DNA of 31,734 nt. Source: a virus. The notes under the pieces were generated by a model that was given only the letters and a program-made list of their open reading frames with translations, ran no database searches and was not told the DNA's origin. Within the stretch, counting starts at the first letter, position 1; every line of letters begins with the position of its first letter. Shown here piece by piece: positions 1-31,734 of this stretch. The position numbers and the translations under genes were made by a program. The DNA lies in the IMG/VR virus record IMGVR_UViG_3300047172_000291, positions 1 through 31,734 of that record, one strand, 5' to 3'.

Positions 1-183
1 ATGAGTAATGCCCATCTCGCCGAGATCATCGCGCTCTCCATCGTGGCACCCATGGCGATCCTGTGCATCGTCTGCTATTGGGTCGGCCGCTTTGACGAGC
101 GGGCCGACATCCGCAACCGGGCCAGGTTGCGCGCTGAGGGGATGATGGCCCGCAAGCAGAACGACCGGGGGATCAGGATATGA
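1..183 (+). CDS. Small single-pass membrane protein, unknown function
   Basis: A 60-residue protein whose ATG is the first base of the window; it could be the 3' part of a longer gene if the frame stays open to the left. Residues about 8-28 are a hydrophobic stretch rich in I, A, V and C, followed by a basic, arginine-rich tail, so it is probably a single-pass inner-membrane protein with the charged tail in the cytoplasm. Its TGA overlaps the ATG of the next gene (ATGA), so it belongs to the same early operon. No family is recognised. Confidence 0.55.
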   Translation: MSNAHLAEIIALSIVAPMAILCIVCYWVGRFDERADIRNRARLRAEGMMARKQNDRGIRI

Positions 184-776
184 ACCTCTACGTTGACCTA
201 CACAGTGCGCGCGGTGGTCGTGTGTCGGAAAAGGCTCCCGCCCAGCGCGACGGGCGCAAGTTCTCGAACCAGAATCGCGCCAGCCGCAATCCTTACCCGA
301 CGCAAGGCAGCGCGCCATTGTCCAATGAGCAGAAAGCCGCCCTTTGCATCCGTGCAAAGGACGCCTTTTTGCACGTTCACGGTCGCGATCCGCGCGCCGC
401 GGTGGAATTGACCGAGTGGCGCCGGGCTGAGCAATTCGCGGCCACTGGTAAGGACAGCCTGACGCTTTGCACGCAGGCGGATTACCTGTCGCTGCTGGCG
501 CATTTCGCCAATCTTGGCGGACAGAGCGGCGTGGCGATGAACGCGCATTTGAGGGACGCCACCAGCGACCGGCGCATCGCGCTGCACAAGCTCAAGACCG
601 AGCTGGCCGCGCGCGGCCTGACGCTGGCCTGGGTGGCGACCATCGCGCGCAACAAATTCAAGCAGGCCGTCGAGGACTGCACGGCAAAGCAGCTCTGGAA
701 CCTGGTGTTCGATATCCGGAACTCGAAGCACAAGCCTACTGCAAAGAACGGAGAGGACGACAACGTTCCGTTTTGA
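180..776 (+). CDS. Early phage protein with SSB-like acidic C-terminal tail
   Basis: 198 residues. Residues 1-50 are polar, basic and low-complexity. Residues about 50-185 form a helical region ending in a motif of the type L-W-N-L-V-F-D-I-R-N, resembling a conserved C-terminal patch I associate with small phage early proteins (GemA/gp16-like or related), though no family is assigned with confidence. The last residues, GEDDNVPF, strongly resemble the C-terminal peptide of bacterial SSB (DDDIPF), which docks host replication and repair proteins. No OB-fold is evident, so this is not called an SSB. Starts by ATGA overlap with the upstream gene. Confidence 0.7.
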   Translation: MNLYVDLHSARGGRVSEKAPAQRDGRKFSNQNRASRNPYPTQGSAPLSNEQKAALCIRAKDAFLHVHGRDPRAAVELTEWRRAEQFAATGKDSLTLCTQADYLSLLAHFANLGGQSGVAMNAHLRDATSDRRIALHKLKTELAARGLTLAWVATIARNKFKQAVEDCTAKQLWNLVFDIRNSKHKPTAKNGEDDNVPF

Positions 777-778
777 TC

Positions 779-1090
779 ATGAACGCCGCCGATCTTCGCA
801 ACGCTACCTGGGCAGACATTCAGCCGATGCTGAGTGGAATGCGGCTGGTAGTGTTGCTGGCGTGGCGGATGCACGGGCCCGGGACTACGGAGAATGTAGC
901 GCAGACCGCCGGCATCAATCTCCTCACCTTCCGTCCACGTTCGACGGAACTGCTGCAACTCGGCCTGATCGCGCTCGTTGATCGAGATAGCAACGACGGG
1001 ATTTACGAGGCCGTGCCCGAGGATCAGGCCCGCGCATCGTTTGAGGCCGCGCGCAGTCCTCAGCAAATGCCTCTCAAACTCACCAATTAA
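779..1090 (+). CDS. Winged-helix-like small protein
   Basis: 103 residues, starting at the ATG two bases after the upstream stop; the frame is open further upstream, but that extension would overlap the previous gene entirely. Residues about 20-85 read like a winged helix-turn-helix: a helix containing VVLLAWRMHG, a T-x-E-N-V-A-Q-x-A helix, a recognition-like helix with FRPRSTELLQLGLI, and a short wing (ALVDRDSNDGIYE). Such modules occur in phage replication accessory proteins and MarR-type regulators. Its place early in the operon suggests a role in replication or regulation, which is inference. Specific family not recognised. Confidence 0.65.
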   Translation: MNAADLRNATWADIQPMLSGMRLVVLLAWRMHGPGTTENVAQTAGINLLTFRPRSTELLQLGLIALVDRDSNDGIYEAVPEDQARASFEAARSPQQMPLKLTN

Positions 1091-1096
1091 CTCACC

Positions 1097-1543
1097 ATGT
1101 CATCCGCACCACAGAAGTCAGACGCCAAGTCCCTCCCGGAAATGCTGCCGCTTTATCCGAGGCGGACCCGCGTCAAGCAGATCGAGGTCGCGCCGGATCG
1201 ATTTGTTGTCGATCTGCCGCCACAGGCCGTGCCGCGTATTTGCGTGAGCGACCTGATCCCGCAGGGGGATCACACTTACCGCGCCGTCGCGCGGGTACAC
1301 CAGGCGGAGATTCGGGTCACGCCGGATGTGCTGAGCAAGCTGAATCTTGGCGTGCGGCATCAGACCTTGCTGCGGTTGATCCGGGCCGGGTTCGTGAACG
1401 GGTCAAAGATTGCGCCGAACTGCTACGTTTTTGACTTACAAAGTTACTTTGATCACCGAGAGCTGATGAGGAAGGAAGCCAGCGAGGGGCGTGACTTCTG
1501 GACCGGTGAGAACCTGGCGAGATACCGGGCGGCGATATGGTAA
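1097..1543 (+). CDS. Hypothetical early protein, possible helix-turn-helix in C-terminal half
   Basis: 148 residues, 6 bases after the previous stop. The N-terminal 50 residues are proline-rich and basic. Residues about 75-125 (T-P-D-V-L-S-K-L-N-L through F-D-L-Q-S-Y-F) suggest two helices joined by a turn, with RHQTLLRLIRAGF as a possible DNA-reading helix, loosely like excisionase/MerR-type folds. The protein ends 7 bases inside the next gene, which starts at 1537. No family recognised; a DNA-binding role is only suggested by the helical pattern and by operon position. Confidence 0.6.
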   Translation: MSSAPQKSDAKSLPEMLPLYPRRTRVKQIEVAPDRFVVDLPPQAVPRICVSDLIPQGDHTYRAVARVHQAEIRVTPDVLSKLNLGVRHQTLLRLIRAGFVNGSKIAPNCYVFDLQSYFDHRELMRKEASEGRDFWTGENLARYRAAIW

Positions 1544-1821
1544 AACTCACGCAAAAGAGGGCTGCAAAGCTGGTCATCATCCCGTCGAACCTGCTGTTCG
1601 GCGTCCAGAATGTACGGGTGCAGATTCGCGGGTTCGCGATAGTCGAGCGGAGCGACTGTTGGTTGATTGCGCGGCAGTCCGGGAAGGAATTTTTGGTGGA
1701 AGATTTCCCGCGTGGCTACCGGCTTACGCCATTCCGGTACATGCCAATAATCGGTGAAAAATGCGCACTAACCGACAGAGCGCTGTGGGTTCCGAAGGAT
1801 CGGCCAAGCTTTATCTCATAA
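1537..1821 (+). CDS. Hypothetical small basic protein
   Basis: 94 residues, overlapping the upstream gene by 7 bases (start codon inside the final Ile-Trp codons). The sequence is basic and looks mostly beta-stranded, with alternating hydrophobic residues (VRVQIRGFAIVERSDCWLIA), consistent with a small barrel-like fold, but no family motif is visible. Gam follows after a 20-base SD-less spacer, so this gene may end the first transcriptional sub-block. Function unknown. Confidence 0.6.
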   Translation: MVKLTQKRAAKLVIIPSNLLFGVQNVRVQIRGFAIVERSDCWLIARQSGKEFLVEDFPRGYRLTPFRYMPIIGEKCALTDRALWVPKDRPSFIS

Positions 1822-1841
1822 CTCAAAACCCATAACCACTT

Positions 1842-2381
1842 ATGCGCCTACGCCAGACCAAACCATTAGTTGATAGCCGCGAGGAAGCCGAGGCGTGCCT
1901 TGGCGAGATCGCCACCCTCACCATCGAGCTGCGCCGGCTCCAGACCGAGCTTGACGGCAAGATCACCGCCGCCCGCGAGGAGTACGAAGAGTCTCTTGCC
2001 CGGGTGGGCGAGCAAATCAAGAGCCGCCAGGATCACCTGATGAGCTGGGCCTCTGGGAACCCTGACCTCTTTGCCACGAAGAAGAGCCTTGAGATGACTC
2101 ATGGCGTTGTTGGATTCCGGACGGGCATGCCAAAGCTCAAAACGCTGGCGAAGCGGACCTGGGCAATTGTGCTGGATACCTTCAAGGCGGCCGGCAAGCA
2201 CGGATGGGTTCGCACCACCGAGGAGGTCAATAAGGAGCAGGTCATCGCCGATTTTCAATCCAAGGCTGTCACAGCCGAGGAGCTGAAGCCGCTGGGCGTG
2301 GCGGTGGTGCAGGACGAGGCGTTCTACGTCGAGGTCAAGCTGACCGAGATGAGCAACCGGGAGGCGATCAAGGGCTCATGA
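1842..2381 (+). CDS. gam: Gam-like host-nuclease inhibitor (Mu Gam family)
   Basis: 179 residues, close to Mu Gam (174 aa). Gam, a Ku-like dimer, binds linear phage DNA ends and blocks host exonucleases such as RecBCD. Visible features: a long N-terminal coiled coil (residues about 12-65, heptad-like LRRLQTELDGKITAAREEYEESLARV), the family-typical YEESLARVGEQIKSRQDHLMSWASGNPDLF region, then a strand-rich core (K-S-L-E-M-T-H-G-V-V-G-F-R-T-G) and a C-terminal helical arm. The leader has no Shine-Dalgarno; the ATG follows an A/C-rich stretch ending ACTT. Strong evidence that this is a Mu-type early region. Confidence 0.92.
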   Translation: MRLRQTKPLVDSREEAEACLGEIATLTIELRRLQTELDGKITAAREEYEESLARVGEQIKSRQDHLMSWASGNPDLFATKKSLEMTHGVVGFRTGMPKLKTLAKRTWAIVLDTFKAAGKHGWVRTTEEVNKEQVIADFQSKAVTAEELKPLGVAVVQDEAFYVEVKLTEMSNREAIKGS

Positions 2382-2569
2382 GAACGCTCCGTTGCCAGAT
2401 ATTGATCGATGAGCAGGACATCGCGGCCATCGAGCGATGGCTTGAGACGCGGGACATGCTCGTGCCGGAGGCCGCGGTGGACATCCTGCGCTGCACCGCT
2501 GTGCAGGCGCGGGTCATGGCGCCGCGGAGGCAGGATTCAACCGCAGAAATCACAGAGTCCTCAAAATGA
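2378..2569 (+). CDS. Hypothetical 63-residue early protein
   Basis: Starts by ATGA overlap with gam. The N-terminal 55 residues contain two short amphipathic helices (EQDIAAIERWLETRDML and EAAVDILRCTAVQARVM). The last dozen residues are encoded by a CCGCAGAAATCACAGAG-type string (about 2536-2557) that looks like an inserted intergenic repeat read through in frame, so the original C-terminus may have been replaced. Its TGA overlaps the ATG of the next gene. Function unknown. Confidence 0.6.
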   Translation: MRTLRCQILIDEQDIAAIERWLETRDMLVPEAAVDILRCTAVQARVMAPRRQDSTAEITESSK

Positions 2570-2991
2570 GAGACGTTGAGGCTATTCACGCAGCTTATTG
2601 CAAGGCCACGGGGAACGATCCGCGCGATCTTCCGCTCAATCTTCAGCGAGAGATGTTGATCGGGTATTGGATCACGTACGGGAAGGGTTCGCGGGGCGAG
2701 CCGTGGGGCGTCCAGGACCTGCTCTACGTTATCGGGCATATCAAGAGGGGTATTGCCAGCCAATCGAGGCAACCAGGGGCGCTGAGGTTCAATAACCTGT
2801 TTGGCCAGCTCGACCGATTTGAGGAGGACCTTGCGGAATGCATGAAGCGGATTCGGCGCGTGCCGGCATCCGGCGGCTCCGCGCCGGTGCGGCGGCAGGC
2901 CGATGCGACACCGTCAGGCGAGGTCGATGGAAAGGCCATCAAGCAAGGGTTGACTGATTTTCGCAGGAAGCTGGGAGGAGGACAGGAGTGA
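2566..2991 (+). CDS. Hypothetical early protein, helical, replication-accessory-like
   Basis: 141 residues, joined to its neighbours by 4-base start/stop overlaps on both sides. Residues about 1-95 are helical and contain conserved-looking aromatic positions (Y-W-I-T-Y-G-K-G and W-G-V-Q-D-L-L-Y-V-I-G-H-I-K-R-G-I). The remainder is a polar linker rich in P, A and S ending in a basic helix. Phage primosome or helicase-loader adaptors can look like this, but no defining motif is visible, so the role is unassigned. Confidence 0.6.
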   Translation: MRDVEAIHAAYCKATGNDPRDLPLNLQREMLIGYWITYGKGSRGEPWGVQDLLYVIGHIKRGIASQSRQPGALRFNNLFGQLDRFEEDLAECMKRIRRVPASGGSAPVRRQADATPSGEVDGKAIKQGLTDFRRKLGGGQE

Positions 2992-3221
2992 ACGATCTCG
3001 GTGATACCGCGAAGGAGAAATTGCGCCGTGTGCGCAATACGCATGGGCATCTTTGCGTTGCGCTGCTCGCGCTCAATGCCGCCGCGCCCGGGTTGGAGGA
3101 TAACCCGCGGGCCTCCCGCTACGTGGCCGCGATCACACGGCGGCTAAACCGGATCGTGCCTGACTTCCTCGATTTCGACGCCGCGACCCGGATGCCAAAA
3201 CCAACCTACGATCTCCGATGA
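2988..3221 (+). CDS. Hypothetical 77-residue protein
   Basis: Small basic, helical protein translationally coupled by 4-base overlaps to genes on both sides. Residues about 8-55 are predicted helices (EKLRRVRNTHGHLCVALLAL and RYVAAITRRLNRIV). The short C-terminus is proline- and aromatic-rich (PDFLDFDAATRMPKPTYDLR). No cysteine cluster or nucleotide-binding motif is seen. Its position immediately before the ASCH gene makes it either the last early gene or the first gene of the accessory cassette. Confidence 0.55.
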   Translation: MNDLGDTAKEKLRRVRNTHGHLCVALLALNAAAPGLEDNPRASRYVAAITRRLNRIVPDFLDFDAATRMPKPTYDLR

Positions 3222-3748
3222 AAGCGATCACCCTCATGCAGCCGTGGGCCAGCCTGATCATGATCGGGGCCAAGCGATACGAGACGCGCAGTTGGATGAC
3301 GCATTATCGCGGTCCGCTGGCGATCCATGCATCGCTCCGTTTTACCCTTGCCCACCGCAGCCTTTGCCGCACGGAGCCCTTCGCGACCGCCCTCCTGGGC
3401 AATGATGACCTTCCACTCGGGTGCGTGATTGCTGTGTGCGATCTCGCTGCCGTGTTTCCAACCTCCAGTGATGACGATTCGCTTTTCAGCGGCCTCTTGG
3501 GTGACGAGTGGCCGGAGAGCGAGTTGGCATTTGGAGATTTCTCGCCAGGGAGATTTGCCTGGCACCTAAAAAACATCCGGGCGCTTGAAAACCCGATCCC
3601 GGCCCGCGGAGCGCTGGGCTTGTGGGATTGGGATGACACTGCGCTCGGGCTTCTGGACTGCACCACCAATGAAAAACAAAAACATACCCATCCAATACCG
3701 TCAGGGCGACGTGCTCTTAATCAGGGCAGATCGTTCTCACTCCGCTAA
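3218..3748 (+). CDS. ASCH-domain protein (PUA-like fold)
   Basis: 176 residues. The first 45 residues carry the classic ASCH signature: L-M-Q-P-W-A-S-L-I-M-I-G-A-K-R-Y-E-T-R-S-W, then Y-R-G-P-L-A-I-H-A-S. The domain closes near residue 140 with ARGALGLWDWD, the usual end of these proteins. ASCH domains share the PUA-like fold; some bind RNA or modified nucleosides, and one group (YqfB) hydrolyses N4-acetylcytidine. The specific substrate here is unknown. About 26 residues follow the domain and overlap the next gene by 80 bases, an unusual tail that may reflect loss of an earlier stop codon. Confidence 0.85.
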   Translation: MKAITLMQPWASLIMIGAKRYETRSWMTHYRGPLAIHASLRFTLAHRSLCRTEPFATALLGNDDLPLGCVIAVCDLAAVFPTSSDDDSLFSGLLGDEWPESELAFGDFSPGRFAWHLKNIRALENPIPARGALGLWDWDDTALGLLDCTTNEKQKHTHPIPSGRRALNQGRSFSLR

Positions 3749-3998
3749 ATCCAAGCGGATCAAGCCCGAGAGCGGGCGCCTCATTCTTGCCCGTGGCGAG
3801 GCCACCGGACACCATCACAGCGTCATCGAAGATGATGCCGAGCTGATTCAGGAGGGCGAACGCATGCTCCTCTGCGTGACGCGCGAGACCGAGCTGCGCC
3901 ACCAGGAGCATGGAGCAATCGTGGTGCCTCCCGGCGTCTATGAGGTCACGCGCCAGCGTGAGTACAGCCCAGAGGCGATCCGCAACGTCCAGGATTGA
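3669..3998 (+). CDS. Small conserved 'GDVLL' protein
   Basis: 109 residues from the ATG at 3669; an upstream ATG at 3585 would only extend into the ASCH gene in another frame. The sequence I-Q-Y-R-Q-G-D-V-L-L-I-R near the start, a central G-E-A-T-G-H-H-H-S-V-I block, and H-Q-E-H-G-A-I-V-V-P-P-G-V-Y-E-V followed by R-Q-R-E-Y-S-P near the end match a small unnamed family I recall from phages and from actinobacterial and cyanobacterial genomes, often next to DUF6745 proteins, as here. It is predicted mostly beta with a histidine cluster (HHH near residues 49-51) that could bind metal. Biochemical role unknown. Confidence 0.8.
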   Translation: MKNKNIPIQYRQGDVLLIRADRSHSAKSKRIKPESGRLILARGEATGHHHSVIEDDAELIQEGERMLLCVTRETELRHQEHGAIVVPPGVYEVTRQREYSPEAIRNVQD

Positions 3999-4003
3999 GC
4001 GCC

Positions 4004-5329
4004 ATGGCCCGCAATCAGTTGTTGGAGGATTTCACTGCGGCTTGCGACTACCCCGGCCGCCTGGATGTCCAGGCGGTCGAGGGGGCGCTGGGTCGGTATC
4101 TGAAGGCGCTCGGAGTGGAGCGCACGATTCGACGGCTCGATGCGTCGTGGGAGATCGAGACAGAGCCCTCGTTGCTCGCTTATGTTAGAGACGTGGCGGG
4201 AAAAATACCGGCCCGCGCTGCCCTCGCTGCCCTCGATACCCGCGCTGCCCTCGCTGCCCTCGATGCCCGCGATGCCCGCGCTGCCCTCGCTGCCCTCGAT
4301 ACCCGCGCTGCCCGCGATGCCCTCGATACCCGCGATGCCCGCGATGCCCTCGATACCCTCGCTGCCCGCGCTGCCCTCGATACCCTCGCTGCCCGCGATG
4401 CCCTCGCTGCCCTCGATACCCGCGCTGCCCGCGATGCCCTCGCTGCCCTCGATACCCTCGCTGCCCGCGATGCCCTCGCTGCCCGCGATGCCCGCGATGC
4501 CCGCGATGCCCGCGATGCCCGCGCTGCCCTCGATGCCCGCGATGCCCGCGATGCCCGCGCTCTCCGCCGCTTCGCGGCGTGGTGTGTGCAGGCCGGTGGG
4601 TGGTGGTGGAGATTTGAGCTATCGTTTCTTTCCACGACTCACATCGGCGCCGTGCAGCTCGGCAAAAAAATCGAATGGGCTGCGGCCCTCTATGATGCGT
4701 ACCTGGCCGGCGGCTGGTTCCTCCATTTCACGGCGGATACGCTTTACTGGGTCTCAAAGCCCACCGTTCACGTCGAGCAAGACGGACGGAACTGGCGCAA
4801 CCGCCGGCTGCATTGCGAGACCGGTCCGGCCATCGAGAGCGATGTTGAGAATGTTTATTACTGGCATGGCGTGATGGTGCCGGCCTTCGTTGTCACGCGA
4901 CCGGACTGGATCACGGTCAAGCACATCGAGACCGAGACCAATGCCGAGGTCCGCCGCATCATGATCGAGCGGTACGGCACCGCAAAATATCTCCAGGACA
5001 CCGATGCGAAGGAGATTCATCGCGACCGCTTCGGCACGCTCTACCGTAAGGAGCTGGCCGGGGATGAGCCGATTGTGATGGTGCATCTGCTCAATTCCAC
5101 TCCGGAGCATGACGGCACCTTGACGCGGGATGAGGCGATGGCTGTCTTCGCGTCCGATGCGGTGGTGTGCGACGGGGCGGCGATGCGCACCCTGGCCGAA
5201 ATGCCGGCGGATGTGCGGTTCAAGGATTACTTCCTGCGGGTACCACCGGATATTCAACGCTCGCGCCAGGCCGTGGCGTGGACATGGGGCAAGGCCGAGG
5301 AGGAATACGCTCCCTGCTTTGAGAGCTAG
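4004..5329 (+). CDS. DUF6745-like protein with 38-unit tripeptide repeat domain
   Basis: 441 residues from ATG 4004; a TTG at 3995, coupled to the upstream stop, is an alternative start. Residues about 1-70 form a helical head. Residues about 72-185 are 38 tandem tripeptides of form (A/D)(A/T)(L/R). Residues about 240-440 resemble DUF6745: paired Trp/Tyr in [44 protein letters not shown] and a closing Y-F-L-R-V-P-P ... A-V-A-W-T-W-G. DUF6745 has no established function. The repeat domain is probably helical, with frequent D and R at positions 1 and 3. Lies in a cassette with the GDVLL, ASCH and methyltransferase genes. Confidence 0.8.
4217..4558 (+). repeat. 38 x 9-bp coding minisatellite
   Basis: Thirty-eight in-frame 9-bp units, each made of codon GCT or GAT, then GCC or ACC, then CTC or CGC. 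Variation occurs at only three single-base positions per unit and always changes the amino acid; third codon positions are invariant. ACC occurs only after GAT. By unit type I count 14 D-x-R, 10 AAL, 8 D-x-L and 6 AAR. Two other frames across the array also remain open. Because units are 9 bp, gain or loss keeps the reading frame. Recent expansion and shuffling of units is the simplest explanation. Confidence 0.95.
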
Positions 5330-5352
5330 GTCGATGGATCGACTGCAATAAA

Positions 5353-5538
5353 ATGACTCCTGAGACGTGTGCGGCCCTGCGGTATCCCACCGATGAGCGG
5401 AAGCTTGTCGAGGAGATCGCGCATCTCTCTGCCGAGGCACTGACCTTGGCTGTTGAGATCGAGAACAGGGCCGCCGCGTTGCAGGAGAAACATAAACGCA
5501 TCGCACGGCTCGCGCTGAGGCTTGGAAATAACTTGTGA
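5353..5538 (+). CDS. Small helical protein upstream of methyltransferase
   Basis: 61 residues. Residues about 14-55 form one long amphipathic helix with heptad-like hydrophobics (LVEEIAHLSAEALTLAVEI and AAALQEKHKRIARLALRL), so a coiled-coil dimer is likely. The TGA overlaps the GTG start of the methyltransferase, implying translational coupling. There is no Shine-Dalgarno; the leader is the A-rich GCAATAAA. It could be a partner or regulator of the methyltransferase, but nothing in the sequence proves that. Confidence 0.6.
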   Translation: MTPETCAALRYPTDERKLVEEIAHLSAEALTLAVEIENRAAALQEKHKRIARLALRLGNNL

Positions 5539-6395
5539 ACAATGAACGCACCCATGGCTCCCTCTTCGCTGGAATCGGCGGGTTCGACCTCGGCTTCGAG
5601 CGCGCCGGATGGCAAAGCCTCTGGCAAGTCGAATTGGACTATGAAAATCGGGCTGTGCTTGCTGACCGATTTCCCCGGGCTCGCCAGTTTTCCGATGTCC
5701 GCTCCATCCAGGGGGAAAGGCTCGATCCCGTCCGGTGCCTCACCTTCGGATTTCCCTGCCAGGACATCAGCGTCATGGGAAGCGCCTCGGGGGGGGGAAG
5801 CGGTCTCTCCGGAGCGCGCAGTGGACTCTTCCGCGAAGCCTTGCGAATCATCGATGAGCTGCGCACCAAACCCGATTGGCTGGTCGTTGAAAACGTCCCG
5901 AGGTTGCTCACTGTCAACAATGGCAAAGACTTTGAGTTCGTGGTCGGGTCGCTTGCCCAACGCGGTTATGTGGGATACGCGCGAGTGCTTGATGCTCAAT
6001 ATTTCGGAGTCGCCGCGCGCCGCCGCCGGCTCATCCTGGTCGCGGGTCTTGGACGTTACCCCAGCATGGAGTTCCTGGCTGATGCCTCACCAATGGAGGG
6101 ATTATCTAGCTCGTTTGGTGAGGAACAAATCAGCCAGAGAGATCAGTGGATTGGCTATTGTCTCACGGCTCCAGACAAGGGACGGCATTGCAACTCCCGA
6201 TACAATATCGGCTCGGAGAATTTCGTCGCTGAGCCGGACGGATGGGGTGCGATGCTTGAGCGGGCCCGAGAGGCTGAGGCTAATGGGCTTCGATGGGGAC
6301 TGGCTGAGGCCGATCTTGCTGAAGCTTGGGCGGCGGGCAACGCCGTATGTCCTGCGGTCGCGCAATGGGTTGCTGAAATTTTGAATAAGTCATAA
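5535..6395 (+). CDS. C5-cytosine DNA methyltransferase, motif IX frame-displaced
   Basis: 286 residues from GTG 5535. Transfers a methyl group from S-adenosylmethionine to C5 of cytosine. Motif I FAGIGG (11-16) binds SAM; motif IV GFPCQ (72-76) holds the catalytic Cys75; motif VI VENV (118-121); motif VIII in ARRRRLILVA (161-170); motif X AAGNAV (267-271). The segment that should hold motif IX is unrecognisable (236-255), while the overlapping frame at 6241-6303 reads VRCLSGPERLRLMGFDGDW, a good motif IX. A run of nine G (5789-5797) lies inside the gene just after motif IV. Likely role: protecting phage DNA from host restriction. It may be impaired as read here. Confidence 0.88.
   Translation: MNNERTHGSLFAGIGGFDLGFERAGWQSLWQVELDYENRAVLADRFPRARQFSDVRSIQGERLDPVRCLTFGFPCQDISVMGSASGGGSGLSGARSGLFREALRIIDELRTKPDWLVVENVPRLLTVNNGKDFEFVVGSLAQRGYVGYARVLDAQYFGVAARRRRLILVAGLGRYPSMEFLADASPMEGLSSSFGEEQISQRDQWIGYCLTAPDKGRHCNSRYNIGSENFVAEPDGWGAMLERAREAEANGLRWGLAEADLAEAWAAGNAVCPAVAQWVAEILNKS
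5789..5797 (+). repeat. G9 homopolymer tract inside methyltransferase gene
   Basis: Nine consecutive G residues encode part of S-G-G-G-S between motif IV and motif VI. Long G tracts in methyltransferase genes are classical slipped-strand phase-variation sites. Loss of one G would shift into a frame that stays open to 6384 but lacks motifs VI, VIII and X. The tract is also a likely place for sequencing error. Confidence 0.85.
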
Positions 6396-7840
6396 TGGCT
6401 GATTTCCTTTTTGCACCGGTTCCGAATAAGGAGGCCATCGACTTCATCAAGTCGAAGCCGGTGCTTTCGCGCTCGGTATTCAACAAATTGCTGCCGGAGC
6501 TGAAGGCGCTCTCTTACACGATCTCGGGCGTGCAGGCGGCGGATGTCTTGAAGAAGACGCGCGACATGATCGCGGAGCTGCCGGCGGGCGGGGATTGGGA
6601 GGATATTAAATCGCGGGTGGTGGATCAGATCAGCCCGTACTTTGTCTCGGACACTAATCCGGACGGGACGCCGGCGAGTGCCGAGGACCAGGCGAATATG
6701 CAGAAAGCGGCGGACCGGCGCGCGGAGCTGCTGCTGCGGACGCATGGGCAGCAGGCTTATGCGACGACGCAGTACAAGATGATGGATGAGCAGCGGGATC
6801 TATTTCCCTTCTGGCAATATCTCTCGATGGGGGACAGCCATGTGCGGGCGACGCACGCGGCGCTCGATGGCGTGGTGCTTCCGGCGGACAGTGAATTTTG
6901 GACGACGCATTTTCCGCCGTGGGATTGGGGCTGCCGATGCCAGTGCGTGCCGTTGCTCCGGAGTGAGGCGCAGAAGATGGCCGAGGCGGACAAGGATAAG
7001 CCGCCGGATAATCAGCGGGTGCTCGATGCGGGCGCGCAGGCCGCGCTTGCACCGCCAGGGCGGCGGCTGGTCCGCAACGGCGTGAGCTATTACATGATCG
7101 CGCCAAGCGAAGAGGGGAAGCCGGGGGCGTTTACTTTTCATCCAGGGGATTTGCGGATGGATACGGCGATGCTGAAGGCGCGGTATGACGAGAAGACCTG
7201 GGGCGATTTTGCGGCGTGGGCGAAGACCCAGCAGATCGAGACTGGAACCAGCGTGTGGGATTGGCTAAATGGCACGCCGGCTACTGGCAAGCCTGCGGAG
7301 CCTGAGCCGGGCGAGCATTCGCTGGCGACGGCGCTGCCGGCCATCGAGGCCGGGCTCGCTGCTATCAAGGATCACGAGGTTGCGCACGTCCTGGGTGCGG
7401 ATGGGGTGTCGAAGTTCTCGAAATCGGGCAGTGTCAATGCGGTGAAGTTCAGCGGGTCGGACTTTGAGCAGATGGATGGGGCGACCTTAACCCACAATCA
7501 TCCGAGCGGTGGCTCGTTTTCCAGTAGTGACGTCGATCTCGCGATTACCGCGAACCTAGCCCAGATGCGAGCCGTGGGTACGCTGCCGGATGGCCGGGCG
7601 TTTTCGTACAGCCTGACGGCGCCGCCTGGCGGCTGGCGTGCATCGGTCGGACCGGTGATCCTGCGGGATTATGCGGCGATCAGCGCTGAGGTGCAGAATG
7701 AGTTTGTGTCCCGGATCGCGGCTGGCGACCTGACGGCCGAGTCCGCTGGCGATCTGCACGCGCACGAAGTGATGTCGCGGCTGGCGGCAAAATACCCAAA
7801 GATCATTTTTTATGAACGCACCGCAATTCGAAGCAATTAA
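6395..7840 (+). CDS. MuF-type head morphogenesis protein with C-terminal JAMM-like domain
   Basis: 481 residues; the ATG shares its A with the methyltransferase stop (TAATG). Residues about 20-190 are the Mu F / SPP1 gp7 minor head protein domain, shown by the helix with THGQQAYATTQYKMM and the signature S-H-V-R-A-T-H-A-A-L-D-G, then F-W-T-T-H-F-P-P-W-D-W-G-C-R-C-Q-C (about 148-184). It helps assemble the procapsid and is carried in the virion. Residues about 310-420 look like an added RadC/MPN (JAMM) metallopeptidase fold: Glu328 in HEVAHVLGADG, then THNHPSG with His367 and His369, Ser376 and Asp379. The spacing before Ser is one residue shorter than in RadC. Phage MuF proteins are known to carry variable C-terminal effector domains. 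Confidence 0.88.
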   Translation: MADFLFAPVPNKEAIDFIKSKPVLSRSVFNKLLPELKALSYTISGVQAADVLKKTRDMIAELPAGGDWEDIKSRVVDQISPYFVSDTNPDGTPASAEDQANMQKAADRRAELLLRTHGQQAYATTQYKMMDEQRDLFPFWQYLSMGDSHVRATHAALDGVVLPADSEFWTTHFPPWDWGCRCQCVPLLRSEAQKMAEADKDKPPDNQRVLDAGAQAALAPPGRRLVRNGVSYYMIAPSEEGKPGAFTFHPGDLRMDTAMLKARYDEKTWGDFAAWAKTQQIETGTSVWDWLNGTPATGKPAEPEPGEHSLATALPAIEAGLAAIKDHEVAHVLGADGVSKFSKSGSVNAVKFSGSDFEQMDGATLTHNHPSGGSFSSSDVDLAITANLAQMRAVGTLPDGRAFSYSLTAPPGGWRASVGPVILRDYAAISAEVQNEFVSRIAAGDLTAESAGDLHAHEVMSRLAAKYPKIIFYERTAIRSN

Positions 7841-8003
7841 AGCCCGCGCTTTTGCGGGCGAACCGATCTCGCCGGAGGAAATTGCGCAGCTCACTCCGCG
7901 CCAGGCGGATGAACTCGCCGCGTTCCGGCGCGAGCAGGCCGGATACGTGCTGGATGAAGGCCCGGACCCGCGGGAGCTTTACCGGGAGAAACCGGAGCCT
8001 TGA
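7812..8003 (+). CDS. Small acidic hypothetical protein
   Basis: 63 residues, starting 29 bases before the end of the MuF gene in another frame. Charged and helical, rich in E, R, A and P (EPISPEEIAQLTPRQADELAAF). It ends just before a 215-base non-coding stretch. Possibly a small head accessory or scaffold-like protein, or the remnant of a gene interrupted by the downstream insert. No family recognised. Confidence 0.5.
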   Translation: MNAPQFEAIKARAFAGEPISPEEIAQLTPRQADELAAFRREQAGYVLDEGPDPRELYREKPEP

Positions 8004-8104
8004 CGATGACTGCCATCCGTTCTACATCTTTCGCGTCCGCTGCGCAAACGGCGGATGCCCGCTTGTTGAAACCGACCACGAATCGGTTGGGCCATAAAAC
8101 AAAG

Positions 8105-8185
8105 AAAGCCTGCCAGTGGCATAGATTTCAAGGGGTCGTACCCTTGGTCGATAAGGTTTGCGCCTTGTTGCTGGCAGGCTTTTTT
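8105..8185 (+). ncRNA. Three-way-junction structured RNA ending in a U-tract (ncRNA or elaborate terminator)
   Basis: Outer stem: AAAGCCTGCCAG (8105-8116) pairs perfectly with CTGGCAGGCTTT (8171-8182), running into six T (8180-8185). Inside, hairpin 1 is CAAGGG (8129-8134) with CCCTTG (8141-8146) and a 6-nt loop; hairpin 2 is 8149-8156 with 8163-8170, 8 bp including G-U pairs and a 6-nt loop, stacked directly against the outer stem. Together this makes a three-way junction of about 80 nt. It lies in the non-coding gap 8004-8218. It may be a terminator, an sRNA, or both. It is not a tRNA: no anticodon arm or T-loop consensus is seen. Confidence 0.6.
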
Positions 8186-8218
8186 GCGCCTCGAAAGGGG
8201 CGTTTGGAAAGCAACAGA

Positions 8219-8494
8219 ATGAAAGAAGAGAAACCAAGTATCATGCTCGTTCGCGTGCCTGATACGATTCGCGAAGCGCTGAGGGTCGTTCACCGGGAGC
8301 ATCTGCCCGAGGGCGACGATCCTGCGTTGACCCTGGATACGGTGCTATTGGCCGCTCTGGCCAATTGGCACCTCATCGGACCCCACATCAAGAGCCTGCA
8401 AAAGTATTGCGAGATGGAGGGTGAAAACCGGGTTGAAATGTTTCATCGCTCGATCCGACAGCAATTTCGGCTCAAGCCGAGGAGGGCGAACTGA
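8219..8494 (+). CDS. Small protein, possible ribbon-helix-helix N-terminus
   Basis: 91 residues from the ATG at 8219. The frame is open back to 8000, but a longer start would force translation through the structured RNA. The N-terminus (PSIMLVRVPDTIREALRVVHREHL) has the strand-then-helix look of ribbon-helix-helix DNA-binding proteins; the rest is helical and ends in a basic cluster. TGA overlaps the ATG of the KilA-N gene, so the two are coupled. A small regulator paired with an antirepressor-like gene is a common moron layout; assignment remains tentative. Confidence 0.6.
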   Translation: MKEEKPSIMLVRVPDTIREALRVVHREHLPEGDDPALTLDTVLLAALANWHLIGPHIKSLQKYCEMEGENRVEMFHRSIRQQFRLKPRRAN

Positions 8495-9303
8495 TGAACG
8501 CCCTGCTCAGCTACGACTACGCCGGCAAAATGATTGAGTTTGCCGACGATGCATTCGTGAACATCACGTCGATGTGCGCGGCGTTCGGTAAAAAACCGTT
8601 CGCGTTTTTGCGGTTGGAATCCACTGAAAGATACATTGAAGCGCTGGCGGCTGACACCGGTTTACTGCGTGAATCTAGCGCAGTTAAAAAGGACGCCGAT
8701 GCTTTGGTGATCACTCGCGAAGGCCGGCACGGCTCTGGCACCTGGGTGCATCCCGATCTGGCGCTTGAATGCGCGCGCTGGCTCTCTCCGGCGTTCTCGA
8801 TCTGGTGTAACCGCGTCATCCGGGCGCTGTTGAGCGGGCGGATTTACAATCCGGCTGCTGATTCGGCGCTGGTCAAAAAGATGGAGACCGGCATCGCGCA
8901 GACGACCGAGCTGCTGAAGGCTAAGAAAGATCGCTACTGGAAGACGCTTGAAGTCCCCGGGAATGTCAGCATCAAGGTCTATTGCCGGGCGGTGGGATTG
9001 AACCTCGCGACGAAGGAGGTCATGCAGATCGGCGCCACGATCAAGGCCCGTGCGCGTGGGCTGGGTTATGACGTCGGCAAGACCCGGCAGCGCCGGTGTC
9101 GCTGGCAGGGTGACAACCCGGTTGAAGATCATTGCGGCTGGCAAATGGTCTGCACCTTCCCGCCAGCAGAGTTGCACGCGGAATGCGTACGGCGCGGATG
9201 GGTTGACCCGGAGTTACCGTGTCCGACGCCCGAGGCGTTTGAAGCGGTGCGGAGGCCGCTGGTGATCAAAGCGCCGTACCGGCTGCTGAATCAGGCGATT
9301 TGA
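8494..9303 (+). CDS. KilA-N domain protein (antirepressor-like)
   Basis: 269 residues, with a good Shine-Dalgarno (GGAGGG) 6-8 bases upstream of the ATG. Residues about 15-115 are a KilA-N domain: F-V-N-I-T-S-M-C-A-A-F-G-K-K, F-L-R-L-E-S-T, then G-T-W-V-H-P-D-L-A-L-E-C-A-R-W-L-S-P-A-F and W-C-N-R-V-I. This DNA-binding domain is common in phage antirepressors and large DNA viruses. Residues about 140-269 are a separate C-terminal domain with a basic patch (KTRQRRCRWQGD) of unknown fold. Its location between the MuF and gpG genes and the flanking hairpins mark it as an inserted moron. It could act on host or phage repressors. Confidence 0.85.
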   Translation: MNALLSYDYAGKMIEFADDAFVNITSMCAAFGKKPFAFLRLESTERYIEALAADTGLLRESSAVKKDADALVITREGRHGSGTWVHPDLALECARWLSPAFSIWCNRVIRALLSGRIYNPAADSALVKKMETGIAQTTELLKAKKDRYWKTLEVPGNVSIKVYCRAVGLNLATKEVMQIGATIKARARGLGYDVGKTRQRRCRWQGDNPVEDHCGWQMVCTFPPAELHAECVRRGWVDPELPCPTPEAFEAVRRPLVIKAPYRLLNQAI

Positions 9304-9312
9304 GACCGATGT

Positions 9313-9352
9313 GCGGCGGCTTGCCACGGGGCAGGCCGCCGCGCTATTCTTT
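9313..9352 (+). terminator. Strong hairpin terminator after KilA-N gene
   Basis: A 13-bp stem, GCGGCGGCTTGCC (9313-9325) with GGCAGGCCGCCGC (9330-9342), one G-U pair, tetraloop ACGG, begins 10 bases after the KilA-N stop codon. It is followed by CTATTCTTT, a moderately T-rich tail rather than a clean U-tract. It probably ends the moron transcript, or isolates it from the late operon. Confidence 0.75.
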
Positions 9353-9360
9353 GTGGCACC

Positions 9361-9645
9361 ATGGCCTTGATCAATTGCCCCGAGTGTACTCACGGAATAT
9401 CCGAGCACGCGAAGATTTGTCCGCATTGCGGATTTCCGGTCGAGGCCATGACGGTTGAGCAGACTTCAAAGGAGCTGAAGGCATGGCTTCTTGCTGGCGC
9501 AGCTCTTTTCCTCTTTGGCATTCCGGTTTTAGCCTATGGAGTGGGGGTCGATGAGCATGCGCAAAAGTACGGGATTATCCTCATGTCGATTGGGGTATTA
9601 TGGGTGATTTTCATAAAGGGACTTATCTGGTGGCGACATGGTTAA
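9361..9645 (+). CDS. Zinc-ribbon membrane protein
   Basis: 94 residues. The N-terminus holds a double-CxxC zinc ribbon (I-N-C-P-E-C and I-C-P-H-C-G-F-P, Cys6/Cys9 and Cys20/Cys23). Two hydrophobic segments follow (about 41-59 and 70-88) separated by a short polar loop. Small cytoplasmic zinc-ribbon plus two-TM proteins occur in prophages and bacterial genomes; some prophage membrane proteins exclude superinfecting phage, but nothing here proves that. It lies between the terminator and gpG in a region foreign to the canonical Mu late order. Confidence 0.7.
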   Translation: MALINCPECTHGISEHAKICPHCGFPVEAMTVEQTSKELKAWLLAGAALFLFGIPVLAYGVGVDEHAQKYGIILMSIGVLWVIFIKGLIWWRHG

Positions 9646-9690
9646 CGGTTTGCACAAAGATGGTTTGCTCGGTTTTACCGGAGACCGGTT

Positions 9691-10191
9691 GTGAGCGATG
9701 GGTTTTCCATCAAGCTGAAGCGTGACGACATCACGCCGGACATTCGCAAAAAGCTGAGGGCCGTGGAGCATCCGCTGCCGATTTTGCGGGCGATGGGAAC
9801 GGCGGTGGTGAGTATCACGAAACGGGCTTTCCGTGACCCGTCGTTGAGACAGACGAGCTGGGCGCCGAAATCTACAGGAGCGCCGAGCAATCTGATTTAC
9901 AAGAATCCGCTGATCAGCTCGATCCGGATTACGAACGTGACTGACCGGAATGTGATGGTGGGAAGCGACCGGAAGTATGCGGCAATCCATCAGCTCGGCG
10001 GGGTGATCCAGGCGAAAGGGAAAGCGCTGGTGTTTACGATTGGCGGGCGGACGGTGTTCGCAAAGAAGGTGACGATCCCGGCGCGGCCATTTTTCCCATT
10101 CAAGGCGGATGGCAGCCTTGCGCAACTGGCTGTTGAGCCGGTGCGGGAGGCGTTGACGCTGGCGAGCAACAAGGCGCTTGGGGTGGAATAA
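9691..10191 (+). CDS. Phage virion morphogenesis protein (Mu gpG-like)
   Basis: 166 residues from GTG 9691. Resembles the phage virion morphogenesis family (Mu gpG, Phage_tail_S), which acts in head/tail completion. Visible family features: A-V-V-S-I-T-K-R-A-F-R-D-P with W-A-P-K shortly after, L-I-Y-K-N-P-L-I-S-S-I-R-I, then Y-A-A-I-H-Q-L-G-G and I-P-A-R-P-F-F-P-F near the end. In Mu the G gene follows F directly; here the 8004-9645 insert separates them. Confidence 0.85.
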   Translation: MSDGFSIKLKRDDITPDIRKKLRAVEHPLPILRAMGTAVVSITKRAFRDPSLRQTSWAPKSTGAPSNLIYKNPLISSIRITNVTDRNVMVGSDRKYAAIHQLGGVIQAKGKALVFTIGGRTVFAKKVTIPARPFFPFKADGSLAQLAVEPVREALTLASNKALGVE

Positions 10192-10225
10192 ATCGGATTG
10201 CGGAATGCGGATCGCGGATTTGCGG
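10192..10225 (+). repeat. GCGGAAT-type degenerate short repeat
   Basis: After the gpG-like stop codon the sequence is a string of GCGGAAT/GCGGATC/GCGGATT heptamer-to-octamer units. The same type of string forms both arms of the hairpin at 13237-13315. Such strings look like dispersed host repeats; there is no coding content. Confidence 0.7.
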
Positions 10226-10228
10226 GGT

Positions 10229-10416
10229 GTGATCTGGCGTCAGGATCGCCATAGACCCTCGGCGAAAGGCGGCGGATTGGTTTTTGGACGTTCACCGCCT
10301 CAAGACAGCCAACGAGGGGTCGGGCGATTTCTGGAGGGGACCCATTCCACGCTATTCGTCCACGATGCCCAGCCCACTTTGCGGGATTCCGGGAAAGCTG
10401 GTTCTCTCGGGCCTTC
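10229..10416 (+). repeat. Dispersed intergenic element, copy A (~190 nt)
   Basis: This gap aligns along its length, with substitutions and small indels, to 19872-20065 in the same orientation. The best-conserved core includes GAGGGGACCCATT and CCACGATGCCCAGCCCACTT (about 10334-10380). Both copies fill the space between two phage genes and end at or just before the downstream ATG, here the protease start at 10417. No terminal inverted repeats or ORF were found, so it resembles a passive dispersed repeat rather than an insertion sequence. Confidence 0.8.
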
Positions 10417-11550
10417 ATGCGAGCAGCCTCCCTCAAGACATCGATCCTCAGCCATCACGGACTGATTACGCTTCAGGCGCCGTCGAAGCTGGGGAGGACT
10501 GGCGAGCTGCCGACGCGCATCCTGATGATGAAGTGGGGCGAGAACGATACCGCCGAGGGGCCGATGACCGTGGGGCTGAAGACGCTCCAGGCTTCCACGC
10601 TGTGGGACAGTCTCGGGTTTGGCGAGGTGGCCATCGATTTCAATCATAACACCTGCCCGGGGCATCCGTCGTACCAGGGCGAGCCGGCAAAGATCGCGGC
10701 AGTCTGCACGCCGCGGGTGATCGAGGGCGAGGGGCTGGTGTTCGACAATATCCGCTGGACCGAGGAAGGCCGCGAAAACCGGGAGCATTATCCCGATCTC
10801 TCGCCGGCCATCAAACTCGATGACGATGGCGAGGTCATCTTCTGCCACTCGGGCGCGCTGGCCCGCAATGGAGCGGTGAAGGGCCTGCACCTGTGCGCGG
10901 CATCCGATCTTTCCGCCGATCTCACCCGAAAAATCACCACTCTTATGGCCAAAGCCGAAAAAACCCCGACTCACGAAGTCAAAACTCCCTCGGTCCACAA
11001 GCCGGGTACTTTTATGATCAATACCGACCTCCTCAAAGGCATCCTGAAGCTTCCCGCCGATGCGACCGACGACGACATCAACAATGCGTTGACTGCGCTG
11101 GACGGGTCCACTGCTGATCCTGCTTCCGGTGGCGATGCGGCTGCCGCGGCTCCGGAAGATGCGCCCAATCCCACGGCGGTGAAAGCGCTTGGCGCCACGC
11201 TGATCAAGGCGATCAAGGCAATCAAGGACGAGCTTGGCAGCGAGATCAAGACACTCAACGCCAGGCTCGATGGCGCGGAGCGCCAGGCGATTGTCGAGGC
11301 TGCGACGGCTGCCGGCAAGATTGTGCCGCCGGAATGGCTGCCGAATGACAAGGGCGTGGGCGGGCTGCCGAACGGCCAGCTCCGCACGCTCTGCGCGACG
11401 CTGCCGGAGATCGTCCCGCTCTCCGCGAGGACCCCGCGGGATGTCCGCGACCCGAACGCCGGCGGCTCGGCGATCTCTGCGGTGGATCGCGAGGTCATGA
11501 AGAATCTCGGCCTGACCGAAGAGCAGTGGAAGAAAGCCAACCAGGGCTAA
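10417..11550 (+). CDS. Prohead protease/scaffold (Mu gpI-like)
   Basis: 377 residues. Matches the Mu gpI protease family: A-S-T-L-W-D-S-L-G-F-G-E-V-A-I-D-F-N-H-N-T (conserved FNH, residues about 63-83), then A-K-I-A-A-V, followed by W-T-E-E-G-R-E-N, and Y-P-D-L-S-P-A near 127. The C-terminal half (from about 175) is Ala/Asp-rich, helical and coiled-coil-like, as expected for the scaffold portion. In Mu an internal start in I yields scaffold Z; ATG codons at 10945 and 11014 here could serve the same purpose. The ATG lies right at the edge of repeat copy A, so the first residues may be repeat-derived. Confidence 0.88.
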   Translation: MRAASLKTSILSHHGLITLQAPSKLGRTGELPTRILMMKWGENDTAEGPMTVGLKTLQASTLWDSLGFGEVAIDFNHNTCPGHPSYQGEPAKIAAVCTPRVIEGEGLVFDNIRWTEEGRENREHYPDLSPAIKLDDDGEVIFCHSGALARNGAVKGLHLCAASDLSADLTRKITTLMAKAEKTPTHEVKTPSVHKPGTFMINTDLLKGILKLPADATDDDINNALTALDGSTADPASGGDAAAAAPEDAPNPTAVKALGATLIKAIKAIKDELGSEIKTLNARLDGAERQAIVEAATAAGKIVPPEWLPNDKGVGGLPNGQLRTLCATLPEIVPLSARTPRDVRDPNAGGSAISAVDREVMKNLGLTEEQWKKANQG

Positions 11551-11610
11551 GCCCTGGACTCAATTACCTACCGCCTTACCCAGCTTACATAATCTCAACT
11601 CCAATCACTT

Positions 11611-12222
11611 ATGGCCCTCATCGCCGCTCTCACCGCTTCCTTTAACGCCATCGAGGCTCAGCCCGATACCTACGACCAAATCCCGGTCGCGGCCGGCGTC
11701 ACCGTCTTCACCGGGTCGATCCTTGCGATTGACGCAGCCGGCAACGCCAATCCGGCGTCCGATACTGTTGGACTGCATGTCCTGGGCCGGTGCGAGGGAT
11801 TGAGTTACACGCAGGAGCCTCAAGGGCTGGTCGGCAGCGATGGAGTGAACACGGGTGGCGCGGCTGGCGCCATCGTCGTGACGGCGCGGCCAGGCGTGTT
11901 CCGGTGGCAGAACAGCACGACCAACCCGGTCACGCAGGCGATGATCGGCGAGCAGTGCTACGTCGAGGCCGACAGCGCCGTGGCCAGCTCCAGCAATCAC
12001 TTCATCGTCGCCGGCATCGTCAAGGGCGTGGACGCGAACGGCGTCTGGGTCGATACCCGCCGGGCTGGCGCCCAGGCCGGCATCATCACACTCACCAGCG
12101 CGCAGAATGCCACGGCGGCTGCCGTGGACCTGCCGACCTCCGAGGCTTTGGCGAATGCGCTGAAGGCTGGTTACAACGCGCTCCAGGCGGATGTGGCGGC
12201 CCTGGTGGCCCGGCTCGGATAG
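11611..12222 (+). CDS. Head decoration/cement-like protein
   Basis: 203 residues, immediately before the major capsid gene, where capsid cement proteins usually lie. The central part is beta-rich and glycine/alanine-rich (residues about 20-150), with features like those of DUF2190-type capsid stabilisers (V-A-A-G-V-T-V-F-T-G-S-I-L-A-I-D-A-A-G-N). The last 35 residues are an Ala/Leu-rich helix (ALANALKAGYNALQADVAAL), possibly a trimerising coil. SD-less A/C-rich leader ending CACTT before ATG. Position supports the call more than sequence does. Confidence 0.65.
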   Translation: MALIAALTASFNAIEAQPDTYDQIPVAAGVTVFTGSILAIDAAGNANPASDTVGLHVLGRCEGLSYTQEPQGLVGSDGVNTGGAAGAIVVTARPGVFRWQNSTTNPVTQAMIGEQCYVEADSAVASSSNHFIVAGIVKGVDANGVWVDTRRAGAQAGIITLTSAQNATAAAVDLPTSEALANALKAGYNALQADVAALVARLG

Positions 12223-12273
12223 ACCGCCCTCTTTAACCCTCTCTCCTCTCCAATCCAAAACCCGCAATAGCTT

Positions 12274-13233
12274 ATGCAGATCAACCAAGCAACGCTCTCC
12301 GCCCTTTTCAAGGGCTACAAAACCCAGTTCCTTGAGAACTACATCGCGGGGAAGCCGCTCTGGCCCAATATCGCGATGCGGACCAGCTCCAGCGCCGCCG
12401 AGGAGCTATACTTCTGGCTCGGCTCCATCTCCGGGATGGCTGAGTTCACCGGGAAATCGATCATCGATAACCTGACCGCCAGCAAATACAGCATCGCCAA
12501 CCGCGAGTTCCAAAAGATCATCGCGGTGAAGCGGGCGGACATCGAGCGGGATTCGTACGGCCTCTACAATCCCCGCATGCAGATGCTGGGTGCGGTGGCC
12601 GCGAAACATCCCGATCTGCTGGTTGCGAATCTGCTGATCAACGGGTTTACCCAGCTCGATTACACCGGCACGCCATTCTTCAGCGCGAACAAGGTGCAGG
12701 ATCCTGGAGGTCCGACGACCCTGACCAACAACGGCACGGACAAGCTGAGCCCGATGAGCTTCCAGAAGGCGCGCGCGGCGATCAAGAGCGTGAAGAACTC
12801 CAACGGCATCCCGACGGACATCGGCGATGAGCTTCAGCTCGTGGTTGCGCCTGCGCTTGAGACCGTGGGCAAGCAAATCCTTGAGGCGGACTTCATCATG
12901 CAGACCGCGCAGGCAGCCGGGGCCAATGTGGGCGCCGCGGCTATCAGCAACGTGAACAAGAACGCTGCCAAGCTTGTGGTCTGGAGCCAGCTCGCTGCCG
13001 CGCCGGCGCAATGGTACATCCTGGCGACGGGCATGCCGCTCAAGCCGCTGATGGTGCAGGAGGAGAAGCCCGTCGAGTTCACCAGCCTGGTGAACCTGGA
13101 CGACGCGCATGTCTTCCTCCAGAACGAGTTCCTCTATAAGGCTTATGGCCGGTACAACGCCGGCTACGGCCTGCCGCAACTCGCCTGGGGCAGCAACGGC
13201 ACGACCACTCCGGCGGATTACACCGGGCCGTAG
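12274..13233 (+). CDS. Major capsid protein (Mu gpT-like)
   Basis: 319 residues, close to Mu gpT (305 aa). Family features: N-terminal L-S-A-L-F-K-G-Y-K-T-Q-F and A-M-R-T-S-S-S-A-A-E-E-L-Y-F-W-L-G, then I-I-A-V-K-R-A-D-I-E-R-D-S-Y-G-L-Y-N-P (about 86-105) and Y-T-G-T-P-F-F-S (about 129-136). It forms the icosahedral head shell. The leader lacks a Shine-Dalgarno and ends GCTT before ATG, like gam and the cement-like gene, so this highly expressed gene apparently starts without SD pairing. Confidence 0.92.
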   Translation: MQINQATLSALFKGYKTQFLENYIAGKPLWPNIAMRTSSSAAEELYFWLGSISGMAEFTGKSIIDNLTASKYSIANREFQKIIAVKRADIERDSYGLYNPRMQMLGAVAAKHPDLLVANLLINGFTQLDYTGTPFFSANKVQDPGGPTTLTNNGTDKLSPMSFQKARAAIKSVKNSNGIPTDIGDELQLVVAPALETVGKQILEADFIMQTAQAAGANVGAAAISNVNKNAAKLVVWSQLAAAPAQWYILATGMPLKPLMVQEEKPVEFTSLVNLDDAHVFLQNEFLYKAYGRYNAGYGLPQLAWGSNGTTTPADYTGP

Positions 13234-13236
13234 GCT

Positions 13237-13315
13237 ATTGCGGATTTCGGAATGCGGAATGCGGATTGAAGAAGCCGCTCTGCCAATTCGCAATCCGAAA
13301 TCCGCGATCCGCAAT
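13237..13315 (+). repeat. Long imperfect inverted repeat of GCGGAAT-type units
   Basis: Left arm 13237-13268 and right arm 13284-13315 (32 nt each) are imperfect reverse complements around a 15-nt loop. Each arm is itself made of GCGGATT/GCGGAAT-like units. Located 3 bases after the capsid stop, it could act as an mRNA-stabilising hairpin or attenuator between the capsid and gp36-like genes. The T-tract needed for a Rho-independent terminator is absent. Confidence 0.8.
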
Positions 13316-13323
13316 TTGAAGCA

Positions 13324-13752
13324 ATGCCATACGTCGCGCTTACTGACCTGTACGGGAAAATCCCGCAGCCGTTCCTCGTCCAGGCGCTGGATGATGACCA
13401 GAGCGGAGTCGCGAACCAGGCCACCTTTGACCTGATCGCCAGCCAGGTGGCGCTGGACATCGAGGCGCGGCTGGGCCAGCGGTACGCTACGCCCTTCGTC
13501 GCGAGCGAGGGCCAGCCAATCCCGCAGATCGTGCTGCATGCCGCGCTGATCTTCGCCTGCGAGGGTGTTTATGCCCGGCGCGTGCCGATTGATCAAAACC
13601 CGTGGACGGGGATGGCGAACTCGCTGCGTGCGAAGCTGGACCGGATTGGCAATGGGCAGGAACCCCTAACGCCATCGATCCAGAGGCAGGACCCGAGCGT
13701 GACGGTGATCGCGGCTCCCTCGAAGACCTTCAGCCGGAGGACCTCGATCTAA
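13324..13752 (+). CDS. DUF1320-type protein (Mu gp36-like)
   Basis: 142 residues. The start M-P-Y-V-A-L-T-D-L, the motif L-D-I-E-A-R-L-G-Q-R-Y-A-T-P-F near residues 45-59, and the helix I-V-L-H-A-A-L-I-F-A-C-E-G-V-Y-A-R-R match the DUF1320 family encoded downstream of the capsid in Mu-like phages. It is presumed to be a head-completion or head-tail connector component. The last base of its TAA is the first base of the next ATG. Upstream is the 13237-13315 hairpin. Confidence 0.82.
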   Translation: MPYVALTDLYGKIPQPFLVQALDDDQSGVANQATFDLIASQVALDIEARLGQRYATPFVASEGQPIPQIVLHAALIFACEGVYARRVPIDQNPWTGMANSLRAKLDRIGNGQEPLTPSIQRQDPSVTVIAAPSKTFSRRTSI

Positions 13753-14264
13753 TGCCTGCGAGCGTTCCACCCATCCCGGCGATGGCCGCGCAGGATCTGA
13801 TGCAGATGATCTTCGAGCAGCTCAAGCCGTTCGTTGAGATTGCCGAGAAAGGGTATCTCTCGATTGCGCGCGATCCGCTGGACATCATCGAGCAGCTCGG
13901 CGAAGCGCCGGGGCGGTTCCGGGTGATCCTGAATTGGGCCGGCGAGAAGAAGGCGCCGAACACGCATCGCGACAGCGGTATCGTGGTGCATGACTTCCAG
14001 GTGGTCGTAAGCGCGAACCGCGGGCTGCACATCCTGAAGGGGGCAAACCTTTTTCTGCCGAGGGCCAGCCAGGGCACGAAACCGCTGATCCAGCAGGTGG
14101 GAGAAATGCGCGAGCTGATGCGCCAACTCCGGTTTCCCGATGGAATCACGAGCCAGATACTCGATTACCAGGGGACCGAGCCCGTGGCGGTGGACGGGAC
14201 GCAGATCGACGCCTTTACCCAGACATGGCAGCTCACCGCAACGCTGCCATCGGCACAAATTTAA
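13752..14264 (+). CDS. Mu gp37-position protein (head-tail joining)
   Basis: 170 residues from the ATG at 13752; the frame is open upstream but that part overlaps the DUF1320 gene. Mixed alpha/beta: residues about 20-40 helix, then strands (R-F-R-V-I-L-N-W-A-G, I-V-V-H-D-F-Q-V-V-V-S), a helix with Q-Q-V-G-E-M-R-E-L-M-R-Q-L, and final strands ending T-W-Q-L-T-A-T-L. Position and fold pattern suit a DUF1834/gp37-type tail-completion protein. The stop codon lies within a CCGCAGAGAACGCA-type repeat string. Confidence 0.65.
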   Translation: MPASVPPIPAMAAQDLMQMIFEQLKPFVEIAEKGYLSIARDPLDIIEQLGEAPGRFRVILNWAGEKKAPNTHRDSGIVVHDFQVVVSANRGLHILKGANLFLPRASQGTKPLIQQVGEMRELMRQLRFPDGITSQILDYQGTEPVAVDGTQIDAFTQTWQLTATLPSAQI

Positions 14265-14280
14265 CCGCAGAGAACGCACA
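14261..14280 (+). repeat. CCGCAGA-type short repeat string
   Basis: TTAACCGCAGAGAACGCACA overlaps the stop codon of the upstream gene and ends 5 bases before the next ATG. Related strings occur at 2536-2557 (inside the end of a gene) and, more weakly, at 26138-26152. They look like degenerate dispersed host repeats. Confidence 0.55.
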
Positions 14281-14285
14281 ATTTT

Positions 14286-14648
14286 ATGGCCACACCCACA
14301 CCGACAGCAGCCGCCACCCCGGCTCAACCCGCGCCTTTGAAGACCGGCGACATCATTGACCTGGCGGATTTCAACGCCAAGCCGCTGAACATCATCCGGC
14401 GGGCGAATACCTCGCTGAACCTCGGCGGGAGCGTGGACATCATCACGACCAGGGAGAAGGTGATCTTCGCCGTCGTGCGGTTTGCGAAGATCACGCCGGA
14501 GGTGACCAAGGAGGTAAGCGCGATCTTGCAGAAAGAGATTGCCATGGCTGGCGTGGCCATGCCTTCGGCGCCTGCCCCTGCCGAAACCCCGGCTCCGGCG
14601 CCAACTCCCGCCGCCCAGCCCGCACCCGCGCCAGCTCAACCCAAATAA
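14286..14648 (+). CDS. Hypothetical protein with Pro/Ala-rich tails
   Basis: 120 residues. A folded core (about 18-92) contains T-G-D-I-I-D-L-A-D-F-N-A-K-P-L and V-I-F-A-V-V-R-F-A-K-I-T-P-E-V-T; both ends are low-complexity Thr/Pro/Ala (N-terminus) or Pro/Ala (C-terminal 30 residues). It sits between the gp37-position gene and the tail tube candidate, so it is probably a structural or head-tail connector component. No Mu counterpart is recognised. Confidence 0.6.
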   Translation: MATPTPTAAATPAQPAPLKTGDIIDLADFNAKPLNIIRRANTSLNLGGSVDIITTREKVIFAVVRFAKITPEVTKEVSAILQKEIAMAGVAMPSAPAPAETPAPAPTPAAQPAPAPAQPK

Positions 14649-14651
14649 ACC

Positions 14652-15011
14652 ATGTCCAATTACTTACTCGTCGGGACCGCCGGAGCGAATGTCGATTACG
14701 GCACAGAGGGTGCCGGCTACCTCGCGATTGGCACCATCGTCAGTGCGGAGCGCAATGACACTGGCGACAAGCTGGAGATCAAGGACCGGTACGGGAACGT
14801 CGTTGCGGTCATCTATTTCAATAACAAGGGCGAGTGCTCGATTGACGTGATCTTCGACAGCACTGTGACCTTGCCGACGCGCGGCGCGGTCCTCTCGCTC
14901 TGCGGCCTGACGGATGTGCTGTGCGACTCGATCAAGCACAAGTGGGAGAACGATAAGGAGCGGATGATCACCATCGCCGCCACTTACTACGCCGGAGTGA
15001 CGCCCTCCTAG
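14652..15011 (+). CDS. Candidate tail tube protein
   Basis: 119 residues, beta-rich with little helix: strands such as L-E-I-K-D-R-Y-G-N-V-V-A-V-I-Y-F-N and C-S-I-D-V-I-F-D-S-T-V-T-L-P-T-R, ending M-I-T-I-A-A-T-Y-Y-A. Its length matches Mu's tube protein gpM (118 aa), and it lies immediately upstream of the tail-assembly chaperone and tape measure, where the tube gene is expected. No sheath gene precedes it. The call rests mainly on order and fold pattern. Confidence 0.6.
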   Translation: MSNYLLVGTAGANVDYGTEGAGYLAIGTIVSAERNDTGDKLEIKDRYGNVVAVIYFNNKGECSIDVIFDSTVTLPTRGAVLSLCGLTDVLCDSIKHKWENDKERMITIAATYYAGVTPS

Positions 15012-15053
15012 CCGGGGCTGATGATCGGCAACGCTCTTTAACCAACCGCACCC

Positions 15054-15557
15054 ATGAGTAAAAAAACCATCCCGCAGCAAATTGCGGAAAGCGGCGCGAT
15101 GCTGGCGGCGCGCGATTCGGCGATGCAGACGCCGGATGAGGTTCGCAAGGCGTTCCTCGGGCGGCGGCGCTCGGTGGGGCCGGTGTATGTCGAGCCGTTC
15201 TCGCTGGGCATCCTGTGGCTCTTTGAGGAGATCAAGCATCCGCTCAATGAAGGCCGTGAGCCGCTGCTCGATGCCAAGGGTGAGCCTGTGCTCGATGCCA
15301 GGGGTCAGCCGGTGCCGCAGCCGCTCTCGGCGCGGGATGTAGCGCGGGCGATCTTTATTTTCCACGACTCAGAGGGAGCGGCAGAGGCGCTGGCGGAAGG
15401 GGTGCAGACCTTCGATGCGGCAGCGGTGGCGCTGGTGAGGCAGATCGACGTGCAGTGGATCGTGAAGATCAACGAGGTCATCAACCAAACCTTTTCGGAG
15501 GGGCTGGCCACGCTACCAGGGGCCGGCGGCTCAAACCCTCCCGAGACCGGCTCCTAG
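15054..15557 (+). CDS. Tail assembly chaperone, short product (lambda gpG-like role)
   Basis: 167 residues. In long-tailed phages this gene makes a short chaperone and, by -1 frameshifting near its 3' end, a longer fusion; both coat the tape measure during tail assembly. Evidence: position right before the tape measure, an overlapping -1 ORF with no good start of its own, and a proper slippery heptamer. Residues about 25-60 (V-R-K-A-F-L-G-R-R-R-S-V-G-P-V-Y-V-E-P-F) and the helix A-R-A-I-F-I-F-H-D look like the typical chaperone core. A short ALDAKGEPVLDARGQP-type internal repeat lies at about 68-84. Confidence 0.8.
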   Translation: MSKKTIPQQIAESGAMLAARDSAMQTPDEVRKAFLGRRRSVGPVYVEPFSLGILWLFEEIKHPLNEGREPLLDAKGEPVLDARGQPVPQPLSARDVARAIFIFHDSEGAAEALAEGVQTFDAAAVALVRQIDVQWIVKINEVINQTFSEGLATLPGAGGSNPPETGS

Positions 15558-15563
15558 GGCCGG
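15533..15563 (+). promoter_or_regulatory. -1 programmed ribosomal frameshift signal
   Basis: Heptamer A-AAC-CCT (15533-15539) is in the correct X-XXY-YYZ phase of the chaperone frame. Seven bases later a hairpin starts: CCGGC (15547-15551) with GCCGG (15559-15563), loop TCCTAGG, with the zero-frame TAG (15555-15557) in the loop. Slipping -1 gives AAA-CCC and continues in the ORF ending at 15829. Confidence 0.75.
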
Positions 15564-15829
15564 AAAAGAACTCCGGCAATGGCTGGACGCTCACGCTCCT
15601 CGACACGCTCCTCAGCGAGTACACCTGGCCCGACTACGAGTACCGGCGCCGGGATGGAACCGTCGAGCTGCGCGACGGGGGTCACTATATCATTTGGCGT
15701 CTTGCGCTGGCCCGGGCCTTTGCCTTTTACAGTGCAATCGGCGCACGATACGGAGTCGAACCCAGAGGACCCACCTACGTCGAAGCCGCCATGTCCAGGG
15801 CGAAGCGGGAAGTCGAAGCGACTTTCTAA
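15539..15829 (+). CDS. Tail assembly chaperone frameshift extension (lambda T-like)
   Basis: After the -1 shift at 15533-15539 the ribosome would add about 96 residues, giving a fusion of about 258 residues starting at 15054. The extension begins S-R-D-R-L-L-G-P-E-K and contains W-T-L-T-L-L-D-T-L-L-S-E-Y-T-W-P-D-Y-E-Y and I-I-W-R-L-A-L-A-R-A, both protein-like. An in-frame ATG (15455) lies far upstream inside the chaperone gene and lacks a clear ribosome-binding site. The stop codon TAA sits at the centre of a short palindrome (15821-15835). Confidence 0.72.
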   Translation, partial: SRDRLLGPEKNSGNGWTLTLLDTLLSEYTWPDYEYRRRDGTVELRDGGHYIIWRLALARAFAFYSAIGARYGVEPRGPTYVEAAMSRAKREVEATF

Positions 15830-15840
15830 GAAAGTTGCAT

Positions 15841-15868
15841 CACGCAAAGCCGCGAAGGCGCAAAGGAG
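15841..15868 (+). repeat. GCAAAG-type repeat string supplying a ribosome-binding site
   Basis: The string CACGCAAAGCCGCGAAGG, then CGCAAAGGAG, is the kind of degenerate dispersed repeat seen between genes in several bacterial phyla. Its last unit yields AAGGAG about 8 bases before the ATG at 15875, so the repeat appears to donate the Shine-Dalgarno of the following small gene. Confidence 0.6.
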
Positions 15869-15874
15869 AAAGAA

Positions 15875-16000
15875 ATGATCGGCGGGTTTCTGTGCCTGGT
15901 CGTTGCGGGATCGCTGTTGGTGCTCCTGATGTGTCTGCCGGAGCCGGATGATCTGATTGATCGGCGCCAAGACGAAGATGATGACCTGCCTCCCTGCTGA
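15875..16000 (+). CDS. 41-residue single-pass membrane peptide
   Basis: Starts at ATG 15875 with AAGGAG upstream. Residues about 3-21 (GGFLCLVVAGSLLVLLMCL) form a clear transmembrane segment, followed by an acidic tail rich in D and E ending in Cys. It lies between the tail chaperone and tape measure genes, 3 bases before the tape measure ATG. No known counterpart at this position; it could be a small phage membrane effector or a chance ORF created next to the repeat. Confidence 0.5.
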   Translation: MIGGFLCLVVAGSLLVLLMCLPEPDDLIDRRQDEDDDLPPC

Positions 16001-16003
16001 ATC

Positions 16004-17536
16004 ATGCCAGGCATTGCTTACACTCTGGGGCTTGATCCGGCGGGCGGGATCGCGGGGCTGAAGGCGTTCCAGGGGGCGCTGGGCGGGCTTGGGAGCATGG
16101 TGAGCATGCTTGGTCCCATCGCGGGGATCGCGGGCGGCCTGGGGCTGGCTGGCGCTGCCGTGGCGGGGTTTAAGAAGTCCATCGATGAGGCGGCGCAGAT
16201 GGAAGGGTTTGTCACGGGGTTCAAGGTTTTCCTCGGCAGCGCGGATGCGGCAAAGCAGCGGATGCAATTGCTGGCGGATGCGGCCACGCAGATGCCCTTC
16301 GAGCTGCCGCAGGTGGTGGAGGCGTCGAAGAATCTCCAGATATTCTCCGGCAACGCGCTCTCGACCGGCAAGGGGCTGGCGATGGTGGGCGACATCGCGA
16401 GCGCGACGGGGCGGGACCTGGCGACGACCGGCGAGACCGTGGGGCGGCTGTATCAACTGCTCACGACCGGGGTCGGCGAGCCGCGGGTGCTGCGCGAGAT
16501 GGAGGAGATGGGCGCCATCAGCGGGGTGACGGCTGGCAAGCTGGAGAAGATGGTGGAGTCAGGCCAGCACGGGATGCCGATCTGGAACATCGCCGCGGCG
16601 GACCTCTCGCGCTTTGGCGGGATGATGGGCGAGCAGATGGGGACGTGGAACGGGATGATGACGAACTTCCGCGATAGCGTGGACGCAGTCTTCCGGGAGT
16701 TCGGCACGCCGATCCTTGACCAGATCAAGCCGATCCTGGCGGATGCGATCCATTACACGGACGACCTCAAATCGAAGGCGCACCAGTGGGGCGCGGAGGT
16801 GGCGTGGGGGATCGGACTCTTGCGGAACCTGGGCGGGGCCGGGAAGCTCTCGGAATTTGCCGGGCTGGAGCTGAAGGTGGGGTTTGCGGATGCAGTCGGT
16901 TTTCTGGGCAAGGAGCTGAAGCAAGTTTTCGGCAGCATCGGCAGCTCGAATATGTTCAGCGGGCTGAGCGTGATCTTTGACGGGCTCGCGATGGAATTGA
17001 CTGCGTCGATCTCGAAGGGGATTACCTCGGCGCTCAGCAGCATCAACATCCTCGGGCATCCCCTGCTGTCGCCGGAGATCGCGAATCTCCAGATGGGCGG
17101 GGATGACGTGCAGATCGATGCCGGGAGCAAGGATGTGAAGGCGGGGATCGATATGATGTCAAAGATGGGCGGCGTGGCCGGGAGCCTGGGCACGGTCCTG
17201 AAGGGACTGACGACCGACACCGATGGCGCGCGCAAGCAACTGGCCGCCCTGGAAAAGCAATTCGGCCCGGACCTGAAAGAGAAAATCGAGAAGGCTCTGG
17301 GGCCGGCCTCGAAGGTGCCGGCACCGGCGTTGCCGCCGCTCCGGCGCGCGACGGATCGCATCAAGCCGCTCACGGATCGGCTGTCGCAGATCGGGCTCTT
17401 CATCGGCGGCAATGGCGGGCCGAAGGCGGAGCAAGCGGCGCAGGCGACGGCGAAGAATACCGAGAAGGCCAACGGGCTGCTGGCGAGCATCGCGGACAAA
17501 CTCGTCCCACAGCGCCACGCGGGAGCGACCTTTTAG
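16004..17536 (+). CDS. Tail tape measure protein
   Basis: 510 residues, short for a tape measure. The N-terminus has hydrophobic, Gly/Ala-rich stretches (about 22-55). Residues about 60-185 match the conserved tape-measure module: F-L-G-S-A-D-A-A-K-Q-R, A-T-Q-M-P-F-E-L-P-Q-V-V-E-A-S-K, then M-V-G-D-I-A-S-A-T-G-R-D-L and Y-Q-L-L-T-T-G-V-G-E-P-R. The tape measure sets tail length; at about 0.15 nm per residue it implies a tail near 75 nm (inference). Internal hydrophobic segments could help DNA entry. Follows the chaperone pair as expected. Confidence 0.88.
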   Translation: MPGIAYTLGLDPAGGIAGLKAFQGALGGLGSMVSMLGPIAGIAGGLGLAGAAVAGFKKSIDEAAQMEGFVTGFKVFLGSADAAKQRMQLLADAATQMPFELPQVVEASKNLQIFSGNALSTGKGLAMVGDIASATGRDLATTGETVGRLYQLLTTGVGEPRVLREMEEMGAISGVTAGKLEKMVESGQHGMPIWNIAAADLSRFGGMMGEQMGTWNGMMTNFRDSVDAVFREFGTPILDQIKPILADAIHYTDDLKSKAHQWGAEVAWGIGLLRNLGGAGKLSEFAGLELKVGFADAVGFLGKELKQVFGSIGSSNMFSGLSVIFDGLAMELTASISKGITSALSSINILGHPLLSPEIANLQMGGDDVQIDAGSKDVKAGIDMMSKMGGVAGSLGTVLKGLTTDTDGARKQLAALEKQFGPDLKEKIEKALGPASKVPAPALPPLRRATDRIKPLTDRLSQIGLFIGGNGGPKAEQAAQATAKNTEKANGLLASIADKLVPQRHAGATF

Positions 17537-17559
17537 CCGGTTGATCGGCCCCTTTCATT

Positions 17560-18396
17560 ATGACTCCAACACTCTGGCAAGGCACAACTGATCTGACTCT
17601 AGGCAAGGTCGATCTCGTATTTGAGCCGACGCGCTGGGGACTGAAGGCGAGCTGGACCGGGCCGTACGAGGCGTGCCTGGCGCAGAAGCCGCAGATCGGC
17701 GCAACGATCTCCGGCCAGGCCGCGGTGTATATCGTCAGCAAGGTGGAAGTCGTGGAGCTGGACGCCGGCGCCGGTCGCATCGATGCCACGGCGGAGATTC
17801 TGGCGGACCCGTCGAACTTCAGCACGACCGCGCTGGGCTCGGCGATCTACGAGACGGAATGGGCCGAGCTGCAAAAAGCGATTGAGACGCATCCTCGATG
17901 CGGCGTGCTCTCTCACGCCCGCTCTTATTATCTCAATAACGCGGTGCAGATAGACTCATCCACCGGTGGCAAGCGGCGCACATGGGAGGATTGGGCTGAT
18001 CTGCTGGGAGTGGATACGGGGGGCGCGAAGCTGGATTACGACGCGAGCGGCACGGGGGCGGCGGATGGCAGCAATGGGGTCAACTCGAACGGCGATAACA
18101 TCTGGACGCTGGCGCAATACCAGAGCCTGCGAGCTGCGGGCACCGACAGTTACGTGATCTTCGTGCCGGTGATCCGGCGGACCACTTATCATCTTTATAC
18201 GCCGGAGGACCTCGGCACGCTGAGCGGCAGGCTGACTAATCCTCCGAACGCGGCGAACTTTACTGCTGTGGGCGGGTACGCATGGATGCAAGGCCCGGAC
18301 CGTTGCACGAAGACCAAGGGTGTGTTCTGCCGGACGACCGAGTGGCAGGGCTTCGAGCTGAACGGGCTCAGCGAGCTGATCTACAAGAACGCCTAA
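17560..18396 (+). CDS. Tail protein, distal-tail position
   Basis: 278 residues. The first 100 residues are beta-rich (L-T-L-G-K-V-D-L-V-F-E-P, Y-I-V-S-K-V-E-V-V-E-L). The middle contains a Gly/Asp/Asn-rich loop (about 145-185, G-T-G-A-A-D-G-S-N-G-V-N-S-N-G-D-N), then an aromatic-rich C-terminus. As the first gene after the tape measure it is a candidate distal tail or tail-tip component. No specific family recognised. Confidence 0.6.
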   Translation: MTPTLWQGTTDLTLGKVDLVFEPTRWGLKASWTGPYEACLAQKPQIGATISGQAAVYIVSKVEVVELDAGAGRIDATAEILADPSNFSTTALGSAIYETEWAELQKAIETHPRCGVLSHARSYYLNNAVQIDSSTGGKRRTWEDWADLLGVDTGGAKLDYDASGTGAADGSNGVNSNGDNIWTLAQYQSLRAAGTDSYVIFVPVIRRTTYHLYTPEDLGTLSGRLTNPPNAANFTAVGGYAWMQGPDRCTKTKGVFCRTTEWQGFELNGLSELIYKNA

Positions 18397-18400
18397 GCAA

Positions 18401-19057
18401 ATGGCACTGGTTCCTCCTCCTGATCCTGAAGAAGGCGAACAGGTATTGCCCTGGGCGCGGGCGATTGGGCGCTTCCTGCGGTCGATTGCTCCGCGTGAGA
18501 GTGCGGACATCTGGCCGAATATCCAGAGCACGGGGACCGCGTACGTGCTGCGCCGTAAGCGGAATGGGGACGGCGCGGCATCATCGCCGCAGCTCGGTTT
18601 TGGGTTTGTGGATAAATCGACGCGGAATAGCGATGGGAGCATTTCCCAGAGCCTTGCGGGGCTGACTTTCGGCAACGTCAATCCGAACGGCATCAACCTG
18701 GAACCAGGTGTGAATCCTTACCCGATCTCGTTTTTATCTGACGGACATCTGCTCGCGGTGAGCAGCAAGGCGGTGGCCGCGGGAACCTCGTACAACGCAG
18801 GGATCAATGTCACCATCAACCCGGACAGCGCGGGCGATGGCACCAACGTGCCGGAGATTACGGTCATCGATTGGAATGTGTATGCAGTTGGCTCCTGGCC
18901 GGCCAATACCGCGACGGAGGGATTCTGGCCGCTCTGGACGATTACCGTGAGCGCGCAGGGGGTGATCTCCTGCCTTAACCCGGCGGGCGGTGGAAATATC
19001 AGCTATGGCTATGCCATCGGCGCGGGCGTCAATGGCCATTACTTCGATCCCGCATGA
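18401..19057 (+). CDS. Tail-tip/structural protein, hypothetical
   Basis: 218 residues, ATG 4 bases after the previous stop; its TGA overlaps the next ATG. Begins with an acidic, proline-rich head, then a basic segment (V-L-R-R-K-R-N-G-D-G), then a Gly/Asn-rich beta region (about 70-215) with N-A-G-I-N-V-T-I-N-P-D-S and W-P-L-W-T-I-T-V-S, typical of phage tail beta-sandwich modules. Function inferred only from position. Confidence 0.6.
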   Translation: MALVPPPDPEEGEQVLPWARAIGRFLRSIAPRESADIWPNIQSTGTAYVLRRKRNGDGAASSPQLGFGFVDKSTRNSDGSISQSLAGLTFGNVNPNGINLEPGVNPYPISFLSDGHLLAVSSKAVAAGTSYNAGINVTINPDSAGDGTNVPEITVIDWNVYAVGSWPANTATEGFWPLWTITVSAQGVISCLNPAGGGNISYGYAIGAGVNGHYFDPA

Positions 19058-19875
19058 GCCTGCTAAGCCGCGACAATTTTCTGCCGCCCTGCACCCAGGC
19101 GCTGCCGCCGGCGCCGGCCAATGTCACGCTGCCGATTATCAGCCTGGATGAGTTCCGCCGGTCGCTGATGGGGAATTTCAATGGGCTGAAGGTGCAGTGC
19201 ATGGCCACGCCGGACATCACGGTGAACGAGAACGATGGCTCGATTGTGAACATCAACGGGACTGCGGAGGTTGATTTCACGATCCCGCGCGGACATATCG
19301 CGAGCAATTTCAGCCTGAGCAGCATCGCTGCCGGGGCGTACCCGGACTACCTTAAATCCTTCTCCTGGGATGATGCGACGGGCACCGGGTCCACGGACGC
19401 GGTGACGATTTCGCAATCGGTCTTTTCACATCCTCCGCTCCCAAACTCAACGGACTTGGTCATCCGGAACCTCCATTACGGTGGGATGCAGTTTTACCGG
19501 GATGGCATAGGGCAGGTGATGATGGCGTGGAGCGCTTCTATGTCCGGAGGAGCTGAGACTAGCGCATTGTTCGCCTCTGGGTTTGACCTGGTCTTTTACA
19601 CCAAGGTGAGCGGGGTGACGCCTGAAGTGTTCTATGGAGTTCCGGTTGCGGATGGCACCCAGGAGATTGATACCACGACCGGCAGCTACGAGACGCCCTT
19701 CCCTGAGACAGCGACCGGCGCGACGGTGCTGGGCATCCCGATCTACATGAAGGGCTGGTACACCACAGGGGAGCAGGTCTCCACGCGGGAGCTGAACTTT
19801 GACGGCTTTCCTGCGACCCTCATCGATACGCTGCATCAGGACTACTCGTTCGCGTTCGACATTAGCGAGCTGTGA
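19054..19875 (+). CDS. Tail-tip/structural protein, hypothetical
   Basis: 273 residues, coupled by ATGA overlap to the previous gene. Mostly beta-strand with conserved-looking aromatic turns (F-S-W-D-D-A-T-G-T-G-S-T-D, L-H-Y-G-G-M-Q-F-Y-R-D, I-P-I-Y-M-K-G-W-Y). Resembles a baseplate or receptor-binding-adjacent protein without a recognised family. Its stop codon lies at the edge of repeat copy B (19872 on), suggesting that the repeat replaced the original intergenic segment. Confidence 0.6.
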   Translation: MSLLSRDNFLPPCTQALPPAPANVTLPIISLDEFRRSLMGNFNGLKVQCMATPDITVNENDGSIVNINGTAEVDFTIPRGHIASNFSLSSIAAGAYPDYLKSFSWDDATGTGSTDAVTISQSVFSHPPLPNSTDLVIRNLHYGGMQFYRDGIGQVMMAWSASMSGGAETSALFASGFDLVFYTKVSGVTPEVFYGVPVADGTQEIDTTTGSYETPFPETATGATVLGIPIYMKGWYTTGEQVSTRELNFDGFPATLIDTLHQDYSFAFDISEL

Positions 19876-20065
19876 CCGGCTGCCAGGATCGACGCCAGGC
19901 ATCGGCGGAAGTCGGCGAATCGGTTTTCGGGCGGTGACTGTCACATGACAGCGGAATGGGGGTCCGGCGATTTGTAGAGGGGACCCATTTCACGGCTTTC
20001 GTCCACGATGCCCAGCCCACTTTGCCGGGTGCGCGGGATTGCCGCAGTCTGGCCTTCGCACCCGC
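19872..20065 (+). repeat. Dispersed intergenic element, copy B (~190 nt)
   Basis: Second copy of the element at 10229-10416, same orientation. The shared core GAGGGGACCCATT then CCACGATGCCCAGCCCACTT lies at about 19977-20023. The upstream part also aligns (GGCGGAAGTCGGCGAATCGG here versus GGCGAAAGGCGGCGGATTGG in copy A). Copy B has an extra short palindrome, CTGTCA-CA-TGACAG, near 19938-19951. It ends just before the ATG at 20066. Confidence 0.8.
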
Positions 20066-21094
20066 ATGCAACTCTTTGTCGATAACCAAGGCCAGCAATT
20101 CATCAAGGATATGTCCGGCCCTGTGCCGCTGGGAGTCGTGCCGCTGCCGCAGAACAATGACGATGTGCTGGACATCTATCTGCTGAATCGCCCGGCCTCG
20201 ACGGGGCTGCCGATGATCGCGGCGACGATCCCGGCGCCGTTTACCGGGATGATCATCGGGTTCAAGAGCAATCTGGCTCAGACGGAGTTTCTTTGCTCAT
20301 GCTCGGAGTTTACGGAGCTGATCGATGGCAACGGGAACCCGTATTACGAGGGAAACTTCGACATCGACACGGCGCCGATGCAGGCGGCGATTGCGGGCCT
20401 GACGGTGCTGAGAGGTTACATCGAGGTGGACCTGGTGGCGGCCGATGCCACGCGGCTGCGCAATCTGACGCCGGGCGCGGTGGCCACGGTGATCGGCGCG
20501 GTATACCAGGGGACGGAGGGCGTGCCGGAGAGCGGCGATCCGAATTACCCGCTGCCGGGCAATCTGCTGACGACCGGAGCGGACACGGGGAATATCAAGC
20601 GCGTCTCGACGGCGATCCCGGCGGGAGCGGATACGGTGGGCGTGGCGTTTGCGACACCGTTCGCGGCGGCGCCGGATACGATTCTGAACACGGTGGTGAA
20701 GGCGAACCCGGGCGATGTGAACGCGGTGGCCGTGACGGTGGATAGCGTGACGCAGTACGGGTTCAACTGCAATCTCTCGGGCCCGGCGCCGGCGGGCGCT
20801 ACGCTGATGAGCTGCGCTTTCCTGAGCGGGGGAGTGATTGAGGGGATTGATACGCCGACATGGAAGCGGCTTCAGGTCGCGATCCCGGCGGGAGCGGAGA
20901 GTGTGGCGGTGGGGTTTGCGACCGCGTTCCAGGCCGCGCCATCGAGCGTGCTCTGCAATGTAAAGAAGGCGAACCCGGGCGATGCGAACGCGGGCGTGGC
21001 GTCCATCGACTCGGTCACGGCCAATGGCTTTAACGCGAATCTCTCCGGAGCGGCGCCCGCCGGCTCCACGCTGATGGTGACTGCGCTCCTGTAA
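20066..21094 (+). CDS. Tail fibre/receptor-binding protein with two tandem C-terminal modules
   Basis: 342 residues from ATG 20066; an upstream ATG at 20039 would start inside the repeat. Residues about 1-175 form a beta-rich base (V-V-P-L-P-Q-N-N-D-D-V-L-D-I-Y-L). Residues 178-253 and 267-342 are near duplicates of each other, sharing A-I-P-A-G-A, F-A-x-x-F-x-A-A-P, K-A-N-P-G-D, D-S-V-T-x-x-G-F-N and N-L-S-G-x-A-P-A-G. The pattern is like small phage-tip beta-sandwich domains, possibly carbohydrate-binding. The duplication suggests avidity in host recognition. Located just upstream of the large fibre. Confidence 0.68.
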   Translation: MQLFVDNQGQQFIKDMSGPVPLGVVPLPQNNDDVLDIYLLNRPASTGLPMIAATIPAPFTGMIIGFKSNLAQTEFLCSCSEFTELIDGNGNPYYEGNFDIDTAPMQAAIAGLTVLRGYIEVDLVAADATRLRNLTPGAVATVIGAVYQGTEGVPESGDPNYPLPGNLLTTGADTGNIKRVSTAIPAGADTVGVAFATPFAAAPDTILNTVVKANPGDVNAVAVTVDSVTQYGFNCNLSGPAPAGATLMSCAFLSGGVIEGIDTPTWKRLQVAIPAGAESVAVGFATAFQAAPSSVLCNVKKANPGDANAGVASIDSVTANGFNANLSGAAPAGSTLMVTALL

Positions 21095-21098
21095 ATTT

Positions 21099-24000
21099 AT
21101 GAATACCCGGAAACTCTTCTCTCGAATCTGCCTGGCGCTGCTCTCGTGCGCGTTGACGCGGACGGCAATTGCAAACGGCGGGCTCTCGATTGCGAACCCG
21201 ATTGTGGCGGGGACCACGGTTTACTCCGGGACAACGCAGCTCGCGGCGGGGACATCGCTGGTGACTTACGACGGCACGGCCGGCGGGCTGGTGAAGCTGC
21301 CGCCGGCTGCGAGCGGCACGCCAGGGCAGGTGCTGGAGATCATCGACGCCGGCGGGGCGATCTCCGTGGCGAGCCCGCTGCTGATCAGTGACACGACATC
21401 GGGCGATGTGGTGATCGGAGGCACGTCGCTGGGCCTTGCGTACGAGGATGCGAAGTTTGAGATTACGGGCTCGAACTCCTGGGCGCGCACAGGCGCCGGA
21501 ATTGGAGGCGGTGGCACGGGCGGGAACTCGAAGGCGAGCGCGCAGGCGAACCTTGGGATCATCACGAGCGCAACTTCGACGCAGGGGCAGCTTGTTTTGA
21601 CTGCGAGCGGGCAGACTTTGACGATTTCGGGGCCGAGCTTTTTGACGAGTGCGAGCCCGATTAGCGCGGGGGAGATCACGAGTGGGACGCTGGGACTTGC
21701 GGGGCTGTCTTTCACGGGACAGTTCCCGGTTGCCCAGGTGCCGAATCTGCCGGGGAGCATCCTGACGAGCGGCAGCGTGACGATTCCAGTCACCACCGGG
21801 ACGGGTGGGGCGTTTGGAAGCGCGGCATTTGCCAGCTCCGCGGCCTTTGTGGGTACCGCCTCGCTGGGGACTGGTGAGCAGACGGCGCTGGGGTACGCGG
21901 TAAACACGAGCGCGGGGTTACTGACCGGGAGTGGCAACGCGGCTTCAGCGACGACAGCCACCGCGATATCCGGTTCCGGCTACGCGATCAACCCCACCGG
22001 CGTAGTGACCGGCTCCGGGTTGTCGGGGAATGTAGCGGCTGCCACCTCCTCCACCGCCGCGACCCTTGCGAGCGGCACCGGGCCGGGGGCGATACCGAAC
22101 GGCGTGACCCTCGGCACCGGGACCGGAGCGACTTCAATCAGCCCCACCGGCGCAGTGACCGGCGCTGGGTTGTCGGGGAATATAGCGGCTGCCGGCAGCA
22201 ATGTAGCTCCTCGTAATTCCCTGCTGATTCACCTTGGCGATTCAATTACCCAGAGTCCGAACGGTGCAGGTGTGCAAAGTTGGGCAAGTATTTTGGATGG
22301 ACTGTCTTATTTTGTCGGAACATCAGCTACTAATTTCGGGGTTGGTGGCAGCGTCATCTCGAACGGTACATTTGCAGTTGTAAATGGGCTTCCATCGACC
22401 GGGACCACTTCATGGACTGGAAGCGTTTCAGTGTTACACCTCACAAATACTCCCTCGACTGGAGGCGGGTATCCGCTTGACGGAGGGTATTGGGCCGCAG
22501 TCATGGCGGTTACGGGAACCAATATCCCGTTCGGGACAACGGGGGTGCTTTCTTCTGGAACGAACCTAACACTATCTCAGCCAACGACGGGCAGCAGCGG
22601 GGGAACCGTTACGGTTTACATTGGTGGCAATAACATTATGGACCGGCTTGCTTCGCAGGTTTACCCGTTGCGTCCAGCGGCGAGCGGGTATTCCAAGGTT
22701 TACGCAACTGTAATGGGTGGAGCGAACTGCCTAGATGGCGGCGAGACCGGCGCGCAAACGATCAATGATTTGATCGCTGTGACCGGCACCTTGCGAGCGT
22801 GGGGTATTACCCCGATTGTGTCCACCATTCTGCCATCTGGCTGGGTGAATAATGGGCAAGGTGCCGGGCCGGTGTGGTGGACTTCTGCGCAGGAGTCGCA
22901 ACGGGAGATCGTGAATACTTACATCACCTCAGGGTCACTGGGTGCGTGGGTTGATTCGACTGTGGGATTCTCTGGCGATCCGGTGACAACCGCAACGAAC
23001 GGATGGCCGGATTTTGACGGCAACGGCATCCATCCCTTAAACAAGCCGAATCAAAACATCGCATCACATTGGAATGCGGTAATGCCGACTGGCGGCGACT
23101 TGACGGCGGCGACCCCTCAATATGTGGACAAGGCGACGGAGTTCCAACCGCCCATCACTCTCGATAGTGGCATCTCCATTTCAGCAGATAACGGAACTAC
23201 GATCCCCATCACGCAATCGGTTGTTACAGGCCCATTCACCGCGCAACTCGCCATCGGAACCTCGAACGGGTCTGGGTATAACCAGGCAACCGTGGGGCTT
23301 GTTTACTCGGGTTCGAACTCAGGGGCGAATCTCGCAATTTTAGGTATCAGCAATTGCTACCCGCTGGCGGTGAATAGCGGCGGCAACACTTCGACAGGAG
23401 AGGTCGCGATTGGGTATTCTGTATCAGGGGCTCAATCGGTTTTGAATGGGAATCAAAAGATAGCAATTCAGCTCGCCCCTAATACTGAGGACGGCATGGA
23501 CATCACGACCGCTGGCAGCTACCCATATTTCTTTTTCGTCTCTGCACTTCAGCCAAATATCAATGCTGCATCCCAAATTAACGGGGTGTGCGTAGGCCTC
23601 CATAAGAACACCGGGCAGGCGGGCTGCTTTGATTACCTCGGCAACAATGGCACGAATGTAGGCTGGGTTCTGGATAATTATTCCGAGCCAAACAATATGA
23701 TGGGGTTTAACTCTGGAGATGTGGTGATTGGCACTGGAACGAACGACAACGGATATACGTTGGAAGTGGGTGGAACTGAGAAGGTGGACAGCAACCTCTC
23801 CGTCTCGGGAACGGTAAGGATTGGCACCGCAATTAGCGGAACGGATGGGATCAATATCTTGAGCCCAACGGGCGGAGGTTCTGCATTCACTGGCCCAATA
23901 ACCTTGCAGGGAAAAGGCACGCTTTCGGGAGTTGTGATTTCGTCCGAGGTTTCAAATGCAATGACGCACGAATGGGCGATGGACAAGAGCCTGACGGCTG

Positions 24001-24686
24001 ACCTCGCGGGCACAGCTAATCTCACAAACTACAGTGCAACGAGTGGAACGAATATAAATGGGGGGTGCGCGATCCTGAGCGGAACCACCTATCTACAGGC
24101 ACCATCGGCCTATGCTTTGGGTGGGACGAGCTTCACCTACACGTTCTGGTTTCAGGTCGCATCGACTTCAGGGAATCTCTATCTCATTTGTGAGCGATAC
24201 AATGGATCGTCTTATGGGTGGGACTGCGATATTACCAGCAACGCACTGCGTGCGGTGGAATACTCGAACGGCCAATTCTATACGGTAACCAGTGGCGCCA
24301 TCACCACGAACACGCCGCACTTTGGAGCGATTGTATTTAACCAGTCAGCCAATACTCTCACAGTCTACCTCGACGGCGTAGCGACATCCACGAGCACAGT
24401 CGGGTCGTATGTGGTGTCGCCGACACCCATGGAAATTGGCGGTCTTCCAAACTATGGAAGCGGATATTTCACCGGAAGTATTTGGGACGTTCGCGCGTAT
24501 TCACCCGGCACGGTCCTTAGCAGCGCGGCGCTGACGACCCTCTACAACGCGGGCAAGTATGGGTTTGCAGCTCAGGCGCTCTCGGTGAGCGGCACTGCCG
24601 CAGCGCCTGCGAATAGCGGAACGGCAGCGGGCTGGGCGACGATCACGAGCGGGACTGCGACATACAAGGTCGAGCTCTATCAGTAA
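21099..24686 (+). CDS. Large mosaic tail fibre with SGNH-hydrolase-like and LamG-like domains
   Basis: 1195 residues. Residues 1-26 look like a Sec signal peptide (basic start, LALLSCAL core, ending near TAIA-NGG), odd for a virion protein. Residues about 27-365 are Gly/Ser/Thr-rich fibre repeats. Residues about 372-660 resemble an SGNH/GDSL esterase: H-L-G-D-S-I-T (block I Ser), N-F-G-V-G-G (block II), M-G-G-A-N-C (block III-like) and D-G-N-G-I-H-P (block V; canonical Asp appears as Asn642, with Asp640 two residues earlier). Residues about 955-1150 form a LamG/concanavalin-like jelly roll (F-T-Y-T-F-W-F-Q-V). Probably binds and deacetylates surface glycan. The middle is visibly less GC-rich than its flanks. 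Confidence 0.82.
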   Translation: MNTRKLFSRICLALLSCALTRTAIANGGLSIANPIVAGTTVYSGTTQLAAGTSLVTYDGTAGGLVKLPPAASGTPGQVLEIIDAGGAISVASPLLISDTTSGDVVIGGTSLGLAYEDAKFEITGSNSWARTGAGIGGGGTGGNSKASAQANLGIITSATSTQGQLVLTASGQTLTISGPSFLTSASPISAGEITSGTLGLAGLSFTGQFPVAQVPNLPGSILTSGSVTIPVTTGTGGAFGSAAFASSAAFVGTASLGTGEQTALGYAVNTSAGLLTGSGNAASATTATAISGSGYAINPTGVVTGSGLSGNVAAATSSTAATLASGTGPGAIPNGVTLGTGTGATSISPTGAVTGAGLSGNIAAAGSNVAPRNSLLIHLGDSITQSPNGAGVQSWASILDGLSYFVGTSATNFGVGGSVISNGTFAVVNGLPSTGTTSWTGSVSVLHLTNTPSTGGGYPLDGGYWAAVMAVTGTNIPFGTTGVLSSGTNLTLSQPTTGSSGGTVTVYIGGNNIMDRLASQVYPLRPAASGYSKVYATVMGGANCLDGGETGAQTINDLIAVTGTLRAWGITPIVSTILPSGWVNNGQGAGPVWWTSAQESQREIVNTYITSGSLGAWVDSTVGFSGDPVTTATNGWPDFDGNGIHPLNKPNQNIASHWNAVMPTGGDLTAATPQYVDKATEFQPPITLDSGISISADNGTTIPITQSVVTGPFTAQLAIGTSNGSGYNQATVGLVYSGSNSGANLAILGISNCYPLAVNSGGNTSTGEVAIGYSVSGAQSVLNGNQKIAIQLAPNTEDGMDITTAGSYPYFFFVSALQPNINAASQINGVCVGLHKNTGQAGCFDYLGNNGTNVGWVLDNYSEPNNMMGFNSGDVVIGTGTNDNGYTLEVGGTEKVDSNLSVSGTVRIGTAISGTDGINILSPTGGGSAFTGPITLQGKGTLSGVVISSEVSNAMTHEWAMDKSLTADLAGTANLTNYSATSGTNINGGCAILSGTTYLQAPSAYALGGTSFTYTFWFQVASTSGNLYLICERYNGSSYGWDCDITSNALRAVEYSNGQFYTVTSGAITTNTPHFGAIVFNQSANTLTVYLDGVATSTSTVGSYVVSPTPMEIGGLPNYGSGYFTGSIWDVRAYSPGTVLSSAALTTLYNAGKYGFAAQALSVSGTAAAPANSGTAAGWATITSGTATYKVELYQ
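21991..22193 (+). repeat. 53-bp direct repeat pair inside tail fibre gene
   Basis: 21991-22043 and 22141-22193 are near-identical 53-bp segments (only a few mismatches) 150 bp apart and in frame, encoding N-P-T-G-V-V-T-G-S-G-L-S-G-N-V-A-A-A and S-P-T-G-A-V-T-G-A-G-L-S-G-N-I-A-A-A. They end just before the SGNH-like module, so they could be recombination points for swapping the downstream domain. Confidence 0.85.
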
Positions 24687-24703
24687 CCATCATCCGAACT
24701 TTT

Positions 24704-25099
24704 ATGAACCTTCTCGCTGATATTTTACCGCAGATGAGCCCGGGCGGCTCGCTGGATTTCTTCCTTGGTCTTGTCGCTTTAGTTGTGCTGGCGGACCGGG
24801 TTGTCTCGATCTGGAGCAACCTGCATAGCGCGCGGACGGATACGATGCCGCGGACGGCGATCCGGGAGGAGCTGCTGAGGCTGGAGCGGAAGATCGATGA
24901 GGTGAATGCGGACCGGAAGGAATCGAGCCATGATCTGCACAACAAGATCGAGGGTCTGGGCAAGAGCATCCAGATTGCGCTGTCTGACCTGGGGCGGGTG
25001 ATCGGGAAGCTGGAGGGGAGCAACCAGATGGCGGACACGATCAAGCAGGCAATCGTGACTATCGCGCACAGCCACGAGCGGAGGAGTCACAATGAGTAA
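24704..25099 (+). CDS. Membrane-anchored coiled-coil protein, lysis region
   Basis: 131 residues. One hydrophobic segment (about 17-36, L-D-F-F-L-G-L-V-A-L-V-V-L-A) followed by a long charged coiled coil (about 50-115, with R-E-E-L-L-R-L-E-R-K-I-D-E-V). Topology is like an i-spanin (Rz) or other anchored lysis accessory, and it opens the lysis module directly after the tail fibre. It ends 8 bases inside the next gene. SD-less, A-rich leader ending CTTTT before ATG. Confidence 0.6.
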   Translation: MNLLADILPQMSPGGSLDFFLGLVALVVLADRVVSIWSNLHSARTDTMPRTAIREELLRLERKIDEVNADRKESSHDLHNKIEGLGKSIQIALSDLGRVIGKLEGSNQMADTIKQAIVTIAHSHERRSHNE

Positions 25100-25376
25100 T
25101 CCCGAGAAGGAACAGGCGCAGCATCGAGAGGAGTGCCGGCGGGAGGTCCGCCGATACCTCGCGGAGCGGTCCGCGCTGGCGCTGCCGAGCGCGGCGATCC
25201 GCCGGAAGCTCCAGACGGAGGGCTCGCATTACTGCATCGAGGACATCGAGGCGGCACTGGATTTCCTGGCCGGGATCGAGCCGGCGCAGGTGCGCGTCGA
25301 GCACGATTCGCTGGGTGCGACCAAATACTACAAGGCGACGAGCGCGGGAGTGATCGCGCATGAACGGAGCCTCTAA
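25092..25376 (+). CDS. Small winged-helix-like protein
   Basis: 94 residues. Residues about 10-75 suggest helix-helix-helix-wing: R-E-V-R-R-Y-L-A-E-R, A-A-I-R-R-K-L-Q, then I-E-D-I-E-A-A-L-D-F-L and a wing K-Y-Y-K-A-T. Small winged-helix proteins of this size occur in the lysis/terminase region of other Mu-like phages and may act in late regulation or packaging. No DNA target is visible. ATGAGTAA overlaps the end of the previous gene. Confidence 0.6.
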   Translation: MSNPEKEQAQHREECRREVRRYLAERSALALPSAAIRRKLQTEGSHYCIEDIEAALDFLAGIEPAQVRVEHDSLGATKYYKATSAGVIAHERSL

Positions 25377-25397
25377 GCCGGAGACCGCAATCAATCT

Positions 25398-25718
25398 ATG
25401 AAAACCAATCCAAATGACATTCTGACGGCGCTGGGGGTGTGGCTGAGCTTCCTGACCGTGGCGCTGGGGCTGATCGCGCGGTGGGTGCTGGCGAATCAGC
25501 CGACGATCATCGCGCTGATCAAGGAGGCGCGCGAGCTGCGGGCGATTGCAACGCAGCATGATGAGCAGATCAGCGAGATCACGACCCATGCATCGAGCGC
25601 GGGGACTTCGCCTGCGGCTACGCCCGCCCAAGTGGCGGCTGCGGTGAATGCGGCGCTGGGAGGCGCGATGCCAGCAAAACCATCTTCTCCGGAAGTCACA
25701 ACCAACCCCGCGTCGTAA
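25398..25718 (+). CDS. Single-TM protein with coiled-coil and disordered tail, lysis region
   Basis: 106 residues. Residues about 10-30 (ALGVWLSFLTVALGLIARWV) are a transmembrane segment, followed by a charged helix (I-A-L-I-K-E-A-R-E-L-R-A-I-A-T-Q-H-D-E-Q-I) and an Ala/Pro/Ser tail. It could be a holin-like or spanin-like component; with a single TM it resembles class III holins or Rz more than canonical two- or three-TM holins. Confidence 0.55.
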   Translation: MKTNPNDILTALGVWLSFLTVALGLIARWVLANQPTIIALIKEARELRAIATQHDEQISEITTHASSAGTSPAATPAQVAAAVNAALGGAMPAKPSSPEVTTNPAS

Positions 25719-25742
25719 GAGGCGCACCAAAGTAAACCAGTT

Positions 25743-26135
25743 ATGAAAATCAAAACCATCCTCATCGGCGCGGCCATCCTCCTGGGCGGCTGCGCGACAC
25801 GCACTCACACCCAGGCCGTTCTGCTCACGGACGCGGTCACGCTGGCAAAGAGCGCGGCCGCTGCGGCTGCGCAGACCTATGCGCCCGCGCAGGCCGGGCC
25901 GCTGGCATCCGCGGGCCTGAATGCGCTGGCATCGGTACTCCAGGGCTACATCGGCAGCAAGGTGCCTGGCAGCGTGATCACGGCGACACCTGGCGTGGCT
26001 GGGCTGGGCGCGGTGGCCGCGAGCGTCATCAGCACGAAGGGCACGGTGACACAGGCGGACGTGAATGCGATCTACCAGGCGGCATCGATTGCGTTGCAAT
26101 CCGCGGTGCCGACTCCCACCCCTGCAGGAGCTTAA
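25743..26135 (+). CDS. Lipoprotein, lysis region
   Basis: 130 residues with an N-terminal lipoprotein signal: M-K-I-K-T-I-L-I-G-A-A-I-L-L-G-G-C (lipobox LLGGC, Cys17). The mature part is Ala-rich and helical with no disulfide pair. It sits between membrane proteins and the endolysin, where an o-spanin (Rz1) is expected, but it is long for Rz1 and not proline-rich. Could be an unconventional spanin or an outer-membrane lysis or exclusion lipoprotein. Confidence 0.65.
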   Translation: MKIKTILIGAAILLGGCATRTHTQAVLLTDAVTLAKSAAAAAAQTYAPAQAGPLASAGLNALASVLQGYIGSKVPGSVITATPGVAGLGAVAASVISTKGTVTQADVNAIYQAASIALQSAVPTPTPAGA

Positions 26136-26162
26136 TCGCACAGATCGCAGAAGGAATTTTTC

Positions 26163-26188
26163 GACAGGATGAACAGGATTTACAGGAT
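26163..26188 (+). repeat. ACAGGAT-type repeat string supplying a start codon
   Basis: ACAGGATGAACAGGAT followed by TTACAGGAT is a degenerate tandem string of a type dispersed in several bacterial genomes. It contains the ATG at 26169 and encodes the first six residues of the following lipoprotein (M-N-R-I-Y-R). A weaker CACAGATCGCAGAAGG string lies just upstream (about 26139-26154). Confidence 0.6.
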
Positions 26189-26492
26189 CGCCGTTGTCAG
26201 GCCTGCGCTTTGTGCGTTGCTCGTGGGTTCTGTTCTCCTGTCGGGATGCGTGGAAATGCCGCCGAAGGAACCGCTTTTGAACAAAGCTGGCGACCAGGCC
26301 AAGCGGACGGGGACTTTGATCCGGGTGGGATCGACGATGGCGTTTCACGAGATCGATCCGGTGAAGGTTACATTTACGGCAGGTCCGCCGCCGAGCGCGA
26401 CGGTCACGCTGGGAGCGGTGGTTTTTAATCCGCCGCTGCTCACGGCGACCTCGGCCTACACGGCCAAGCTGACGGGGACCAACTCGCAATGA
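26169..26492 (+). CDS. Second lipoprotein, lysis region
   Basis: 107 residues. The N-terminus is encoded by an ACAGGAT-type repeat, then a lipoprotein signal with hydrophobic core A-L-L-V-G-S-V-L-L-S-G-C (Cys27). The mature part begins V-E-M-P-P-K-E-P and is beta-rich (V-K-V-T-F-T-A-G-P-P-P-S-A-T-V-T-L-G-A-V-V). Being short and Pro-containing, it is the better candidate of the two lipoproteins for an Rz1-like o-spanin. Its TGA overlaps the holin candidate's ATG. Confidence 0.65.
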   Translation: MNRIYRIAVVRPALCALLVGSVLLSGCVEMPPKEPLLNKAGDQAKRTGTLIRVGSTMAFHEIDPVKVTFTAGPPPSATVTLGAVVFNPPLLTATSAYTAKLTGTNSQ

Positions 26493-26779
26493 TCACCTCG
26501 CTTTTCAACCGGATCGTGCTGGGGGTATTACGGCATCTGCTTACGGCGATGGCAGGGGTGCTTCTTGCGCGCGGGGTCATTACGCACAGCCAGGATGATC
26601 AGGTGGTGGGGAGCGCGCTGGTGGTGTCTGGGATCATGCTCTCGGCAGCCGAGAAAATGAAGACGCAGACGGCGGTGAAATCCTTTGGGTCCGCAGGGAA
26701 CGCGCAGGCGGTGACCACTCCGAAACCTCCGGATTTTACCGGGCATGCGGGTGGGTCTGGAGGGCAAGGGAAGACATGA
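26489..26779 (+). CDS. Holin candidate (Pam3-gp28-like layout)
   Basis: 96 residues with two hydrophobic segments (about 8-28 and 38-55: L-L-T-A-M-A-G-V-L-L-A-R-G and V-V-G-S-A-L-V-V-S-G-I-M-L-S), then a Gly/Pro/charged tail. The pattern resembles small two-TM phage holins of the Pam3-gp28 type, and it lies directly upstream of the endolysin with a 4-base overlap. It would permeabilise the inner membrane to let endolysin reach the wall. Confidence 0.68.
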   Translation: MITSLFNRIVLGVLRHLLTAMAGVLLARGVITHSQDDQVVGSALVVSGIMLSAAEKMKTQTAVKSFGSAGNAQAVTTPKPPDFTGHAGGSGGQGKT

Positions 26780-27333
26780 GCGACCAGGCTTTCCGGTTCG
26801 CGATGAACTTCATCCTGCCGCACGAGGATGAGTACGCGCGCGGGCATTGGGGTGATCCGAACTTTGTGGTGGCCGAGGATGTCTCCGGAGACAGCGGCGG
26901 GGTGACGAAGTACGGGATCGATGCGGCGAGCCACCCGGGGATCGACGTGGCGAATCTGACCCAGGCGGGGGCGATCTCGATCTATCACGAGGAATGGATG
27001 ATCGATGGCGTTGACCGGTTGCCGGACAAGCTGGCGGTGTGCGCGTTCGATGTCTTCGTCAATGGCGGGCATGGCATCCTGTGGATTCAGCATGGGTACA
27101 ATGTCGTGATGCCGGCGGGGTATCACCTGACTGAGGATGGGGTTCTGGGGCCGGCGACGGTCGAGGCGCTCAATGCGCTGACGCCGGCGCAGATCGATGC
27201 GATCTGCCAGGTGTTTATTGCGGAGCGGAATGCGCGGTTCGCGGCCATCGCGACGGGGCCGAGGGCGCAATTTCTGGTGGGATGGGAACAGCGGGACAGT
27301 GACCTTGCGGCGTACCTGGCATCCGTGACATGA
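26776..27333 (+). CDS. Endolysin, GH108-type (secretion-activator-like muramidase)
   Basis: 185 residues. Resembles GH108 plus its C-terminal peptidoglycan-binding domain: D-S-G-G-V-T-K-Y-G-I-D (residues 39-49) equals the family's D-P-G-G-x-T-x-x-G-I, then A-N-L-T-Q-A-G-A-I-S-I-Y and C-A-F-D-V-F-V-N-G-G-H-G, and a C-terminal part with L-T-E-D-G-V-L-G-P-A-T-V-E-A. The usual catalytic E-G-G is replaced by H-E-D-E (Glu17/Glu19), with a longer spacer to the GG motif, so Glu17 is the likely acid. Cuts host peptidoglycan for lysis. Confidence 0.82.
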   Translation: MSDQAFRFAMNFILPHEDEYARGHWGDPNFVVAEDVSGDSGGVTKYGIDAASHPGIDVANLTQAGAISIYHEEWMIDGVDRLPDKLAVCAFDVFVNGGHGILWIQHGYNVVMPAGYHLTEDGVLGPATVEALNALTPAQIDAICQVFIAERNARFAAIATGPRAQFLVGWEQRDSDLAAYLASVT

Positions 27334-27500
27334 GCGCGCACGTCTTCGACGCCGAGATACTGCCGCGCGATGAGTCGCAGCGCGTGCTGAGGCTGCATAT
27401 CAAGGACGATCTGCATGTGGATTTCATTGTCTCCGTCGCGGTGGCGTGGCGGCTGGCGGAGCGAATCGTGACCGACACTGGAGCTGCTGGCGATGAGTGA
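27330..27500 (+). CDS. 56-residue hypothetical protein
   Basis: ATG 27330 overlaps the endolysin TGA (ATGA), and its own TGA lies 8 bases inside the small terminase gene. It encodes a small acidic alpha/beta peptide (V-L-R-L-H-I-K-D-D-L-H-V-D-F-I-V). Tight coupling on both sides supports a real gene; function unknown. In Mu-type genomes small unassigned genes also lie between lysozyme and terminase. Confidence 0.55.
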   Translation: MSAHVFDAEILPRDESQRVLRLHIKDDLHVDFIVSVAVAWRLAERIVTDTGAAGDE

Positions 27501-28152
27501 AGAACTAACAGGCCGGCGCCGGCTGGGGAAGATCGCGCAATGCCCGCGGGTGATCCGGCAGGGCATCTGTGAGCGGCTGGACGATGGGGTGCAGGGGCGA
27601 GACATCCTGAGCTGGGCAAATGCCCAGGGCGAGGTGCAGCGGCTGATCGCAGAGAAGTGGGAGGGCGAGCCGCTGAATGACAATAACCTGTCGCAGTGGT
27701 TCAAGGGGGGATTTCAGGATTGGCGTCGGGACCAGGTGCGCATCGAGGAGACGACCGCGAAGGCTGAGCTATCTCTGCGCCTGGCGAAAGCGGCGGGCGG
27801 GAGCATTGCCGAGGGCGCGGTGGCCGTAGCGGCCGGCAAGATCATGACCGAGCTGGAGGGCGCGGAGGGCGATGAGCTGGTGAAGCTGGCGGCCGGAGCG
27901 GCAACGCTGAGGACGGCGGAGCTAAACAAGGACCGCATCACGCTGGGCCGGGCCCGGGTGGACCAGCGGGCGGAGGTGATCGCGCTGGCGCGCCAGCGAT
28001 TCGAGCGTGATACGGCGGAGATGTTCCTGAAATTTTACACCGATAAGAAGGCCATCGAGATCGCGGAGAGCGGGGAGCGGAAGGAGATCAAGATGGATCA
28101 ACTGATGGCGCTGATGTTTGGCCAGCGGCCCGCGACCGGAGGGCCTGCATGA
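27493..28152 (+). CDS. Small terminase subunit (Mu gp27-like, DUF3486)
   Basis: 219 residues. The first 90 residues match the DUF3486 pattern: R-R-R-L-G-K-I-A-Q-C-P, I-R-Q-G-I-C-E-R-L-D-D-G and N-N-L-S-Q-W-F-K-G-G-F-Q-D-W, a helix-turn-helix DNA-binding head. Residues about 95-200 are a long Ala-rich helical coil, as in small terminases that form rings. Recognises phage DNA and hands it to the large subunit encoded downstream. Confidence 0.85.
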   Translation: MSEELTGRRRLGKIAQCPRVIRQGICERLDDGVQGRDILSWANAQGEVQRLIAEKWEGEPLNDNNLSQWFKGGFQDWRRDQVRIEETTAKAELSLRLAKAAGGSIAEGAVAVAAGKIMTELEGAEGDELVKLAAGAATLRTAELNKDRITLGRARVDQRAEVIALARQRFERDTAEMFLKFYTDKKAIEIAESGERKEIKMDQLMALMFGQRPATGGPA

Positions 28153-28271
28153 CTATGCCCTTTGATTCCATGAATTTCGCGAAAACCGAGCGGGCTGCCC
28201 AGCCTGGTAAGCTGATGACGATGCCGCCTCGGGTGCGGGATGGTGTCGCGGCAGCCCGCTCTTTCTTTTGA
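28149..28271 (+). CDS. 40-residue ORF inside a structured RNA region (doubtful)
   Basis: Starts by ATGA overlap with the small terminase stop and encodes 40 residues (M-T-M-P-F-D-S-M-N-F-A-K, ending A-A-A-R-S-F-F). The coding sequence runs through both arms of the 28188-28261 stem, so base pairing, not protein, may be what is conserved. Low confidence as a gene; no family recognised. Confidence 0.35.
   Translation: MTMPFDSMNFAKTERAAQPGKLMTMPPRVRDGVAAARSFF
28188..28269 (+). ncRNA. Second long-stem structured RNA with T-rich tail (terminator/ncRNA candidate)
   Basis: GAGCGGGCTGCC (28188-28199) pairs perfectly with GGCAGCCCGCTC (28250-28261), followed by TTTCTTTT. The 50-nt interior can form CAGC/GCTG (28200-28203 with 28211-28214) and a second hairpin around CCGC/GCGG. 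Overall architecture resembles the 8105-8185 element: a 12-bp closing stem, two inner hairpins and a U-rich tail. Primary sequences differ. Confidence 0.5.
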
Positions 28272-28275
28272 ACCC

Positions 28276-28482
28276 ATGAGCAGCAAACGACGACTGCGGA
28301 GGAAAGCGTGCGACGGGAAGCGGAAGCATGCGACGCGGGATGCAGCTTTCACGGCGTTCCGCAAATCAGGCGGGCTGCGCGCTGGAGTGCATGCCTATCA
28401 TTGCCCGCATTGTGGCCATTGGCACGCCGGGCATGCCCGTGGAAACAGCCGAATCGTGAACGCGGCACTCTTTGACCAATGA
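28276..28482 (+). CDS. Small zinc-finger-like basic protein
   Basis: 68 residues from ATG 28276; an upstream ATG at 28240 lies inside the RNA stem region. Very basic N-terminus (S-S-K-R-R-L-R-R-K). Near residues 46-56 a Y-H-C-P-H-C-G-H-W-H-A-G-H cluster forms a compact Cys2-His-type metal site. Similar short CPxCGxWH proteins are common in phages and are presumed nucleic-acid binding. TGA overlaps the large terminase ATG, so it may help packaging. Confidence 0.65.
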   Translation: MSSKRRLRRKACDGKRKHATRDAAFTAFRKSGGLRAGVHAYHCPHCGHWHAGHARGNSRIVNAALFDQ

Positions 28483-30134
28483 GCACTGAAGCGCCAGCTC
28501 AGCAGCCGGAGGCAATGATCCGGCTGGACCCGCATCAGCTCGCGGCCTTCTGGTGTGAGCTGCGGACGCTCTTCCTGCTGTGGCGGCGGCAGGCGGGGAA
28601 GAGTTTTACGCTCGGCGCGTGGTCATTCCACCGGATGGGGATGAACCCGGGGCACCTGGTGGTGCTGTGCTCGGCCTCGATCTCGCTGGGCAAGGAATGG
28701 ATATACAAGGAGGCCCAGGTGTGGCAGGTGTTCACCCAGGCGTACCGCGATCTGCTGGCGCGCCAGGGGGCCGAGGCGGGCCAGCTCAAGACGGCGGCGG
28801 ATGATGACAAGGGGCGGCTGCTGGACATCGATGCGATTGCGGACCTCTTCGAGCATCAGAAGCTGGAGACGCGGCTTTACCACTCGCACTCGGTGTACTC
28901 GCGCAGCGTGGTGGTGGCACCTAACCCTGACACGGCGGTGGGCTGGACCGGCGATGTGGGCATGGATGAGGTGGGCCGCATCGAGTGCCTGAAGGAGCTG
29001 CTGGAGGCCATCGGGCCGATCCTGACGCGGAACCCGAAATTCATGATGCGGCTGGCGACGACGATCAGCCCGGATGATGCGCATTACTCGCGGGAAATCC
29101 ACGGGATGCGTGCGGACCAGCCGGAGTTCCCGATCAACGCGGCGGGCAACTTCTTCCTCAGCAAGAGCGGGTACATGGTGCATCGCTTCGACGCATGGGA
29201 TGGCATGGCTGCCGGGCTGAAGCTGTACGATGACAAGACGGGCGCCGCGATGACTCCAGAGGAACACAGGGCCAGTGCGCTGGACAAGGCGGCGTGGGAT
29301 CGCAACTACGCGATGCTGGAGACGGCTGGCGGCACGGCGGCGATCCCCGCCGGCGTGATGACGCGCTGCATGAATCAGGGACGCGGGCAGTGCATCGGGA
29401 TCGATGTGACGGACAAGTTCGGCATCGATGACATCCCGATGCTTTTCCCGGCGGACTGGCGGTCTGTGATCGATCCCACGGCGCCGCGGCTGGGCCTGGG
29501 GTACGACATCGCGACCACGACCAAGAAGAAGAGTAACCCCAGCTCCATCACGCTCATGCAGCAGAAGGGGAACCTGTTCATCGCCAGGCTGGTGATCAGG
29601 TTCAAGACTGCGGACCCTGCAATCGCGCGGGCGATCATCGATTACATGCTGGTGTCGCTCTCGGCGATCAGCATGCGGGTGCGAGGGCTGTCTGTCGATG
29701 CGAGCAACGAGCGATTCTATGCCATCGAGACGCGGAAATACTTCCGTGGCCGGCTGCCGGTCCACTTGATCGTGTCCGGAGAAACGCTGCAATTTCGGGG
29801 CGAGACCATTACATACAAGGGTTACCTGGGCAATGACCTGATCAACACGGCCGCCGATGGCTACCTGGCTGTGCCGCCGTGCGATTGGCTGGACCAGGAT
29901 TGGCGCCTGGTGAAGCTGGACAAGGGGATGTTTTACGCCGAGGTCGATGCGTCCGGGAACCATGCCGATACCTTTGACTCCACGAAGCTGGCCAAGCACG
30001 AGCTGAGCGGCGCCACCGGGCCCGTGACAGCCGCCGGCGCTGCCGTGGGGAGCATGGGCGCGAAGGCGCAGCGCCCGGGCGTGCATCGCGATCCTTTTGC
30101 CCGCATCAACCCACCATCCGCACTCCATGTCTGA
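28479..30134 (+). CDS. Large terminase subunit (Mu gp28-like)
   Basis: 551 residues. N-terminal ATPase: Walker A W-R-R-Q-A-G-K-S-F (about 35-43), Walker B V-G-M-D-E-V (about 160-165, Asp163-Glu164). C-terminal RNase H-like nuclease: L-G-L-G-Y-D-I-A (Asp343) and L-S-V-D-A-S-N-E (Asp407). This motor packages DNA into the prohead; in Mu it cuts host flanking DNA for headful packaging. Its stop lies 8 bases inside the portal gene. Confidence 0.9.
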   Translation: MSTEAPAQQPEAMIRLDPHQLAAFWCELRTLFLLWRRQAGKSFTLGAWSFHRMGMNPGHLVVLCSASISLGKEWIYKEAQVWQVFTQAYRDLLARQGAEAGQLKTAADDDKGRLLDIDAIADLFEHQKLETRLYHSHSVYSRSVVVAPNPDTAVGWTGDVGMDEVGRIECLKELLEAIGPILTRNPKFMMRLATTISPDDAHYSREIHGMRADQPEFPINAAGNFFLSKSGYMVHRFDAWDGMAAGLKLYDDKTGAAMTPEEHRASALDKAAWDRNYAMLETAGGTAAIPAGVMTRCMNQGRGQCIGIDVTDKFGIDDIPMLFPADWRSVIDPTAPRLGLGYDIATTTKKKSNPSSITLMQQKGNLFIARLVIRFKTADPAIARAIIDYMLVSLSAISMRVRGLSVDASNERFYAIETRKYFRGRLPVHLIVSGETLQFRGETITYKGYLGNDLINTAADGYLAVPPCDWLDQDWRLVKLDKGMFYAEVDASGNHADTFDSTKLAKHELSGATGPVTAAGAAVGSMGAKAQRPGVHRDPFARINPPSALHV

Positions 30135-31734
30135 CCTCATCAATTCTCTCGCCACCGCTGCACCCGTGAAGCTGCTAGACCAATTTGGCCGATACATCGA
30201 GGGGCGCGTGCCGACGAATCGGGAGACGAAGCCACTGCGCCGGCTGAGCCCGACTTACATCGATGCCAGCACGCTGGACGTGGAGATTATCCACAACATC
30301 CTGAGCAACTCTGATGTAGGCGATGCGCGGCAATTGCTGGCGCTCTATGACCAGATCATCTTCAGCGACTCGCACATCCAGGGCGAGCTGGCGAAGCGGA
30401 AGCTGGCGGTCCTGGGCGATCCGTGGAAGGCGACGGCCGTCGATAAAAAGAACCCGGAGGATGTGGCGGCGGCGGCGCTCGTGCAGGCGCAGCTCGAAGC
30501 GTGCGGCTCGTTCTTTGACGCGCGCAGTCACATGCTGGATAGCTGCATCTGGCCGGTCACGGTTGTTGAGAAGACCTACCGGAGGTCGTCGCGGCCTGGG
30601 CTGAAGTTTGAGATGGATGAGTTTATCGCGGTGCCGCATTTCATGCTGTACCTGGACCCGAATGGGCCGCTGCGCATCTTTGACGTGATGGATGGGACGG
30701 TCTGCGGGACTCACCACATGGCCGATCCGCTGCGCTACGTGGTGCATCGCGGGCATCTGCTGGGCGACCGGGATCATCGGGGCGGGCCGATGCGGTCGCT
30801 GGTGTTCTGGTGGATTTTCAGCGCGTTTGACCGCGATTGGTGGGTGCGGTTTCTGGACCGGTGTGGCACGCCATTCCCGGTGGGCAAATATGACCAGGCG
30901 GATGACGAGGCGCGGGCGATCCTGGTCTCGGCGTTCTCGATGGCGACTCGGCTGGGCGGGCTGGTGATCAGCAACGAGACTGAGGTCGAGCTGCATGAGG
31001 TGCAGAGCAAAAGCTCGGGCGATGCGTTCGATCTCTTTTTCGACCTGTGCCAGAAAGAGAAGAGCAAGCTGATCGTGGGGCAGACCACGAGCGCAAGCTC
31101 GCGGGGCGGCGGCGGGGGCATGAATAGCGGGATCGGCGAGGCGCAGAGCGAGGTGCGCGACGATATACGGCGCTTCGATCAACTGCGGCTGGCGGACACG
31201 ATCAAGAGCCAGATTGTTGACCCGTTTCTGCTAGTCAACGGGATCGTGGGGTGTGTGAAGATCGAGATCGGGGCGGAGGCCGTGGAGGATACGGAGAAGA
31301 CGGCGGAATCGATCCAGCAGCTTTACCAGGCCGGCATCGAGCTGGATGACGCGGGGATCGTGGTCTTCGGGGAGCGGATGGGACTGGCTCTGCGCAGGGC
31401 TGCAAAGCCGGCGGCGCCGGGTGCCGGGGCTGATCGTACGCCAGGCGGACTATCGGCCAACCACCTGGCAACGCTGGCGGCGTCGATAGCGGCCGATCCG
31501 CGCCTGCTGCTGGCGGACGCGGCAAATGCGCGGGTGGCCCGCGCGGGCTCCGCGGACCTTGCGCGGGCGTTCGGCGAGGACTTCGCGCCGCTGCGTGAGC
31601 TGCTGACGCTGAGCACGAGCGCCGAGGATTTTGAGCGGCGGGTGAGGGATGCTTTCCCGCATCTGGCACCCAGGAAGACGGTGCCGCTGCTGGAGAACGC
31701 GCTCGCGGCCTATGCGGCCAATGGGCTGCCGTGA
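30127..31734 (+). CDS. Portal protein (Mu gp29-like, DUF935)
   Basis: 535 residues from ATG 30127, overlapping the terminase end by 8 bases; an in-frame ATG at 30097 lies inside the terminase gene. DUF935 features: L-L-A-L-Y-D-Q-I-I-F-S-D-S-H-I-Q-G-E-L-A-K-R-K (about 72-95), W-P-V-T-V-V-E-K-T-Y-R-R, then V-H-R-G-H-L-L-G-D-R-D-H-R-G-G-P-M-R-S-L-V (about 203-223), and the Gly-rich S-S-R-G-G-G-G-G-M-N-S. Portal dodecamers form the DNA entry channel. The TGA is the last codon of the window and the protein appears complete. In Mu the next gene is F; here MuF lies at 6395. Confidence 0.92.
   Translation: MSDLINSLATAAPVKLLDQFGRYIEGRVPTNRETKPLRRLSPTYIDASTLDVEIIHNILSNSDVGDARQLLALYDQIIFSDSHIQGELAKRKLAVLGDPWKATAVDKKNPEDVAAAALVQAQLEACGSFFDARSHMLDSCIWPVTVVEKTYRRSSRPGLKFEMDEFIAVPHFMLYLDPNGPLRIFDVMDGTVCGTHHMADPLRYVVHRGHLLGDRDHRGGPMRSLVFWWIFSAFDRDWWVRFLDRCGTPFPVGKYDQADDEARAILVSAFSMATRLGGLVISNETEVELHEVQSKSSGDAFDLFFDLCQKEKSKLIVGQTTSASSRGGGGGMNSGIGEAQSEVRDDIRRFDQLRLADTIKSQIVDPFLLVNGIVGCVKIEIGAEAVEDTEKTAESIQQLYQAGIELDDAGIVVFGERMGLALRRAAKPAAPGAGADRTPGGLSANHLATLAASIAADPRLLLADAANARVARAGSADLARAFGEDFAPLRELLTLSTSAEDFERRVRDAFPHLAPRKTVPLLENALAAYAANGLP

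Follow-up and report, generated by a model that had tools for sequence, protein, structure and literature searches.

The Array Gene and Its Neighborhood

The window analyzed here comprises positions 1 to 31,734 of IMG/VR virus record IMGVR_UViG_3300047172_000291. Genes for Gam, a Mu F-like protein, protease I, the gpT head protein and portal mark the source as a Mu-like phage. The gene of interest lies at 4004..5329 on the + strand and encodes a 441 aa protein, although translation could instead begin at an in-frame TTG at 3995. The product has three parts, all read from the + strand. First is a conserved N-terminal domain (4004..4210) with the consensus EACNYPGxLDExxVExxLxxYLxALGV. Next is a tandem array of 9-bp units. 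The C-terminal part (4562..5329) contains a DUF6745 domain (PF20530) at residues 234-373, scoring E=2.7e-37 and 128.5 bits against a Pfam curated cut-off of 27. The domain is widespread, and our literature search found no paper on it.

Immediately 5' of the array gene is a small gene of 107 aa (3675..3998, + strand; YRQGDVLL...GEATGHHH...QREYSPEAIR; phrog_27831). Cellular DUF6745 genes are preceded by a small gene homologous to it (E=6e-20 and 3e-19), and judging from this homology, the pair probably constitutes one module. The small-gene motif is present at 13 of 22 phage loci. The DUF6745 genes of Deinococcus, Methylobacterium and Streptomyces adjoin genes of the STM4011-STM4015 type, and the bacterial pair, recognizable by the GEATGHHH motif in its small gene, is found beside the uncharacterised STM4011-STM4015 radical-SAM cluster. 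Elsewhere in the window, a 24 bp direct repeat in 2.5 copies occupies 15256-15315.

The Array in the Window

Tandem Repeats Finder (TRF) places the array at 4211..4559 (+ strand), and by the reading frame its last unit ends at 4561. The consensus is RCC CKC GMT, encoding [A/T]-[R/L]-[D/A]. A first-pass annotation made from the sequence had reported 38 units from 4217; the repeat is as described, but it begins 6 bases earlier, at 4211, and has 39 in-frame units. An array of 39 copies is not a product of chance. Only six codons are used: GCC 32 times and ACC 7 at the first position of the unit, CGC 21 and CTC 18 at the second, and GAT 22 and GCT 17 at the third. The bases that differ are G/T for Arg/Leu, A/C for Asp/Ala and G/A for Ala/Thr. 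As had been noticed at first pass, there is no synonymous variation, each residue being written by a single codon at its position in the unit.

The first-pass description of the units as shuffled holds for the most part, with a single clear departure. Repeated words of units are no longer than in shuffled arrays (longest 4 versus 3.5, p=0.43), but all seven Thr units come directly after an ALD unit (hypergeometric p=2.9e-6). As read from the array, this linkage is a mark of block duplication. The Thr units themselves vary at both of the other positions, occurring as TRA, TLA and TRD.

Collection of Homologous Arrays

The absence of third-base changes had originally been taken to argue against neutral divergence. 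A freshly expanded array would likewise be without synonymous changes, so homologues were needed beyond this one array. A profile of the DUF6745 domain built from four phages retrieved 25 viral loci on 24 distinct contigs, and all 24 have an array at the same place. Further arrays were added using two DNA patterns, one from the DUF6745 domain and one from the array. Removal of duplicates left 48 distinct DUF6745-linked arrays. Thirty-two of these were found through the domain and are therefore not selected for array sequence; since units were delimited by residues only, there was also no selection against synonymous variants.

Unit counts come from short-read assemblies, and 12 of the 25 profile-found contigs end inside the array. 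Three IMG/VR contigs (L097/L127, L099/L109 and L085/L105) have both ends inside it, as if an otherwise closed genome had been broken there and nowhere else; at these contigs, the array probably exceeds every read in length.

Codon Variation Within and Between Arrays

Within arrays, two bases of the nine stand out. Third positions carry a minority base in 0.77% of cells in the 32 domain-found arrays (1,164 units), as against 38.7% for the second base of codon 2 and of codon 3. In 31 of the 32, these two (bases 5 and 8) vary more than any of the other seven. Over all 48 arrays (5,001 codons), single-step codon variants number 22 synonymous and 1,305 nonsynonymous. Third-position changes are thus not accumulating at normal rates; had they been, the first-pass claim would have been refuted.

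Between arrays, the third bases do differ. The first codon is GCC, GCA, GCG or GCT, the Arg codon is CGC, CGG, CGA, CGT, AGA or AGG, and the Asp codon is GAC or GAT, in 12 combinations. At least 22 third-base changes are required on the DUF6745 tree, the backbone of which is weakly supported; exchange between phages may contribute to the changes of combination. The codon for the hydrophobic partner of Arg is in most cases one G-to-T change away from the Arg codon of the same array (CGC/CTC, CGG/CTG, AGA/ATA, AGG/ATG, CGA/CTA, CGT/CTT), so it is Leu in arrays with CGN codons, Ile in those with AGA and Met in those with AGG. A few arrays have other partners: Val (GTC), or an extra Gln, His or Ser at the Arg codon. 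Each three-residue unit therefore carries two charge switches, Arg(+)/Leu-Ile-Met(0) and Asp(-)/Ala(0), either of which is a single base change in whichever codon its array uses.

We considered whether selection on codon usage or on a DNA motif keeps the codons uniform, and rejected it; the third bases differ between arrays, and the Arg codon of an array can be missing elsewhere in the same gene. In L052, AGA occurs 41 times in the array and at none of the 11 Arg codons 3' of it in the gene; in L010, AGG occurs 24 times in the array and at none of 16 Arg codons on the 3' side.

Recent neutral expansion would account for the lack of synonymous variation in any single array, if a short seed block already held both switches and the array is too young to have collected mutations. 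The mixture of states would then not be maintained by anything. In its favor, block duplication is seen in the Thr linkage in the window and in words longer than in shuffled arrays in 9 of 37 arrays. The collection as a whole argues strongly the other way, and we regard neutral expansion as quite unlikely. Neutral turnover treats the nine bases alike, and when it was simulated, 0-5% of arrays showed the pattern seen here. When a third-base variant sweeps an array, the neighboring second base would usually be expected to go with it, yet none of the 32 domain-found arrays is monomorphic at either switch despite the many third-base replacements. A single third-base combination across lineages would have favored one old expansion, and 12 were found. 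Homogenization has repeatedly fixed one codon set per array and, in the domain-found arrays, never one switch state, which suggests that the mixture is maintained. The argument that first rested on missing third-base changes in one array, to which recent expansion was always an answer, is stronger in this comparative form, where the same two dimorphisms persist from phage to phage across the replacement of third bases.

A biased or directed mutational process, such as G:C to T:A transversion or a template-driven system, might make the switches with no selection on the protein. Arg to hydrophobic (G to T) and Ala to Asp (C to A, which is G to T on the other strand) could indeed belong to one transversion class. 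But the same transversion at third positions (GCC to GCA, CGC to CGA) would be synonymous and is almost never seen, and the switches hold the same codon positions across the 12 third-base combinations. We consider such a process very improbable. We give as little credence to an assembly artefact in which short-read assembly collapses units and hides variants. Many contigs do break in the array, three of them at both ends, and unit counts may be affected. Collapse would not, however, strip third-base variants selectively and leave second-base variants at 39%, and L018 and L019, from different samples, have an identical run of 32 units.

Turnover of Length and Order

Array length and unit order change between close relatives, as the first-pass annotation had proposed. 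L069 and L073 share 99.5% identity along some 7.3 kb and have 32 and 51 units, respectively; the difference is one exact block of 19 units bounded by a repeated 5-unit word. The reading frame is always kept, which had also been claimed. L087 and L125 are 92% identical in their DUF6745 DNA, and their arrays cannot be aligned, L087 being cut by the end of its contig. Neither order nor number is common to the diverged homologues; if both had been, this too would have refuted the first-pass claim. The array is thus a variable-number tandem repeat, with 39 units in the window and a copy-number polymorphism between L069 and L073 as given by short-read assemblies. Turnover is not instantaneous, since L018 and L019 share their run of 32 units. 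The array was also suggested to generate variants of the protein, and this is possible; it is unproven, given that the arrays hardly differ in composition and that it is their order and length alone that change.

Composition and Order of Units

The composition of the arrays varies little. Across 27 domain-found arrays, the hydrophobic share is 0.38 (sd 0.10, with 0.08 expected from binomial sampling) and the Asp share is 0.61 (sd 0.09, binomial 0.08). Compositions therefore cluster nearly as tightly as binomial sampling, with no drift to 0 or 1, which is a further point against neutral expansion. The mean net charge is -0.04 per unit (40 arrays).

Order is close to random, with hydrophobic units weakly spaced. 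In the domain-found arrays, their autocorrelation is r=-0.15 at lag 1 (z=-3.8) and r=+0.07 at lag 7 (z=3.1). We entertained an amphipathic-stripe code as the main rule and dropped it, because autocorrelation at 6 units is absent and the spacing is merely weak. Pairing of Arg and Asp between units in salt bridges was likewise dropped; no clear cross-correlation was found. An order with no lag-6 signal has no helical stripe, and thus the arrays do not specify a particular coiled-coil or hairpin interface. With composition nearly constant and order near random, selection appears, on the evidence of these sequences, to act on the mixture of units and not on their order.

The main competing form of selection is diversifying specificity, in which the order of charges would be a private pattern for self-association or partner recognition, favored for being different, as in the fungal HNWD repeats. 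Order and length do differ even in close relatives, the switches turn charge on and off, and homogenization together with selected codons is documented in the Podospora WD40 repeats (PMC1805685). In other array types of the DUF6745 family, too, the residues that vary alter the charge: D/G and R/G/W in L035, and G/E/R/W in L042. Against this, a nearly constant composition and a near-random order are what is expected if composition alone matters; the close pairs are too few to give a turnover rate, and there is no candidate partner to name. We judge diversifying specificity to be rather unlikely.

On balance, we think that the arrays are probably the outcome of concerted evolution together with selection on the composition of an alanine-rich, charge-mixed, probably helical spacer whose length and order are nearly free. 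Units would be copied and lost in blocks by unequal recombination or slippage. Such block copying would cause a third-base variant either to be lost or to spread to every unit, which is concerted evolution. Selection at the protein level would repeatedly restore or retain about 60% Arg and 40% hydrophobic residues at one switch, about 60% Asp and 40% Ala at the other, and a net charge near zero. Less certainly, the helix might form a stalk or an antiparallel hairpin and so fix how far apart the two end domains lie, or it might present a charged surface of low specificity.

Predicted Structure

AlphaFold models were made for the window protein (with 21 sequences) and for the 75-unit homologue L078 (with 18 sequences). 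The former has long helices at 70-124 and 135-200 and the latter at 81-200 and 206-316, each with a low-confidence turn in the middle of the array. Confidence in the array is moderate (pLDDT about 45-80), with its minimum at the predicted turn, so the helical hairpin or stalk is to be taken as a model only. The helical spacer proposed at first pass agrees with the long helices in both models, and the helix itself is a prediction. A hairpin or stalk with length scaling by unit number would tolerate any in-frame indel. Sequence and fold searches of the PDB found no solved relative or similar structure, and a viral fold search matched just two DUF6745 proteins, one of them from Microcystis phage LMM01.

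Comparison with Known Repeat Systems

Collagen-like (Gly-X-Y) repeats, such as those of BclA, occur in bacteria and phages as 9-bp in-frame units of variable number with a spacer or filament role. They have glycine at every third residue and form a triple helix. In the phage arrays, every third residue is alanine (or Thr), not glycine, so they are not collagen-like. Neither do they look like the targets of a diversity-generating retroelement: the switches are G/T, A/C and G/A and hence not adenine-specific, and no reverse transcriptase was found among the window proteins scanned. A literature search for phage helical or alanine-rich repeats returned nothing matching.

Two close parallels are in Podospora anserina and Escherichia coli. 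The WD40 repeats of HET-D, HET-E and HNWD evolve in concert with variable copy number, and a few of their codons are positively selected (PMC1805685). The phage arrays resemble them in that units are homogenized, copy number varies and a few codons are kept variable; repeats are more alike within than between genes at neutral sites (0.77% within versus 12 combinations between), and there is an excess of nonsynonymous differences at defined codons (1,305 versus 22 as raw counts). The differences are that the HNWD units are WD40 beta-propeller repeats serving fungal allorecognition, whereas the phage units have three residues and are probably helical. Domain II of E. coli TolA, in the accessible part of one account, is a long alpha-helical connector that joins two end domains and contains tandem repeats in frame, with a copy number that varies and contracts by RecA-dependent recombination (6.9e-5) (PMC3477136). 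The phage array is likewise an in-frame repeat between end domains, and the connector that it would form is predicted to be helical. TolA is an envelope protein with 15-mer units, for which that part of the account reports no two-switch code; the phage array has three-residue units and two switches. Repeats within a protein have been reported to show, as a general rule, accelerated divergence from one another (PMC5120217). What is new here is a unit of three residues with two charge switches, and the fact that these recur on a dozen codon backgrounds.

These arrays amount to a natural experiment in repeat evolution, in which the silent bases have been replaced in dozens of phage arrays while each array keeps the same two switches at much the same frequency as the others. 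The family separates copying from selection unusually sharply, and it opens to test the idea that a protein may be under selection for its composition while order and length are unconstrained. It is also a starting point for work on the widespread DUF6745, a domain that travels together with its small partner gene in phages and bacteria.

Similar Arrays in Other Proteins

Distant DUF6745 proteins have 12-bp arrays in the same region. Gene 38 of the Mycobacterium prophage prophiGD102-1 (L035:2258-2811) has 46 units of [D/G]QL[G/R/W] directly before DUF6745; there is no synonymous variation, and its D/G and R/G/W switches change charge. The Caudoviricetes cta39025 protein UOF77368 (L042:2590-2940) has 29 units of SSL[G/E/R/W], in which 10 of the 12 bases are invariant and the other two switch among Gly, Glu, Arg and Trp. 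A Nocardia farcinica plasmid (L043:817-1270) also has a 12-bp array before DUF6745, with more bases varying than in those two. It seems to pass through two reading patterns, GPGVGPG-like and then DQVRAQV, and is possibly frameshifted. The 12-bp arrays thus share their place with the array in the window, and the two phage cases vary only at nonsynonymous bases, but the units have four residues and other amino acids. Either independent origin or deep divergence could account for this.

A more far-reaching idea is that of a phage-wide, continually rewritten charge barcode, in which the order of three- or four-residue units in DUF6745 arrays specifies recognition of self or of a partner and is kept diverse by selection. 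Homogenization would keep the array ready for copying, and each phage lineage would have its own pattern. We hold this to be unlikely.

The cellular DUF6745 proteins examined are without an array. In those of Deinococcus (L036:3359-4369) and Methylobacterium (L047:1874-2896), the N-terminal half, in the array's place, is leucine-rich-repeat-like. Three further cellular matches (L006-L008) were discarded as composition matches to unrelated repeat proteins, in genomes with no DUF6745 match. Four phage proteins unrelated to DUF6745 (L121, L129, L134 and L139) have A-[R/L/W]-[D/A] arrays near the C-terminus, and in L129 and L134 the switch is Arg/Trp (CGG/TGG).
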